Below, piece by piece: positions 1 through 64,000 of a DNA stretch of 64,000 bases. Where the stretch lies: contig NZ_QKLW01000005.1 in assembly GCF_003208215.1 (NCBI RefSeq), positions 186,001 through 250,000 on the forward strand. Direction: 5' to 3'. The first letter of the stretch is position 1. The number at the start of each line of letters is the position of its first letter. A program made the translations under genes and the position numbers. The notes beneath the pieces were generated by a model. That model did not search any database. It was not told the DNA's origin and worked only from the letters and a program-made list of their open reading frames with translations. The DNA comes from Marinomonas alcarazii. Its GTDB lineage: Bacteria > Pseudomonadota > Gammaproteobacteria > Pseudomonadales > Marinomonadaceae.

Positions 1-1
1 C

Positions 2-190
2 GTTCTCTCTGAACTGACACTTGGAAGCTTAATTGAAGTACCAGTCAAAGACTTTCCCCTGCGTCGATCTTGGTGTTTGATCTACCCTCAAAGTCGACAC
101 CCAACTCCAACCATGCGCTCTTTTATTGAATATATTCAACAAAATATCGGACAGTTTGAAACCATGTTCTCTCGAATGAAAGGTAAATAG
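2..190 (+). CDS. LysR-family regulator, C-terminal fragment (cut by window start)
   Basis: The frame is open from the first bases to a TAG at 188-190 and encodes about 62 residues. The pattern LTLGSLIEVPVKDFPLRR, then SRHPTPTMRSFIEYIQ, matches the end of a LysR-type substrate-binding domain: a last beta strand, then a helix beginning near 'PTPTMRSFIEYI'. The start and the DNA-binding domain lie outside the window, so its target is unknown. It could regulate the aromatic-acid genes downstream, but that is a guess from position. Confidence 0.6.
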   Translation, partial: VLSELTLGSLIEVPVKDFPLRRSWCLIYPQSRHPTPTMRSFIEYIQQNIGQFETMFSRMKGK

Positions 191-322
191 AATTAATTCG
201 AGCTCTTCTGAACAAAAAGTTGATGAATTTACTTTATTCGTATCGCACGTATACAACACGTCACAAGGATTTAACAAATAAACAACATTAAAAGCAGTAA
301 AAATCGTTTAAAGTTTGCTCGA

Positions 323-346
323 TCTTGTAGGGAAAAACCTACAAGA
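323..346 (+). promoter_or_regulatory. perfect hairpin in the leader of the PAS chemoreceptor gene
   Basis: TCTTGTAGG (323-331) pairs perfectly with CCTACAAGA (338-346) around a GAAAAA loop. No T-run follows, so it is not a standard terminator. It ends about 40 bases upstream of the chemoreceptor start codon, and could be a leader-RNA hairpin or an operator. Confidence 0.4.
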
Positions 347-386
347 CATATGTCAACACCATGACAACTATGATTGAGGAAGCGCT

Positions 387-1712
387 ATGTTTTTTAACAC
401 TAAAGATAAAGTAATCGCTAAAAATAAAGCGATTGAACAGGCAGCCTCTCAGAATGAAGACAAAGCCTTCATAAAAGCCATGGAAAAATTTTGCGCAACA
501 ATTAGCTTTTCTCCTGATGGCACGATATTCGATGCGAACTCATTATTTTTGAATACTGTAGGGTATTCCCTAGAAGAAATTAAAGGGCAAAAACATGCAC
601 TATTTTGTCCTAGCCAAGTGACTTCCAGCCCAGACTACAAACATTTCTGGTCAGATTTAGCTGCAGGCAAAAGCAAACAAGGAACCGTCTTACGCAGACA
701 CAAAGATGGCTCAGACATTTGGCTTGAAGCAACTTATTTTCCCGTTGAAGTCGATGGCGTGGTGACCAAAGTGGTCAAAATTGCCACGGATGTGACCCAA
801 CATAAAATAGTTTCAGATAGTCAAACCGCTATTTATAACGCCATAGACCGATCTTCAGCCACCATAGAATTTTTACCCGATGGCACCGTTATTACAGCCA
901 ATGATAATTTCATTAATGCCATGGGCTACAGATCCGTCAGCGAAATTGAGGGCAAGCACCATAAACAATTTTGCTCTCCCGAGTTTTATCAAGAAAACCC
1001 ACACTTTTGGGCTGAACTTGCCAGTGGCGAATTCAAAACCGGGCAATTTAAACGCATCGACAAACAGGGCAATATTGTCTGGCTAGAAGCCAGCTACAAT
1101 CCGATTTTTGACCAATTTGGCAAAGTGTTTAAGGTACTAAAAGTTGCCTCCGATATTACGGAGCGCGTTAACATGCAACTAGCAATACAAAATGCGGCTG
1201 AAGTTGCTCACGCAACATCAGTAGAAACAGCGCAAGTATCGGAAAACGGGGCAGACATTTTACGCCGCACCGTCGAAACATCTGACAAGATTGTCGCTGA
1301 TGTTGAAGTTTCTACAGAGCTGATTGAGCAATTAAATCATCAGTCTGAAAGTATAGCCAAGATAGTAACAACCATTGGCTCTATTGCCGATCAAACCAAC
1401 TTGCTGGCGTTAAACGCCGCCATTGAAGCAGCTCGCGCAGGTGAAAATGGTCGTGGCTTTGCTGTAGTGGCCGACGAGGTTCGAACACTCGCTGCAAGAA
1501 CAAGCAAGTCAACAATCGAAATTGATGACATGGTAAAACAGAACAGCAACTTAACTCGTCAAGCCAAAGAAAGTATGAGCAAAGTGAGCGAACGCTCCGC
1601 AGAAAATGCCCAATTAATAGACGAAGCATCCGGCATCATTGATGAAATACTAAAAGGAGCAATACACGTCTCCAATACCGTCAACAAATTACTGGATATT
1701 GAGAAGAGCTAA
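387..1712 (+). CDS. soluble PAS-PAS methyl-accepting chemotaxis protein (BdlA/Aer-like)
   Basis: This 441-residue cytoplasmic chemoreceptor has two PAS domains in tandem (about residues 27-140 and 150-262), each with an N-terminal 'PDGTI/PDGTV' strand and a 'W-LEA' motif near the end. A short methyl-accepting signalling domain follows, with the conserved hairpin tip around residues 332-371 ([18 protein letters not shown]). No membrane segment or HAMP domain is visible. This layout matches Aer2/BdlA-type receptors that bind haem or flavin in PAS and signal to CheA; BdlA of Pseudomonas controls biofilm dispersal. The start ATG has GAGGAAG upstream. The ligand cannot be read from sequence. It lies beside an aromatic catabolic operon but is on the opposite strand. 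Confidence 0.85.
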
Positions 1713-1716
1713 AAAA

Positions 1717-1754
1717 AAATCCGCTATCTACGACAATAGATAGCGGATTTTTTA
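1717..1754. terminator. bidirectional rho-independent terminator
   Basis: AAATCCGCTATCTA (1717-1730) pairs with TAGATAGCGGATTT (1737-1750). There is a T-run on the plus side and an A-run on the minus side. It separates the convergent chemoreceptor gene and the lig operon and can serve both. Confidence 0.85.
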
Positions 1755-1788
1755 TGTTTGCCATCAAACCTACTAACAAGAAGATGTC

Positions 1789-2637
1789 TTATTTAGGCAT
1801 TTCATGCTCAAGCAATAAAAGACCAGCGCCTGTGTTCGAAATAGGCGCATGGTAATTACGATGCAACTCTGTCACTTTACCTCGTAAAACACCACGCATG
1901 GCGATCCACATGTTTAGCTCAACAGTTTGCGCGCCACCGATTTTCACCAAATCCAGATTAGAGTATTTTGTTAACTCTTCAGGATTCGTCACCAGCTTAT
2001 CCATACACTCAAGATCAAACTTGCGGTTAAGTGTGCCAGCTGCCTCACCATCTAATTGATGAGATAAGCCGCCTGTTCCGAAAATCGCTACAGTCATATC
2101 TGAGTCAAAAGATTCAATCGCTTTACCGATCGCTTGGCCTAATGCATAACAACGTTTTGGCTGCGGCATTGGATGTTGTTCACAGTTTATGCAAACAGGA
2201 ATAACTTTCACATGCCCATAATCATTACCGGGCCACATCAAGCTCAGTGGCACAGTGAGACCATGGTCGACTTTCATTTCTTGGCAAATGGTCATATCAA
2301 AACCGTCTTCCACTAGACTGTTCGCAATATGCCAAGACAATTCAGATTCACCAGTAACGGGCGGAATAGTAGCAATCCCCCAACCTTCATCTGAATTGTG
2401 ATATTCATCCGCTACACCAATCGCAAATGTCGGTTTTTTATCGATAAAAAACTCTAAACCATGATCGTTGTAAAACAACACAATCACATCGGGTTTCTTT
2501 TCATTTAACCATTTACGCACTGGCGGATAGCCATCAAAAAAAGGCTTCCAATAAGGCGTTTCTTCCGCTTTGTTTGCCATTGCATTGGCAATCGCTGGAA
2601 TATGTGAGGTTGTAACTGCACCAATAATATTCGCCAT
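1789..2637 (-). CDS. ligB: protocatechuate 4,5-dioxygenase beta subunit (class III extradiol dioxygenase)
   Basis: LigB is the catalytic subunit of a class III extradiol dioxygenase. It uses non-haem Fe(II) to open the ring of protocatechuate, or a close analogue such as gallate, between C4 and C5. The 282-residue length and N-terminus (MANIIGAVTTSHIP, with the iron-ligand His12) fit LigB. A second ligand-type motif is seen in 'YNDHGLEFF' near residue 59. The start codon overlaps the stop of ligA by one base (TAATG), so the two subunits are translationally coupled. It is the last gene of the operon. Substrate preference between protocatechuate, gallate and 3-O-methylgallate cannot be settled from sequence alone. 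Confidence 0.9.
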   Translation of the reverse strand: MANIIGAVTTSHIPAIANAMANKAEETPYWKPFFDGYPPVRKWLNEKKPDVIVLFYNDHGLEFFIDKKPTFAIGVADEYHNSDEGWGIATIPPVTGESELSWHIANSLVEDGFDMTICQEMKVDHGLTVPLSLMWPGNDYGHVKVIPVCINCEQHPMPQPKRCYALGQAIGKAIESFDSDMTVAIFGTGGLSHQLDGEAAGTLNRKFDLECMDKLVTNPEELTKYSNLDLVKIGGAQTVELNMWIAMRGVLRGKVTELHRNYHAPISNTGAGLLLLEHEMPK

Positions 2638-2999
2638 TATTCTTCTCCTGCGCCACGTCTAACCAACATAGCTTTGAATTCGTCAAGACTCATGCCTGTT
2701 TGAATCGCACCGATATCTTGCATGTTCAATTTAAGAAGGCCAGCAAATTTTGCCACATAGTAAATGCTGCCACCTTGCTGCAATAGACCGATAATGTCTC
2801 GCTCATGAATTGCTTTAATCTGCGCGTCGGTTAAACCAAACTTTGTACAATAAGCGTCTGGGTCTTTGTTAAACTCATCGCGAGCAGACTGCTCGTTAAA
2901 AGAAAAACACATTTTGTTCAGACCATAGCCTTTCTTTGCCATCTTACCGTCGAACAAATAGGTTCCTGGTATAGGTTGAGTAGGATCGTTTGCTGTCAT
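2637..2999 (-). CDS. ligA: protocatechuate 4,5-dioxygenase alpha subunit
   Basis: LigA is the small helical subunit that caps the active site of LigB in an alpha2-beta2 enzyme. The protein has about 120 residues with typical LigA features: 'GTYLFDG' near the start, 'LNKMCFSFN', and 'AKFAGLLKLNMQDIGAIQTGMSLDEF' at the end (shown only as landmarks). I chose the ATG at 2999 rather than the upstream GTG because AAAAGGTG lies a few bases before it. It lies directly upstream of ligB, with a one-base overlap. In gallate dioxygenases the two subunits are usually fused; here they are separate, as in protocatechuate 4,5-dioxygenase. Confidence 0.9.
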   Translation of the reverse strand: MTANDPTQPIPGTYLFDGKMAKKGYGLNKMCFSFNEQSARDEFNKDPDAYCTKFGLTDAQIKAIHERDIIGLLQQGGSIYYVAKFAGLLKLNMQDIGAIQTGMSLDEFKAMLVRRGAGEE

Positions 3000-3043
3000 G
3001 GTAAACACCTTTTATTTTATTTATTGGTCTTTCGACTAAAACG

Positions 3044-3916
3044 TTATGACCAGTAAAGACGCATTGGATTATCCACCAACAAAGCTTGCTGTAGCTCTGG
3101 TGTTGGGGCGATATGAGGAATCACATCCACAAGATGACCATCATTTGGCGCTTCCACTTTCATGTTAGGATGCGGCCAATCCGTCCCCCACAATACACGG
3201 TCAGAGAATTTTTCTACTAACGTACGAGCAAAAGGATAAACATCAGAATAATCCGGTGCGTGCTGCGTTAAGCGCTCAGGACAACTTACCTTGCACCACA
3301 CATTATCGTTATCCGCCATAAAGTTCACAAAACGCTGGAAATCGGGGTGATCCACACCGTTAGCAACATTTGGTGTGCCCATATGGTCAACCACGATGGT
3401 GGTATTCAATTCTTTCAAGAACGGAATCAAATCCTCTAGATCGGCTGCTTCAAAATAAACAACAATGTGCCAACCAAAAGGACGAATTTTCTCAGCAATA
3501 GAAAAGAATACTTCTCTTGGCGTACTATCAACAAGACGCTTCACAAAATTAAAACGCACACCTCGAATCCCCACAGCGTGCATTTTTTCGATGTCTTCAT
3601 GCGTTATTGAATCATCAACAAACGCCACACCACGAGCCAAATCCCCCGCTGTTTCTAAGGCATCAATCAAAGCCGAGTTATCCGTACTGTGACATGATGC
3701 TTGAACAATAACGTTGCAAGAAAAACCTAGGTGATCACGCAATGCAAACAGCTGTTCTTTAGAGGCGTCACAAGGCGTGTATTTACGTTTTGGATGATAG
3801 GGAAATTTATCCGCTGGGCCAAAAACGTGACAATGGGCATCAACCGCCCCCGCTGGAGCAATAAAAGTTGGCTTGCTTGGGCTTGGATGAAATGGAATAT
3901 AATCTTTGTCCATCAT
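3044..3916 (-). CDS. ligI: 2-pyrone-4,6-dicarboxylate lactonase
   Basis: LigI hydrolyses 2-pyrone-4,6-dicarboxylate to 4-oxalomesaconate in the 4,5-cleavage pathway. It is a member of the amidohydrolase superfamily. The metal-binding HxH motif appears as 'DAHCHVFGP' near the N-terminus, 'VVDHMG' lies mid-protein, and the C-terminal 'LWGTDWPHPNM' carries the conserved Asp. The length (about 290) fits. The nominal first codon would be a TTG two codons upstream; I take ATG at 3916, with AGG about nine bases before it. Its presence implies that the pathway forms 2-pyrone-4,6-dicarboxylate, either by a LigC dehydrogenase not seen here or from gallate-type substrates. Confidence 0.9.
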   Translation of the reverse strand: MMDKDYIPFHPSPSKPTFIAPAGAVDAHCHVFGPADKFPYHPKRKYTPCDASKEQLFALRDHLGFSCNVIVQASCHSTDNSALIDALETAGDLARGVAFVDDSITHEDIEKMHAVGIRGVRFNFVKRLVDSTPREVFFSIAEKIRPFGWHIVVYFEAADLEDLIPFLKELNTTIVVDHMGTPNVANGVDHPDFQRFVNFMADNDNVWCKVSCPERLTQHAPDYSDVYPFARTLVEKFSDRVLWGTDWPHPNMKVEAPNDGHLVDVIPHIAPTPELQQALLVDNPMRLYWS

Positions 3917-3976
3917 GTTCAAATACCTGTTTTATTATTCGTTCTAATTAACCAGTCGATGACGAAAACTAGCGTG

Positions 3977-5065
3977 TTAAAGACCGTTACTGTGAGCAAA
4001 CACTTGCCCATCAAACAACTTTCTTGCGGTACGTAGGATTGCCGCTGAGCCCACATCGCCATTTTCTTCTTGATCTAAAATCACTGTCATCGCGCCAATA
4101 GGATGTTCAACATCCAAGGTAATACGAGCACTTGGCTGAAACGTAGCGACTTCGTTAGCAGGCGAGCCTTTCAGGACCGCCGCCGTCGCCACACTCACCG
4201 CACCTAATACACCAATCGAAGCGTGGCAACGATGAGGAATAAACGTACGCGTAGAAATCGCACCGCCGTTTGTTGCAGCGCTCACCATGGTCATTTTAGG
4301 CACAGATTTCTCTTTCACGTCCCCCAGATTCATCATCGGCCCAACTTGCAAACGAATGGATTCCAGTTTGGCACGTAAGGCGTCATTAGCCTCAAGCTCT
4401 TCACGAGACTCTGTACCGGTAATGCCCATATCCGCCGCTCGCATAATCACCACTGGCATTCCATTATCAATGCAGGTCACTTCTACGCCGTCAATCACAT
4501 CGACCACATTACCTGTCGGCAATAAAGCCCCACAGCTTGACCCTGCCGTATCTTGGAACACAATAGGCACCGCTGCAGAAAACCCAGGCACGCCATCAAT
4601 GCGAGCATCGCCTTCGTACTGCACTTCACCGTCTTTTACTGCGACTCTTGCTTCCGCAATTTGACCCGTATTTTCCATAAAGATACGTACAGACGTTTCG
4701 CCTTCTTGCGCTTCAACCAAGCCTCGCTCAATGGCAAACGGCGCAATGCCCGCTAGGATATTGCCGCAGTTTTGTGAATCCGTCACAATGGCTTGATCCA
4801 CAAAAACCTGAAGAAACAAATAATCCACATCAGCGTCATCACGCTGAGATTTTTTAACCACAGCGACTTTGGATGCCAATGGATCTGCACCGCCGATACC
4901 ATCGATCTGACGTTCGTCTGGCGAGCCCATCACACGCAATAAAAACTGCGCACGAGCATCAGCATCAGCGGGTAAATCTTCAGCCAGGAAATACGCGCCT
5001 TTTGATGTGCCGCCACGCATCCACATACAAGGCGCACTTTTTATTACGCCTGCATGATTAGACAT
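3977..5065 (-). CDS. galD: 4-oxalomesaconate tautomerase (PrpF family)
   Basis: This 362-residue protein belongs to the PrpF/diaminopimelate-epimerase fold family. It has the typical opening '[20 protein letters not shown]' and a '[15 protein letters not shown]' loop. In gallate and protocatechuate clusters this family (GalD) interconverts keto and enol forms of 4-oxalomesaconate before hydration. It overlaps the upstream aldolase gene by eight bases, so it is operonic. Methylaconitate isomerase (PrpF) is the other family function, but no methylcitrate-cycle genes are nearby, so GalD is the better reading. Confidence 0.85.
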
Positions 5066-5735
5066 ACTTTAGACCTTTCTCTTTTAGGCGTGGACGCATT
5101 TCATAGATATCCAAGCCCAATTCACCATTTGCCATACGAACACGTTTTGCTTCTTCATTCGCCATTCGTTTACGAGAAAGCTCTAACACTTCAGCGGCAT
5201 TCTCTCGGCGCACAACCACCACACCGTCGTCGTCAGCCACAATAACATCACCAGGATTAACTAGGGCATCTGCGCAAACGATGGGGACGTTAACAGAACC
5301 AACCGTTTCTTTGATCGTCCCTTCAGCAAACACCGCTTTTGACCAGACAGGAAAATTCATTTCTCGCAGGTCTCGCGTATCACGCACACCGCCTTCAATG
5401 ATCAAGCCAACCACGCCTCGAGACTGTGCAGAGGTTGCTAATAGATCGCCAAAAAAACCATGGTTAGACGGAGATGTGGGAGCAAACACCATCACATCAC
5501 CCGCTTTACATTGTTCAATCGCCACGTGCATCATCCAGTTATCGCCCGCGGCACCTGAAATTGTGACCGCTGAACCCGCAATAGTTTTGTCCATTTGGAT
5601 TGGGCGCATGTAATGGGCCAATAACCCAACACGACCTTGAGATTCATGAATTGTCGCGACACCGCATTCAGCTAGACCGTCGATTACCGCTTGGTCTGCA
5701 CGTTCTATATTTTGTACTACTACATTGTTTCGCAT
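5058..5735 (-). CDS. galC: 4-carboxy-4-hydroxy-2-oxoadipate aldolase (RraA-like class II aldolase)
   Basis: The 225-residue protein is of the RraA/HMG aldolase family. Landmarks are '[17 protein letters not shown]', the metal/substrate loop '[17 protein letters not shown]', and '[14 protein letters not shown]'. In this pathway the enzyme (GalC, LigK or ProA) cleaves 4-carboxy-4-hydroxy-2-oxoadipate to pyruvate and oxaloacetate, and can decarboxylate oxaloacetate. The key GGxRD motif, with its Arg and Asp, is intact. It sits between ligJ and galD in the same operon. Confidence 0.88.
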
Positions 5736-5763
5736 GATTCCTTCCTCACTCCTAGTAAGCGTC

Positions 5764-6771
5764 TTATGCTTTTAGTCTTGAAAAGACGCGACGAGCATTG
5801 TCTTCAAAGATGGCTTGTTTTTGTTCAGCGGATAGCACTGTGTTGTTGTCGATATAACGTTTTGTATCGTCAAAATAGTGACCTGTTTCTGGGTCAATAC
5901 CACGTACAGCGCCAATCATTTCAGAGGCAAACAAGATATTCTTCGTTGGAATAATGTCTAGTAGTAGATCAATACCACGCTGATGATAAACACAGGTATC
6001 AAAATAAATATTATTTAGAACGCGTTCAGCAAGATCAAAGCCTTGGTCTTGCGCCATGCCACGGAAACGCCCCCAATGGTAAGGAACCGCACCACCGCCA
6101 TGAGGAATAATGATTTTTAGGTCGGGGAAATCTTTAAAAACATCCGACATCATCAGCTGTTGAAAACCTGTGGTATCAGCACCTAAATAGTGTGAGCCAG
6201 TCGTGTGGAAGCAATCATTACACGCGGCACTCACGTGAATCATGGCTGGAATATCGTACTCACACATTTTTTCGTAAATAGGATAGAAAGAGCGATCCGC
6301 CAAAGACTTATCCTGCCAATAACCACCGCTTGGATCTGGATTAAGGTTAATACCGATAAACCCCATTTCTTCGACAGTACGAACAATCTCACCAACCGAT
6401 TTAGCCGGGTCGACACCAGGAGATTGCGGCAATTGCGCAACAGGGGCAAAGTTTTCGGGGAACAGGTCGCAAACGCGGCGAATCAAATCGTTTTGATGTT
6501 CAGTCCAATATTGGCTAGTGTACTCATTACCAATATGGTGTCCCATCCAGCTAGCACGAGGAGAGAAAATAGTTAAATCCGTGCCGCGCTCTTGCTGTAA
6601 ACGTAGCTGGTTATTGATAATACTGTCGCGAATTTCGTCATCCGAAACAATAACTTTGCCTTTTTCACCAACAAAGGCAGGATCTTTAGCAACCTGCGCT
6701 TTTTGCTTATCACGATACTCACCAACACCTGGTGGCGTCGTCGTATAATGTCCATGGCAATCTATAATCAT
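5764..6771 (-). CDS. ligJ: 4-oxalomesaconate hydratase (amidohydrolase family)
   Basis: LigJ adds water to 4-oxalomesaconate, giving 4-carboxy-4-hydroxy-2-oxoadipate, the substrate of the aldolase next door. The 335-residue protein starts with the amidohydrolase metal motif 'MIIDCHGHY'. It contains 'IHVSAAC' and '[16 protein letters not shown]', typical of the ACMSD/LigJ subgroup. It is the first gene of the minus-strand operon. The intergenic region upstream should hold the operon promoter and the divergent promoter of the TRAP transporter. GalB is an unrelated enzyme with the same role and is not what is seen here. Confidence 0.88.
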
Positions 6772-7274
6772 GTCACTACTCTCTATTCTTATTTAAGGTA
6801 ACAAACGCTGCAAAAAAGAAGACTCGCTGTCGTCGCTAAGTCTTGCTTGTTTTTACAGCCATTCGATCATCATCTAAGGAGAGTATTCTTTATGTACGGA
6901 CAACTTGGCTATTTCAATTTAGCCGAAAGAGTATTGCATTTTGATATAGCTGTTTTTAGTACAATGAGAACATCTGCTCATTTCATATATTTATTAGGAA
7001 GAACCTGACTCAAAAAAACGTCTAAGCCTGCTTAATAAAAATCGTAAGATTATGATTAATATGACTTTTTATATATAATCAAAAACTTATTCATTTTTTA
7101 TATTCCTTTTCCGATATATAAGAGACATAAAAAATTCATTTCTAAAAAAGCAAAAACTACGACATTTTGGTTATGTTGCTTATCAAAGCGGACTGAAAAG
7201 TAAATTTTGAGTGAAACTCAAAGGCGAAATGTAGACCCAGCTCATATTGAGGTAATTGTGGGCCTCGAGAAAAA

Positions 7275-7306
7275 AATATAGGGCATTTTTAAAATGATCC
7301 TATATT
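7275..7306. promoter_or_regulatory. 32-bp near-palindrome, candidate operator
   Basis: AATATAGG (7275-7282) and CCTATATT (7299-7306) are perfect inverted arms. A second nested pair, CATTTT/AAATG, lies between them. It is about 120 bases upstream of dctP. The symmetry fits a dimeric repressor or activator site, or a transcript hairpin; no T-run follows it. Confidence 0.45.
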
Positions 7307-7392
7307 ATTTAGGGGGCTTATAAATGCTAGTTTCAATACAGGACAGCCTACCTTACTGCAAAGCAGGGTAGAAAATACAAAAATAAAACAAC

Positions 7393-7409
7393 CGGGACAC
7401 AAGATCCCG
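7393..7409 (+). promoter_or_regulatory. hairpin immediately upstream of the dctP ribosome-binding site
   Basis: CGGGA (7393-7397) pairs with TCCCG (7405-7409). The GGAG of dctP begins a few bases later. It may tune translation or protect the 5' end of the transcript. The stem is short. Confidence 0.3.
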
Positions 7410-7426
7410 AGCTTGGAGACGTAAAA

Positions 7427-8440
7427 ATGAATCTAACAAAAAAAATCACACTTGGTTTGATTGCCGCAGGTGCCGTAAGCAGTGTTAGTGCAGCAGACCT
7501 AACCCTGACGATTGGTCACGTAGATCCTCAAGATTGGACAACTTCTAAAAAAGGCGCCGCAACTGAAGTGTTCAAAAACTTAGTTGAAGCCGAGTCTGGC
7601 GGCCGTATTGAGGTCAATGTATACCCTTCTGGCCAGCTTGGCGGTGAAACTGATCTTGTTCAGTCTGCTCAGGAAGGCACATTAAGCATGGCTATGGTAT
7701 CTGGCGCTTTTGCTAAAGTTTGTAAAGAAGCATCTGTACTAGAAATTCCTTACCTATTCCCATCAGCCCCAGTGGCCTGGGAAGTTCTAGACGGCGAATT
7801 CGGTAAAGCATTGTCTGAACATTGCTTAGAAGAAAGTGGACTACGCACACTTGCCTATGGCGAAACAGGCTTCCGTAACTTCACCAACTCAAAACGTCCT
7901 GTTGCAGAACCAAAAGATTTGAATGGTTTAAAGATTCGCGTTCAAACATTACCTCTGTACGTAGAAATGGTAAAAGCGATGGGAGCAGAACCTACGCCAA
8001 TCGCTTGGCCTGAAGTGCCTTCTGCATTAACAACGGGTGTAGTTGACGGACAGGAAAACCCTGTAAGTGTTATCGAAGCGAATAAATTCTACGAGTTCCA
8101 AAAATATCTAACACTAGACGGTCACGTATACGGCACAGACTTCTTGCTAATCAATGAAGATATTTATCAATCCTTAAGTGATGAAGACCGTGCTATTATT
8201 GACCGTGCAGCAAAAGTTGCAGGCACTTTAGGCCGCGCAGTTCAGCAGTTTAACTCTGCGAAAGGCCTTAAATCTCTTGCAGCAAACGGCATGCAAATCA
8301 CCACTCCAACACCAGCACAAATGGCTAAGTTCCGTGATATTGCGCAGCCAGCGGTTATCAACTGGTTGAAAGGTGAAGTACAGCCAGAGTGGATCGAACG
8401 CGCTCAAATGTCTGTAAAAGTTGTTAGTAATTCGCAATAA
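7427..8440 (+). CDS. dctP: TRAP transporter substrate-binding protein, DctP family
   Basis: This periplasmic binding protein of a TRAP transporter has 337 residues. A clear signal peptide (MNLTKKITLGLIAAGAVSSV then SA) ends near residue 22-23. The mature protein has DctP landmarks: 'YPSGQLGGETDLVQSAQEG', then 'LNGLKIRVQ' with the carboxylate-binding Arg, and 'WPEVPSALTTGVVDGQENP'. It captures an organic acid and delivers it to DctQM. Placement opposite the lig operon suggests an aromatic carboxylate such as protocatechuate or a relative, but TRAP specificity cannot be read reliably from sequence. The start has GGAG nine bases upstream. Confidence 0.93.
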   Translation: MNLTKKITLGLIAAGAVSSVSAADLTLTIGHVDPQDWTTSKKGAATEVFKNLVEAESGGRIEVNVYPSGQLGGETDLVQSAQEGTLSMAMVSGAFAKVCKEASVLEIPYLFPSAPVAWEVLDGEFGKALSEHCLEESGLRTLAYGETGFRNFTNSKRPVAEPKDLNGLKIRVQTLPLYVEMVKAMGAEPTPIAWPEVPSALTTGVVDGQENPVSVIEANKFYEFQKYLTLDGHVYGTDFLLINEDIYQSLSDEDRAIIDRAAKVAGTLGRAVQQFNSAKGLKSLAANGMQITTPTPAQMAKFRDIAQPAVINWLKGEVQPEWIERAQMSVKVVSNSQ

Positions 8441-8457
8441 GTTCAATACTTGATATC

Positions 8458-8495
8458 AAATAATCGAAAGCTTTTTATAGCTTTCGATTATTTTT
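8458..8495 (+). terminator. terminator/attenuator between dctP and dctQ
   Basis: AAATAATCGAAAGCT (8458-8472) pairs with AGCTTTCGATTATTT (8479-8493), followed by T residues. It lies inside the operon. Partial termination here would give more of the binding protein than of the membrane subunits, as is common in transport operons. Confidence 0.8.
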
Positions 8496-8522
8496 CTTTT
8501 GTCACAACCCGGAAAGCTCACC

Positions 8523-8996
8523 ATGAAGCGCCTCTACAAAAATACTCTCACAATGTTAACTGGCACCTCCTTATTCGTTATCTTTGGCGTTGTTTTAGTC
8601 AGTAGCTTGAGCCGTTACTTATTTAACTCACCGATCCAATGGAGCGAGGAAGTCGCAAAATACGCCATGATCTACGGCACTATGTTTGGTATGGCATTGT
8701 GTTATTTAGAAGGTATTCATATTCGTTTTACTTTTTTAGAAGATATGGTTTCCGCCAAAATTCGTCATGCCTTGCATTTCATATCTGACGTTATCGCACT
8801 CGTAAGTGGCTGTGTACTAACCTATTCTGGCTACATTTTCATGATGAAACGAGGTGCAATACAAGCGCCTGGCACAGGTATTCAAATGTACTATTTCCAA
8901 GTAGCCATGGTCATAGGTGGTGCGTGCCTTGCGATCGCGGCACTCATCCGTCTCGTCGAGTATTTTCAATCTGAAAAGTTAGAGAAAGGACAATAA
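8523..8996 (+). CDS. dctQ: TRAP transporter small membrane subunit, DctQ family
   Basis: This small, four-helix membrane subunit of a TRAP transporter couples the binding protein to the large permease. From the ATG at 8523 it has 157 residues; an upstream TTG at 8499 is possible, but GGAAAG lies just before the ATG. DctQ features include the 'SSLSRYLFNSPIQWSEEVAKYAMIYGTMFG' region with its conserved W-S/T-EE motif. The gene is two bases from dctM and is probably co-translated with it. Confidence 0.92.
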   Translation: MKRLYKNTLTMLTGTSLFVIFGVVLVSSLSRYLFNSPIQWSEEVAKYAMIYGTMFGMALCYLEGIHIRFTFLEDMVSAKIRHALHFISDVIALVSGCVLTYSGYIFMMKRGAIQAPGTGIQMYYFQVAMVIGGACLAIAALIRLVEYFQSEKLEKGQ

Positions 8997-8998
8997 TC

Positions 8999-10267
8999 AT
9001 GCTAGGTTTTGGAATTCTTCTTGTTCTTTTGTTTATTGGCAGCCCTATTGCGTTCGCCATTTTATTAGGCGTCGTAAGTCATATTTACACACTACCTTTT
9101 AATGTCAGTCTCGTCGCTCAACGCATTTTTAGCGGGCTAGATTCTTTCTCTATTTTAGCGATTCCGCTTTTTGTTCTGGCCGGCGAGCTAATGAATGAAA
9201 GTGGCATCACTGGCCGAATAATCAACTTTGCTAATGCATTAGTTGGTCACATGAAAGCGGGGCTTGCTCACGTAAATATCTGGGCGTCGGTCATTTTTGC
9301 AGGATTATCAGGTTCAGCCGTGGCAGATACATCAGCACTTGGACGTGTGTTTATCCCGACAATGGAAAAAGAAGGTTATCCGCGTGCTTTTGCTGCAGCA
9401 TTAACAGCCGCATCGTCCGTTATTGGGCCGATGATTCCACCAAGCATTCCGGTCATCATTTACGCACTTATCACCACCGGCGTCTCTGTTCCTGCTCTCT
9501 TCCTTGCAGGCGTGGCACCAGGCCTGCTACTTGCAGTCGGCTTATCTGTGTATGTTTACGTTTTTGCAGGTCACTACGCACCACTAAAAGCAAAACTGTC
9601 TATGAAAGAGCGCTGGAAGGCCTTTGTTGAGGCTTGGATTCCGCTATTCATGCCAATTTTCATTGTGGGCTCAATCCTTACCGGTATTGTGACACCAACA
9701 GAAGCCGCTGCCTTTGCTGCTGCTTATGCTTTATTGGCAGGTATATTCATCCTGAAAAGCCTGAAAATATCGAGTTTGCCACGCATTTTCATTCGAGCAA
9801 TGCGTGACTCGTCTGTGATTCTGATTGTGATAGGTGTGGTCGCAGCTGCGAACTGGTTATTAACCTTCTCAAGAGTACCGCAAACGGTCAGCCAAATGGT
9901 GTTGGAACAAGTCTCTAGTCCTTGGATGTTCTTGATCCTAGTAAACGTCATTTTGTTGGTCGTTGGTCTGTTCCTTGAAGGGATAGCAGCAATGCTAATA
10001 TTGCTACCGATTCTGCACCCTATTGCAATGAGCCTTGGTATTGATCCAGTCCACTTTGGTATTGTGGTAATTTTCAACCTGATGATAGGACTTGTCACAC
10101 CGCCGATGGGAATTTGTCTATTCGTTTCTAACTCGATAGCAAATGTAGGGATAGCTGCTATTTCGAGACAGATCATGCCACTTTTCTTAGTAGAACTGGC
10201 CGTCTTGATCTTAATAACCTTTGTGCCAAGCACGGTAACATTTTTACCAACGCTATTTGGTTACTGA
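8999..10267 (+). CDS. dctM: TRAP transporter large permease subunit, DctM family
   Basis: The large permease of the TRAP system (422 residues, about 12 hydrophobic segments) carries sodium-coupled substrate movement through the inner membrane. Typical landmarks are 'LDSFSILAIPLFVLAGELMNESGIT', 'GLSGSAVADTSALG' and 'MIPPSIPVIIYALIT'. It follows dctQ after two bases, with AAAGGA before the ATG. A terminator follows the gene and closes the operon. Confidence 0.95.
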   Translation: MLGFGILLVLLFIGSPIAFAILLGVVSHIYTLPFNVSLVAQRIFSGLDSFSILAIPLFVLAGELMNESGITGRIINFANALVGHMKAGLAHVNIWASVIFAGLSGSAVADTSALGRVFIPTMEKEGYPRAFAAALTAASSVIGPMIPPSIPVIIYALITTGVSVPALFLAGVAPGLLLAVGLSVYVYVFAGHYAPLKAKLSMKERWKAFVEAWIPLFMPIFIVGSILTGIVTPTEAAAFAAAYALLAGIFILKSLKISSLPRIFIRAMRDSSVILIVIGVVAAANWLLTFSRVPQTVSQMVLEQVSSPWMFLILVNVILLVVGLFLEGIAAMLILLPILHPIAMSLGIDPVHFGIVVIFNLMIGLVTPPMGICLFVSNSIANVGIAAISRQIMPLFLVELAVLILITFVPSTVTFLPTLFGY

Positions 10268-10300
10268 CGATGAAGTAATTCGCTATAAATTTTAGAGATA

Positions 10301-10328
10301 AAAAACGACGCGATGCGTCGTTTTTTTT
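10301..10328 (+). terminator. rho-independent terminator of the TRAP operon
   Basis: AAAAACGACGC (10301-10311) pairs with GCGTCGTTTTT (10315-10325), loop GAT, followed by more T residues. Confidence 0.88.
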
Positions 10329-10371
10329 GACTAACTGTTTTTAACCTAACTAAAAAGATTTAATAAAAAAC

Positions 10372-10851
10372 TTATAACTGAGATAAAACGTATTCTGCAG
10401 AGCTAACTTTGTATTCACCCGGCTCATCCAACCATAACTGCTGAATGATGCCATTCGAGACTAACATGGCATAACGGCGACTGCGAATCCCCATTTTTGC
10501 TGCTGAAATATCAAGCTCCAAGCCCATTGAGCAAGTAAACTCAGCCAAGCCATCCGCTGCCATAACAAGTTTTTCAGCGTTATTGGCTTTATCCCATGCG
10601 TTCATAACAAAAACATCGTTAACGGAAAGGCAGACTATTTCGTCAATGCCTTTCTCTTTTAAAGCGTCATAATGCACAACATAACCCGGTAAATGGCTAG
10701 CGCTGCACGTTGGGGTAAACGCACCAGGAACGGCAAACATCAATACCGTCTTTCCTGAAAAAAACTCGGTGACATCAATTGTTTCAGGCCCTTCTTCCCC
10801 CATCACCTGAAACGCACCATGTGGCAACATATCACCAACAAGAATTGACAT
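10372..10851 (-). CDS. peroxiredoxin, Prx5 family
   Basis: This 159-residue thiol peroxidase reduces hydrogen peroxide and organic peroxides. The peroxidatic cysteine lies in 'GAFTPTCSASHLPGY', the classical Prx5-type P-T-C-S motif near residue 49. No fused glutaredoxin domain is present, unlike the longer hybrid Prx5-Grx proteins. A second Cys in 'EFTCSMGLELD' could be the resolving residue, although many Prx5 enzymes use external glutathione/glutaredoxin. It is a single-gene unit converging on dctM. Confidence 0.9.
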   Translation of the reverse strand: MSILVGDMLPHGAFQVMGEEGPETIDVTEFFSGKTVLMFAVPGAFTPTCSASHLPGYVVHYDALKEKGIDEIVCLSVNDVFVMNAWDKANNAEKLVMAADGLAEFTCSMGLELDISAAKMGIRSRRYAMLVSNGIIQQLWLDEPGEYKVSSAEYVLSQL

Positions 10852-10913
10852 AGACCGTATCTCCTGAGAATTAAGTTGCTCTCATATTAACGCAACACGT
10901 CTTAAAAAAACCA

Positions 10914-12890
10914 TCAAACAATCTTAAATTGACTCAACAACTGTTTTTGATGAGAAGCCAGTTTTGATAATCCCTGACTGTCTTGCTCAGTTTGATCCGC
11001 TCCTAAGGTTGCTTCTTCAGACATCTCTGAGATTTCCAACACATTCTGTTTTATTTCTTGCGCTACAGCCGATTGCTCTTCAGCCGCTGTCGCAATTTGC
11101 GTACTCAAATCACGAATCTCAGCCATGCTGCCTTGCAATTCAATCAGCGATGCCCCTACCGCTCGAGCTTCTTCAACACTAGAAGTAGCGCTTTGACGGC
11201 TCTCTTCCATACTGCCAACAGTTCTGGTTACGCCATGTTGTAATTGTGCAATAACCGTCTGAATTTCTTCCGTAGAGCTGTGCGTTCGAGTCGCCAAAGT
11301 CCGAACTTCATCAGCAACAACCGCAAAACCTCGACCTTGCTCGCCAGCACGAGCCGCTTCAATAGCCGCGTTCAATGCCAACAAGTTCGTCTGCTCTGCG
11401 ATGCCTTGAATCACCTCTAAAATACGATCAATGCTTTTCGAGTGTTCATCAAGCTCATTCACTACGGTTGTGGAGGCTTCAATTTGTTTGAGAAGGTGTT
11501 CGATTTTATGAATATTAGTATCCATTTGCTCACGGTTTTGACTGGCTCTTTCATCAACCGATTGAATCTGACGTAAAATCACTTCCGAGCTTTGTGCGAC
11601 TTGGTCCACCGTAGACACCATCTCGGACATAGAGGAAGCCACTTCCGTCGTTCTTTCATTTTGCGCACTCATCAAACGCTTAGAGTCACTCGCCAACCGA
11701 ACATTGCTGCCAGCAGATTCCGCTACTTCATTCGATGCTTGGTCAATTTCAGACATCACCGTCTGCAGTTTCGCCACCAGCCCGTTCACCCAATTAGATA
11801 ATTCACCAAACTCATCTTTGGTTTTTACTCTACTGCGCTGGGTAAAATCGCCATCGGCAATCTTTCCAAGTACCGACATCACTTCTTTTAGTGGCAGACG
11901 AATACTACGGCTTACCCACATCGCTACCAGTACAGCAATAATTACAGAAATAACGAGCACGGCCTGAATAATCAAAGTAGACAAAGACGCAGCATCATTT
12001 GCTTCCTGTTTTGCGGTCTCTCCGATAGAAGAAGCTTCAGCAAGTAACTCTTGTACAGAGGCATTCACCACATCCATTCTGTCTGATAATTGCTTAGCAA
12101 GCACTTCAGACTCTTGGACTAAGCTGGCATTTTTGTAAAACTTAGCGATTACCCCATCATCAGAGATAACGCCCGTCTCAATCTCGCTTACCAACTCATT
12201 AATATTGTCATCTTTTAGGTACGGTTGCTTATCTTTCAGGCTGGAAATAATCGACGCCATTGAATCTCGAAGCCCTTGCATTCTCTCTAAGCTGCGCAGA
12301 TCAAAATAGTCATTTACAGTCACCTGTAGGCTTTCCACTTGGCTATGCATATAAGAAGCGGCAAATTGAATTTCAGGAGTATCCCCATCCGATACCAACA
12401 GCTCTAAGTCCTCTGCTGCAAATAAGATAGAGTCCTTTAGATCGAGTTTCTCATTTGGAATCACAGCCTGTAGCTGCAACATTGTTTTATGATTAGAGAA
12501 AGCGATATCGGTCAAACTGAAAAAATCCGTTACCTCTGTATTGATTTTTTCCAAGACGCTGCGCATAGCAGGCAAATCTTGCAACTGAGTAGCAAGTTGC
12601 TCTGAAACATCATTAAAGCTTTGTTTATAATTCAAAAAACGTTCTGATAAGCTCTCTAATGAATCTGGTGATTTACTCAATAAGTACTGTAATACCGCCG
12701 CATTAGATAAATTTAAATCGTCTTTTAAAGCATTACTGGTCGATGAGATAGACGCAACATTACCTGTCACGACATTCAGCCTGTCTTCAATCTTATTGAT
12801 CCCAAAAAAACCCGATGCGGCGATCATCAATAAGAGCAATAACAAAATACCAAAGCCAAACAGAATCCTTTGGATTACGGATAACGACAT
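10914..12890 (-). CDS. transmembrane methyl-accepting chemotaxis protein with HAMP domain
   Basis: The 658-residue chemoreceptor has a first membrane helix at about residues 8-30, a long helical periplasmic sensor of roughly 270 residues, a second membrane helix at about 306-327, then HAMP and a signalling domain. The signalling tip reads [18 protein letters not shown]. The helical sensor resembles four-helix-bundle or HBM-type sensors rather than Cache, but its ligand is unknown. No C-terminal CheR-docking pentapeptide is seen. It is a stand-alone gene. Confidence 0.9.
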
Positions 12891-13144
12891 AAATCGACCT
12901 CTAAATAAAAGCTAATGTATTTCTTGCCTGCGCGCACGTAAGAGCACATACAAAACAATCAAAATTGACCAATCATACAGGAAAAAGATAACAATTTACT
13001 TACAATTAGTAACACCATGAAATCTTAAAACTGACTTAATGCAAATAAACTTACTTAACGAGTGATCCGCTCCTCCATTGATTTCTTTCAATCCGCCAAT
13101 CTGGTAAATTTACTGCCTCTCATTTTGAATTCGACCTGCGCTTT

Positions 13145-14557
13145 ATGGATTGCCCCTTATACGAAAAAATTGCTAACCAGATTGAACAACAAGTTCATGA
13201 AGGTATTTTCTTACCTGGAGCAAAAATCCCATCGGTTCGTAAATCCAGCAAACAAATGGAAGTCAGTGTCGCTACGGTTCTACAGGCTTATAGCTTGTTA
13301 GAAGATCGCGGTGTCATCAAAGCTCGCCCTCAAAAAGGCTACTTTGTTCAAGAGAACCAATTACAACAAAAAGAACCTGCAAAAATCACACCGACCCAGA
13401 ACGACGCGAGCATTCACACGTTATTGCGCCGTTTGCTTCACGCGTCACAAAATGACGACATCATTCAATTCGGTGCTGCGATTCCGAAAAGCCAGTTCTT
13501 GCCCATCCGACAGTTGCAACGTTCAGTTGGTCGCTTAATGCGCTTAGAGCCAGAAATATGTGCAGCCTATGAATTCACTCCAGGCTCTCTGAACTTACGC
13601 CGTCAAATCGCGATAAGAATGCTAGACAGCGGTTGCCAGTTACAACCAGACGACATCACCATCACCCTTGGCTGTCAAAATGCCTTAATGCTGTCATTGC
13701 AGGCTGTCGCCAAAGCAGGCGACACGATCGCCATCGAAAGTCCCGCTTATCATGGCGTACTCCAAGCCATTGAAGTGTTAAATTTAAAAGCCGTTGAGAT
13801 CCCTTGCCATGCTGAAACAGGGATAGACTTAGACGTATTAGAGAATGCGGCCAAAGAATGGGATATCAAAGCCTGTATTGTTACACCCAATAACCAGAAT
13901 CCGATTGGCGCAACACTGAGCCATCAAGCAAGACAACGCCTAATTCAACAATCTGTACAGTTTGGCTTTACACTCATTGAAGACGACGTGTACGGAGAAT
14001 TGAGTTACAAAGACAAACGTGAACGCGCATTGAAAGCAGACGACATCAATAACACGGTTATTTACTGCAGTTCATTTTCCAAAAGTATTGCTCCAGGATT
14101 CCGCATTGGTTGGATCGTTGGCGGTCAATTCCAAGCTAAGATAGAACATTATGCCTACGTGCAATCTCTTGCGATTCCAACACTGACTCAAACCGCCATC
14201 GCCAACTTTCTCGAAAATGGCGCATACGACCGTCATTTGCGTAAAACCAGACAAACCTACCAAGATAACCTGCTTCGTTGCCAAGCGATCATTCGCGAGC
14301 ACTTCCCAGTAGGCACAACCTCTTCACACCCTAAAGGTGGGTTCCTACTATGGGTGACGCTCCCAAGCTCAGTAAACGCCATGACGCTACACGTCCAAGC
14401 GCTAGAAAAAAACATAGGTCTATTACCCGGCTTAGCCTTCAGTTTAACCGCCCAATTTGACCATCATTTCAGACTAAATTACGCACTCACTTGGGACAAT
14501 AAAACCGACTCCGCACTAAAAGAATTAGGCAAACTTTGCCAACAGCAGTTAAGCTAA
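13145..14557 (+). CDS. MocR-type transcriptional regulator (GntR helix-turn-helix fused to aminotransferase domain)
   Basis: The 470-residue protein has an N-terminal winged helix of the GntR family (about residues 1-75: 'GAKIPSVRKSSKQMEVS') joined to a fold-type I aminotransferase domain. The PLP-binding lysine is in 'CSSFSKSIAPGFRIGW', and 'TPNNQNPIGATLS' contains the conserved Asn-Pro. MocR proteins bind PLP and regulate genes for PLP, GABA, taurine or similar metabolism. No obvious target is adjacent, so the role is open. Downstream is a PilZ gene with no clear link. Confidence 0.88.
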   Translation: MDCPLYEKIANQIEQQVHEGIFLPGAKIPSVRKSSKQMEVSVATVLQAYSLLEDRGVIKARPQKGYFVQENQLQQKEPAKITPTQNDASIHTLLRRLLHASQNDDIIQFGAAIPKSQFLPIRQLQRSVGRLMRLEPEICAAYEFTPGSLNLRRQIAIRMLDSGCQLQPDDITITLGCQNALMLSLQAVAKAGDTIAIESPAYHGVLQAIEVLNLKAVEIPCHAETGIDLDVLENAAKEWDIKACIVTPNNQNPIGATLSHQARQRLIQQSVQFGFTLIEDDVYGELSYKDKRERALKADDINNTVIYCSSFSKSIAPGFRIGWIVGGQFQAKIEHYAYVQSLAIPTLTQTAIANFLENGAYDRHLRKTRQTYQDNLLRCQAIIREHFPVGTTSSHPKGGFLLWVTLPSSVNAMTLHVQALEKNIGLLPGLAFSLTAQFDHHFRLNYALTWDNKTDSALKELGKLCQQQLS

Positions 14558-14769
14558 ACGTTACGAGTTATAAAAACAGGGCAATCCCGTACGCTGGGGG
14601 CAATACAGAGCAATCACTTATATAAGTAAAAGTTATGATTTTGCCTCAACACATCTTAAAATTCGTCTGTACAGGCAGAGCAAAAAGCGTACAATTCCCA
14701 TTCTTTTTTAAACACTCTGCCACATTGGCCGATAACATAAATATCTGAAATAGTAGCTGGCTTGTTGCG

Positions 14770-15180
14770 ATGGAATTTGTTGCACATCCGAAAGATCTTC
14801 CTTTAGAAATTACACTAATAGAAGATCAACCCTTCCCTCCCATTAGTGAAGAAAGAGTTGGGTTTGTCGGTATCACATATGTTGCCCTTCGTCCGTTTGA
14901 TAATGGACGATCAGTAAGAATTACATTGGAAGAAATTGACCCAAATTTTTGCGTGTCTGGCCGTGTAGTTTGGTGCAACAAAAAAGATGACGGTTACCAC
15001 ATCGCCATCGAGTTTCCGACCAAAGAAGAATGTTACTGTGTTCGCATGATAGAGCAGCTTTCCCAGATAGAGCATTATCGACGCCAAGAAAAAATCCAAG
15101 GTCGACGACTAAACTACAATGAAGCCGCCGCCGAATGGATACAGAAATTCGCCGCAAGTTTCCCTGCGTTTGTTATTTAA
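14770..15180 (+). CDS. PilZ-domain protein
   Basis: A 136-residue protein with a PilZ-like beta-barrel region: 'SVRITLEEIDPNFCVSGRVVWCNKKDDGYHIAIEF'-type strands at about residues 45-85. The C-terminal part (about 95-136) is helical. PilZ domains usually bind cyclic di-GMP through an RxxxR motif and a D/NxSxxG motif. These are not clearly intact here, so it may be a non-binding relative or an adaptor. It lies 37 bases before the DUF501 gene on the same strand and may be co-transcribed. Confidence 0.65.
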   Translation: MEFVAHPKDLPLEITLIEDQPFPPISEERVGFVGITYVALRPFDNGRSVRITLEEIDPNFCVSGRVVWCNKKDDGYHIAIEFPTKEECYCVRMIEQLSQIEHYRRQEKIQGRRLNYNEAAAEWIQKFAASFPAFVI

Positions 15181-15216
15181 TTCTTCTACTTAGAAGACCC
15201 AACTCAGTAAGACATT

Positions 15217-15729
15217 ATGAAAACTCTTTCTCAAGGTGATATTGACATCATCACAGCACAGCTCGGACGCACCCCGAGTGGAATAAGTGCGATTGCACAC
15301 TATTCGCCTAACGGTATTCCGCAAGTATTAGAAATGGAAACCTGGGTTTTCGACCAGCCCTTCCCTACTCTGTATTGGCTTTCCAGCAAAGCCATAGACA
15401 AAGCCTTGGCAAAAATAGAAAGCCGCGGTGTTGTAAAAGAACTTGAACAGCGAATCAAGGAAGACGAAGCATTACGAGAAGCCCATCATGCTTCCCACCG
15501 CGATTACATTGCCAGACGCTGGGCCGTAATGAGCGATGAACACAAAGCCATTATTGAAGAAAAAGGCTTCAAGCCTCTGTTTGATAAACTTGGCATTGGC
15601 GGTATCGCTAATTGGGACCAAGTGCGTTGTCTACATATGCAATACGCCCATCATTTAGCGGGCAACAATGTGATTGGCCGCATCTTAGATGAAGAATACG
15701 GCATGAAGGCTATTGCTGACGCTGAGTAA
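15217..15729 (+). CDS. DUF501 family protein
   Basis: The 170-residue protein matches the DUF501 pattern: an opening 'QLGRTPSGISAIAHYSPNGIPQVLE', then 'PTLYWLSS', and near the end 'QVRCLHMQYAHHLAGNNVIG'. The paired Cys/His residues in the last motif are conserved in this family. No biochemical function is established. In actinobacteria relatives lie next to ppx/gppA and enolase. A strong terminator follows. Confidence 0.8.
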   Translation: MKTLSQGDIDIITAQLGRTPSGISAIAHYSPNGIPQVLEMETWVFDQPFPTLYWLSSKAIDKALAKIESRGVVKELEQRIKEDEALREAHHASHRDYIARRWAVMSDEHKAIIEEKGFKPLFDKLGIGGIANWDQVRCLHMQYAHHLAGNNVIGRILDEEYGMKAIADAE

Positions 15730-15749
15730 CTTGGCTAAAAATTACCAAT

Positions 15750-15788
15750 AAAAAAGGGGAACAGACAAATATCTGTTCCCCTTTTTTT
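15750..15788. terminator. bidirectional rho-independent terminator
   Basis: AAAAAGGGGAACAGA pairs with TCTGTTCCCCTTTTT across a short loop (stem from about 15751 to 15787). It lies between the convergent DUF501 gene and the small unknown gene. Confidence 0.9.
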
Positions 15789-15813
15789 AAAGGCTTAAGC
15801 TTGCAAGAAAAGG

Positions 15814-16104
15814 TTATTTTAAGCTTTTCAGAAGCGCTCTTAATTCTTCGGGCGTATTCACTTTAGGCAATACTTCGCGAATACGGTTAAACGCCGCCTG
15901 AGCAACCGCTGCACGTTGGGCATAAGTCGTTAACGCACCACCAGTCCAACCAGCCAATTTCACCATTTCATTTTTGAAATTGTTACCGTTAACCCCATGA
16001 CCACCTAGCTTCATCAAAGCATCTTCGATCTCTAAATAGCTTGGGCGCTCACCACCAAATTTCATAAAATCTTCTTGCTGTACTTCGGCAAACTGCTTTG
16101 ACAT
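15814..16104 (-). CDS. small conserved-looking protein of unknown function
   Basis: I do not recognise this 96-residue protein. It has no signal peptide or membrane helix, is mostly helical, and has a glycine-rich middle ('LMKLGGHGVNGNNFKNEMVK') and a 'GWTGGALTTYAQRAAVAQAAF' segment. Codon use is like that of its neighbours, and a terminator sits just after it, so it is probably a real gene. It lies between DUF501 and glpK with its own upstream gap, so it is probably monocistronic. Confidence 0.6.
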   Translation of the reverse strand: MSKQFAEVQQEDFMKFGGERPSYLEIEDALMKLGGHGVNGNNFKNEMVKLAGWTGGALTTYAQRAAVAQAAFNRIREVLPKVNTPEELRALLKSLK

Positions 16105-16196
16105 TCTCTCAACCCTTTATAAAAGATATCCTTGTCTTTAAAGTAGCCATAATCACTTAATCGTACAAGCCTAAGAGTGTATTAAATCGTAAAAAA

Positions 16197-17681
16197 CTAG
16201 TTACGAGTTCTCACACGATCAACGGCTTTTTGCCAACCTTGATACAATTTATCGCCCGTCCCTTTCTCCATCGTTGGCTCAAAGCGCTTGTCAGCAACCC
16301 ATAAATCACCCACTTCGTCCAAAGATTTATAAAGACCAACGTGCAAGCCCGCTAAAAACGCCGCTCCTAAAGCGGTGGTTTCTGTCACACAAGGACGCTC
16401 TACCGTGATCTCTAATAGATCACTTAAAAACTGCACCATCACATCGTTAATGACCATGCCACCATCAACACGCAACGAGCTAAACGTCGCACCGTCTTGC
16501 GCCATAGCACCGACAAGGTCTCGAGTTTGATAGCACACAGAACGCAAACCAGCACTCACTATGTCAGACACACTCGTGTCGCGTGTTAAACCTATCATGG
16601 CACCACGCGCATCAGGATCCCAATAAGGCGCTCCTAGACCAGTAAATGCCGGCACCAAATAAACAGAGTCATCGTTTAGCGCTTTTTTCGCCAAACTTTG
16701 TGTTTCTTTGGCGTCAGAAAACAATTTCAAACCGTCTCTGAGCCATTGAATGGCAGCGCCAGCCACGAAAATGCTGCCTTCTAGGGCATAAGTCACTTTT
16801 CCGTTTAAACGATAACCTACCGTCGTCAGCAACTTATGCTCGGAACGAATGGCGTTGTCACCCGTGTTGAGTATCATGAAACAACCTGTTCCATAAGTAC
16901 TTTTCACCATACCTGGAGTAAAGCATGCCTGACCAACCAAAGCGGCTTGCTGATCGCCAGCAATACCATTGACTGGTATTTCAGCACCTAGCCAAGATGA
17001 ATCAATCACACCAAAATCGGCACTGCAATCCATCACTTCAGGAAACAACACATCACCAATACCAAGCAATTCAATTAGCTCATCGTCCCACTCCTGAGTG
17101 TGGATATTGAACGCCATGGTTCGAGCCGCGTTGGTGGCATCGGTTTTATGAGATTTGCCATTCGTTAACCGCCACAATAAAAAGCTATCAACGGTCCCAA
17201 ACGCCAATTTGCCAGCCTGCGCTTTTTCTCTAGCACCTTCAACGTTGTCTAATATCCAACGAATTTTGGTAGCAGAGAAATAAGGGTCAATCAGTAGACC
17301 GGTTTTTTCTTGTACCTTTTCGCTCAAACCTTGATCAGTCAGTGTTTGGCAAAAGGAACTTGTGCGGCGGTCTTGCCATACAATCGCATTGTAAACGGGC
17401 TTACCTGTTTCAGTGTCCCATAAGATGGTCGTTTCACGCTGATTGGTAATGCCTATTGTTGCTATCGCTTGCGCATCTATGCCTGTATCCTTGAGAACAG
17501 ACTGACACACAGCTAAAGTAGATGACCAAATGTCTTCTGGGTCATGTTCAACCCAACCGTCGTCAGGGAATATTTGCGGGAACTCTTGTTGGGACTGGCC
17601 AACTCGTGAACCTTTCTCATCAAATAAAATAGCCCTAGAACTTGTGGTGCCTTGGTCGATAGCAAGAATATAATGAGTCAT
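16197..17681 (-). CDS. glpK: glycerol kinase
   Basis: GlpK phosphorylates glycerol with ATP to give sn-glycerol 3-phosphate. The 494-residue FGGY-family protein begins '[17 protein letters not shown]' (phosphate-1 motif), contains '[10 protein letters not shown]' and 'DQQAALVGQ', and keeps the '[11 protein letters not shown]' loop. It diverges from glpR, and a putative GlpR operator sits in the gap. No glycerol facilitator gene (glpF) is present in this cluster. Confidence 0.97.
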
Positions 17682-17743
17682 GATGAATGCTCTTAGAAGT
17701 CACAGTCGCTTGATAGTAAGCGACTTACATTGTTATTTTGTTT

Positions 17744-17763
17744 TTTGAACATAAATATTCAAA
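17744..17763. promoter_or_regulatory. putative GlpR operator between glpK and glpR
   Basis: The site reads TTTGAACATAAATATTCAAA, with perfect TTTGAA/TTCAAA outer arms. It resembles the AT-rich GlpR half-sites upstream of glpD in this window (TTCGAACAT). It would let GlpR repress glpK and its own gene. Confidence 0.55.
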
Positions 17764-17837
17764 TACGAATATCTCTATTAAAAACCAATGAGTACTCGTT
17801 TAGCAAGTAGTAACCTTTTTCAGGAGAAGAAAACAAC

Positions 17838-18608
17838 ATGGGCCAGCTATCTCGCCAAGACAAAATTGTCGCCATAGTGAAAGAAAAAGGTTATGTAACC
17901 ATTGACGAATTGGCCAGCCAATTTGCTGTTACGCCGCAAACAATTCGACGCGACATTAATGAGCTAGCCAAAGCCGGCCAAATACGCCGACATCATGGTG
18001 GCGCAAGCTATGACTCCAGCACAACAAACGTGGCTTATGCGACTCGACAAATTTTGCAACTCCCTGCAAAAGAGCAAATCGCCAAACGCATCGCTGCTGA
18101 AATCCCCAATCATGCCTCTTTGTTTATCAACATCGGTACTACGACCGAAACCGTTGCTCGAGCGCTACTCAACCATCAAGGTTTACAAGTCATCACCAAC
18201 AACCTTAACGTCGCAGCCATCCTAAGTGGCAAGGAAGATTTTACCGTCATCATCGCTGGCGGCACGGTACGCTCCAGAGATGGTGGTGTTATGGGGGAAG
18301 CAACCATCGACTTCATAAACCAATTCCGAGTCGATTTTGGCATCATTGGCATCAGCGGTATCGATCCAAACGACGGCTCTTTGCTGGATTACGATTACCA
18401 AGAAGTGCGTGTTGCGCAGAGCATCATTTCTAATTCCCGCACGGTCTTTCTTGCCGCGGATAGTGGAAAGTTCGGTAGAAATGCGGTTGTACGCCTAGGC
18501 AATATCACACAAGTCGATAGACTTTTTACGGATGAACAACCACCAAAAGCCATTTTGAAACTCATCAAAGAACACAAAATACGCCTAGAAATATGCTCGC
18601 CCAAGTAA
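17838..18608 (+). CDS. glpR: glycerol-3-phosphate regulon repressor, DeoR family
   Basis: The 256-residue DeoR-family repressor has an N-terminal helix-turn-helix (about 6-57: '[24 protein letters not shown]'). Its sugar-phosphate-binding domain carries '[14 protein letters not shown]' and '[11 protein letters not shown]' motifs. Glycerol 3-phosphate binding would release operators at glpK and glpD. AGGAG precedes the ATG by about nine bases. The position between divergent glpK and downstream glpD strongly supports the name. Confidence 0.93.
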
Positions 18609-18743
18609 CCCCTTGGGCAACATAACACCTCATCATCCAGTCCCAGACACTCCCCTTTGCTTGCAAATTAAGCATGAATAATCATCAAAACTTCACAAAG
18701 CGTTATTGTCATAAGCCGCTTAGAGGTTTAATATCGAAACTAA

Positions 18744-18773
18744 ATGTTCATTTTCGAACATATACATTCGAAT
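18744..18773. promoter_or_regulatory. putative GlpR operators upstream of glpD
   Basis: Two overlapping inverted repeats are visible: ATGTTC(18744-18749)/GAACAT(18756-18761), and TTCGAA at 18754 with TTCGAA at 18768. They resemble tandem GlpR sites and end about 18 bases before the glpD start, where a repressor would block transcription or early elongation. Confidence 0.55.
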
Positions 18774-18791
18774 TTAATCGTGAGGCTTTAC

Positions 18792-20279
18792 ATGAATCAC
18801 TCCCATTTCGACCTATTTGTTGTTGGCGGCGGCATTAACGGTACAGGAATCGCTGCAGATGCGGCCGGACGCGGCTTAAATGTTGGCCTTTGTGAAATGG
18901 GAGACCTAGCCCATGCAACATCATCGTCAAGCAGTAAGCTAATTCATGGTGGTTTGCGTTATCTTGAGCATTATGAATTTCGCCTTGTAAAAGAAGCCCT
19001 AACAGAGCGAGAAGTATTGTTAAAAGTTGCTCCGCACCTTGTGACTCCTTTGCGCTTTCAAATGCCACACAGACCACATCTACGCCCTGCATGGCTAATT
19101 CGCATTGGTTTATTCCTTTATGACAACCTCGGCAAGCGCGAGACTCTTTTAGGTTCGAAAGGCGTTAAATACGGTTCAGACAGCCCATTAAAAGACGATA
19201 TTAAACAGGGCTTTGAATACTCTGATTGCTGGGTTGACGATGCTCGCCTAGTGGTAACCAACGCCCTAAGCGCTCAACAGAATGGAGCGTCTATTTTTGC
19301 GCGTACACGCTGTACCTCTGCAAAACGTGTCGACAGCCAATGGCAAATCACCTTAGAAGATCAAATCACTAAGGAAACGCAAGAAATAACCGCCAAAGCC
19401 TTGGTTAACGCTGCGGGTCCATGGGTATCTTCCTTTATCGAAAGCAAAGTCGAAGAAAAAGCACCATACGGAATCCGTATGATCAAAGGCAGCCATATTG
19501 TTGTACCTAAAATGTACCAACACTCCAATGCCTTCATCATGCAAAACACCGACAAACGTATTGTGTTCGCTATTCCTTACCGCGAAAATTACACATTATT
19601 GGGCACTACGGACGTTGAGTACAAAGGTGATCCAAAAGGTGTGTCGATTTCCGAAGAAGAAACGCAATACATCCTAAAAGTGGCTAACGATCATTTCAAA
19701 AAAACGTTAACTCCTGCGGATGTTATCTGGAGCTATTCTGGAGTTCGTCCTTTATTAGAAGACGAATCCTCAGATCCATCAGCGGTAACTCGCGATTACA
19801 CGCTTCATCTTGATGACCAAAACCATCAGGCACCGTTGCTCAGTATTTTTGGCGGAAAAATCACCACATACCGTAAGCTTGCATTATCAGCAATGAAGAA
19901 GCTGACGCCTTATTTTGACAACCTAGGCGATGAGTGGACACACTCAAAACCCTTGCCTGGAGGTGACTTGGGCATGTCTCTTGATGCTTTCGCAATGAAA
20001 TTGCAACAAGACTACCCATTTATCGGTGCACACCTTGCTCATCGCTTTGCCAATAGCTACGGTTCACTGACTCACACACTATTGAGCAAAGCCAATTCCG
20101 AAAGCGACCTTGGTCAACACTTCGGCAACCAGCTTTATCAGGTTGAAGTCGACTATTTGATCGACCACGAGTGGGCACGTTCAGCAGAAGACATTTTATG
20201 GCGTCGCACCAAACTTGGCCTTGAATTCACTGCAGACCAAGTCAGTGCATTAGAGAGTTATCTACAAAGCAAGCTATAA
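18792..20279 (+). CDS. glpD: aerobic glycerol-3-phosphate dehydrogenase
   Basis: GlpD is a peripheral inner-membrane FAD enzyme that oxidises glycerol 3-phosphate to dihydroxyacetone phosphate and passes electrons to quinone. From the ATG at 18792 it has 495 residues, starting 'MNHSHFDLFVVGGGINGTG' with the FAD dinucleotide motif. 'SSSSKLIHGGLRYLE' is the typical DAO-type motif. A longer frame from 18744 would run through the operator and lacks a ribosome-binding site, while GAGG precedes 18792. It completes the glycerol-to-DHAP route with glpK. Confidence 0.96.
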   Translation: MNHSHFDLFVVGGGINGTGIAADAAGRGLNVGLCEMGDLAHATSSSSSKLIHGGLRYLEHYEFRLVKEALTEREVLLKVAPHLVTPLRFQMPHRPHLRPAWLIRIGLFLYDNLGKRETLLGSKGVKYGSDSPLKDDIKQGFEYSDCWVDDARLVVTNALSAQQNGASIFARTRCTSAKRVDSQWQITLEDQITKETQEITAKALVNAAGPWVSSFIESKVEEKAPYGIRMIKGSHIVVPKMYQHSNAFIMQNTDKRIVFAIPYRENYTLLGTTDVEYKGDPKGVSISEEETQYILKVANDHFKKTLTPADVIWSYSGVRPLLEDESSDPSAVTRDYTLHLDDQNHQAPLLSIFGGKITTYRKLALSAMKKLTPYFDNLGDEWTHSKPLPGGDLGMSLDAFAMKLQQDYPFIGAHLAHRFANSYGSLTHTLLSKANSESDLGQHFGNQLYQVEVDYLIDHEWARSAEDILWRRTKLGLEFTADQVSALESYLQSKL

Positions 20280-20304
20280 CCTCTTCTCACACAATATCAT
20301 CACT

Positions 20305-20342
20305 AAAGCCTATCTAGCTCATTGTCTAGATAGGCTTTTTTT
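20305..20342 (+). terminator. rho-independent terminator of glpD
   Basis: AAAGCCTATCTAG pairs with CTAGATAGGCTTT, followed by a T-run ending near 20342. Confidence 0.88.
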
Positions 20343-20410
20343 GATCTACTAGAAAGGAACCCCCTACCCACACCACGCCGCACAGCAGCATCAATAGGAA
20401 TAAGCACTTC

Positions 20411-21181
20411 ATGGATTTAGTATTTTTCGATCTCTCTATATGGATTTATATTGCTCTGTTTTGCGCCGCTTTTTTTGCCGGCGTTATTGATGCGATAGCA
20501 GGCGGAGGCGGACTCATTACGGTTCCTGTTTTATTGGCTGCGGGCCTATCTCCTGCCGAAGCGCTCGCCACGAATAAGCTTCAAGGCTGCGCAGGAACGG
20601 TATCAGCGTCCTATCATTTTATTAAAAAAGGGCAAGTTAAGCTGTCAGAAATGTGGCTCTCCATAACAATGACAGCCACTGGAGCAATATTAGGTACTTT
20701 ATTGGTTTCGTATTTGGACAGCAGTTTGTTGCTCAAAGCGGTTCCTATCATCTTGATCGCTGTCGCCATTTTCTTTTTATTCCTTCCCAAAATTCAGCCA
20801 TATATTGCCAGCAAATTATCGTTAACCCATATACAGTTTGCGATAATTATCGGCACCAGCATCGGTTTTTATGATGGTTTAATCGGCCCTGGAACTGGCG
20901 CTTTCTTTTCAACCGCCTACTTGTGTCTAATGGGACTCACTGTCGTTTCAGCAACCGCTCACACCAAGGTACTCAATGCAACGAGTAACCTGTCATCTTT
21001 AGCCATATTTATCTTTAGCGGTCATCTTATTTGGGCTTTAGGCATTGTGATGGGAATAGGACAATGGTTTGGCGCGCAACTAGGCTCTCGCCTTGTGATC
21101 ACCAAAGGTTCGAAGCTCATTCGCCCAATGGTGATCATTATGTGTTTGGCGATTTCAATCAAATTGTTATTGGATAACTAA
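20411..21181 (+). CDS. TSUP-family membrane permease (TauE/SafE)
   Basis: The 256-residue membrane protein has about 7-8 hydrophobic segments. It has the two related TSUP motifs: 'FFAGVIDAIAGGGGLITVPVLL' near the N-terminus and 'GFYDGLIGPGTGAFFSTAYL' in the second half, reflecting internal duplication. The family exports sulfite, sulfoacetate or other organosulfur anions; the substrate is not evident here. It converges on the LysR gene at 21194. Confidence 0.88.
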   Translation: MDLVFFDLSIWIYIALFCAAFFAGVIDAIAGGGGLITVPVLLAAGLSPAEALATNKLQGCAGTVSASYHFIKKGQVKLSEMWLSITMTATGAILGTLLVSYLDSSLLLKAVPIILIAVAIFFLFLPKIQPYIASKLSLTHIQFAIIIGTSIGFYDGLIGPGTGAFFSTAYLCLMGLTVVSATAHTKVLNATSNLSSLAIFIFSGHLIWALGIVMGIGQWFGAQLGSRLVITKGSKLIRPMVIIMCLAISIKLLLDN

Positions 21182-21193
21182 TTTTTCAACAAG

Positions 21194-22132
21194 CTAGCCA
21201 AGCTCGCTCAACATCGTCAGCGCATCACCGGGTGAATATTCATAACATTCTGTCACTAACCAGCGCAGCAACTGCTGAACAGGCTCCCGCTGACGCTGCA
21301 TCTCAGGGCAGACAAATAAGTAGGCGTGACCTTCGTCTAGAGTCTCATTAAATGGCCGCATTAATCGGCCTTGCTGGATATCATCCATCACCAAGGGGGT
21401 TCGCCCTAACGCGACACCTTGACCCGCTACGGCGGCTTGCACAGCCAGATCACCACGGTTAAAACTGATGCCACGGGAAGGTTTGACCCCCTTAGCATTG
21501 GCTAATAAAAGCCACTTTTCCCATTCGGCATATGGACTAGAAAAACGCCACTCAGAGTCATCATTTAACAAAGGCACTTGCGCTAACTGATTCGCCTCGC
21601 TTAACGAGCGAGCATGGGCAAAAGCAGGGCTACAAACAGGAAACACCTTATCTTTCATTAATGGCACAATGTAGCCTTTTGAACTGTGAACATGGCTATG
21701 CACAATGGCCACATCAATACGATCTCGCTGAAAATTCACTTCCCTATCGTTCGCCTGAATTCGCAACTGCAAATCTGGATACGCTTCTTGCAAACTTCCC
21801 AATCGAGGAATCAGCCACTTGGTTGCAAAAGAAGGCATCACAGACACTGTCAAAATATTGGAAGTCTCTTCTTCCTGCAATTCAAGAATCAGATCGTTAA
21901 TCTCAGTAAAACTATGATTCAGCTGCACCGCCAGCCGAACCCCAGCCACAGTCAGCTCCAGTCGACGATGGTAACGAACGAATAAGGTTAAACCTAAACG
22001 CTCTTCTAATTGCCGAATTTGTTGGCTAACTGCACCTTGCGTTAAATGCATTTCTTGAGCGGCTTTCGTAAAGCTCAAATGACGTGCAGCAATAGCAAAC
22101 GTACCCAAACCAGACAAAGGAATAGACTTCAT
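21194..22132 (-). CDS. LysR-family regulator, GcvA-like
   Basis: The protein of about 312 residues (from the ATG at 22132, with GGTGGG upstream; a TTG seven codons earlier is less likely) has a LysR helix-turn-helix: 'LSGLGTFAIAARHLSFTKAAQEMHLTQGAVSQQIRQLE'-type N-terminus. Its effector domain begins 'LTVSVMPSFATKWLIPRL', the GcvA subgroup pattern. GcvA in enterobacteria controls glycine cleavage and the divergent small RNA gcvB. Here too a candidate small RNA is encoded on the opposite strand about 280 bases away. The true target is unknown. Confidence 0.88.
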   Translation of the reverse strand: MKSIPLSGLGTFAIAARHLSFTKAAQEMHLTQGAVSQQIRQLEERLGLTLFVRYHRRLELTVAGVRLAVQLNHSFTEINDLILELQEEETSNILTVSVMPSFATKWLIPRLGSLQEAYPDLQLRIQANDREVNFQRDRIDVAIVHSHVHSSKGYIVPLMKDKVFPVCSPAFAHARSLSEANQLAQVPLLNDDSEWRFSSPYAEWEKWLLLANAKGVKPSRGISFNRGDLAVQAAVAGQGVALGRTPLVMDDIQQGRLMRPFNETLDEGHAYLFVCPEMQRQREPVQQLLRWLVTECYEYSPGDALTMLSELG

Positions 22133-22375
22133 ATAAGTCCCACCATAAGACAACCTCAGCTACTGCAAAACCTTCAACTAACTAACCAAGCCTCCAATAC
22201 AGCACAGACTTCTAAGAAAAACACCCTAGAACAGACAGTGAAAGAACGCTATATGATAGTAATTTCAGGAAAATCACAAAAAAATTAAAAAATATCGAAA
22301 TTCGATTGCTTCAATAGAAGCCATACAGCGTATTTTGCATTAATTATTCTAATCCAACAAATCAATTTATATCGC

Positions 22376-22403
22376 TTGTAAGAACAGCTCGAAAAGCTAG
22401 AAT
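22376..22403 (+). promoter_or_regulatory. sigma-70-like promoter of the candidate small RNA
   Basis: A -35-like TTGTAA (22376-22381) and a -10-like TAGAAT (22398-22403) are separated by 16 bases. Transcription would start near 22410. That is just before the first hairpin, which supports the RNA gene call. Confidence 0.5.
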
Positions 22404-22409
22404 ACGCTC

Positions 22410-22585
22410 ATCTCTTAGGTTGAACAGCGGCCTAATATGTATCGATACAGCCCTAACTGTATCCCCCCTAAATCATGCCCCCACAGTCATGATTTAGATG
22501 AATAACACCATCTCCCACAGGATGATGTTATTCGCAACTGCTAGTTACTTTTTTAAAGCCGGACACTTGTCCGGCTTTTTTTTTT
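22410..22585 (+). ncRNA. candidate small RNA with repeated C-rich hairpin loops
   Basis: No ORF is convincing here, but the plus strand can fold into an ordered string of hairpins. They are TTAGG/CCTAA (22415-22435); GATACAG/CTGTATC with loop CCCTAA (22444-22463); a perfect 10-bp stem CTAAATCATG/CATGATTTAG with loop CCCCCACAGT (22468-22497); and an 11-bp stem with one mismatch and loop TCCCACAG (22501-22532). A tiny AACT/AGTT hairpin follows, then a strong terminator AAAGCCGGAC/GTCCGGCTTT plus T-run (22555-22585). The motif CCCACAG occurs in two loops, and a CCCCC linker precedes the third hairpin. This design fits a base-pairing regulator that presents C-rich loops to G-rich ribosome-binding sites. 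I cannot assign it to a known RNA family. Confidence 0.65.
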
Positions 22586-22611
22586 AGCCTAAATTCACCT
22601 AATTAACAGGC

Positions 22612-22641
22612 AAAAAAAAACGGCGACCCTAAGGCCGCCGT
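22612..22641 (-). terminator. rho-independent terminator of gap
   Basis: Read on the minus strand, ACGGCG pairs with CGCCGT around a loop of about ten bases, followed by nine T residues (the A-run at 22612-22620). Confidence 0.85.
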
Positions 22642-22681
22642 ACAACAACACATAAATGTGTTCGGTCATCTCTTCACTTGC

Positions 22682-24055
22682 TTAAGCTGCTTCATCCTTA
22701 AGCAACTCAGCACTCATAAAATTTGCTTGTGCCAGTTTCTCCATCAAGCGAACAACCTGACAGCTGTAACCGTACTCATTGTCGTACCAAACATACAAGA
22801 TCGCTTGATTGTCGCGCACCTTAGTTGATAAAGAATCGACTACGCCCGCTTGCTGAGAACCGATAAAATCAGAGCTGACAGCATCGGCTTCATCACTGTA
22901 ACCAATCTGTCCCGTCAGCTCAGCACTCGCTGATGCGGCTTTCAACAATTGATTGATCTCATCAACAGAAGTGGCTGATTTAAGGTTCAGGCTCAGTACT
23001 GCAATAGACACATTAATCACTGGAACACGAATCGCACTGCCACTTAGCTTACCTTCTAAAGAAGGAATCGCTTTAGATACCGCTTTTGCAGCGCCGGTTT
23101 CAGTCATCACCATATTCATTCCGGCAGCGCGTCCACGACGATCACCTTTGTGAATATTATCAATTAGATTTTGGTCATTGGTGTAGGCGTGAACCGTTTC
23201 AACATGGCCCGATACGATGCCGAATTTTTCTTCAAGTACAGACAAGATAGGCGTAATCGCATTTGTCGTACAAGACGCGGCAGACACAATACGATCCTGA
23301 TCCGTGACATCGCCATCGTTAACCCCAAAGACGATATTCTTCATCTCTTTACCTGGCGCCGTTAGCACAACACGCTCAATACCAGGACGATTCAAGTGAA
23401 CACTCAAACCATCGTGATCGCGCCAGCGGCCTGTATTATCAACCAACAAAGCATTGTTAATACCGTGAGCTTGGTAATCCACTTCAGCAGGGTCTGATGC
23501 GTAGATAACTTTTACTGGCGAACCATTAATAATCAAAGATTGGTTTGCTTCATCAACTTTAACCAGTCCGTCATAAGTGCCATGGACAGAATCGTACTTA
23601 AGCAAGCTAGCACGCTTCGCAAGATCGTTATCGCAAGCCTTACGCACAACGATAGCAGCAAGTGACATACCTGGAGTTGTGTGACCAAGAGTACACATAC
23701 GACGCGCAAGCAATCGACCAATGCGGCCAAAACCGTAAAGCACAACTGGAGTTTCAGAACCATCAGTGGATTGGTTCGCCAATACGGTTGCAACATCCGC
23801 CTCTGCAATCAAAGACTCTAGCTCAACCACCGTATTAGAAACGTCGCTTGCCAATACTTGCTCTAACACTTGATAGACTTGAACAAGGTCTAATTCAGGA
23901 TGCTGATCGAATGCAGCCATCAGTCCAGTAACAGAATCCGCCATTAAGGTGTTGCCTGCTAGTTGAACTTTTACCGCTTTCTCACGACCTAGTTTACCCA
24001 AAAGAGGAATCATAGATTCTGCTTGTGAAAGTGCCTGTAACCAAGTGCTTGTCAT
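22682..24055 (-). CDS. gap: glyceraldehyde-3-phosphate dehydrogenase, long form
   Basis: GAPDH oxidises glyceraldehyde 3-phosphate to 1,3-bisphosphoglycerate, or runs in reverse in gluconeogenesis. The catalytic Cys is in 'VSAASCTTNAITP', and the cofactor motif 'VVLYGFGRIGRLLARR' lies at about residue 105-120. That puts a helical extension of about 100 residues before the Rossmann domain. This long form, about 457 residues, is known from Pseudomonas and marine relatives and is distinct from the canonical ~335-residue enzyme. Its likely role is gluconeogenic, but cofactor preference cannot be read securely. Confidence 0.93.
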   Translation of the reverse strand: MTSTWLQALSQAESMIPLLGKLGREKAVKVQLAGNTLMADSVTGLMAAFDQHPELDLVQVYQVLEQVLASDVSNTVVELESLIAEADVATVLANQSTDGSETPVVLYGFGRIGRLLARRMCTLGHTTPGMSLAAIVVRKACDNDLAKRASLLKYDSVHGTYDGLVKVDEANQSLIINGSPVKVIYASDPAEVDYQAHGINNALLVDNTGRWRDHDGLSVHLNRPGIERVVLTAPGKEMKNIVFGVNDGDVTDQDRIVSAASCTTNAITPILSVLEEKFGIVSGHVETVHAYTNDQNLIDNIHKGDRRGRAAGMNMVMTETGAAKAVSKAIPSLEGKLSGSAIRVPVINVSIAVLSLNLKSATSVDEINQLLKAASASAELTGQIGYSDEADAVSSDFIGSQQAGVVDSLSTKVRDNQAILYVWYDNEYGYSCQVVRLMEKLAQANFMSAELLKDEAA

Positions 24056-24129
24056 TTTCTGCCCCCGAAAAAAGACTTTGTTGTATCAATATGGGCGCAG
24101 TCTAACGGCAGAATGGGACAAAAACAAAT

Positions 24130-24144
24130 TGTAAGAAGACTACA
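24130..24144. promoter_or_regulatory. HexR-like half-site palindrome upstream of gap
   Basis: The sequence TGTAAGAAGACTACA has TGTA/TACA outer arms with HexR-like spacing. HexR regulates gap genes in many gammaproteobacteria at TGTAAT-type palindromes. The inner bases match only partly, so this is tentative. Confidence 0.25.
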
Positions 24145-24220
24145 AAAAACCTTTAAAATCGGGACTTTAGAGCGTTTTTTTATAGAAATAACGAAATAAA
24201 CAGAAGGGTCTAGAAACTTT

Positions 24221-24276
24221 ACTACATAATCCCGACTTTTAATGGCATATCACTCAGAACAACGGGATTATGTGGT
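24221..24276. repeat. 14-bp inverted repeat upstream of gap
   Basis: ACTACATAATCCCG (24221-24234) and CGGGATTATGTGGT (24263-24276) match as inverted arms with one mismatch, separated by 28 bases. It could be a looped operator pair or the terminator-like end of the neighbouring unit, but no T-run is next to it. Confidence 0.4.
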
Positions 24277-24317
24277 AATTGGGCAACAAAAACTGACAGG
24301 AACTTTCATGAATTATT

Positions 24318-24647
24318 TTACAAATGACGCTTTCTTTCAGCCAAAATCCCCAAAATACAAAAGCATAAGAAGACAAAAGCAGGCCGATAGACAAAATCGA
24401 TACGCGTAATTCCCCAATAAACCAGAGGCTGACTCCACAAGGTTAACAAGCCATAACCAAATGTACACATAAGAATAAACGCCGATACCCTAGCGATAAA
24501 AACCCAAGAAGATACCCATCGCTTCAAAATGCCATTCACCTTGTCGCCATAAACCACCAAACAGGTCGCCACCAGCGCCAAAGAAATATCTTGTAAGTGA
24601 GGTTGAATGAAATGCGCTAAACGAAGGTTGAGATCTAAAATAAACAT
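24318..24647 (-). CDS. DUF3392 family inner-membrane protein
   Basis: The 109-residue protein has three hydrophobic segments and the DUF3392 pattern: 'ALVATCLVVYGDKVNGILKR' early and 'LFVLGF/FCILGILAERKRH'-type C-terminus. The family occurs in marine gammaproteobacteria and its role is not known. It lies 41 bases downstream of another unknown envelope gene on the same strand, so the two may form a small operon. Confidence 0.75.
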   Translation of the reverse strand: MFILDLNLRLAHFIQPHLQDISLALVATCLVVYGDKVNGILKRWVSSWVFIARVSAFILMCTFGYGLLTLWSQPLVYWGITRIDFVYRPAFVFLCFCILGILAERKRHL

Positions 24648-24688
24648 ATACAGCTAACTACACCGAGAACAAGGCAGAATAAATTCCA

Positions 24689-25246
24689 TTATTTTCTATT
24701 AGACAAGGCTTCTACATCAATTTTGTTAGAACGAGTCATGACTTCTGGCTGCTCATCCACATACAAAATAGACACATCATAGGTCGTATTACGAAGATTG
24801 ATTGTCGTCCCATCTCGAAAGCTCCATGTCGAACGCCCCAAGCCATTCTTCAAAGACCCTTCAGTAGGAACGCCGTACTTACGTCCCAATAACTCACCTA
24901 AGTTTTTCCGTTTCTCACTACTTTCTACCACGCCCGATAACAGCACTTGGCTAACGTATTTAGAACTGTTGAAATAAATTGTGGCGTTCGTTACGCCTAA
25001 AATACCTTCGGGACCTAAGCTATAGCTTACAATACCGGGTTTATAGGAAGGATAACTTTGCAGCCCCATACTCTCTAACCGAGACTCTAACTTAGCCAAT
25101 GACAATCCGTTCACAGGCAAGCCAAACAGTTCCGCCACATCTGAAGATGTTGCACTTTCGTTTGTTTCTGCCATAGCAAAAACCGGTTTACTCACTAAAG
25201 CAACCAAAGCAAACGCCATCCACATTGGAGCCACTTTTCTAGGCAT
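24689..25246 (-). CDS. exported protein of unknown function
   Basis: I do not recognise this 185-residue protein. It begins with a signal peptide (hydrophobic core about residues 9-24, with a plausible cleavage after AMA near residue 26). The mature part has alternating strands and ends in a 'TINLRNTTYDVSILYVD' segment, reminiscent of small periplasmic beta proteins. The start is ATG at 25246. It is divergent from the uridine-kinase-like gene and upstream of the DUF3392 gene. Confidence 0.6.
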   Translation of the reverse strand: MPRKVAPMWMAFALVALVSKPVFAMAETNESATSSDVAELFGLPVNGLSLAKLESRLESMGLQSYPSYKPGIVSYSLGPEGILGVTNATIYFNSSKYVSQVLLSGVVESSEKRKNLGELLGRKYGVPTEGSLKNGLGRSTWSFRDGTTINLRNTTYDVSILYVDEQPEVMTRSNKIDVEALSNRK

Positions 25247-25372
25247 TAATCATCTCAATTTAAAGTCTTAATTCAGTTTATCAGGCAAAATCAGTCAAAG
25301 CTGATATATAATATCACACTATAAGCGCCTCCATTTCAAGAAGCGCTAGCACTTTATTTTCAGAGGTAATCA

Positions 25373-25984
25373 ATGGCACTTGTAATTGGCATTACTGGCG
25401 TTTCCGGAAGTGGAAAAAGCCGACTATGTTCCCTATTGGCAGAAGACCAAGGCGATAAAATCACCGTATTATGCCAAGACAGTTTTTATAATGGCTGCGG
25501 CAGCATCGACCCTGACGTATACAATTTCGACGACCTGAGCTCGCTCGATCTAGAAAGCATCACCCTTGCTATTCACAATTGCAAAAATCGTCAACAGCCT
25601 AACGAAATCCCAGTTTACGACCACTCTCAGCACAAACGCGTTGGTTATCGTAACCTTGATCCAACTCATGTCGTGCTTGTCGAAGGTCACATGATGTTCC
25701 AAGACGCAGCAATTCGTGATGCCGTAGATTACCTGCTTTACGTTGACACCGACATGGACATTGCCATCGTACGTCGACTAAAACGCGATATCGCAGAGCG
25801 CGGTCGCGATGTAAACGAAGTTACCAGCCGATACATGCGACACGTTCGCCAAGCGTCCCTAAAGACCATCGACATTCGCAGCAAAGCGGACTTTATTATT
25901 CCAAACAATAAAAGCTTCACCAATGCCGCTAGCTTATTACGTAACTACATCGACTATCTATTAAAAGAAAAAGGCGCCAAATAG
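25373..25984 (+). CDS. udk: uridine kinase-family protein
   Basis: This 203-residue P-loop kinase of the uridine kinase/phosphoribulokinase family has Walker A 'GVSGSGKSRL' at residues 10-19, 'CQDSFYNG' and 'YNFDD' at the substrate site, 'VYDHSQHKRV', and 'VLVEGHMMF' as Walker B. The last motif corresponds to the family 'EGI..F' sequence. It would phosphorylate uridine and cytidine for pyrimidine salvage. It is slightly shorter than E. coli Udk, so a related substrate is possible. AGAGG precedes the ATG. Confidence 0.8.
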   Translation: MALVIGITGVSGSGKSRLCSLLAEDQGDKITVLCQDSFYNGCGSIDPDVYNFDDLSSLDLESITLAIHNCKNRQQPNEIPVYDHSQHKRVGYRNLDPTHVVLVEGHMMFQDAAIRDAVDYLLYVDTDMDIAIVRRLKRDIAERGRDVNEVTSRYMRHVRQASLKTIDIRSKADFIIPNNKSFTNAASLLRNYIDYLLKEKGAK

Positions 25985-26241
25985 GCGCCTTCTGGCTACA
26001 CAGTCAAAAACAGATTATCCATTCCCTCCTCGTCACACCCTGCCAACATTGCGCCATCCACAACAAGATCGTCGATTTATGCACAGGAACGTGTCGCGCC
26101 TAGTCATTCCAATATCCTTAAAATAAGTAAGGATATAGCCATAATTATAACGGTGAAAAAGGCGCGCCTAAACGCCCGACTGGAATCACCGAACTAGCGA
26201 GAGAAGCCACATCAACTAGGCTTTTATAGAGGACCACTCTA

Positions 26242-27525
26242 ATGAATCAAAACGATCTGTTAAACATGCGTTACGCGACTATTCAAGAAGCTCGCACAGA
26301 AATGTCAACATTGCTTGAGGCACGTCCAGCAAACTACTCGCTGGACGCACCACTTTACAACGACCCACATATGTTCCGCGTCGATGTGGAAGAAGTATTC
26401 CAGAAAGAATGGCTATTTGTTGGCATGACCAGTGAAATACCAAAGCGTGGCGACTATTTCACTGTTGAGATCGCACAAAACCCAATCCTTATTGTTCGCG
26501 ACGCTGACGGTTCAGTTAATGCATTCCACAATACCTGCCGCCATCGTGGGTCTCGAATCTGCCTAGAACATCGTGGTAAAGCAGCGAATCTAGTATGCCC
26601 TTATCATCAGTGGACATACGACCTAAAAGGAAGCCTACTGTTTGCAGGCTCTGAGATGGGCGATAGCTTCGATAAATCCAAGCATGGATTAAAAAAAGCA
26701 CACTGCAAAACCGCTGGCGGCTTCATATTTATTGCGCTAGGCAAAGAAGAGCCTCAAGGTGATTTCGACGAATTTCTTGCTACTCTGGAAGAATACATGT
26801 CACCTTACGATGTAGAAAACACCAAGCTAGCGGTAGAATCCAGTATGTACGAAAAGGCCAACTGGAAACTCGTACTCGAAAACAACCGTGAGTGTTATCA
26901 CTGTGTTGGCAGCCATCCAGAACTACTAAACACCATCCTCGAATGGGACGACACAAACGACCCAAGAGCACCACAGGACTTTCTCGACCACTACGCAGAG
27001 CAAGCTGCCAAATGGGACGCTGAAGGCATTCCCCACCAGCACCGTAGCTTCGGTCCAGGCAAACGCAACCGCATTGTTCGTATGCCGCTGAAGAAAGGCA
27101 CAAAAGTCATGACCATCGACGGTGAAGCAGGCTGCAAAAAATTACTTGGTAACATCAAAAACCCAGAATTAGGGTCAATGCGAATTTTGCACTTACCGAA
27201 TTCTTGGAACCACATGCAATCCGATCACTTTATTGTCTTTCGCGTGCTACCGATTTCAGCACAAGAATCTATGGTGACAACAAAATGGTTCGTGCACAAA
27301 GATGCAGTAGAAGGCGAAGACTATAATCCAGAGCGTCTACGTCAAGTTTGGGATGCCACCAACGATCAAGACAGAGTACTTGGTGAGGAAAATCAACGGG
27401 GAATCAATTCGATAGGTTATCAACCTGGCCCATATTCTGAAACGTTTGAATTCGGTGTAATGAACTTCCTAGAGTGGTACACCCAAACCATTCAAAAAAA
27501 CCTTCAAAAAAACCTTCAAAAATAA
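26242..27525 (+). CDS. gbcA: Rieske aromatic-ring-hydroxylating-type oxygenase alpha subunit, GbcA-like
   Basis: The 427-residue oxygenase has a Rieske [2Fe-2S] centre (CRHRG then CPYHQW, about residues 97-120) and a mononuclear-iron site with 'NRECYHCVGSHPEL' (E-x2-H-x4-H). Overall it resembles GbcA, the glycine betaine demethylase of Pseudomonas, which removes a methyl group as formaldehyde. No reductase partner (GbcB) is next to it, so a distant gene must supply electrons. Stachydrine or carnitine-type oxygenases are the main alternatives. The C-terminus ends in a duplicated KNLQ unit, from a 12-bp tandem repeat at about 27493-27521. Confidence 0.8.
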   Translation: MNQNDLLNMRYATIQEARTEMSTLLEARPANYSLDAPLYNDPHMFRVDVEEVFQKEWLFVGMTSEIPKRGDYFTVEIAQNPILIVRDADGSVNAFHNTCRHRGSRICLEHRGKAANLVCPYHQWTYDLKGSLLFAGSEMGDSFDKSKHGLKKAHCKTAGGFIFIALGKEEPQGDFDEFLATLEEYMSPYDVENTKLAVESSMYEKANWKLVLENNRECYHCVGSHPELLNTILEWDDTNDPRAPQDFLDHYAEQAAKWDAEGIPHQHRSFGPGKRNRIVRMPLKKGTKVMTIDGEAGCKKLLGNIKNPELGSMRILHLPNSWNHMQSDHFIVFRVLPISAQESMVTTKWFVHKDAVEGEDYNPERLRQVWDATNDQDRVLGEENQRGINSIGYQPGPYSETFEFGVMNFLEWYTQTIQKNLQKNLQK

Positions 27526-27542
27526 CCCAACGCAAGACAATA

Positions 27543-27570
27543 AAAAAAGGCGCCAAAACCGGCGCCTTTT
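27543..27570. terminator. bidirectional rho-independent terminator
   Basis: AAAAAGGCGCC pairs with GGCGCCTTTT, with A/T runs on both sides. It lies between the convergent gbcA-like gene and dnaJ. Confidence 0.88.
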
Positions 27571-27594
27571 CTATATTACATAAGCCGTAACTAG

Positions 27595-28719
27595 CTATTT
27601 TTTGATGTCATCAAAAAAACGTTTTACGCCATCAAACCAGCTTTTTTGCTTAGGCGAATGGTCTGTACCTTCACCCATGCTATCAGCCAATTCCGTAAGC
27701 AACTCTTTTTGACGAGCAGTAAGGTTAACCGGTGTTTCAACAACCGCCTTACAAATCAAATCACCTACTGGTCCGCCACGAACAGGTTTAACACCCTTGT
27801 TACGCAAACGGAACAACTTACCTGACTGACACTCAGGGGTGACTTTTAATCGCACACGGCCATCCAGTGTAGGAACATCAATTTCGCCACCCAATGCTGC
27901 GGTAGTGAAACTAATCGGCACTTCACAATACAGATTCGCCCCATCGCGCTCAAAAATAGCATGCTGCTTAACGGACACTTGAACAAACAAGTCGCCAGCA
28001 GGACCGCCATGTGTTCCAGCTTCACCCTCACCTGACAAACGAATACGATCACCAGTATCAACGCCCGCAGGAATCTTAACATTCAGTGTTTTATATTCCT
28101 GAACACGGCCTTGGCCATGACAATCTTTACAAGGATCACTGATTACTTGGCCCTGACCATGACACTCTGGACACGCTTGCTGTACAGAGAAAAAGCCCTG
28201 TGACATACGCACTTGACCAGCGCCACCACAAGTTCCACACGTTTTTGGAGAGGAGCCTTTTTTCGCACCAGAGCCATCACACGTTTTACAACCAACCAGC
28301 GTTGGAATGCGAATTTTTTCTTCGCAGCCCCAGACAGCTTGCTCAAGATCTAGCTCTAGTGTGTAGCGTAGGTCTGAACCACGACGCGTACGGCTTTGAC
28401 CGCCACCACCGCCGCCAAAAATATCGCCAAAAACATCACCAAAAATGTCGCTAAAGCCACCGGCACCACCGCCGTAACCGCCACCAGCCTGACCATTTAC
28501 GCCTTCATGCCCAAATCGATCATAGGCAGCACGCTTATCATCAGAAGACAGTACTTCGTACGCTTCAGCCAGCTCTTTAAACTTATCAAGCGCTTCTGGG
28601 TTATCTGGGTTTTTGTCTGGATGGTACTTATTCGCTAAAGAACGATAAGCTTTTTTAATCTCTTTCTTATCCGCACTCTTGGCGACACCAAGAACGTCGT
28701 AATAGTCTCTTTTGCTCAT
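27595..28719 (-). CDS. dnaJ: co-chaperone DnaJ
   Basis: DnaJ delivers unfolded proteins to DnaK and stimulates its ATPase. The protein has a J domain with HPD ('YHPDKNPDN'), a Gly/Phe-rich linker, and four CxxCxGxG zinc repeats (about residues 140-210), then the C-terminal substrate-binding domain. I start at ATG 28719 ([11 protein letters not shown]) because AGGA lies nine bases upstream; an ATG three codons earlier overlaps that site. A stem-loop (28849-28871) lies in the gap after dnaK. Confidence 0.98.
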
Positions 28720-28848
28720 CGCAGGCATTCCTGAATTTTGAAAAGTCTGAATTTAAAAGTCTTCTTTATCTAAGATGGCAGAGCCGAAAAACGTCAGAAT
28801 AAAACCATGCCGCTAAGCGCTCATCAATCGAAGATAGTGTAAACAGCA

Positions 28849-28871
28849 AAGCACGGTTCAAAACCGTGCTT
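28849..28871 (-). promoter_or_regulatory. intercistronic hairpin between dnaK and dnaJ
   Basis: AAGCACGGTT (28849-28858) pairs with AACCGTGCTT (28862-28871). It lacks a strong T-run, so it more likely acts in mRNA processing or as a weak attenuator that lowers dnaJ relative to dnaK. Confidence 0.55.
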
Positions 28872-28916
28872 GCCATAAACCGCCCCATCAATAGAGGCAA
28901 AATAAGTGTTTAACGC

Positions 28917-30833
28917 TTATTTTTTATCGTCTTTTACTTCTTCGAACTCTGCATCAACAGCGTCGTCCTGAGACTTAGCTTGCTCGCCTTCGCCTGCTGG
29001 TTGTTCAGCCGCTTCAGCATCGGCATACATCTTCTGAGCCAAAGAACCAGACGCTTGAGTCAACGCATTGGTTTTCTCTTCGATCTTCTCTTTGTCGTTA
29101 GACGTTAGTGCTTCTTCAAGTTCTGTGATCGCAGTTTCAATCGCTTCTTTCTCTTCCGCTGTTGCTTTATCGCCAGCATCAGTCAAGGTTTTACGAGTCG
29201 CGTGAATCATGCCGTCAGCTGTGTTACGAACTTGTACAAGCTCTTCGAACTTACGGTCTTCTTCCGCGTTCGCTTCAGCGTCTTGAACCATTTTTTCTAC
29301 TTCTTCATCACTTAGGCCAGAAGAAGACTTGATTACGATAGACTGCTCTTTACCTGTCGCTTTGTCTTTCGCAGAAACGCTCAAGATACCGTTGGCATCG
29401 ATGTCGAAGCTTACTTCGATTTGTGGCACACCACGTGGAGCAGGTGGAATGTCAGCCAAGTCGAAACGACCTAGAGATTTGTTCTGAGCCGCTTGCTTAC
29501 GCTCACCCTGCAATGCGTGGATAGTTACCGCATTTTGGTTGTCTTCTGCTGTAGAGAACGTCTGAGATTTCTTCGTTGGGATCGTTGTGTTTTTCTCGAT
29601 CAACGTAGTCATCACACCACCCATAGTCTCGATACCTAGAGACAGAGGCGTAACGTCTAGAAGAAGAACGTCTTTCACATCACCAGAAAGTACCGCACCT
29701 TGAATAGATGCACCGATTGCAACAGCTTCGTCTGGGTTCACGTCTTTACGTGGCTCTTTACCGAAGAATTCCGTTACTTTCGCTTGTACTAGTGGCATAC
29801 GAGTTTGACCACCGACCAAGATAACTTCGTCGATATCAGAAGCAGAAAGATCCGCATCTTTTAGAGCTTGACGGCAAGGCTCAAGAGATTTCAATACTAA
29901 CTCTTCAACCAAAGACTCCAACTTAGAACGAGTCAATTTAACGTTCAAGTGTTTAGGGCCTGTTGCATCAGCAGTGATGTAAGGCAAGTTAACTTCTGTC
30001 TGAGAAGAAGAAGACAACTCAACTTTCGCTTTCTCACCCGCTTCTTTCAAACGTTGTAGCGCTAGTGGATCGTTGTGTAGATCGATACCAGACGATTTCT
30101 TAAATTCAGCTGCTAGGTATTCGATAACGCGCATGTCGAAATCTTCACCACCTAGGAAAGTATCACCGTTTGTAGACAATACTTCGAATTGTTTCTCGCC
30201 ATCTACGTCAGCGATTTCGATGATAGAGATATCGAATGTACCACCACCAAGGTCATAAACCGCAACAGTAGAATCGCCAGAGCTCTTGTCTAGACCGTAA
30301 GCCAAGGCAGCCGCTGTTGGCTCGTTGATAATACGTTTAACTTCAAGACCTGCGATTTTACCCGCATCTTTTGTTGCTTGACGCTGAGAATCGTTAAAGT
30401 AAGCAGGCACAGTGATAACCGCTTCTGTTACTTTCTCGCCTAGGTAGTCTTCTGCAGTTTTCTTCATTTTCTTAAGAACTTCAGCAGAGATTTGTGGTGG
30501 CGCTTTCTTGTCGCCTTTCACTTCTACCCACGCATCGCCATTGTCTGCACTGATGATTTTGTAAGGCACCATAGAGATGTCTTTTTGTACAACGTCATCT
30601 TTAAATTTACGACCGATCAAACGCTTAACCGCGAACAAAGTGTTTGTTGGGTTGGTTACCGCTTGACGCTTAGCTGATTGACCTACTAATACTTCGCCAT
30701 CTTCTGCAAATGCAACGATGGAAGGAGTGGTGCGATCGCCTTCAGCGTTTTCAATAACGCGCGCTTTTTCGCCATCCAACACAGCAACACAAGAGTTCGT
30801 TGTACCTAAGTCAATACCAATGATTCTACCCAT
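28917..30833 (-). CDS. dnaK: Hsp70 chaperone DnaK
   Basis: DnaK is the ATP-driven Hsp70 chaperone. The 638-residue protein starts '[18 protein letters not shown]' at ATG 30833, with GGAG upstream; the alternative TTG five codons earlier overlaps that GGAG. It has the Hsp70 signatures '[13 protein letters not shown]' and '[13 protein letters not shown]', and ends in the typical acidic EEVKDDKK tail. It lies between grpE and dnaJ, in the usual order. Confidence 0.98.
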
Positions 30834-30878
30834 GGTTTGTATCTCCAATAAATTCGTTTATAACAATGATAATTCTGT

Positions 30879-30906
30879 ATTTGGGTACGCTTAAAAGTAT
30901 TTCAAG
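30879..30906 (-). promoter_or_regulatory. possible sigma-32 promoter of dnaK
   Basis: On the minus strand, CTTGAAA (30900-30906) is followed after 14 bases by a CCCAAAT-type element near 30879-30886. This resembles the heat-shock consensus CTTGAAA-N13-14-CCCCAT. It is weaker than the grpE site. Confidence 0.5.
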
Positions 30907-30935
30907 CGTCCAGTGTCAAAAAAATGACAGTATTT

Positions 30936-31514
30936 TTAAGCCGCGCTTGAAACCACTACCATAGCTGGGCGCAATAGGCGGCCATTGATGGTGTAACCCT
31001 TCTGTACAACATCCATTACGGTGTTAGGTTCTAGCTCAGGGTTTGGCACCATAGTCATTGCTTGATGCAATTCTGGGTTGAAAGGTTCGCCATGTGGATC
31101 AACGACTTTCACCTCAAAACGCGCCAAGGTTTCTAGCAAATCTTTTAATGTCAGCTCAACGCCTTCACGTACAGGGTCTTCTTCTCCTGTATCCGGTGCA
31201 GACGCCAAAGCACGTTCAAGATTGTCCGCCACGTTCACCACGGATTTAGCAAACTTTTCTAAACCAAACTTGTGCGCTTTCTCGACATCTTGTTCTGCAC
31301 GACGACGAACATTTTGCGCGTCAGCGTGAGCGCGAAGTGCCGCTTCTTTGTACTGAGCGACTTCTTCTAATGCTTTTGCAAGCTCATCATTTTCAGTAAC
31401 TTCTTCTAAAGTCTCTACTTCTGGCTCTAAAAGTTCTTCTACTGATTCGTTTTGCGTTTCGCTTTTCAAATCTTGCTCCGCGTCTAGGTTAGGATTTTTT
31501 TGCTGCTCACTCAT
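30936..31514 (-). CDS. grpE: nucleotide exchange factor GrpE
   Basis: GrpE releases ADP from DnaK. The 192-residue protein has an acidic disordered N-terminus, a long coiled-coil ('[22 protein letters not shown]') and the C-terminal beta domain with '[19 protein letters not shown]' and '[21 protein letters not shown]'. It is the first gene of the grpE-dnaK-dnaJ heat-shock unit. Confidence 0.97.
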
Positions 31515-31561
31515 TCTTCAACTCCAAATAACAGAAACAATTCTTTGTCTGTGCTGGTTAT

Positions 31562-31587
31562 ATGGGGACAGCTTTTTACCTTTCAAC
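31562..31587 (-). promoter_or_regulatory. sigma-32 heat-shock promoter of grpE
   Basis: On the minus strand GTTGAAA (31581-31587), then 13 bases, then CCCCAT (31562-31567) match the sigma-32 consensus almost exactly. It lies about 50 bases upstream of grpE, divergent from recN. Confidence 0.8.
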
Positions 31588-31627
31588 ACTATAGCCGCAT
31601 TAATTTCATGGGAATTTAATTTACTGA

Positions 31628-31672
31628 CAGTACTTGTCAAAAAACAACCAAGTACTGTATAAATAACCATAT
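31628..31672. promoter_or_regulatory. recN control region: 9-bp inverted repeat and LexA-like box
   Basis: CAGTACTTG (31628-31636) and CAAGTACTG (31649-31657) are perfect inverted arms 12 bases apart. The right arm merges into TACTGTATAAATAACCATAT (31653-31672), a near LexA box with the CTG half intact and CAT in place of CAG. recN is a classic SOS gene, so this probably controls its damage induction. Confidence 0.55.
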
Positions 31673-31700
31673 AAATATATTCTCTTTTTTGGAGCACTCT

Positions 31701-33371
31701 ATGCTGACCAGCATCGCTATTTCCAACTTCGCCATTGTTGAATCCCTAGAACTGGAGTTCAAAAAAGGCATGACCGTGATTTCTGGTGAAACCGGTGCAG
31801 GTAAATCCATCATGGTGGATGCCCTGTCACTTTGCTTAGGCGATCGTACCGATGCCGCGGTAGTAAGACATGGACAAAAAAAAGCCGATATCAGTGCCAG
31901 TTTTGATATTCAGCAATACCCGCATGTTTTTAAGTGGCTTGAAGAGAGAGATTTAGAGCAAGAACAACATTGTATTCTGCGTCGCGTCATCAGCAAAGAA
32001 GGTCGTTCTAAAGCCTATATTAATGGCCGTCCTTGCACGCTCAGCGACCTAAAAGAAGTAGGCAGCTACCTTGTCGACATTCATGGTCAGCACGAACACC
32101 AGTCCCTACTTAAAAAGAATGCCCAAAGACAACAGCTCGATGAATACGGTCAACTCACCGAGCTAAGCAAAAAAGTCAGCAGCCAATATTCCACATGGCG
32201 CCAACTTAAAGAAGAGCTATCAGCACAACAAAACCGTTCATCCGAACAAGACGCCAAGATCCAGCTCTTGTCTTACCAAGCACAAGAGTTACAGCAGCTT
32301 GATTTAAAAGAAGGCGAAATCGAAGAGCTAGAAAACGAGCAAGCTTTCTTGTCAAACATCGCCGATGCACAATTTAAAGCGTATCAAGCCAGCGGCATCC
32401 TGATCGATAGCGACGAAGGCAACGTGTGCTCCTTGCTGCACCAAGCGATTAACAGCGCAAGCCAAATCCGCCCTGCAACCAAAGAACTAGAAAACGCACT
32501 CGAAATGATGAACGTCGCCTTAATACAAGCGCAAGAAGCCGCCGACAGCTTGCATCATTATCAGGACACGCTAGAACAAAACCCAGAACGTCTAAACGAC
32601 ATAGAACAGCGTTTATCAGAAATTTACGACACCGCTCGCAAACACAGAACCTTACCAGAAGGCCTAATTTCCCTTCGTGAAAGTGTTGAAGCGGAGCTAG
32701 CCAGCCTACAAGGCAGCGAAGAAAGCATCGAATCACTGAAAGAAAAAGAAGAACAAGCCTACGAAAAGCTCACAGCCTTGGCGACCACGCTGACCGAAAA
32801 ACGCATTGTGGCAAAAGACATATTAGCCAAGAAAGTAGAAGAGCAAATACACGGCTTAGGCATGCCCCATGCCCGCTTCTATATTCAGTGCCAACCACTC
32901 ACTCAAGTGTCTGCCAACGGTTTTGAAGACATCGAATACATGATCGCCTCTAACCCAGGGCAACCAGCGCAACCACTACGCAAAGTAGCATCTGGTGGTG
33001 AGCTATCTCGTATCAGCTTGGGGATTCAGGTAGTCACTGCGCACACTTCTATTATCCCAACCTTAGTCTTTGACGAAGTCGACGTTGGTATCAGTGGTGG
33101 CATCGCTGAGGTGGTGGGTCGTATGCTGCGCTCGGTCGGCAAACGAGGACAAGTATTCTGCGTAACACACTTGGCGCAAGTCGCCGCGCAGGGTAACCAG
33201 CATTTACGTGTTAGCAAGTTGGTCGAAAACCAAGCAACCTCTTCTCAGGTGGAACTGCTCAAAGATCAAGACCGCGCACAGGAAATCGCACGTTTACTGG
33301 GTGGATTAGAACTCACAGAACAAACGTTAGCCCACGCCCGCGAAATGCTGGGCAACGTCCAACTACAATAA
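31701..33371 (+). CDS. recN: DNA repair protein RecN
   Basis: RecN is an SMC-like ATPase that acts early in double-strand-break repair. From ATG 31701 (TTTGGAG upstream) it has 556 residues. It has an N-terminal P-loop 'SGETGAGKSIMVDAL', a long coiled coil (about 150-350) and a C-terminal ABC half with 'VASGGELSRISLGIQVV' signature and 'LVFDEVDVGISG' Walker B. The upstream LexA-like box fits SOS control. Confidence 0.97.
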   Translation: MLTSIAISNFAIVESLELEFKKGMTVISGETGAGKSIMVDALSLCLGDRTDAAVVRHGQKKADISASFDIQQYPHVFKWLEERDLEQEQHCILRRVISKEGRSKAYINGRPCTLSDLKEVGSYLVDIHGQHEHQSLLKKNAQRQQLDEYGQLTELSKKVSSQYSTWRQLKEELSAQQNRSSEQDAKIQLLSYQAQELQQLDLKEGEIEELENEQAFLSNIADAQFKAYQASGILIDSDEGNVCSLLHQAINSASQIRPATKELENALEMMNVALIQAQEAADSLHHYQDTLEQNPERLNDIEQRLSEIYDTARKHRTLPEGLISLRESVEAELASLQGSEESIESLKEKEEQAYEKLTALATTLTEKRIVAKDILAKKVEEQIHGLGMPHARFYIQCQPLTQVSANGFEDIEYMIASNPGQPAQPLRKVASGGELSRISLGIQVVTAHTSIIPTLVFDEVDVGISGGIAEVVGRMLRSVGKRGQVFCVTHLAQVAAQGNQHLRVSKLVENQATSSQVELLKDQDRAQEIARLLGGLELTEQTLAHAREMLGNVQLQ

Positions 33372-33423
33372 GAGCGACCAGCGCAAACGATATCAAGCAT
33401 AAGCAACTAATCGCTTAGCAAAC

Positions 33424-33458
33424 AAAAATGCCCAAACTGGACAGTTTGGGCATTTTTT
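33424..33458. terminator. bidirectional terminator between recN and fur
   Basis: AAAAATGCCCAAACTG pairs with CAGTTTGGGCATTTTT across a GA loop region, with flanking A/T runs that can serve both strands. Confidence 0.88.
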
Positions 33459-33485
33459 ATCTGCAACTAAAAAGTAAGCGCGCGA

Positions 33486-33896
33486 TTACTTCTTTTTAGG
33501 GCGCACGTACAAGATCAAACTATGGTCTTCGATTTCAAAGCCATGTTCTTCTGCGATTTCGTGCTGACGTTTTTCGATGATCGGATCAACAAATTCAATA
33601 ACTTTACCTGAGTCTAAGCAAATCATGTGATCGTGGTGATCGCCTTTTGCCAATTCAAATACAGCCGTACCTGCTTCAAAATGATGACGCTGAACCAAAC
33701 TCGCCGTTTCGAACTGAGTTAACACACGGTAAACCGTTGCCAGACCCACATCTTCACCTTGATCCAATAGAGTGCGATAAACATCATCAGCACTCATATG
33801 ACGGTCTCCCGCACTTTCAAGAATCTGTAAAATTTTCACTCTAGGTAAGGTAACCTTGAGTCCCGCTTTCTTTAGCTCTTGATTTTCGCTAGTCAT
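33486..33896 (-). CDS. fur: ferric uptake regulator Fur
   Basis: Fur represses iron-uptake genes when bound to Fe(II). The 136-residue protein has the winged-helix N-terminus ('GLKVTLPRVKILQILE') and metal-binding motifs 'HHFEAGTAVFELAKGDHHDHMICLDSGKV'-type His-rich stretch near 80-100. The canonical CxxC zinc motif is reduced to a single Cys (CLDSG), as in some Pseudomonas-type Fur proteins. It diverges from bamE. Confidence 0.95.
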   Translation of the reverse strand: MTSENQELKKAGLKVTLPRVKILQILESAGDRHMSADDVYRTLLDQGEDVGLATVYRVLTQFETASLVQRHHFEAGTAVFELAKGDHHDHMICLDSGKVIEFVDPIIEKRQHEIAEEHGFEIEDHSLILYVRPKKK

Positions 33897-33920
33897 GAGT
33901 CATTCTCTATTCGATCTTGT

Positions 33921-33937
33921 TGATAATTACTTTATCA
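33921..33937. promoter_or_regulatory. putative Fur box
   Basis: TGATAA (33921-33926) and TTATCA (33932-33937) form an inverted repeat with five bases between, resembling the core of the GATAAT-type Fur box. It lies just upstream of fur, suggesting autoregulation. Confidence 0.45.
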
Positions 33938-33965
33938 TTAGCATACCAGAGTAAGGATAATACAA

Positions 33966-34283
33966 ATGAAAAAAACAGTTTTAATATTATGTGCAGCGCT
34001 TTCACTTGGCGCCTGCAGTTTATTTCCAGACCCTTACAAAGTTCCAGTATCGCAAGGGAACCTAGTAACAAAGGATCAGTTATCACAGTTACAAATTGGC
34101 ATGTCAGAGTCTCAGGTCACTTATCTACTGGGTAACCCCATGCTAAGAGACACCTTCAAACCAAATGAATGGCACTACATGTTCACATCAATCCATGGAA
34201 CACCAGACACTCAAAAAAGTGAGGTCGACGATTTAGTGCTCATTTTCGACAATGGCATTTTGAAAGAAATCAAAAACAACTAG
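33966..34283 (+). CDS. bamE: outer-membrane assembly lipoprotein BamE
   Basis: BamE (SmpA/OmlA) is a small lipoprotein of the BAM complex that inserts outer-membrane beta-barrels. The 105-residue precursor has a lipobox 'LGACSLFPD' with the lipidated Cys at residue 18, then the family motif 'QIGMSESQVTYLLGNPMLRDTF' and 'WHYMF'. The gene order fur-bamE-rnfH-ratA is common in gammaproteobacteria. Its 3' end overlaps rnfH by four bases in convergent orientation. Confidence 0.95.
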   Translation: MKKTVLILCAALSLGACSLFPDPYKVPVSQGNLVTKDQLSQLQIGMSESQVTYLLGNPMLRDTFKPNEWHYMFTSIHGTPDTQKSEVDDLVLIFDNGILKEIKNN

Positions 34284-34558
34284 CCATTTTTTGCTGCACG
34301 GTTGGCCCTAGCTTGTTTAGGGTCGACCTTCAGTTCACGATACAACTCTACTCGCTCACCTTCTTTTAACACTTGTTCTTCCGCATTTCTAACCGCTTTA
34401 CCAAAAATCCCGACTTTCACGGTTTCCAGATCCACGTCAGGGAAAAAAGCATTAATATTAGAACGACGTACAGCGTCGCGAACACTACAACCTTCCTCTA
34501 CCTCTAAAGCAATAATCTTTTGCTTTTCGGGCAAAGCATAAGCTACTTCAACTCTCAT
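34280..34558 (-). CDS. rnfH: RnfH-family protein (RatB)
   Basis: This small ubiquitin-like-fold protein (92 residues from ATG 34558) has the UPF0125 pattern 'VEVAYALPEKQKIIALEV' and 'VGIFGKAVRNAEEQVLKEGERVELYREL'. It pairs with ratA in toxin-antitoxin-like loci of Escherichia coli, although its role is uncertain. I chose the ATG one base after the ratA stop, with a Shine-Dalgarno-like ACGGTGA; a longer frame would overlap ratA. Confidence 0.9.
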   Translation of the reverse strand: MRVEVAYALPEKQKIIALEVEEGCSVRDAVRRSNINAFFPDVDLETVKVGIFGKAVRNAEEQVLKEGERVELYRELKVDPKQARANRAAKNG

Positions 34559-34559
34559 A

Positions 34560-34991
34560 CTATTCACCGTATACCACTTTTGCACGCTTACTGAAGGAAT
34601 CTACCATCGTATTCGCAATTTGGCTAAAGACGCCCCCAAAAGCAAACTTTAGCATCCCGCTCAATTCAAACTGAATGCTAAGCATAATTTTACAACTGGT
34701 TGGAGACAATTCCGTGAATGTCCATACGCCATGCAAGCTTTTAAACGGCCCTTTCACTAGAGTCATCTCTATTTTATGACAAGGCTGTAAGAAGTTCTTA
34801 GTTGTAAACGACTGACGAACAGGCCCTTTGCCTACTTCCAAAGACGCCACAATCTCTGTAGGCGTTTGAGAAATCAACGTAGAGTCCAAGCAGCCTGGCA
34901 AGAATTCAGGGTAACAATCAATGTCATTCACCAGAGCAAACATCTGCTCGCAGCTATAATTTACATGAGCAAAACGCTCTATATGACTCAA
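34560..34991 (-). CDS. ratA: RatA-type START-domain protein (COQ10 family)
   Basis: The 143-residue protein has the polyketide-cyclase/START-like fold of COQ10 proteins: 'YSCEQMFALVNDIDCYPEFLPGC' near the start and 'TMVDSFSKRAKVVYG' at the end. COQ10 relatives bind ubiquinone, and E. coli RatA was reported to inhibit ribosome subunit association. It lies one base downstream of the NSS transporter and one base upstream of rnfH, so the three genes are very likely one transcript. Confidence 0.93.
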   Translation of the reverse strand: MSHIERFAHVNYSCEQMFALVNDIDCYPEFLPGCLDSTLISQTPTEIVASLEVGKGPVRQSFTTKNFLQPCHKIEMTLVKGPFKSLHGVWTFTELSPTSCKIMLSIQFELSGMLKFAFGGVFSQIANTMVDSFSKRAKVVYGE

Positions 34992-34992
34992 A

Positions 34993-36351
34993 CTAAACTC
35001 CTATCCAACCTGCAAATGTAATAACAATCATTGCTGGAATACTGATGTATTTTAACGTCTTATACCACCACTGAAAATGGCTAACCTTGTTAGTAATCAT
35101 CTCATTTTGCAACATAGTGTGAGGAATGAACCACGCAACCAAAATGGACAACCCAATCGCGCCAACGGGCAGCAAGATCAACGAGGTAAACCTATCCAAC
35201 AATTCAAAAAAGTTTAAGCCAAACAAAAACTTGCTGTCCCAATGGTTAAAAGACAACAACACAGCAATACCAACAAACCAAACCGCAAGCCCCATTAAAA
35301 AAGCCGCCTTCAATCGCGCCATGTAAAACTTTTCATGCAACCAAGCGACGAACAACTCCAACATAGAAATCGCAGAAGTTAACGCAGCCACCACCAGCAA
35401 TAAAAAGAACACACCCGCAAACAGCTGTCCGCCAGGCAAACCACCAAAAATAATAGGAAGCGACACAAACGTCAGACTAGGCCCCGCCTCAACGTCTATT
35501 TGAAACGCAAAAGCCAACGGAAAAATAACCAACGCCGCCAATATGGCAACCAACAAATCTACGGCAACGACAATACTGCACGCTCGCGCGATCGACATAC
35601 GCTTACTCATGTAGGCTCCATAGGCAAACATCGCCCCCATGCCCACACTTAAACTGAACAGCGCCAAACCTACCGCCGACAACACCACATCAAACGTAAT
35701 GTCTTCCCAAGACCAGCGAAACATAAAGCTCAACGCTTTACTCATATTCCCGATCATCATGGAATAAGCCGCCAGTAGCAGCAAAGTCACCACCAAAATA
35801 GGCAACAAAATACGAACCACAGCAGACAAACCGCGTGTTACAGCCTGCCCTACTGTCAGCACCACAAGTCCCATAAACACCGTGTGCCACAACAGCATTT
35901 CCGCTGGCGTCGAAAGCAATGTCTCAAACATGCTCAAGGCACCATCATGCGTAACCGCCACAAAATCGCCTGTTACAGCACGATCTAAATAAGCCAACGA
36001 CCACCCTGCGATCACACTGTAAAACGTCAGGATCAAAAAGCCCGTAAAACCAGCCAACCAAGGCACACACACCCACGCAGGGTGAATAATCCGGCGTTCG
36101 CTTAAATCATTCACAGTATCAACAGGGTTAGAACGAACCGTCCGCCCCAAAGCAACCTCTGCCATCAAAACAGGCAAACCGACCAATATCAAACAAAGGC
36201 AATACACCAGCAAAAATGCACCGCCACCGTTCTCACCGAGCACATAAGGGAACTTCCAAATATTCCCCAACCCAACAGCCGACCCACTGGCCGCAAAAAT
36301 AAATATCCACGGACTTGACCAGATACCTTGTAAACATCGACTTTCCGGCAT
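34993..36351 (-). CDS. NSS-family sodium-dependent amino-acid transporter
   Basis: A LeuT-fold transporter of the neurotransmitter:sodium symporter family, about 452 residues with 11-12 hydrophobic segments. The sodium- and substrate-binding first helix reads 'GSAVGLGNIWKFPYVLGENGGG'. The substrate is probably a neutral amino acid, but this cannot be fixed from sequence. The open frame can start at a GTG at 36372; I prefer ATG 36351. It is the first gene of the unit with ratA and rnfH. Confidence 0.88.
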   Translation of the reverse strand: MPESRCLQGIWSSPWIFIFAASGSAVGLGNIWKFPYVLGENGGGAFLLVYCLCLILVGLPVLMAEVALGRTVRSNPVDTVNDLSERRIIHPAWVCVPWLAGFTGFLILTFYSVIAGWSLAYLDRAVTGDFVAVTHDGALSMFETLLSTPAEMLLWHTVFMGLVVLTVGQAVTRGLSAVVRILLPILVVTLLLLAAYSMMIGNMSKALSFMFRWSWEDITFDVVLSAVGLALFSLSVGMGAMFAYGAYMSKRMSIARACSIVVAVDLLVAILAALVIFPLAFAFQIDVEAGPSLTFVSLPIIFGGLPGGQLFAGVFFLLLVVAALTSAISMLELFVAWLHEKFYMARLKAAFLMGLAVWFVGIAVLLSFNHWDSKFLFGLNFFELLDRFTSLILLPVGAIGLSILVAWFIPHTMLQNEMITNKVSHFQWWYKTLKYISIPAMIVITFAGWIGV

Positions 36352-36531
36352 AAATTTAGGCTCTAATTGCACAACATTGGTTAAGGATAGGAAGAAAACG
36401 CGAACGTGGCCAACACATCCGCCTCTCCTACCCAGACAAAATAATCAACAAGTACGAATTTTCTAACATTCAGGCGCATACCTCAAGAAAAGCATAGGTT
36501 TTTGCCTCTATCGACCGTATAATTTCTGACT

Positions 36532-37011
36532 ATGAGTAAAGCAAAGAAAAAATCCAACAGCACGGGCACTATAGCGCTTAATAAACGTGCAAAATATGAC
36601 TACTTTGTCGACCAGAAGTTCGAAGCCGGATTGGTTTTATCTGGCTGGGAAGTAAAAAGTCTGCGAGAAGGCAAAGCCCAACTTGTCGATTCCTTCGTTA
36701 TTATCCACCAAAACGAAGCATGGCTTGTTGGCGCCCGTATCACTCCACTACTAAGTGCTTCCACGCACGTAGTGTGCGAACCGTTACGCCAGCGCAAACT
36801 ATTACTTAACCGCAAAGAACTTGATCGCATCATCCAAGTTACCGAGCAAAAAGGCAAAACCTGTGCGGCCATGGCGCTGTACTGGAAAGGCAATAAGATC
36901 AAATGCGAAGTAGCCCTAGTAACCGGTAAAAAAGATCACGACAAACGGGATACCGAACGTGATCGCGACTGGTCAAGAGACAAAGAAAGACTAATGAAGC
37001 ACAACATTTAA
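36532..37011 (+). CDS. smpB: tmRNA-binding protein SmpB
   Basis: SmpB binds tmRNA and places it in the A site of stalled ribosomes. The 159-residue protein has the family pattern '[20 protein letters not shown]', '[14 protein letters not shown]' and the basic C-terminal tail with '[19 protein letters not shown]', which threads the mRNA channel. It lies 86 bases before ssrA, its partner RNA. Confidence 0.97.
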
Positions 37012-37083
37012 TCGTAAGATTAAACGTGTAGATAGTTAGCATTTATGCGTTACCGCTGGCGTAAATTAATTGTTTCCGCTAGT

Positions 37084-37089
37084 ATAACG
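37084..37089 (+). promoter_or_regulatory. -10 element of ssrA
   Basis: TATAAC lies eight bases before the mature 5' GGGG of tmRNA, the expected position of a -10 box. A good -35 is not obvious. Confidence 0.5.
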
Positions 37090-37097
37090 CCAACTTC

Positions 37098-37459
37098 GGG
37101 GATGACTTGGTTTCGACGCCGGTTACAAAACCTGAGGTGCATGTCGAGAGTGATACGTGATCTCGTAAATCCCCCGTATCAATTTAATAGTCGCAAACGA
37201 CGAAAACTACGCTTTAGCAGCCTAAACCGCTGCTAGTGTGCTGCCCTCAGGTTGCTTGTAGCCAGAGATTCTGCAGTATCATAAATTACAAGATGCTAAC
37301 TGATGCCCCGCCTAGGGATAAGGTTATAAGATTAAGTAGGCTCGCCATTAACACCCTGTCCTTCGGGCGGTTCGTGGTCAAATAATAGAAGTGACTAAGC
37401 ATGTAGATCCAATGGCAGAGGACTGGCGGACGGGGGTTCGAATCCCCCCATCTCCACCA
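37098..37459 (+). ncRNA. ssrA: transfer-messenger RNA
   Basis: A 362-nt tmRNA. The 5' GGGGATG pairs with CATCTCC near the 3' end to form the acceptor stem, followed by discriminator A and encoded CCA (37457-37459). The T-arm 'GGGGGTTCGAATCCCCC' is clear. The tag frame begins at GCA 37193 and encodes ANDENYALAA, then TAA (37223-37225), a typical gammaproteobacterial proteolysis tag. The 3' end serves as an integration site for the island that follows. Confidence 0.97.
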
Positions 37460-37528
37460 ATCAAGCGCTTGATTTTAAAAGAGTTTGCACTTTTTAAATG
37501 AAGTCTGTGCACATATGGGGCACCAAAT

Positions 37529-37561
37529 AAAAAAAGCCGCTAATCTTTAGCGGCTTTTTTT
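37529..37561. terminator. bidirectional terminator after ssrA
   Basis: AAAAAAGCCGCTAA pairs with TTAGCGGCTTTTTT around TCT. It overlaps the last codons of the convergent unknown gene at 37540 and can end both transcripts. Confidence 0.88.
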
Positions 37562-38205
37562 ATTTCACAACCAACTAAGACAGGATTTTGACTAGCATGC
37601 AATAATACAGGCTTGGACTTCTCAGCTAAATAGACTTGATAATCACCAAGCTCTCCCATGTACATCAAGCATTCTTGTGCACTCCCATTGTAACTAATTA
37701 AGTAGCCTTTTTTGGCAGTATCATGCTCACCACAAAATGCCGCGTATAATAGACAAAAATCTAAAACAAAAACAATAACTGCAAAGTAAAACAGATTCTG
37801 ATATGACCTTCCCAAATAATCCAAGTAGTCTACAATAACGAAACGCTTTGGAAACCACACTCCCACTAATGCAGGTATACTAAATAATGGCGAAAGGAAA
37901 ATCACACAAAACACTCCAAACAGAAGATATTCTGGAGAGTTAAAAATAGCAAAACCTAGCCCTGTATCGATATTCGCGAAATGCTGATAATTTACACCAA
38001 TACTCTGATAATACCCCCATGCTGCAACATGCCCAACCAGCCAGCAATTTACAGTTAAAAAACCCAAATAGTGAACCCACCTAGATTTTAATATTTCAAA
38101 ATAGGAATGAATTTTTGACTTTCCATTTTCTGATAGCTTTTCTATTTCTTTATTTCTAGCAAGTATATGATCTATGTAATTTGAAGTTTTCTTTTTAAAA
38201 GTCAT
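37540..38205 (-). CDS. unknown three-helix membrane protein, island cargo
   Basis: I do not recognise this 221-residue protein. It has a basic N-terminal helix (about 1-45), then three or more hydrophobic segments (about 47-70, 88-112, 132-155) and a soluble C-terminal tail with several Cys. Base composition is more AT-rich than the flanking housekeeping genes. It sits between the ssrA 3' end and the broken integrase, so it is probably horizontally acquired. A membrane effector of a defence or exclusion system is possible but not supported by any motif. Confidence 0.6.
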   Translation of the reverse strand: MTFKKKTSNYIDHILARNKEIEKLSENGKSKIHSYFEILKSRWVHYLGFLTVNCWLVGHVAAWGYYQSIGVNYQHFANIDTGLGFAIFNSPEYLLFGVFCVIFLSPLFSIPALVGVWFPKRFVIVDYLDYLGRSYQNLFYFAVIVFVLDFCLLYAAFCGEHDTAKKGYLISYNGSAQECLMYMGELGDYQVYLAEKSKPVLLHASQNPVLVGCEIKKAAKD

Positions 38206-38213
38206 TTTATCCC

Positions 38214-39103
38214 CTAGGCGAACGACAAGAGATTTAACCTAATCGCTTCTTCTAGGAAGTCTGGCGATAGGTGGGCATATCGCATGGTCTTTTAATGTCG
38301 CTATGACCAAGTATTTTTTGCAATGCTAATATGTTGCCGCCATTAATCATAAAATGGCTAGCGAAAGAGCTCCTTAGAAAATGGGCTGGCTGGCCTTTAG
38401 GCAGCCCAATTGTCGTTCGTTTCAATGCTCTTCTAAAGCTGCTGATTGAACTAGTAAAAATCGCATTGCCGCTTGTTAGTTTGGCGTGTTCGTGTATTTC
38501 GTCGTACAGCGCTTGGGTGATCGGTACACTTCTATTTTTGCCGCTTTTGGTATCGGTAAAGCTGACTTGATTATTTCGCACACGCTGTACGGTTAAGCCT
38601 TCGGCCTCGCCCCATCTTGCACCCGTTGAAAGTGAAATCTTTGTTATCAGGTAAACGTGTGGGTTGTCGCCCTTCTTAGTTTCGTCTAGTAATTCTTTTA
38701 TCTGGTCGTGTGTTAAATACGAAAGCTCATTCTCTGGAACTTTCACATTATCGACGGCGGTTAACGGGTTCGGGTAGTGAATCTCTTCCGCTTTGACCAA
38801 GGTATTAAACATAGACGACAAATACCCCAGATCATTGTTTAACGTTTTGGGGCTTTTGCCTTCCTTGGATCGCTGGGTGCGCCATCGAGTGTACTCCAAG
38901 CGAGTAAGGTTAGAGCCTACGGGATCGCCCAATTGCTCGGCTATCATCAGTAACTTACTTTTACGGCGCTTACCATCTCGCAAAAAATGGCCGTGCGTGT
39001 CGTCCCATAGCTCTATCAATTCACTTAACTTGCGCGAGTCCTTGGGCTTTTCTAGCCATGGCTTAGTGCCAGACTGGGTTTCATACTTTAAAGACCTAAT
39101 AAC
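38214..39103 (-). pseudogene. phage-type tyrosine integrase, frameshifted and 5'-truncated
   Basis: The open part (38252-39019) encodes a tyrosine recombinase with the core-binding domain and catalytic 'STGARWGEAEGL' (Arg) and 'HFLRSSFASHFM' (H-x-x-R). After 'LQKILGHSDIK' the frame shifts. In the other frame the expected end MRYAHLSPDFLEEAIRL, with the catalytic Tyr, continues to 38214, so one base is lost near 38286. Upstream of 39019 the same frame still reads 'YETQSGTKPWLEKP', typical of this family. No proper start or arm-binding domain remains before the neighbouring gene. The integrase is therefore inactive, and points toward ssrA as expected for a tmRNA-targeting element. Confidence 0.85.
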
Positions 39104-39145
39104 CCTACAATTGAAAAAGGCGATTTTCTTAAAATTTATTACCTC

Positions 39146-39952
39146 TTATTTGTAAGCGTACTCCTTAAACGTTTTCCCAATATGCGCACTAAACTCATTA
39201 TCTGCAATGAGCTCTAGCGTAGTAATTTGTATGTATGTATGTTGTCTATTCCTATTGGAGTCAAGAAATGTCAAAGGCAATTTTATTCTTATAACTGATT
39301 CACTTCCAAAATCTGAAGTTGTAAGTCGATACGAAAAATAGACTTCAGCAGTTTCATTTTCCACAAGCTTTCCTATAGGAGAACTCGTAGGCACAAATAA
39401 ATCTTCATTTTCTTTATTAATTTCACAGTCATAAATACATAAGTCATAGATAGTCGATCCATAGTTTTTTATTTCTGCTTTAAAGTTTGCAAAAAAGCCA
39501 TCATCGACTTCATCCTCTAAAATTAAGCTTTTTACATCTAATATTGGTTGAGAATTATTGTAAATACTTAGCTCTTCACGCTCCTTACACTTTCTTTGAA
39601 ATTCCAGCTGATCCCTTGCTAGTCTTTGCGCCTCATTTGTTTGCTCCACACTATTTTTAAGCTCTTTATTTTGCATTAAATAGCCAATTACCAGCCACCC
39701 AAAAGCTATAGGACTAAAGAATCCAGCTAGAAAATCACCATATCCACTCAACTCAGTGGGTCTTTTCGCATCAAGGAAAAAAATTATTACAAGTACAAAA
39801 ACAAAGTAAATTATTGTTAGTTTAATTCCTACTTCAGAAATTTCTTTGTTTCTAAGATCAAAGAAATTACAGACTTTATAGATAGTTGCAGTGATTTTTT
39901 TAGGAAGTAAATCGTCCACAGTCTGTACAATTAAATTGTCTAAAATATTCAT
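39146..39952 (-). CDS. unknown protein with two membrane helices and a coiled coil, island cargo
   Basis: This 268-residue protein is not recognised. Two hydrophobic segments lie at about residues 43-62 and 72-92, followed by a charged coiled coil (about 93-125: NKELKNSVEQTNEAQRLARD) and a C-terminal beta-rich domain of about 140 residues. This plan, two helices, coiled coil and a cytoplasmic or periplasmic sensor-like domain, recurs among mobile-island proteins. The gene is AT-rich and abuts the 5'-truncated integrase. No enzymatic motif was found. Confidence 0.6.
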   Translation of the reverse strand: MNILDNLIVQTVDDLLPKKITATIYKVCNFFDLRNKEISEVGIKLTIIYFVFVLVIIFFLDAKRPTELSGYGDFLAGFFSPIAFGWLVIGYLMQNKELKNSVEQTNEAQRLARDQLEFQRKCKEREELSIYNNSQPILDVKSLILEDEVDDGFFANFKAEIKNYGSTIYDLCIYDCEINKENEDLFVPTSSPIGKLVENETAEVYFSYRLTTSDFGSESVIRIKLPLTFLDSNRNRQHTYIQITTLELIADNEFSAHIGKTFKEYAYK

Positions 39953-40050
39953 GTTTCCCTTCTACTCCCTTCCCTATATCATCGGATGATCTGACCGCAC
40001 GACGCAGCCAATCATTTTTAATTTAGATAAGCATAATAATAGTATCATCA

Positions 40051-40371
40051 TTAGTACCCCATATCGTCTTCCTGATCGAGTGCAGTTAGCTCTTTTAAGC
40101 CCGCTAACCATTAATTTAATAACGTTTCTTTGTACTTCATGACATCAACATAGGCGACAGTTCGATGATTTCCTATGGGGTTAAACGGTGTCGCACCATC
40201 GTCTAAAAGCTTAATTGAAGTCGGGCGTGACATATTGAGTATGTCGGCAGCTTGCTGAGCAATAAGCTCAGCGTGCATTGGCGTCATTTGAACAATATCT
40301 CCTTCCCCAAGCCGCGTCAGCACCTCGACCAAAAAATTCAATGCGAATTTGGGTAACTTTATATCATGCAT
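40051..40371 (-). pseudogene. excisionase-fold antitoxin-like gene with internal stop
   Basis: The open part (40111-40371) reads 'MTPMHAELIAQQAADILNMSRPTSIKLLDDG', then 'GNHRTVAYVDVMKYK'. This is the DNA-binding excisionase-like fold used by antitoxins that pair with PIN-domain toxins. It stops early at TAA 40111, but the next codons in the same frame continue as LAGLKELTALDQEDDMGY before a second stop at 40051. That matches the usual C-terminus of the family with a short internal segment lost. No PIN toxin gene is visible beside it. Confidence 0.7.
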
Positions 40372-40539
40372 GTTTCAATAATCATCCGAATAAGCCTGTC
40401 ACACTGAAACGCTCCTATTTAAGTAAGGTTTTTGAAAAACGCGTGTAAGACGAATGACATGACTCGGTTTTGTGGATAATTTGTGCTTTGATATCGTTCT
40501 GGTATTTGTTGTGTTTGATACGCCATGGAGTTCGGGGTT

Positions 40540-41187
40540 ATGAAGTTTTTCTCTTTTTTGGTGCTGTTTTCAGTGTTTCTCACGGGCTGTTCATCTAATG
40601 TGAAGCTGTCGGGCCATAATGTTAGTAATGTGGACGCCACTGTCGATATCGATAAATCGGCCAGCATTACTGTGGTTCCGGATAAGGATGGTGATCAGTT
40701 GACCAACAAGCGCTACATTGCCGATGTTATGAACGCGCTGAAAGAACGTGGGTTTAGCAATGTGTCCGATTCCACCAGCAATCCCGACTATCGCTTAGCG
40801 ATCAACTTTACTTCGGAAGAAATCACCGAAACGAAGAAGGTGCCTATTTTTAATAATGAACGGAATATTCCTTATACCGTTTGCCATAGAAACCCAACAA
40901 CGAACGCAAGAACCTGCTACACGCGCTACCGCCATTTTATGGAGCCTATTGTGAAAGGCTACGACAAGGTAGAAACACCCACTAACCTTTACACTTTTCA
41001 ATATAAGCTAACGGATAAAGCGGGCAATCTTATTCTGGATTCAAGCAACACTGTGATGCATGAGGAGTGTTCAAAATGGAAGATGTTCGAGTTCTTGGCA
41101 AAAGACGCCATTTTACGAGCCAACTTTAACGACCCAGTCGACAAACCTTACACGGTGGAAATGACAGAAGACTATAGTTGCCAATAA
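40540..41187 (+). CDS. lipoprotein of unknown function
   Basis: From ATG 40540 the protein has about 215 residues and starts with a lipoprotein signal ending in 'FSVFLTGCSSN', with the lipidated Cys near position 17. The mature part has a repeated 'TVDIDKSASITVVPDKDGD' style strand pattern and paired Cys in 'VCHRNPTTNARTCYTRY'. It resembles DUF4136-like envelope lipoproteins in layout, but I cannot name the family securely. A terminator follows the stop. Confidence 0.7.
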   Translation: MKFFSFLVLFSVFLTGCSSNVKLSGHNVSNVDATVDIDKSASITVVPDKDGDQLTNKRYIADVMNALKERGFSNVSDSTSNPDYRLAINFTSEEITETKKVPIFNNERNIPYTVCHRNPTTNARTCYTRYRHFMEPIVKGYDKVETPTNLYTFQYKLTDKAGNLILDSSNTVMHEECSKWKMFEFLAKDAILRANFNDPVDKPYTVEMTEDYSCQ

Positions 41188-41197
41188 CGCTATTTGA

Positions 41198-41241
41198 AAC
41201 AACAGCCTAGACGCCATATTGTGTTCTTGGCTGTTGTTTTT
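41198..41241 (+). terminator. rho-independent terminator of the lipoprotein gene
   Basis: AACAACAGCC (41198-41207) pairs with GGCTGTTGTT (41229-41238) across a 21-base loop, followed by T residues. Confidence 0.75.
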
Positions 41242-41424
41242 CCCCTCTCTGCTTACAACCAATTCGTCTGAACAGCAAAACACTTATAAAAAAACGTTAT
41301 CATCTTTTCAGTCTATTTCTGCGTATCCATCTATACTGATTATAAGCCACTATTGTTTGGGCGTGGCTGTATCAGGACTTTTTCCAAATCCATTATGCTC
41401 ACGTTGTGTTGCAAGGGGGAATCC

Positions 41425-42036
41425 ATGATCAATCATGTTTGGGGTCTTATTCATCATCCAGATAAGGAATGGCGCGAAATAAATAAGGAGCATGAGTCGG
41501 TTAGTCATTTGTACTTTCACCATGTTCTTTGGATGGCGGCTATTCCGGTTGTTAGTACCTTTATAGGGACGACACAGTTTGGTTGGACGTTCGGCGGTGA
41601 GGAAGCCATTAAGGTGTCCATAATGGACGGCATTGGCTTGGGTATTATGTTCTATGCGCTGATACTGGTGGCGGTGGCGGCAGTTGGCAGCCTAATCCAT
41701 TGGATGGCGCGCAACTTTGACAGTCGCCCACCACGCCAAGAATGTATCGTCTTTGCGGGTTATATTGCCACACCCATGTTCTTGAGTGGTATTTTCGCTA
41801 TTTACCCTGTTATTTGGCTTTGTCTATTGGCTTGTGTAGCGGGTATCGCTTATACCGGATACTTATTATACAAAGGCACGCCTAGTTTCTTGGGAATTAG
41901 CCATAAACAAGGTTTCATCCTGTCTAGTACCACCCTTGGTATTGGTGTTTTAGTCTTAGAAGCCTTACTGGCTGCGGTTGTTTTACTGTGGAGCCTTGGC
42001 TCTGAACACAGTATTGTATGGCGCTTTTTTCAGTAG
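41425..42036 (+). CDS. Yip1-family membrane protein
   Basis: The 203-residue protein (from ATG 41425, GGGGG upstream) has five hydrophobic segments. Its N-terminal 'WGLIHHPDKEWREI' motif is typical of bacterial Yip1-domain proteins, along with 'CIVFAGYIATPMFLSGIFAIYP'. The function of bacterial Yip1 proteins is unknown. A longer frame from 41353 has no ribosome-binding site. Confidence 0.8.
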   Translation: MINHVWGLIHHPDKEWREINKEHESVSHLYFHHVLWMAAIPVVSTFIGTTQFGWTFGGEEAIKVSIMDGIGLGIMFYALILVAVAAVGSLIHWMARNFDSRPPRQECIVFAGYIATPMFLSGIFAIYPVIWLCLLACVAGIAYTGYLLYKGTPSFLGISHKQGFILSSTTLGIGVLVLEALLAAVVLLWSLGSEHSIVWRFFQ

Positions 42037-42515
42037 CCAGCTAGTTTAATGTACGAAAAAAGATAATGAACGTCCTTTCACGAAATGAGTACAGTGCCGC
42101 CTTGCTATAAAGGCGACACTGTACTCATTCCAATGACTCTGTGTTATTTCACCGTCTTACGACAATTTGGCTGCATTTCGAAGCTTAATTGCCCTTTCGT
42201 GTTTTACAAATCTCGCTCTCGCTTTTATCCATTCTGGTCGCGCTATCGCTGCGTCCATTTTTGTGGAACTTTTCCACTACTCCATGCTCTTACCCTGTGC
42301 CGATAAGCAAAAAAGCGCGAGCTTTTTTTTGTCTTATGGCTGTTTTAGGCTATTGATTAAACTAGTAAAAGGCTATGCTTACAAAGTTTGATATTGTTTG
42401 TTTATTCGATAAGCTAAGTAACAAACCACACTAAGAGATCGATTGTTAGGACAACAACCATGCTCGCACAGTATATTGAGACGACATTACCGTTTACAAG
42501 AAAGGAGTTTTGCTC
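42037..42515. other. 479-bp gap before the mrp operon
   Basis: It holds a 46-nt near-perfect hairpin (42084-42129) and an A-run/T-run stem AAAAAAGC-GCGA-GCTTTTTT (42309-42328) that looks like a weak terminator. Open frames here are short and lack ribosome-binding sites. The promoter of the mrp operon should lie in the last 150 bases. Confidence 0.4.
42084..42129. repeat. 20-bp near-perfect inverted repeat (long hairpin)
   Basis: AATGAGTACAGTG (42084-42096) and CGCCTT (42098-42103) pair with AAGGCG (42110-42115) and CACTGTACTCATT (42117-42129): 19 of 20 pairs with one mismatch and a six-base loop. No T-run follows. It may be a folded RNA element, a protein site, or the remnant of a small mobile element. 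Confidence 0.6.
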
Positions 42516-45314
42516 TTGAGCTCACTGATTTGGCTACCTTTTCTCCCCTTATTAGGTACATTAATCCCCCTTCTCACTGCGCGCTTTAGTCGAACCGCTT
42601 GTGCGTTTATGACGGCCGCATTGCCTGCGCTGACGCTGTTTCTTGTGCTGTCTCATGCTGGCGATATATTTCAGGGCGAACGTTTCCAAGCCGCACTACC
42701 GTGGATACCAGCGATCGGATTAGAACTCGCCTTCCGCTTAGACGGTTTAGCCTTATTATTCTCCATACTTATTTTGGGCATTGGCTTACTGGTTATTCTT
42801 TATGCTCGCTATTACCTTTCCGCGAGCGACTCGATTGGTAAGTTCTACGCCTATTTGATCCTGTTCATGTTCGCCATGCTCGGCGTGGTGCTGTCTGATA
42901 ATTTAATCCAGATATGGTTTTTCTGGGAATTGACCAGTATCAGCTCTTTTCTATTGATCAGTTTCTGGGGACATAAATCAGACGCTAGGAAAGGGGCCAG
43001 AATGGCGCTCACCGTCACGGGTGCTGGCGGCTTAGCCTTGTTGGCTGGTTTGTTGATTTTGGGTAATACGGTTGGCAGCTTTAGCCTTCAAGATGTTTTA
43101 GACAGTGGCGATTTGATCAAAGCCAGTGCAAATTACCCAATGATTGTTATTTTGGTATTGCTTGGTGCTTTTACCAAATCCGCGCAATTCCCGTTCCATT
43201 TCTGGTTACCCAATGCCATGGCGGCCCCAACACCAGTGAGTGCGTACCTTCACTCGGCGACAATGGTAAAAGCCGGTATTTTCCTAATGGCGCGTTTTTA
43301 TCCTGCGCTTGCGGATACGGACCTTTGGTTCTTGATCGTGAGTCTGACAGGTCTGGCGACTTTCCTTGTCGGCGCGTACATCGCAATTTTCCAGCACGAT
43401 TTAAAAGGGTTATTGGCGAACTCGACCATCAGTCACTTAGGCTTAATTACCTTGCTGCTGGGCATGGGGACAGACCTTGCGGCAGTGGCCGCCATATTCC
43501 ACATAATCAACCACGCGATTTTCAAAGCGTCTTTGTTCATGGCGGCTGGTATTATCGATCACGAGTCTGGCTCCCGTGATATGCGCCAGCTAAACGGTTT
43601 ATGGAAGTACATGCCTTATACAGCCACGCTAGCCATGGTGGCATCGGCGTCGATGGCAGGCGTTCCTTTGTTGAATGGTTTCTTATCGAAAGAAATGTTC
43701 TTCACAGAAACCTTGCATCAAGCATCACTTGGCTCCTTGTCTTGGTTTATTCCTGTTTTGGCGACATTGGGCGGTGTGTTTGCGGTCGCTTATTCGACGC
43801 GTTTCATCCACGATGTGTTTTTCAATGGCGAGCCTATTAACCTGCCAAAAACGCCTCATGAGCCGCCTCGCTATATGCGCGTTCCGGTTGAAATACTGGT
43901 TGCTCTTTGTTTGATTGTCGGGATATTCCCAAGCTTAATTGTGGGCGATCTATTATTTGCCGCCGCCAACGCTACTCTAAATGGCCCTGCCCCTGAGTAC
44001 AGCTTAGCAATTTGGCATGGTTTAAACTTCCCTCTATTAATGAGTGTGGTGGCTTTGATTGGCGGTTTGGTGATGTATTACAACCGCTCTCATATGTTTA
44101 AGTTCCAAGCTCAGTTCCCAACCAGTGATCCAAAATTGGTGTTTGAAAGCATTGTTCAATACCTTGTGGCGAAAGCAGGTCGGATTATTGCTTTCACGGA
44201 AAATGGCTCTTTGCAGCGCTATGTGTTCTTTACTCTTGTTTTGGCTGTGGTGATGACGGCCTCTTCTCTGATGAAGCTAAACGCCACCGCAGGTCATCGT
44301 CCTGAAATACCTTTGGATGCGTTGTCGATTACCTGTGCCGTATTGCTGTGTATTTCAGCCTTGGCGACGGTAATCTGGCACAGACGTCGTGTGGTTGCAC
44401 TGCTTACTTTGTCTGTTGTGGGGCTGATTGTTTCATTGGCTTTCGCTCAGTTCTCCGCTCCTGACCTTGCGTTGACGCAGTTATCGGTCGAGGTTGTGAC
44501 AGTCATTCTATTAATTTTAGCCTTGTTCTTTTTGCCACAAAAAACCCCAAAAGAATCATCGCCGCGTCGCGTTGTACGAGATCTGGGTCTGGCCTCTCTG
44601 ATTGGTGGTGTTATCGGGACGATAAGCTATGCCTTGATGACTCGACCTCTTGATACTATTTCGACCTTCTTCACCGAAAACAGTAAAACAGGCGGCGGCG
44701 GAACCAATGTTGTTAACGTCATTTTGGTCGATTTCCGTGGTTTTGATACCTTGGGTGAAATTACCGTGCTTGGCATTGCAGCATTGGGGATTTATAAACT
44801 CATCGCGAAAATGCGCCTTTACATGCCTTCGAGCGACGGCGACGGTTTGCCTTGGTCTGAAGACAGACACCCCATGTTGTTGGCGGTGATTTCGCAAAGT
44901 TTATTGCCATTGGCTCTTTTAGTGTCTGCGTATATTTTCTTACGCGGTCATAACATGCCTGGTGGTGGCTTTATTGCAGGCTTAATCACCTCGGTTGCCA
45001 TTATTCAACAGTATGTTGCTCATGGTGTTTCGTGGATCAAAACGCGCATCAAGCTGGACTATCAAATTATGATCGGCTCTGGCATTGGTATCGCAACGCT
45101 TAGTGGTTTAGGTAGCTGGGTCTTCGGACACACTTTCTTATCCTCTTGGTTTGATTATTTCTATCTGCCGGTGATTGGTAAATTCGAATTGGCCAGCGCG
45201 ATGATTTTCGATCTTGGCGTTTATCTGACTGTGGTCGGTGCAACTATGTTGATTCTTGCCAACCTTGGACAATTAACGACCAGTGAGCGCCCTATCCAAA
45301 AGGAGCATGATTAA
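42516..45314 (+). CDS. mrpAB: Mrp Na+/H+ antiporter subunit A fused with B
   Basis: This large membrane protein (932 residues) joins MrpA, which resembles NuoL ('[30 protein letters not shown]'), with a C-terminal MnhB-type domain ('[13 protein letters not shown]'). Mrp complexes exchange Na+ or K+ for protons and protect against alkali and salt, fitting a marine organism. The fused A-B form is typical of group 2 proteobacterial Mrp. I start at TTG 42516, eight bases after AAAGGAG; a TTG two codons earlier is too close. Its stop overlaps the mrpC start. Confidence 0.95.
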
Positions 45315-45679
45315 TGGAAGGTTTATACGCATTTTGCGTTGGTTTATTAACAGCCTGCGGCATTTTTCTCGCCTTGCGTGGCCGCAGCTTTTCTGTGGTC
45401 ATTGGTTTAACACTCTTGTCTTATGCGGTGAACTTATTTTTGTTTGCCAGCGGAAGACTTAAACTCAATGCCGCTGCGGTACTAGGTCAGTCAGAGCAAT
45501 ACAGTGATCCTCTTCCACAAGCTTTAGTACTAACCGCGATTGTTATTGGTTTTGCGATGACGGCTTTCGTCGTTATTTTGGCGATGCGCGCACGCGCAGA
45601 TTTAGGAAACGATCATGTTGATGGTACATTGCCCAAACTGCCGAACGACACTCAGCAGAAAACAGGAGGAAACCAATAA
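45314..45679 (+). CDS. mrpC: Mrp antiporter subunit C
   Basis: The 121-residue NuoK-like subunit has three membrane segments and the motif 'GLTLLSYAVNLFLFASGRLKL'. It overlaps mrpAB by one base (TAATG) and abuts mrpD, so translation is coupled. It is an essential small part of the antiporter complex. Confidence 0.95.
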   Translation: MEGLYAFCVGLLTACGIFLALRGRSFSVVIGLTLLSYAVNLFLFASGRLKLNAAAVLGQSEQYSDPLPQALVLTAIVIGFAMTAFVVILAMRARADLGNDHVDGTLPKLPNDTQQKTGGNQ

Positions 45680-47191
45680 ATGCAGCACCTGAGCATTTTC
45701 CCGGTTCTCATTCCATTGCTGTTCGGCGCAATCATGTTGTTGCCTCCGATCTCACGCAATATCAATTATCAGCGCGTGGCGTCCGTCATTGGCACCCTAT
45801 TTATGCTTATGTCGACGGCGACACTATTGTATAAAGTGAATGCTGAGGGCGTTCAGCTTTATGCATTAGGTGGCTGGCAAGCGCCTTTCGGTATCGCTCT
45901 TGTGGCAGATAAAGTATCTAGCTTAATGGTGCTGCTGACTTCTTTCATGTCGTTTGCCATTATGCTCTATGCGGTTTCAGGGCAAGACAAAGGCGGCGCG
46001 TATTTCCATCCTTTGTTTATGTTTCAAATCATGGGGATTAACGGTGCGTTTTTAACCGGTGATATCTTCAACTTGTTCGTCTTTTTCGAAGTACTGTTAA
46101 TCGCTTCTTATGCGCTCTTAATCCATGCTGGCGGTAAGCACAAAACCCAAGCCACCTTGCACTATGTCATCTTGAACCTTGTGGGTTCGAGCTTGTTCCT
46201 ATTCGGCCTCGGCATTCTTTACGGAACCCTTGGCACTCTGAATATGGCAGACATGGCAGTCAAAGTAGGTCAGCTGCAAGGTGAAACCGCCACATTGGCT
46301 AAGACAGGCGCACTGCTACTGCTAGTCGTATTTGGTCTTAAAGCCGCAATGCTGCCAATGCATTTCTGGTTGCCTAAAACCTATGCGAGTGCCAGCGCAC
46401 CTGTAGCCGCACTGTTTGCCATTATGACTAAGGTCGGGGTGTACAGTATTTTCCGCGTTTATACTGTTATCTTTGGCGAACACGCCGGAGAACTCGCCAA
46501 CATTGCGACTCCATGGCTATGGCCACTGGCATTATTGACGATTACGATTGGTAGTATTGGTGTATTCGCCAGCCCTGGAATCAAAACCTTAAGCGCTAAC
46601 TTGGTGATCGTTTCCAGTGGTAGCTTACTGGCGTGTGCTGCCATTAACTCAGAAGAAGCCACCTCAGCAGCGCTTTACTATATGGTACACAGTACGCTGG
46701 CGTCGGCTGCCTTGTTCTTACTTGCGGATGTTATGTCTCGTCAGCGAGGCAAAGCTGAAGACAGATTCGTGCGCTCACGCCCTTTTGCTCAACCAAGGCT
46801 ATTAGGCTTTGCTTTTGCCATACTCGCTTTAGCTTTGGTCGGCATGCCGCCTTTATCAGGCTTTGTGGGTAAGATCATGATCTTGCAAGCGACTCAATCG
46901 ACGACGCAAACTATGTGGGTTTGGCCATTAATATTGTTGGGTAGCCTTGCTGCCTTGGTTACCTTTTCGAGAGCAGGAACCACGTTATTCTGGCGACACA
47001 GCGGTAATGCGACAGCCGAAGCGGAACCAGCTAAGAAGCTAGAAATCGCGGGCATTGCATTATTACTATTAGCTTCACCTTTGTTGGTTCTATTCGGTGG
47101 CGATGTCAGTGAATACACGCAACAAGCCGCACGCTATTTACATGACATTCAAGCCTCTGCCTATGGATTATTACCAGGAGTAGCCCAATGA
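45680..47191 (+). CDS. mrpD: Mrp antiporter subunit D
   Basis: The 503-residue NuoN/L/M-like subunit has about 14 membrane segments, with 'NLFVFFEVLLIASYALLIHAGG' and 'KAAMLPMHFWLPKTYASASAPVAAL' carrying the conserved proton-channel Lys residues. AGGAGG precedes its start. It overlaps mrpE by four bases. Confidence 0.95.
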   Translation: MQHLSIFPVLIPLLFGAIMLLPPISRNINYQRVASVIGTLFMLMSTATLLYKVNAEGVQLYALGGWQAPFGIALVADKVSSLMVLLTSFMSFAIMLYAVSGQDKGGAYFHPLFMFQIMGINGAFLTGDIFNLFVFFEVLLIASYALLIHAGGKHKTQATLHYVILNLVGSSLFLFGLGILYGTLGTLNMADMAVKVGQLQGETATLAKTGALLLLVVFGLKAAMLPMHFWLPKTYASASAPVAALFAIMTKVGVYSIFRVYTVIFGEHAGELANIATPWLWPLALLTITIGSIGVFASPGIKTLSANLVIVSSGSLLACAAINSEEATSAALYYMVHSTLASAALFLLADVMSRQRGKAEDRFVRSRPFAQPRLLGFAFAILALALVGMPPLSGFVGKIMILQATQSTTQTMWVWPLILLGSLAALVTFSRAGTTLFWRHSGNATAEAEPAKKLEIAGIALLLLASPLLVLFGGDVSEYTQQAARYLHDIQASAYGLLPGVAQ

Positions 47192-47673
47192 AGTTATTCC
47201 CAATGCCTTTTCATAGCCTGCTGCTGTTTGTAGTTTGGCTATTACTTAACAACTCTGTCAGTGCTGGACACATGGTGCTGGCGGCATTTTTCGCGATTAC
47301 CATTCCTTTACTGGTCAATGGTATGCGTGATGAACACCCAAAAATTCTAAAACCTTGGTTGGCAATCCGTTACGTGTTGATGGTGCTAAAAGACATTTTA
47401 ACGGCCAATGTGGAAGTTGCCTTGTTGATCATAGGGCCAATCAAAAAGCTCAAGCCAGGTTTTGTTGCTGTGCCGATTAATATTAGCTCAGACCTAGGAA
47501 TCACTGTATTGGCCAGTACGGTCTCTCTTACACCTGGGACCGTGAGCGCGGAAGTGTCAAAAGACAAAGCTTGGCTTTATATTCACGCCCTTCATTTAGA
47601 CAATGAAGCAGAACTAATTGAATCGATAAAGCAGCGTTATGAAAAGCCAATTAAGGAGATTTTCGGATGCTAA
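47188..47673 (+). CDS. mrpE: Mrp antiporter subunit E
   Basis: The 161-residue subunit has two N-terminal membrane segments and a soluble C-terminal part with 'LASTVSLTPGTVSAEVSKDK', the MnhE signature. It overlaps mrpD by four bases and mrpF by seven. Confidence 0.93.
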   Translation: MKLFPMPFHSLLLFVVWLLLNNSVSAGHMVLAAFFAITIPLLVNGMRDEHPKILKPWLAIRYVLMVLKDILTANVEVALLIIGPIKKLKPGFVAVPINISSDLGITVLASTVSLTPGTVSAEVSKDKAWLYIHALHLDNEAELIESIKQRYEKPIKEIFGC

Positions 47674-47936
47674 GTTGGACCATTCTCATTGTCGCTGTCT
47701 GTATTTGCGTAGCGTTGATTTTAAATCTATGGAGGCTGATGAAAGGCCCGACCATTTCTGATCGAATTTTGGCGCTGGATACCATGTATATTAATGCCAT
47801 CGCACTTATTCTGCTCTACGGCATTTACGTGGAAAGCGCGCTGTACTTTGAAGCGGCTCTTTTAATTGCCATGCTAGGGTTTGTCAGTACGGCGGCTCTA
47901 TGTAAATACTTACTCCGCGGCGACATCATAGAATAG
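47667..47936 (+). CDS. mrpF: Mrp antiporter subunit F
   Basis: The 89-residue subunit has three membrane segments and the pattern 'GPTISDRILALDTMYINAIAL', typical of MnhF. It sits between mrpE and mrpG, overlapping mrpE. Confidence 0.93.
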   Translation: MLSWTILIVAVCICVALILNLWRLMKGPTISDRILALDTMYINAIALILLYGIYVESALYFEAALLIAMLGFVSTAALCKYLLRGDIIE

Positions 47937-47944
47937 GATACGTT

Positions 47945-48316
47945 ATGCCTTTATATCTCGAAATTATTGTTTGTGTGTCGCTGCTGATTGGCGGTGCGTT
48001 TTTGTTGGTTGGCTCTTACGGTTTAGTACGATTGCCTGACATCTATATGCGCTTACACAGCCCGACCAAAGCATCGACTCTGGGGATCACCGGTGTCTTG
48101 CTGGCGTCTATGGTTTTTCAAAGCCATTTAAAAGGTTTTCTTTCGATTCAGGAGTTGTTGATCACTTTATTTCTATTGATCACAGCGCCTGTTGCCGCCA
48201 ATATGATCGCAAAGACGGCGTTACATCAACGCACAAAGCCGTTGGATAAAACAGAGAACCAAGCGCTTATGGAAACCGTTCGAGACAGAGAAGCACCTAA
48301 GCCTCCTCAAGATTAG
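47945..48316 (+). CDS. mrpG: Mrp antiporter subunit G
   Basis: The 123-residue subunit has three membrane segments and 'GLVRLPDIYMRLHSPTKASTLG', the MnhG signature. It is the last gene of the operon. Its 3' end overlaps the convergent Amt-GGDEF-EAL gene by 20 bases, and no separate terminator is visible in between. Confidence 0.93.
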   Translation: MPLYLEIIVCVSLLIGGAFLLVGSYGLVRLPDIYMRLHSPTKASTLGITGVLLASMVFQSHLKGFLSIQELLITLFLLITAPVAANMIAKTALHQRTKPLDKTENQALMETVRDREAPKPPQD

Positions 48317-51300
48317 GCGATAGTAGTTTAGCCACTTCTGTGTTTTTCATCGGACGATGGAAGTAATAACCTTGGAACACCTCACAACCTAACGATTTAA
48401 GTGCCTCTAGTTGCGGAGCGGTTTCTACGCCCTCCGCAACGATAGACAACTCTAAGCTGCGTGCTAAATACACAATGGTTTCGCAGATTTTTGCGTCTTC
48501 CATTTGTTTATCACACTCTTCTACAAAGGATTGGTCTATTTTCAAAATGTCTAAAGGCAAACGTTTTAAGTAGCTTAAAGACGAGTAGCCAGTACCAAAG
48601 TCGTCGATCGAAATTTTGATATCCAACCCCTTCAACTCAAACATCACATCAATACAACGTTGAATGTCTTGCAGTAAAACCCCTTCCGTAATCTCAAGTT
48701 CCAAGTACCCACCTTCTATGCCATAAAAGGCGAGTTTCTTCGATATAAAAGACACTAAAGAATCTGACACTAAATGCCGCCCAGATACGTTCACAGATAC
48801 GGGCACTATACTTAAGCCTTTATCTCGCCATTCTTTTAACTGCAATAACGCTTTATCGATAACCCACTCATCCATTTTTATAATCAGGCTGGATTCCTCC
48901 GCAAGCGGAATGAAGTCAGCAGGCGAAATAAGCCCTTTGACCGGATGATTCCAACGGATCAATGCCTCTAAACCCAGAATATTGTCTTTTTCTAGCAACA
49001 CTTTCGGCTGATAAACCAAGAAAAACTCGTCGGAAGAAAGCCCATCGTTCACTTCCTTTTCAAAGCTGAACCTTTTCGTCACCGCGTTGGTCATGTTTGA
49101 GGTGAAAACTTGTGCGTTGTCCCTGCCTTTTTCTTTCGCCCAGTACATAGCAATATCCGCTTGCTGTATTAACTTGTCAGCATCTATTGCTTGGTCGCCA
49201 GAATGGGCAATACCTATGCTGGTTGGAATAGTAAAGTGCTGGTTATTCAACTGAATAGGAAGGCGCATAATCTCTAAGATTTTTTGCGCATGTGCCATCA
49301 TTCTGTCTTCGGTCACATTCTCCGTCACCATCAGAACAAACTCGTCGCCGCCCCAACGAGCAATAACATCACTAGAATCGGAAACAGACTCTAAACGCCT
49401 TGCGACTTCACACAAGAGTTCATCTCCTGCTTTGTGGCCCAAGGTGTCATTAATCACTTTGAAGTTATCGAGATCTAGGAACAGCAAGCCTACGGAGCTT
49501 TTCTGGCGACCAGCAATCAACAAGGCACTCACCAAAGAGTCCATCAAATAGGTTCGGTTGTACAAGCCCGTCAATGGGTCGCTGTACGCCAGAAATTTAA
49601 GGCGCTGCTGCAGTTTTGCATGACGAGTCATGTCTCGGATGTGCAGCGTGTATTCACTCCCCTGTGAAGAGTCAGCATTGGCTTTGGTAATCGCAATTTC
49701 AGCAGGAAAATCATGATTTGGACCGCGCTGTAAACGAAACGGGTTGCGGCGATTCAAAATCAGCCCGCTTGAAGAAGAAAAGCCGGAATTCAAGCTATCG
49801 AAAATTTTAATCCTATCTTCTTCCATTACGAATAAGCCGATGAAGCTCTTGCCTTGCACTTGCGTTTTTAAACAACCAAATGTCCGCTCGGCAGCAGGGT
49901 TAAACTCGATCACAGAACCAAAACGGTTAATGGTCACGATACAATCCATAGAGGAGTTTAGTATCGCGGACTTACGCATTTCACTTTCTTGAAAACGCAT
50001 CAATGCATCATCACGCTGCGCAATTTCCGTATTCACACGGTCGAGAACTTGGTTATATTTGTGCGCAATTTGACCGACTTCAGTGAAGGGTTCTTCAGGA
50101 ACGGGCTTGGAAAAATCGGCGTTATTTTGTTGGTACTGCATAGAGGTGAGTAAATCAAATAACTCAGTGGTTGCTCTGTGCTCAGCCACATTTAAGCCTT
50201 GTTCTTCTTGTTCTCTACTGGCTCGTAATGGCATAAAATAATTCAAGAGGCGCATGCCAATATAGCCAACGACAAAACAATAGATGCCAATCGATACAAT
50301 CCCTAACGTCTGCACCCACAGCTGTTCGACAAAGCTCAAACCATTATCGATTCTGTCCGTTTGACCAAACAGCGCGACACTTAACGTTCCCCAAATACCC
50401 GCAAACAGGTGAGCAGGAACCACATCCAGCGCATCGTCTAGACGCCAGCGAGTCATTAACAAACTGCCGTAATAGACAACCACACCTGATACCGCGCCAA
50501 TAACCACAGAAGCGCCAGGCGAAACCACATGACAAGATGCGGTAATACTAACTAAGCCTGCAATGGTGCCGTTTAAAACAAAGCCGACTTCGATGTACCC
50601 ATCTTTGAAATAGTTAATCGCAGCGGCAATGAGTCCACCCCAAGCAGCGGAAATGAATGTATTCAAAATGATCATAGGCACGTCATTGTTTAACGCCAGC
50701 GTACTGCCACCATTAAAGCCAATCCAGCCAAACCAAATAAGCAATGTGCCTAACGCGGATAAAGGAAGGTTGTTACCGGGAGGAAGACGAATGCCTTCTT
50801 CAAAGCGACCCAATCTAGGGCCAATAATAATGATGGCAGCTAATGCGACCCAGCCACCCACAGAGTGCACCACAGTCGAACCGGCAAAATCAATAAAGCC
50901 AAGCGCTTCAAGCCAACCAAGTGGACCTTCAGAAGGATATATTCCAGACCAAGCCCAATGCCCCACGATTGGGTAAATAAAAGCACTCAATATAACGGTG
51001 ATCGCGAGGTAACCAATGAATGTCATGCGTTCAGCGACCGCACCAGAGGTTAAAGTTGCAGCCGTTCCACAAAACATCATTTGAAAAATAAAGAAGCTAA
51101 TTTCCCATGGCGTGTGCTCCTCACCGAAAAAGAAGTCACTATGGCCAAATATGCCTGCGAAAGAATCGCCAAACATAATGCCAAAACCAAAAAGCCAAAA
51201 TAGCGTCGTCGATATAATAAAGTCTGAGATGTTTTTTGCGGCAACATTGATGCTGTTCTTACTTCGAATACGACCACTTTCCAAGCATAAAAAACCCGCT

Positions 51301-51353
51301 TGCATCATAAAGACCAATGCAGAGGCAACTAATAACCAAGAGAATTCTGCCAT
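48297..51353 (-). CDS. ammonium transporter fused to PAS, GGDEF and EAL domains
   Basis: This protein of about 1018 residues combines an Amt/Rh channel with a cyclic-di-GMP module. The first ~390 residues are an Amt with 11 hydrophobic segments and both pore-histidine motifs ('STVVHSVGGW' and 'PAHLFAGIWG'). A PAS domain (about 460-585) follows. Then comes a diguanylate cyclase with intact 'RWGGDEF' (about 668-674) but no RxxD inhibitory site. A phosphodiesterase domain has intact 'LEAL', 'DDFGTGYSSLSYL' and 'AEGVET' motifs. It could couple ammonium availability to c-di-GMP. The usual glnK/amtB pairing is absent. I prefer ATG 51353; a TTG at 51383 is less likely. Confidence 0.9.
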   Translation of the reverse strand: MAEFSWLLVASALVFMMQAGFLCLESGRIRSKNSINVAAKNISDFIISTTLFWLFGFGIMFGDSFAGIFGHSDFFFGEEHTPWEISFFIFQMMFCGTAATLTSGAVAERMTFIGYLAITVILSAFIYPIVGHWAWSGIYPSEGPLGWLEALGFIDFAGSTVVHSVGGWVALAAIIIIGPRLGRFEEGIRLPPGNNLPLSALGTLLIWFGWIGFNGGSTLALNNDVPMIILNTFISAAWGGLIAAAINYFKDGYIEVGFVLNGTIAGLVSITASCHVVSPGASVVIGAVSGVVVYYGSLLMTRWRLDDALDVVPAHLFAGIWGTLSVALFGQTDRIDNGLSFVEQLWVQTLGIVSIGIYCFVVGYIGMRLLNYFMPLRASREQEEQGLNVAEHRATTELFDLLTSMQYQQNNADFSKPVPEEPFTEVGQIAHKYNQVLDRVNTEIAQRDDALMRFQESEMRKSAILNSSMDCIVTINRFGSVIEFNPAAERTFGCLKTQVQGKSFIGLFVMEEDRIKIFDSLNSGFSSSSGLILNRRNPFRLQRGPNHDFPAEIAITKANADSSQGSEYTLHIRDMTRHAKLQQRLKFLAYSDPLTGLYNRTYLMDSLVSALLIAGRQKSSVGLLFLDLDNFKVINDTLGHKAGDELLCEVARRLESVSDSSDVIARWGGDEFVLMVTENVTEDRMMAHAQKILEIMRLPIQLNNQHFTIPTSIGIAHSGDQAIDADKLIQQADIAMYWAKEKGRDNAQVFTSNMTNAVTKRFSFEKEVNDGLSSDEFFLVYQPKVLLEKDNILGLEALIRWNHPVKGLISPADFIPLAEESSLIIKMDEWVIDKALLQLKEWRDKGLSIVPVSVNVSGRHLVSDSLVSFISKKLAFYGIEGGYLELEITEGVLLQDIQRCIDVMFELKGLDIKISIDDFGTGYSSLSYLKRLPLDILKIDQSFVEECDKQMEDAKICETIVYLARSLELSIVAEGVETAPQLEALKSLGCEVFQGYYFHRPMKNTEVAKLLSPNLEEA

Positions 51354-51536
51354 ACACATCCCAGATAGTATAAATTGCACCAAAAAGAATCACGCCAAAT
51401 AAAAGAGGGCGAAAAATAAGAACGAAAAGAGAGCAAAGTATAAAAACAATAGGCCACCACAGTGGCGCCTCTTAAGCTATTCAATAGTTAAGCCAACTCT
51501 TGAATAATCACTATTAGTGCAGGTCAAAAAAACAAA

Positions 51537-51567
51537 AAAGCCACTTAATAATGCATTAAGTGGCTTT
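51537..51567 (-). terminator. rho-independent terminator of the tubulin-like gene
   Basis: AAAGCCACTTAAT (51537-51549) pairs with ATTAAGTGGCTTT (51555-51567). On the minus strand it is followed by T-rich sequence (the A-runs at about 51526-51538). Confidence 0.85.
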
Positions 51568-51605
51568 ATATTACGAAGCTTTTATATCAGCAGTGCTAAT
51601 ACTGA

Positions 51606-53633
51606 CTAACCATTCAAAGTTAAGACATTTGTCTTACTGATACGGTGACGATAAATTTCTCGCAAGTACTTAATCGCATTTTTAACATTATTAATATCCA
51701 AGCGAATATCATTAATGGAAACAAAGCGCTGACTGTTATCAATCAGTTCACGATATTTTTTCTCGTACATTGGTTTAATAGCATACCAATTCGTATCTAA
51801 GATTTTTGCTGGGTTTTCGTAGGTCGCAAAGTACTTATCCACCAAGCTTTCATCAAACTCATCTTCTTGAATCATGCTAATAATCGCTTTATCAATTTCG
51901 TCCGTGTAGCGGTAATCATCACGAGCAAAACAGCGCTTCATATACGCAACCATTAAGGTCAGGAAGTCATCACTTAGACATGGGCTTTTAGCGATCAGAG
52001 TCGTCAAAGACAAGTTCGCAGACGCGCCAATAACCAAAGCGTAACGCTTCAATGTGGTATTTGGGCACAAGCGATTAAGGTGCATTTTCAGACGATTCAA
52101 TGCGGTGAAAGACAATTTGTAGTCTCGTGGCAATGAAATAATAGAAACAATCGATGAACAGTTTTTAAAGAAATGCAGGTGATTCAGTTCACTCGCATCG
52201 TAGCCGCTCTTACGGTAGTTTTTAATCGCTTCACGATATCTATCTGATTCAACTGGCAACACACTCACGCCTTCAATAGCGGAGGTGTCATTGTTAAAGT
52301 GAGGCAATTCTATTGAACGACAAAACAAGTCATCAATATCAACCGTATCTTGATGCTTGCCTTCACCTACAACACTTTCCGCATAAGCAACAGCAACGGG
52401 GCCAGCCAAACTCATAAACAAGTCATTGGCATCTAAGCGAATGGTTTCTGCGATATCAATACCGGCACGACGGAAATAGTCTTCGTCATAATCTGTTGTC
52501 ACAGCTTGAGCGGTCAGAATGTTAAAAATCTGCTGAGAAATATACTGATTAGCGTATTTCTCCATGGTATTCACATCAATATTGTCGGCATCGCCACCGT
52601 CTTCTTCTTCGGCATATCGCATGATGTCATTGGAAATCAGCATCATAGAGTTCCATGGGCGAATGCGCTCCATCACATCAGCAGGAACCTCATCGTCTTC
52701 ACGCTCTTCGTTATAGGAAAAATTCCACTCTTCCGATATGTATTTCGTTAACAAACGCCCAGCGTTGATATGCAAGGCCTCAGAAATTTCTACATTCTTT
52801 CCAGAAATATTCGGAAGAATACAAATGCCTGAAGTAAAGATAGGTTCAAACACAAAGCTATGACGTTTATCGACCGCTTGACTTTGATCAGAACGATAGT
52901 CAAATGTTTTACTCAAGTATGAAAATTGCTGTGCTAGACCAAATTCAGACGCCATTCCTGAGCCTGTTCCACCACCCGCACTGAAAATATAAAAATAAAG
53001 GCGCGATTGGTTTGCTTTGATGCCACATGAATCAACCAAATAAGAATGCATGTTTTTCCAGTTCTCGTTTCGGAACGTCGTTGCATCTTTATTAAGGATA
53101 ATTTTCGCAAGGTATTGCCCCAAAATAGGCGCGTTACCAGCACCACCAGCGTGAACTTCAGACAAGTCCATTATTTGTAGTTTTTTATACTCATCTAGGA
53201 ACTTGGTTCTGCCTTCTTGATTTGAGAAACGAATACGTCCCTCAATATCTTTATCCAAATCCCCCAACAAAACGATAGGCTCTATTAAGAAAACAGGTTT
53301 AAAACCGTCTTTCCCTTCAATAGGTAAATGCTTACGAATCCAACGCATAGGTCGAAATTCGCGTTCGCTTTCTAATATTTCTTGGTTTTCTACTTCGCGC
53401 ATATAACTTGCTCTGGCATCGTAGACAAGCGATGCGACATCTAATGCAATATTAGAACCGCAACGCCCTAAACCAATTAAACAAACGGATGGAAATACCT
53501 GGTCAATAGCGACTTCTTCATCACCTAATTTGGGATGAATCCGGCTTCGAACAACATCCAAATTTTCTAAGATTTGCTCTAAATTTGTCTCAGTAAAATA
53601 AAGATGTTCTATTGGGAGATTTTCTTGGCTCAT
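51606..53633 (-). CDS. stand-alone tubulin/FtsZ-superfamily GTPase-like protein
   Basis: This 675-residue protein carries the nucleotide-binding loops of tubulin/FtsZ in the right order. T1-like 'GLGRCGSN' is at 54-61, T3-like 'AGGAGNAP' at 162-169 (FtsZ has GAGGNPE), and the diagnostic T4 'SAGGGTGSG' at 218-226. A T6-like 'SNDIMRY' is at 334-340, a long H7-like helix at 358-377, and a T7-like 'IRLDANDL' at 398-405 where FtsZ has NLDFADV. It is about twice the size of FtsZ, with an N-terminal extension, insertions and a C-terminal half (about 430-675) that I cannot assign. No membrane helix is seen. It is monocistronic, and clearly not the cell-division ftsZ. It may belong to the poorly described 'tubulin-like' bacterial families. 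Function unknown. Confidence 0.8.
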   Translation of the reverse strand: MSQENLPIEHLYFTETNLEQILENLDVVRSRIHPKLGDEEVAIDQVFPSVCLIGLGRCGSNIALDVASLVYDARASYMREVENQEILESEREFRPMRWIRKHLPIEGKDGFKPVFLIEPIVLLGDLDKDIEGRIRFSNQEGRTKFLDEYKKLQIMDLSEVHAGGAGNAPILGQYLAKIILNKDATTFRNENWKNMHSYLVDSCGIKANQSRLYFYIFSAGGGTGSGMASEFGLAQQFSYLSKTFDYRSDQSQAVDKRHSFVFEPIFTSGICILPNISGKNVEISEALHINAGRLLTKYISEEWNFSYNEEREDDEVPADVMERIRPWNSMMLISNDIMRYAEEEDGGDADNIDVNTMEKYANQYISQQIFNILTAQAVTTDYDEDYFRRAGIDIAETIRLDANDLFMSLAGPVAVAYAESVVGEGKHQDTVDIDDLFCRSIELPHFNNDTSAIEGVSVLPVESDRYREAIKNYRKSGYDASELNHLHFFKNCSSIVSIISLPRDYKLSFTALNRLKMHLNRLCPNTTLKRYALVIGASANLSLTTLIAKSPCLSDDFLTLMVAYMKRCFARDDYRYTDEIDKAIISMIQEDEFDESLVDKYFATYENPAKILDTNWYAIKPMYEKKYRELIDNSQRFVSINDIRLDINNVKNAIKYLREIYRHRISKTNVLTLNG

Positions 53634-53996
53634 GCGGCATCCTTTTTGAAGTAAATCACTTACAACAGATAATCATTCACGTTATCAACGAAACGACATG
53701 ATACGAAGCAAACCGTTTATCTGTTTAATGCACTGTTTATTTTTATCGTCATTTTTTTGGACAATGTGCAAACAATATCATCCTTACATAGCAATGACAC
53801 TAATATGGTGCGTTTAATCATAAAATAAATAATTAAAATAATTTTTTGTTTGAACTCTAATTTTCACTACTAATAAAGTCAAACATCGCCAAATCCCCTA
53901 CCAAAAAATACTCAATATATCGTGACAAAACCTCTCGCTTGGTTGTTTTTTGTACTATGATATAAGGTAACTTGAACAACTTTTAAGGTGACTATC
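53634..53996. promoter_or_regulatory. 363-bp AT-rich divergent region, tubulin-like gene / small gene
   Basis: The region is strongly AT-rich and should contain both divergent promoters. Near 53951-53966 a TGTACTATGATATAAGG stretch could supply a -10 for the small gene. No other gene or RNA structure is visible. Confidence 0.4.
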
Positions 53997-54290
53997 GTGT
54001 CTATCTCATCAGTATCAAACAACCGTTTGTACATGCCTAGCTTTTTAGCCCAAGCAGAAACAGACGTGCGACCTGATTTGAGCCGCCAACAGGACCCTGT
54101 TCAACTTTCAGACAAAGCAAAACAGATGTTGTCTTCTCAATTACAAGCAAATGATTCTGACACTAAGGGTGAAGAGGCTGGTAAAGAGTCGGTCCAAATT
54201 TCTTCAAGTGTTGGCCGACTCTCTAGAATATCGGGATTACAAAGAGAGGAAGTTGCAGAGCTGTATCGCTCTATCGATAAATTAACCTAA
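53997..54290 (+). CDS. small soluble protein of unknown function
   Basis: A protein of about 97 residues from GTG 53997, with AAGGTGA five bases upstream (a GTG three codons earlier overlaps that site). It is polar and probably partly disordered: an N-terminal Ser/Asn-rich stretch, then 'DPVQLSDKAKQMLSSQLQ', a Gly/Glu-rich linker and a C-terminal helix 'GLQREEVAELYRSIDKL'. The layout recalls small anti-sigma or adaptor proteins, but there is no family match I trust. It is divergent from the tubulin-like gene and converges on ppx. Confidence 0.55.
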   Translation: MSISSVSNNRLYMPSFLAQAETDVRPDLSRQQDPVQLSDKAKQMLSSQLQANDSDTKGEEAGKESVQISSSVGRLSRISGLQREEVAELYRSIDKLT

Positions 54291-54303
54291 CGGCTCTCAC
54301 TAC

Positions 54304-55821
54304 CTAACTAAAGGTTAACTTATAATCATTAGCAGACAGTGACTCTGCTTCGCGCTGTAAGTTAGCCAACGTCAAAGGTCGATTATCAAGCCACCCAGGC
54401 AAGAACTCGGCATGAAGACTCTTATTGTCTGCTTTCAATGTGAAAATGGGCATATCGCCTTCTTTTCTATCGTGATGCAATAAAATAGACAGCCTTAATA
54501 TAATGGACAACCTATCCAAATCCTGTTGATCGCTTTTAGTAAATCGATAGTCCAAAGACTGTGAAAACTTTCGTCTATGACGCAAAATTAAATTTGCTAG
54601 GGCCTGTTGCTCTTGCTGAGAAAAACCAGGCATATCAGATTCACTAATAATGTAGGCGCCATGTTTGTGGTATCGACTGTGCGAAATCCCCACGCCCACT
54701 TCATGCAGTAGGCCAGCCCAGCGCAATAAGTCTTCACTGGAAATACTGTTTAAATTCCAATCGTCTTTCACTTGGGCCAAAGCAGACAAAGCCGTATGAG
54801 TGACAAGCTTCGCTTGTTCTGTATCAATATGATATTGGTTCAACATGTATTTAACTGTACGTTCACGAATATCAGTCTCTGCATAACGTCCCATAATGTC
54901 ATACAGCACACCTTCTCTGAGCGCACCAGTAGAGAAATCCATTTGCTTAATATCGAAACACTCAAACACCGCGGTCAAAATAGCAATCCCGGCAGCAAAG
55001 GTACTTTTGCGTTCCGGCTTCAAGCCAACTAATTCAATATTATCCGCATGACCTGCTGAGAAGAGTGCTTTTTGAATTTGCTTCAGTGCTTTTGGAGTAA
55101 TGCCCTTTTTGCTCCAATTGTTCTCTTTAACAATATTAAAGGCCGCTTTTACTGTGCCAGATGAACCAATCGACACATCCCATGTTTCGTCTAGATAGTC
55201 ATCTTGGATACTTAAAAGCTCTAAACGTGCTGCCGTTACCGCTTTCTGAAAGTTAGACTTATTGATAACACCATCTTCAAAGAATCGCTGTTTAAAACTC
55301 ACGCAGCCCATATGAAGGCTTTCGGTCAAAATCGGTTCGAGCTGTTTACCAATGATAAACTCCGTACTACCACCACCGATATCCACAACCAAGCGTTTTG
55401 ATTCACCATGATCCATGGTTCTCGCAACACCCACATAGATCAAACGTGCTTCTTCTCGACCCGCTATAATTTCAACTGGGTGACTCATGATATCCATTGC
55501 TTTACCAATAAAATCATATCGATTCTTTGCCACCCTTAATGCATTCGTTCCCACGACTCGGACAGAGCCTGGAGGCATGTCTTCAATCACTTGAGCAAAT
55601 TGCGCCAAGCAATCCAGACCACGTTGTTGGGATTCATCATCTAAGTGACCATTAACTAAACCAGCGGCTAACTGAACCTTGTCACCAAACTCTCCTGTTA
55701 TACGCAACTGACCATGCGTCACTTGAGCGATAACCATGTGAAAGCTATTCGAGCCCAAATCGATTGCTGCGATTTTTTCAAAAGGAAAGTCGTGAGATTG
55801 TTGCAAAAAGAGTGATTGCAT
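54304..55821 (-). CDS. ppx: exopolyphosphatase / guanosine pentaphosphatase (Ppx/GppA)
   Basis: The 505-residue ASKHA-fold phosphatase removes phosphate from polyphosphate ends and may act on pppGpp. Landmarks are 'AAIDLGSNSFHMVIAQ' (phosphate-1), 'VVDIGGGSTEFIIG' (phosphate-2), and a C-terminal HD-like helical domain with 'LHEVGVGISHSRYHKHGAYI'. The gene diverges from rho. No ppk lies next to it in this window. Confidence 0.93.
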   Translation of the reverse strand: MQSLFLQQSHDFPFEKIAAIDLGSNSFHMVIAQVTHGQLRITGEFGDKVQLAAGLVNGHLDDESQQRGLDCLAQFAQVIEDMPPGSVRVVGTNALRVAKNRYDFIGKAMDIMSHPVEIIAGREEARLIYVGVARTMDHGESKRLVVDIGGGSTEFIIGKQLEPILTESLHMGCVSFKQRFFEDGVINKSNFQKAVTAARLELLSIQDDYLDETWDVSIGSSGTVKAAFNIVKENNWSKKGITPKALKQIQKALFSAGHADNIELVGLKPERKSTFAAGIAILTAVFECFDIKQMDFSTGALREGVLYDIMGRYAETDIRERTVKYMLNQYHIDTEQAKLVTHTALSALAQVKDDWNLNSISSEDLLRWAGLLHEVGVGISHSRYHKHGAYIISESDMPGFSQQEQQALANLILRHRRKFSQSLDYRFTKSDQQDLDRLSIILRLSILLHHDRKEGDMPIFTLKADNKSLHAEFLPGWLDNRPLTLANLQREAESLSANDYKLTFS

Positions 55822-56349
55822 TCAAAAAGCCTTACATCAGGAAAGTCTCAATTGGAATAAGAGTATATCAGTTAGTATACGGTGTCATCGCCAAGAAGGT
55901 GGCAAAAACAACACCATATAAGATGAATTTTTTATAAAAATTAGCCTCTTTTCTCGAAAATCAAGAGAAAAAAGCAACTTAATGGGTAAAAAAAACCGTC
56001 CAACCACCCCAAAAACCCTGAACTTGATCAAAAAATTACCAGAAAGTGTTTTTTTCCTGAGTTTGACTATAGACCTCGCGTTTAAGTCGATCTATAGTAT
56101 GGATGTTCTTGATAGAAATCTTGCTATGCAGGTACTATCCAGATCCCAATCAAATTGTTTCGCGCTGTATTGGCTTTGCCCTATCCGGGCTCACGTAAAC
56201 CAAAACGACTATATAACCATTCTGTTTTGTGTTTGTTGATGCCGTGTAGCTGATACATTGTAAAATACTTCCAGACACAAATTATTGTTATTTTTTATTA
56301 ACTCTAATGCCGTCATTTTTCCTCAAATGAGCTAATACAAAACCCGTTT
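55822..56349 (+). promoter_or_regulatory. 528-bp ppx-rho intergenic region, probable rho leader
   Basis: It holds the divergent promoters of ppx and rho. An 8-bp perfect inverted repeat, ACTATAGA (56066-56073) and TCTATAGT (56091-56098), lies 17 bases apart. An 85-codon frame at 55982-56239 lacks a ribosome-binding site and protein-like composition, so I do not call it. Long leaders before rho are usual and allow autogenous attenuation. trxA, often found next to rho in related bacteria, is absent. Confidence 0.5.
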
Positions 56350-57615
56350 ATGAACCTTACCGACTTAAAACAGAAATCAGTACACGAACTTTTAGACATC
56401 GCAGCAGAAATGGGCCTAGACAACATGGCTCGCTCCCGTAAGCAAGATGTTATTTTCTCAATCCTTAAGCGCCATGCGAAAGGTGGGGAAGATATTTACG
56501 GCGACGGTATCTTAGAGATTCTTCAAGATGGCTTTGGCTTCCTACGTTCACCTGACAGCTCATACCTAGCGGGTCCTGACGATATTTATGTGTCGCCAAG
56601 CCAAATTAGACGATTCAACCTTCGTACTGGCGACACCATCGCTGGTAAGATTCGTCCTCCGAAAGATGGCGAGCGTTATTTTGCTTTATTGAAAGTGAAT
56701 GAAATCAACTTTGATAAGCCTGAAAGCGTACGTAACAAAATTCTTTTTGAAAACTTAACACCTCTTTTCCCTGACGAGCGTTTATTGATGGAAGCTGGCA
56801 ACGGCTCTACAGAAGACGTTACCTCTCGTATCATTGACCTTGTTGCTCCAATGGGTAAAGGTCAGCGTGCTCTAGTAGTTTCTCCGCCAAAAGCGGGTAA
56901 GACGTTCATGCTACAAAACATCGCTAATGCGATCACACGTAACAACCCAGAATGTCATTTGATCGTGTTGCTTATCGACGAACGTCCTGAAGAAGTAACC
57001 GAAATGTCTCGTACTGTTCGTGGTGAAGTTGTTGCCTCTACCTTTGATGAGCCACCAGCGCGTCACGTACAAGTTGCTGAAATGGTAATCGAAAAAGCAA
57101 AACGCCTTGTAGAACATAAACGTGACGTGGTTATCCTATTGGATTCCATCACTCGTTTAGCACGTGCTTACAACACAGTCATCCCTTCCTCTGGTAAAGT
57201 ACTAACTGGTGGTGTGGATGCCAACGCATTAGAACGTCCAAAACGTTTCTTTGGTGCGGCACGTAATATCGAAGAAGGCGGCAGCTTAACTATCATCGCA
57301 ACAGCGCTTGTGGATACAGGCTCTAAAATGGATGAAGTTATCTTTGAAGAATTTAAAGGTACAGGTAACTCCGAATTGCACCTTGACCGTAAGATTGCAG
57401 AAAAACGTACTTTCCCTGCGATCAACATTCGTCGTTCAGGTACTCGTCGCGAAGACCTACTTACTTCAGAAGACGAACTGCAGCGCATGTGGATTCTACG
57501 TAAATTATTGAATCCTATGGAAGATGTGGCAGCGACAGAATTCCTTATCGATCGACTAAAAGTAACTCAGACAAATGACGAGTTCTTTGAGTCAATGAAA
57601 GGCAAAAACAAATAA
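56350..57615 (+). CDS. rho: transcription termination factor Rho
   Basis: Rho is the hexameric RNA helicase that terminates transcription. The 421-residue protein has the N-terminal RNA-binding domain ('[26 protein letters not shown]'-type cold-shock fold), Walker A '[12 protein letters not shown]', Walker B '[13 protein letters not shown]' and the '[23 protein letters not shown]' region with the Q/R loops. The length and sequence are canonical. Confidence 0.98.
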
Positions 57616-57678
57616 GCAGACTTTCTGATAGCAGAAAAGTCTGCCATAAAAAACCACTTCCTGAAGTGGTTTTTTTTT
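57616..57678 (+). terminator. rho terminator (two hairpins)
   Basis: GCAGACTTT/AAAGTCTGC (57616-57644) is followed by AAACCACTTC/GAAGTGGTTT (57651-57672) and a T-run. The second is the likely terminator. Confidence 0.85.
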
Positions 57679-57761
57679 ACTTACACAATAAACATGATGC
57701 ATTATCAATGTTTGCTTGCTTTCCGCATCTAAGGGAAGTGCAACCTATTGGAGTAGTTTAA

Positions 57762-58490
57762 ATGAAAGAGATTACCGCGACGGTTAACGCTGTCGAATTA
57801 ATCAACCAGAATGTTTACCAGATCACTTTAAAAGTAGACGATTTTACTTTTGAAGCAGGTCAATACTTGATGGTCGTGCTACCAACAGGGGAACAAGTAC
57901 CTTACTCTATCGGCAGCGCTCCTCATGAACTCCCTTACTTGACCCTATACATCTTGGTTTCTGATGCTGGTTCACTTGCTCAGAAAGTGGTTGAGTATTT
58001 TCAGTCAAACAGCAGTGCAACCATCAAAGCACCCGGCGGAGACTGTCACCTTGCCAATGGCATTTTGGATTCGAACCCAGAACACATTCTGTTGATTGCT
58101 GGCGGCACAGGCTTCGCACAAATTAAAAGCCTGTACACGGATTTAGTCGAAAAGAACTTCACTGGTAACGTTTCTTTCTACTGGGGCTTACGCACCCAGC
58201 AAGATGTATTCGCAAAAGAATGGCTAGAAGAAGCACATAAATACTCGCCGTTTTCATTAGATGTCATCGTCAATGAAGCTGATGAGCAGTGGCATGGCCG
58301 CACAGGTTGGTTATACGAAGCTATTTTGGAAGATCATCCAGACTTAAGCAAAAGTGCCGCCTTCATCAGTGGTTCCGTTGGAATGGTATATGGAACCCTT
58401 GATCAGCTAGAGCTAAAAGGCATCAACAAAGACGCCTGCTTTTCTGACGTTTTTGCTTATGCACCACATCCTGATAAGCCAAAACTTTAA
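57762..58490 (+). CDS. fre: NAD(P)H-flavin reductase-like oxidoreductase (Fre/LuxG type)
   Basis: The 242-residue protein has the ferredoxin-NADP reductase fold without an iron-sulfur domain. The flavin motif 'VPYSIGSAP' lies at about 46-54, and the NAD(P)-binding 'HILLIAGGTGFAQIKSLY' at about 107-125. It ends with 'DVFAYAP', as in Fre and LuxG. Such enzymes reduce free flavin with NAD(P)H. GGAG precedes the ATG. It stands alone between rho and the YfcL-family gene. Confidence 0.85.
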   Translation: MKEITATVNAVELINQNVYQITLKVDDFTFEAGQYLMVVLPTGEQVPYSIGSAPHELPYLTLYILVSDAGSLAQKVVEYFQSNSSATIKAPGGDCHLANGILDSNPEHILLIAGGTGFAQIKSLYTDLVEKNFTGNVSFYWGLRTQQDVFAKEWLEEAHKYSPFSLDVIVNEADEQWHGRTGWLYEAILEDHPDLSKSAAFISGSVGMVYGTLDQLELKGINKDACFSDVFAYAPHPDKPKL

Positions 58491-58513
58491 AAGATTAAGC
58501 GAATTAATCACAC

Positions 58514-58556
58514 AAAAAAGAGAGGCAATGTTTCATCATTGCCTCTCTTTTTTTAT
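58514..58556. terminator. bidirectional terminator
   Basis: AAAAGAGAGGCAATG pairs with CATTGCCTCTCTTTT around TTTCAT, with A/T runs on both sides. It separates the convergent fre-like and YfcL-family genes. Confidence 0.9.
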
Positions 58557-58588
58557 GCTCTAAACGTCTTAAATAAATGAACGTCTAA

Positions 58589-58879
58589 TTAAGCAACCGT
58601 GGAATGAACCTGTCCCCACAATGCTTTAATACTGTCTTGGTCAGTGTCAGAAACCCCTTCTGCTTCTAGCGTTTCTTGCAATATTTCCGTGAAAGCACTA
58701 TCAAACTCTTCCTGTCCTTCGCCTTCAACACTGCTGTGCAGCCCCAAAAGCCCTAGAAGATACGCGCAGTAAAACAGCTGATCGCCCTCTTCTGCATGGT
58801 GCTCCATATCTCGTAATCTATCGCACAATTGGTCTGCACGTTCAGCAAAGGTCATTGTCATATTCGGTCTCACATTCAT
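58589..58879 (-). CDS. YfcL-family small protein
   Basis: The 96-residue acidic, helical protein resembles E. coli YfcL in length and in the pattern 'DDELFYCAYLLGLLGL'-like middle and 'DQDSIKALWGQV' near the end. Family function is unknown. Start choice is uncertain: ATG 58879 gives the longest form, but an ATG six codons later has a better GAGACCG-like site upstream. Confidence 0.6.
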   Translation of the reverse strand: MNVRPNMTMTFAERADQLCDRLRDMEHHAEEGDQLFYCAYLLGLLGLHSSVEGEGQEEFDSAFTEILQETLEAEGVSDTDQDSIKALWGQVHSTVA

Positions 58880-58942
58880 TTTTAATATCTGTTTTTAAAA
58901 CCTCTGCACAGCAAGCATGCAATGATCTCAATTATAAAATAC

Positions 58943-58970
58943 AAAAAAGCTGGGTAAGTCCCAGCTTTTT
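58943..58970. terminator. rho-independent terminator of mqo
   Basis: AAAAAGCTGGG pairs with CCCAGCTTTTT around TAAGT, with T-rich sequence following on the minus strand. It lies just past the mqo stop. Confidence 0.85.
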
Positions 58971-58994
58971 GAAGATGCATTATACCTAGTTCTA

Positions 58995-60473
58995 TTAAGG
59001 CTTTAAGTTCAGCGTCTCTAGTGTATTCGCACGTATAGAAAGAAGCAGATCCGTGTTTTCTACCAATGATTGCCCATAAGAAGGCACCATTTCTTTCATT
59101 TTTGCTTGCCAATCATCGGACTTAACGCGATCAACAAAACAACGCTCTAGAATACCGATCATAGTATTGACCGTTGTTGAAGCACCAGGAGAAGCGCCCA
59201 GCAATGCTGCAAGAGAGCCGTCTTCTGTGGTAATGGCTTCCGTACCAAACTCAAGCTTACCGCCACCAGAAGCATCTTTCTTAATGATTTGAACACGTTG
59301 CCCTGCGTAAGCAAGTTCCCAATCTTCATCTTTCGCATCAGGAAAAAATTGACGCAATGAACGACAGCGATCTTTATGAGATTGCATTACTTCGCTAATC
59401 AAGTAACGAGTAAGGTCCATGTTGTTCTTACCAACACTTAGCATCGGCTTAATGTTGTCAAAGCGAACACTTTTCGGCAGATCAAAGAAAGAACCTGTTT
59501 TCAAAAATTTTGTCGTAAAACCAGCAAATGGTCCGAACAAGATCGCTTTTTTGCCATCAATAATTCGCGTATCCAAATGAGGAACAGACATTGGCGGCGC
59601 ACCGATTGGCGCAGCGCCATAAACCTTAGCAAAATGCTGCTCGACTAATTCAGGCTTTTCACATACCAGCCACTGGCCACTTACAGGGAAGCCGCCATAG
59701 CCTTTGCTTTCTTTTACTTCTGCTTTTTGCAGCAAAGGTAAGGCTCCACCACCAGCACCTAAGAAAACGAATTTTGCGTCGATAACTTTACGGGAACCAT
59801 TTTGTTCTACCGTGACTTCCCATCGTCCATCGGCACGTTTTTTCAGAGTGCTTACTTCGCAATTCAACTCTAGATCAAAGCCATCTAGGGTTTCTAAATG
59901 CTTGCTCATATTACGAGCGATCGCACCGAAGTTAACGTCAGAACCATGCTCAATTCGTGTTGCAGCAAGGGGTTCACTGTCATCACGATTGTTCATGATA
60001 AGAGGCATCCACTCTTTCATTTTTTCGCGATCTTCCGTGTATTGCATTTCTTTGAAAGCAGGATGTGCGCTCATAGCCGCATGACGCGCTTTTAGCATTT
60101 TGACGTTACGCTCGCCCCATACAAAACTTTGGTGCGGCACACGATGGATAAATTCTTGTGGTGCTGGCATCAGCCCTTGCTTAACAAGATAAGACCAAAA
60201 TTGAAGGCTGACTTCAAAAGCAGCATTAATGTTAACCGCTTTATCGATATTGACTGAACCGTCCGCATTTTCAGACGTATAATTTAGCTCACAATACGCA
60301 GCATGGCCCGTTCCAGCATTGTTCCAGCCATCTGTACTTTCTTGTGCAACGCTGCCTAAACGCTCAACCATTAACATGGTCATGCTAGGGTCTAGTTGCT
60401 TTAGTAACACTCCTAAGGTGGTGCTCATCGCACCGGCCCCGACTAGTAAAACGTCTACAGAATTTGAGGTCAT
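58995..60473 (-). CDS. mqo: malate:quinone oxidoreductase
   Basis: Mqo is a membrane-associated FAD enzyme that oxidises malate to oxaloacetate with quinone as acceptor. From ATG 60473 it has 492 residues, opening 'SVDVLLVGAGAMSTTLGVLL' with the FAD motif and containing 'VAQESTDGWNNAGTGHAAYCELNYT', highly typical of Mqo. An upstream TTG/ATG would extend it by eight codons without a ribosome-binding site. Confidence 0.96.
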   Translation of the reverse strand: MTSNSVDVLLVGAGAMSTTLGVLLKQLDPSMTMLMVERLGSVAQESTDGWNNAGTGHAAYCELNYTSENADGSVNIDKAVNINAAFEVSLQFWSYLVKQGLMPAPQEFIHRVPHQSFVWGERNVKMLKARHAAMSAHPAFKEMQYTEDREKMKEWMPLIMNNRDDSEPLAATRIEHGSDVNFGAIARNMSKHLETLDGFDLELNCEVSTLKKRADGRWEVTVEQNGSRKVIDAKFVFLGAGGGALPLLQKAEVKESKGYGGFPVSGQWLVCEKPELVEQHFAKVYGAAPIGAPPMSVPHLDTRIIDGKKAILFGPFAGFTTKFLKTGSFFDLPKSVRFDNIKPMLSVGKNNMDLTRYLISEVMQSHKDRCRSLRQFFPDAKDEDWELAYAGQRVQIIKKDASGGGKLEFGTEAITTEDGSLAALLGASPGASTTVNTMIGILERCFVDRVKSDDWQAKMKEMVPSYGQSLVENTDLLLSIRANTLETLNLKP

Positions 60474-60885
60474 ATGATTTCGCCGTGTCATAGCCAATAA
60501 TGAATTTGAGAGTGATGCAGAAGGAGGCTTTTGGCCAGCAGCAAGTATGTAAAATAATCTACGTTTGCTTTCTCCACACTCTCTTCAGAACGCCTTTGCT
60601 CGTTCGCTGAACATTAAAAATAAACAACGTATAAGGGATTCTGAGCAGGTGTAAGTCAATTATACGGATTTTAAAAACAATGTCTTGAGACCTTAGTATA
60701 AGAATGTATTTATATTCACATTTCAAATAACAAGATTGGCGACATTTTGTTGACTTTAGCTGCAAGAAGGTCGATGTTAACGACATTAAGAAAAAACATG
60801 CTTTGATTATGCTGCTATATTGAATTATCAATATTCAACATAAGTATACTAAATCCTCTTATTTTCTAACTTGAGGAGTATGAAG
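60474..60885. promoter_or_regulatory. 412-bp divergent region, mqo / CBS protein
   Basis: It is AT-rich and holds the promoters of mqo and the CBS-domain gene. A small inverted repeat, TTGAA/TTCAA (60820-60838), lies near the CBS gene. A 90-codon frame on the minus strand here has no protein-like features and is not called. Confidence 0.35.
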
Positions 60886-61293
60886 ATGAAAGCAAAAGAT
60901 ATTATGGTGCAGAAGGTTATCTGTGTCGATATGGACGAACGCTTGCCTCAAGTAAGACACATAATGGAAACAAATGGCTTCCACCACCTTCCTGTAACAG
61001 ATAATGGCAAACTGGTTGGCATTATCTCAGACCGAGATTTGTTACGTCTTATCAGCCCTTTTATAGATAGCGTTTCAGAGCAAGCAAGAGACCTAGACAC
61101 CCTAAACAGGGCCGCTCACCAAGTCATGACTCGTCAACCTATTACTGTAAAAGCAGAAACACCAGTGGAAGAAATTGTTGCTTGGCTAAAGCGAGTCGAC
61201 ATTTCTTGTCTCCCCGTTACCGACGATGAAGGCTACGTGATAGGCATTATTTCGTGGCGCGACCTTGTCAGTCACGCCACGTATAAAGATTAA
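60886..61293 (+). CDS. two-CBS-domain protein
   Basis: The protein of about 135 residues is a tandem CBS pair (residues ~3-60 and ~78-133). Each half has the motif 'G(I)ISDRDLLRL / GIISWRDLV', and each is preceded by 'HHLPVTDNGKLVG' or 'SCLPVTDDEGYV'. CBS pairs bind adenine nucleotides and usually regulate a partner. It is a stand-alone gene whose target is unknown. I start at ATG 60886, seven bases after AGGAG. It overlaps hslO by four bases, convergent. Confidence 0.85.
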   Translation: MKAKDIMVQKVICVDMDERLPQVRHIMETNGFHHLPVTDNGKLVGIISDRDLLRLISPFIDSVSEQARDLDTLNRAAHQVMTRQPITVKAETPVEEIVAWLKRVDISCLPVTDDEGYVIGIISWRDLVSHATYKD

Positions 61294-62165
61294 TGCGTTT
61301 GCCCTTGATCGCCTAAGGAGTCAATTAAATCGTCTTCTGTGAACTCATATTTTTCCGCACAGAACTGGCAATCGACTTTCACGCTACCTTGCTCGATGAG
61401 AAGCTCACGAATCTCTTCTGCACCCAGTGACATAACCGCATCCAAAGTACGCTGACGAGAACACGAACAACCAAACTGCATTACCTTAGTGTCGTATAGG
61501 CGAACTTCTTCTTCGTGGTATAGACGATGCAATAGCTCACTGGTTTCAAGACCAAGCAATTCGTCTTCTTTTACAGTAGAGGCTAAGTGTGTCAAACGAT
61601 CCCAGGCATCTTCATCGCCTTCTTTCGCTTGTTCTGCTGGCAAACGTTGCAAAAATAAACCACCACATTGTGCGCCGTTCGCTGCAAGCCAAACTCGGCT
61701 TGGCAACTGCTCAGATTGAGAAAAGTACTGTTCAAGACACTCAGACAAACTATCGCCAATAATTTCAACAATACCTTGATAGCGCTGCCCATTACGTGGC
61801 TGGATAGTAATGGCCAAATAACCGCCCTTTAATACCTCTTGTAAAGAGATCACTTCTGGTACTTCTTGGCTGTCATCCCACTGCGCGATGCCACGCAGGT
61901 TTTGATGCTCATCACACTCAGTCATCAAGGTCGACAAAAAGCCATGGCCCTTTGCTTGAATAGATAACACACCGTCTATTTTGACAATGTCTCTTAATAA
62001 AGCGATTGCCGCGACAAACTCGCCAAGGAGTTTTTCCAGCGACAGTGGGTACGCTTTACGTTTAATAATTTCTTGGTACGCGTCATTCAGCAACACTCGC
62101 TCACCACGGACATTACTATTATCAAAGGAAAAACGCTGTATTTCGTTTATGGTTACATTATTCAC
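61290..62165 (-). CDS. hslO: redox-regulated chaperone Hsp33
   Basis: Hsp33 is a holdase activated when four zinc-bound cysteines oxidise. The 291-residue protein ends with that switch: 'FGCSCSRQRTLDAVM' (CxC), then 'VDCQFCAEKYEFTEDDL' (CxxC). The N-terminal domain holds 'LSIQAKGHGFLSTLMTECD', typical of the family. The start is a GTG at 62165 with AAGGTG before it. Confidence 0.96.
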   Translation of the reverse strand: MNNVTINEIQRFSFDNSNVRGERVLLNDAYQEIIKRKAYPLSLEKLLGEFVAAIALLRDIVKIDGVLSIQAKGHGFLSTLMTECDEHQNLRGIAQWDDSQEVPEVISLQEVLKGGYLAITIQPRNGQRYQGIVEIIGDSLSECLEQYFSQSEQLPSRVWLAANGAQCGGLFLQRLPAEQAKEGDEDAWDRLTHLASTVKEDELLGLETSELLHRLYHEEEVRLYDTKVMQFGCSCSRQRTLDAVMSLGAEEIRELLIEQGSVKVDCQFCAEKYEFTEDDLIDSLGDQGQTH

Positions 62166-62412
62166 AAGTTACACCTTGATCAGACTAAATAAGCCCAACC
62201 TAAAAAGTTCAAATTAATATTGCTTCTATTTTACCCTTGAGACGATCAATCATCCACTTTAAACAGTGTATAAACTGGGAATATGCACGCTTGCTATTTC
62301 GTTTAGTCTGGCAGCACTCTAAAATGTTAGGCATTGTACTTTATTATTGAAAAACCGATTAAAACGGCCAACGTCACTTCTCATTAATCGAGATAAGAGA
62401 TTTCTAGTTTTT

Positions 62413-64000
62413 ATGATCCAATTTACTGAAGTTAGTTTACAGCGCGGTACTCAGTTCCTCCTTGAAGAAGCCGACCTCACCATTTTTGAAGGTCAAAAAG
62501 TTGGCCTCATTGGGGCCAATGGCGCAGGTAAATCCTCTTTATTTGCCATGATCAAAGGCGAGTTACACGCAGACACTGGCGAAGTAGTGTTACCCGGCCA
62601 ACGCCGTATCGCCTTTATGGCGCAAGAAGTAGAAGAAACACAGCGCAGTGCGTTGGATTATTGCCTAGATGGCGACGACAAACTCAGAGAAATTGAAAAC
62701 AACATTGCGAAAGCACAGGCGAGCGGAGACGATCACGCCCACGCAAGCTGGCTAGGCGAATACGAAAATGCTCACGGTTACACAGCACAATCGCGTGGTG
62801 AAACACTGTTGCAAGGTCTAGGCTTCAAAATGTCGGACATGCAAAGACCAGTATCAGACTTCTCTGGTGGTTGGCGCATTCGTCTTAACCTTGCCAAAGC
62901 CTTGATGTGTCCATCTGACGTCCTCTTACTCGACGAACCAACCAACCACTTGGATTTGGATGCGGTCATGTGGCTGGAAAACTGGCTGCGCCAATACCCA
63001 GGCACTTTACTATTGATCTCCCATGATAGAGATTTCTTAGATGGCATTTGTAGCCACATTGTTCACCTTTATCAAAAACAACTGGTGCTCTATAAAGGAA
63101 ACTATTCCGACTACGAACGTCAACGTGCCGAGCATCTTGCGCAACAACAAGCCAACTATGAGAAACAACAAGAGAAGCGTGCGCATTTACAGCAATATGT
63201 TGACCGCTTCCGTTATAAAGCCGATAAAGCCAAACAAGCCCAAAGTCGCTTAAAAATGCTTGAGAAGATGGAGATTATCGGCCCTGCTCATATCGACTCG
63301 CAATTTGAATTTTCAATTCCTGTCGCCGAGAAAACATCTCAGCTATTAGTTAATTTGTCTCAAGCTGATTTAGGCTACACATCAGAGTCTGGTGAAAAAA
63401 CGGTTCAGCTTGGAAATACCAACTTTGCTCTTCGAGATGGGCAGCGTATTGGTTTGCTCGGTCCGAATGGTGCGGGTAAATCAACGCTCATCAAATCCAT
63501 TGTGGGCGAAATCGGCATTTTGGGCGGTGATCGTATTTTAGGAGAAAACCTGAAAATCGGTTATTTCTCACAGCATCAACTCAGCGCGCTGGACTTAGAA
63601 GCTTCGCCATTACTGCACATTCAAAGGCTCACTCCAAAAGTACTAGAAAGTGATATTCGTCGCTATCTTGGAGGTTTTGGCTTTATTGGCGACGATGCTC
63701 TGCGTGCGGTAAAAGGCTTCTCTGGTGGTGAAAAGGCACGTCTGGCCTTAGCGCTTATTTCTTGGACCAAACCCAACTTATTAGTACTCGATGAGCCAAC
63801 TAACCATTTGGACATCGAAATGCGCCAAGCATTAACGGAAGCCTTGCAAGAATTCCCAGGCTCTATTTTGCTGGTTTCCCACGATCGTCACCTTCTTAAT
63901 AGTACGGTTGATGAGTTTTACCTTGTGGCAGATCATCAAATCCAAGCATTCGATGGCGACTTACCCACTTACCATGCATGGTTACAAGCACGACAAGCCA
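62413..64000 (+). CDS. ABC-F family ATPase, YheS-like (cut by window end)
   Basis: At least 529 residues are present and the frame is open to the end of the window. It is a soluble protein with two ABC domains. The first has Walker A 'GANGAGKSSLF' and signature 'FSGGWRIRLNLAKAL' with 'LLLDEPTNHLD'. The linker is charged and helical (about 240-280). The second has Walker A 'GPNGAGKSTLIKS' and 'FSGGEKARLALAL'. ABC-F proteins act on ribosomes; the YheS subgroup is likely, but EttA/Uup cannot be excluded without the C-terminus. No membrane domain is present. Confidence 0.92.
   Translation, partial: MIQFTEVSLQRGTQFLLEEADLTIFEGQKVGLIGANGAGKSSLFAMIKGELHADTGEVVLPGQRRIAFMAQEVEETQRSALDYCLDGDDKLREIENNIAKAQASGDDHAHASWLGEYENAHGYTAQSRGETLLQGLGFKMSDMQRPVSDFSGGWRIRLNLAKALMCPSDVLLLDEPTNHLDLDAVMWLENWLRQYPGTLLLISHDRDFLDGICSHIVHLYQKQLVLYKGNYSDYERQRAEHLAQQQANYEKQQEKRAHLQQYVDRFRYKADKAKQAQSRLKMLEKMEIIGPAHIDSQFEFSIPVAEKTSQLLVNLSQADLGYTSESGEKTVQLGNTNFALRDGQRIGLLGPNGAGKSTLIKSIVGEIGILGGDRILGENLKIGYFSQHQLSALDLEASPLLHIQRLTPKVLESDIRRYLGGFGFIGDDALRAVKGFSGGEKARLALALISWTKPNLLVLDEPTNHLDIEMRQALTEALQEFPGSILLVSHDRHLLNSTVDEFYLVADHQIQAFDGDLPTYHAWLQARQA

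Follow-up and report, generated by a model that had tools for sequence, protein, structure and literature searches.

What is the 675-residue protein encoded at 51606..53633 of the window, the 64,000-nucleotide stretch of Marinomonas alcarazii DNA analysed here, and what might it do in the cell? The first-pass annotation had called it a stand-alone tubulin/FtsZ-like GTPase. The open reading frame is real; it starts with ATG and lies on the minus strand (53633→51606), which that annotation had left unstated, and the plus-strand reading of the same interval is full of stops. A ribosome-binding-like AAGGA stands 6 bases 5' of the ATG, and an intrinsic terminator-like hairpin of 14 pairs, with a 3-base loop and a T-rich tail (51537..51567, minus strand), begins 39 bases past the stop codon. 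This hairpin has the longest stem among the seven terminator-like sites of the scanned stretch, where 2.1 were expected, and its strength and position suggest that the gene, which is chromosomal, is probably monocistronic.

On the 5' side, a divergent 100-aa open reading frame with a GTG start (53988-54290, plus strand), which recurs in Marinomonas and has no Pfam match, is followed by genes for a Ppx/GppA phosphatase and for Rho. On the 3' side, domain matches define a 1028-aa Amt-PAS-GGDEF-EAL fusion (48297-51383, minus strand). With these neighbours the gene does stand apart from division and partition genes, as had been noted. The fusion joins an ammonium transporter domain to c-di-GMP signalling domains (PAS, GGDEF, EAL); near-full-length Amt-GGDEF-EAL counterparts, two of which are split in two, are found in 40/48 genomes of the genus. 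Elsewhere in the window lies a tmRNA gene with the tag ANDENYALAA (37098-37459, plus strand). A search of 103 upstream regions of the gene and its relatives, many from the same or closely related strains, for LexA, sigma-54, CRP, FNR, ArcA, Fur, PhoB, TyrR, sigma-28, sigma-32 and one further pattern gave no common regulatory site, with 26 scattered matches to a loose LexA pattern and 0 to 3 to the others. The gene is under strong purifying selection: four of five comparisons with close relatives yielded dN/dS values of 0.0090, 0.0178, 0.0163 and 0.0090, of which the first and last are identical and probably from the same gene, with dS close to saturation. The neighbouring Ppx gene gave one value, a similar 0.0155.

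Five loops occupy exactly the residues at which they had been proposed, as read from the translation and from an alignment of 45 sequences (A3). They are T1 (GLGRCGSN, residues 54-61; 53451..53474), T3 (AGGAGNAP, 162-169; 53127..53150), the T4 signature loop (SAGGGTGSG, 218-226; 52956..52982), the T6 region (SNDIMRY, 334-340; 52614..52634) and T7 (IRLDANDL, 398-405; 52419..52442), all on the minus strand, T6 and H7 being assigned from position, not from structure. The alignment holds the M. alcarazii protein and 44 relatives that are 58-90% identical to it; it extends alignment A1, drawn from 33 of 103 loci, by 12 new sequences, and omits one intact locus missed by a search pattern (L106) and a decayed copy (L134-L136). 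All 25 checked positions in or near the loops are identical in 45/45 sequences, including G54, G56, G59, N61, G163, G164, G166, N167, G220-G226, N335, D336 and the T7 acidic pair D401/D404, and the family consensus reads GxGRCGSN (T1), GGAGNAP (T3), GGGTGSG (T4), SND (T6) and RxDxND (T7), with position 165 in T3 not invariably A. The resemblance of T7 to that of FtsZ holds for both acidic residues, which retain the D-x-x-D pair, but not for position 399, where R takes the place of the N carried by FtsZ (RxDxxD versus NxDxxD). A pattern of T1, T3 and T4 in order matches 38/45 family members, 28/30 FtsZ-type proteins, 0/848 other open reading frames and 0/20,000 shuffles; having been composed after both families were seen, it describes rather than independently tests. 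Loop order, together with invariance in 45/45 sequences, makes membership of the tubulin/FtsZ superfamily of GTPases, as first proposed, probable.

The loops are set further apart than in FtsZ, with 164-171 residues between T1 and T4 against 87-92, and 176-182 between T4 and T7 against 100-102, as counted in all 45 family sequences and in those FtsZ sequences, out of 30, whose loops fit the search pattern. Rather than the single additional domain of about 250 residues first described, the extra length comprises two inserts of about 75-80 residues within the GTPase core, an N-terminal tail that varies between members and an extended C-terminus. The tail ranges from 10 to 109 residues (median 48 in 45 sequences, from start codons that are not proven); in Marinomonas it is mostly short, at 10-12 residues, with 33 in one protein. 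The alignment defines an N-terminal family segment, YFTE..L..IL.NLD..R (residues 12-34; 53532..53600, minus strand). Four of the 45 sequences (L056, L057, L068 and L071) carry the tail motif DDFD[VLI]IVK, which, from its sequence, may be a binding peptide, and a looser acidic-hydrophobic pattern, picked by eye, occurs in 9/45 tails. About 270 residues extend beyond T7 (residues 406-675; 51609..52418, minus strand), predicted as mixed α/β followed by helices, and profile and PDB searches returned no significant known-family or PDB match for this region. Conservation spans most of the core and the C-terminus, dipping at residues 76-100, 301-325 and 576-600.

Structure prediction, which had been put forward as a check, gave models too poor to define the fold. 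The full-length AlphaFold model has a pLDDT of 45.7 and a pTM of 0.35, values at which structural matches are meaningless; residues 376-675 were modelled as mixed α/β with a pLDDT of 68.3 and a pTM of 0.49, with a best PDB match in Foldseek at E 0.12. For neither low-confidence model did Foldseek find a PDB structure at E 0.001. In the C-terminal model the elements after T7 run strand, helix, strand, helix, strand, helix, strand, an order that could be compatible with the FtsZ/tubulin C-terminal domain plus an added helix.

In profile comparisons, likeness to tubulin and FtsZ outside the loops is weak. It scores 12.4 bits against Tubulin (PF00091; curated cut-off 33) and 11.8 bits against Tubulin_2 (PF13809; cut-off 27), so that the Tubulin_2 profile suggested at first pass does not recognise it; the best PF00091 score among six re-scanned relatives is 21.7 bits. 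When 33 members were scanned against Pfam at E 0.1, the most often matched model was Tubulin (27/33, best 2.7e-4), followed by Tubulin_2 (26/33, best 4.7e-3) and DUF6562 (12/33, best 4.1e-4), the last taken as chance. The best hhalign score was obtained with α/β-tubulin (1.4e-4, probability 53%), covering only 29 columns around T4 and using a profile of two tubulin sequences. Six Tubulin_2 proteins, from 6 of 7 loci, gave 0.0017 (15.5%) with T1, T3 and T4 co-linear across 157 columns, and E values of 0.0014 to 0.22 when compared singly; 30 FtsZs, from 88 PF00091 matches, gave 0.012 (3.5%) over 46 columns. Reversed-sequence controls scored 0.073 for tubulin, 0.09 for Tubulin_2 and 0.0068 for FtsZ; the FtsZ comparison alone is therefore no better than its control. 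Between known branches, equally shallow profiles scored 4.6e-6 (86.5%) for tubulin and FtsZ, 4.7e-4 (32%) for tubulin and Tubulin_2 and 7e-4 (26%) for FtsZ and Tubulin_2, which puts the family about as far from the known branches as these are from one another, or somewhat farther. Profile Smith-Waterman comparison with 12 of the 30 FtsZs left the matter undecided, as 2 of 25 unrelated controls equalled the tubulins in score, and a mixed MAFFT alignment with FtsZ brought T1, T3 and T4 into register and left T7 out of register. A PDB sequence profile search matched only ribosomal protein L23, at E 0.44 or worse; an NCBIfam scan of 45 members gave a single match, at E 0.009, which we attribute to chance; and PHROGs gave no significant match. 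On balance we judge a GTP-binding tubulin fold very probable.

A family of this kind was named FtsZl2 in 2010 by Makarova & Koonin as part of the FtsZ/tubulin superfamily in Proteobacteria, with PFL_1302 of Pseudomonas fluorescens Pf-5 as its type protein (PMC2875224). In the available text of that description, FtsZl2 proteins carry the GGGTG(S/T)G signature and T1, T4, T6 and T7 loops, with inserts separating T1 from T4 and a C-terminal α/β region, about 300 aa long, that resembles no other family; they show no gene context and are present alongside normal FtsZ, and both Marinomonas sp. and P. fluorescens appear in the Figure 1 alignment or legend (PMC2875224). The M. alcarazii protein shares the four loops and their signature, the T1-T4 inserts and the mixed α/β C-terminus without a family match; no neighbour gene is family-wide, and a conventional FtsZ candidate is encoded elsewhere in the genome. 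That candidate, a 423-aa open frame at a separate place, is the only PF00091 match over the cut-off in the genome and was taken as FtsZ; no Tubulin_2 match was found there at E 0.001. No difference from FtsZl2 as published was found, PFL_1302 being compared by description only. Judged by that description rather than by alignment to PFL_1302, the protein is very probably an FtsZl2 member. It had been billed as new or barely described: it is not new as a family, yet it is barely described. No functional study of FtsZl2 was found in the literature searched, mostly papers outside subscription, and 'PFL_1302' and 'FtsZ-like 2' occurred there only in PMC2875224.

FtsZl2 and division FtsZ have in common the loop order and the T7 DxxD, but differ in loop spacing and in gene neighbours (Ppx, Rho and AmtB-GGDEF-EAL, not division genes). 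Spacing and neighbourhood do not fit division FtsZ, and we consider it highly likely that the protein is not the division filament. With α/β-tubulin it has the GGGTGSGM loop in common and, by eye, T1 GxCGxx, T3 GAGN and the S10 strand are also alike; overall likeness is weak, however, and FtsZl2 has inserts and no adjoining second tubulin-like gene. The plasmid and phage tubulins TubZ and PhuZ resemble FtsZl2 at the superfamily level only, and whereas they are plasmid- or phage-borne, tblastn of FtsZl2 against 72,556 plasmid and 50,697 phage records gave no match, and no candidate in viral contigs was confirmed; on this basis a plasmid or phage tubulin was rejected. Likeness to Tubulin_2 (FtsZl1) lies in the co-linear T1, T3 and T4. 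In the available text, FtsZl1 is described as having a coiled coil and as encoded in operons alongside vWA, kinase and GTPase genes (PMC2875224), whereas the M. alcarazii gene has T6 and T7 and no operon; Tubulin_2 proteins are called 'FtsZ-like' in PMC9871819, in whose available text the word FtsZl is absent.

FtsZl2 is patchily distributed. It is encoded in 29/48 genomes of the genus, M. alcarazii included (29/47 of good quality); among the 19 without it, one (G733) appears, from contig positions and locus lengths, to have an assembly break near the expected site and another (G1118) is 77% complete. Wider draws, which overlap, include the M. alcarazii genome and all lie inside the phylum, contained it in 26/391 genomes of the order, 4/370 of the class and 12/397 of the phylum, the last count including a broken copy in G1057. 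That copy is decayed into three pieces with stops (L134-L136), probably by recent loss; G1074, of the same genus, keeps a long open frame. FtsZl2 also occurs in a second family of the order (f21, loci L110-L116), whose genomes we take to be Pseudomonas. In a contig collection, scanned in a way that favours close relatives, 118 stretches encode relatives; the 80 listed of these 118 are all gammaproteobacterial by title and come from Marinomonas, Rheinheimera, Alkalimonas, Marinobacter, Thioalkalivibrio, Cellvibrio, Aeromonas, Alteromonas, Agarivorans, Vibrio, Shewanella, Psychromonas and others. The nearest named relative among the matches listed is an M. pontica protein (97% identical).

No neighbour is common to the whole family, and no operon partner was identified: the 80 named loci carry 34 genus or MAG labels, and even the most widely recurring neighbour families within nine genes of FtsZl2 occur under no more than seven of these. 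The most widespread neighbours belong to one group sharing one locus (Rheinheimera, Alkalimonas, Arsukibacterium and related MAGs), with which Aestuariibacter has three or four downstream genes in common and Thalassomonas one. Vibrio and one Alteromonadaceae MAG have two common neighbours, and Agarivorans and Aliagarivorans a whole region. Alishewanella and Shewanella (L058, L079) have four common neighbour families, by eye pmbA, yjgA, tldD and a nitrilase-like gene, with differing genes between them, and this is possibly a repeated insertion site. By eye, neighbours that recur across groups look like housekeeping genes, and their recurrence may reflect shared insertion sites or common descent rather than a functional partnership. 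The biological role of FtsZl2 is unlikely to emerge from gene context.

In Marinomonas the gene is mostly found close to Ppx, and in many cases close to the Amt-GGDEF-EAL gene as well; in four genomes (G001, G005, G007 and G569) it lies on the opposite side of the Amt gene. Two genomes that lack FtsZl2 genome-wide have an empty site, with Ppx and Amt-GGDEF-EAL 224 bases (G1119) and 711 bases (G020) apart. In a protein tree of 45 sequences, in which some long branches were flagged, Paraglaciecola marina is nested in Marinomonas (support 100/98 and 100/99), and Marinobacter, Thioalkalivibrio and Halomonadaceae cluster (100/100) contrary to taxonomy; weak support (85/63) places Cellvibrio close to Alkalimonas, Arsukibacterium and Alishewanella. 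Because such groupings run against taxonomy, the tree suggests that the gene has spread laterally. The P. marina copy (L009) is of Marinomonas type, 87% identical to the M. alcarazii protein and in a different gene setting, which points to recent transfer or possibly to assembly contamination.

Established tubulin and FtsZ biochemistry offers a model of how such a protein would work. GTP would be bound through T1-T4 and T6, and in head-to-tail stacking the T7 pair D401/D404 would complete the GTPase site of the next subunit. Stacking and hydrolysis would together produce a dynamic filament that works beside FtsZ and not in division, perhaps as a scaffold or force generator, with the variable N-terminal tail as a putative place of attachment for cargo or membrane. 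By analogy the protein is likely to be a filament former, a prediction already made for FtsZl2 by Makarova & Koonin (PMC2875224), and a GTP-hydrolysing dynamic filament beside FtsZ, outside division, is on the whole the best explanation, which we favour with moderate confidence. More tentatively, and with less than even probability, FtsZl2 might be a self-sufficient, laterally transferred cytoskeleton: a deep branch of the superfamily, nearer tubulin than FtsZ by weak scores, whose GTP-driven filaments assemble by themselves in Gammaproteobacteria that are scattered and mostly aquatic, with an N-terminal attachment tail where that of FtsZ is C-terminal, and with no dedicated partner gene.

The same fold might instead serve a nucleotide-dependent switch or regulator, perhaps of FtsZ, that works without forming filaments, as a monomer or a small oligomer. 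The two core inserts and long C-terminus could obstruct stacking, R replaces N in T7, and there is no sign of a dedicated partner gene; the T7 acidic pair, however, consists of subunit-interface residues in known members and is identical in 45/45 sequences, and conservation extends, apart from the three dips, over most of the core and C-terminus, so that we regard a switch as unlikely. A single-gene stress or anti-phage module, sensing for example phage tubulin or disturbed division, would suit the patchy presence (29/48 in the genus, 4/370 in the class draw), the tree, the empty site in a close relative and the one decayed copy. Its neighbours nevertheless look like housekeeping genes, relatives are absent from the phage and plasmid records and unconfirmed in viral contigs, and the lack of a PADLOC match led us to reject identity as a defence gene. 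Most defence genes are not slow in sequence change, unlike FtsZl2 (dN/dS 0.009-0.018), and a module of this sort is improbable. Kinship with tubulin could be illusory altogether, the glycine-rich loops having arisen by convergence in another nucleotide-binding protein of Rossmann type; this would fit the Pfam scores under the cut-offs, the low scores over the whole length, an FtsZ comparison outdone by its reversed control and the lack of a structural match. Against this, T1, T3, T4, T6 and T7 follow in order with the expected residues, identical in 45/45 sequences, the after-the-fact ordered pattern is found in 0/848 unrelated open reading frames, and the co-linear Tubulin_2 alignment scores 0.0017 versus 0.09 for its reversed control, which leaves convergence very improbable.

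Few branches of the tubulin superfamily are known, and those that have been characterised revealed distinct cell processes. FtsZl2 is a strongly constrained branch in culturable marine bacteria, and its function has seemingly not been put to the test since the family received its name in 2010. At one locus the gene is present in some close relatives and absent from others, which allows a clean genetic comparison.
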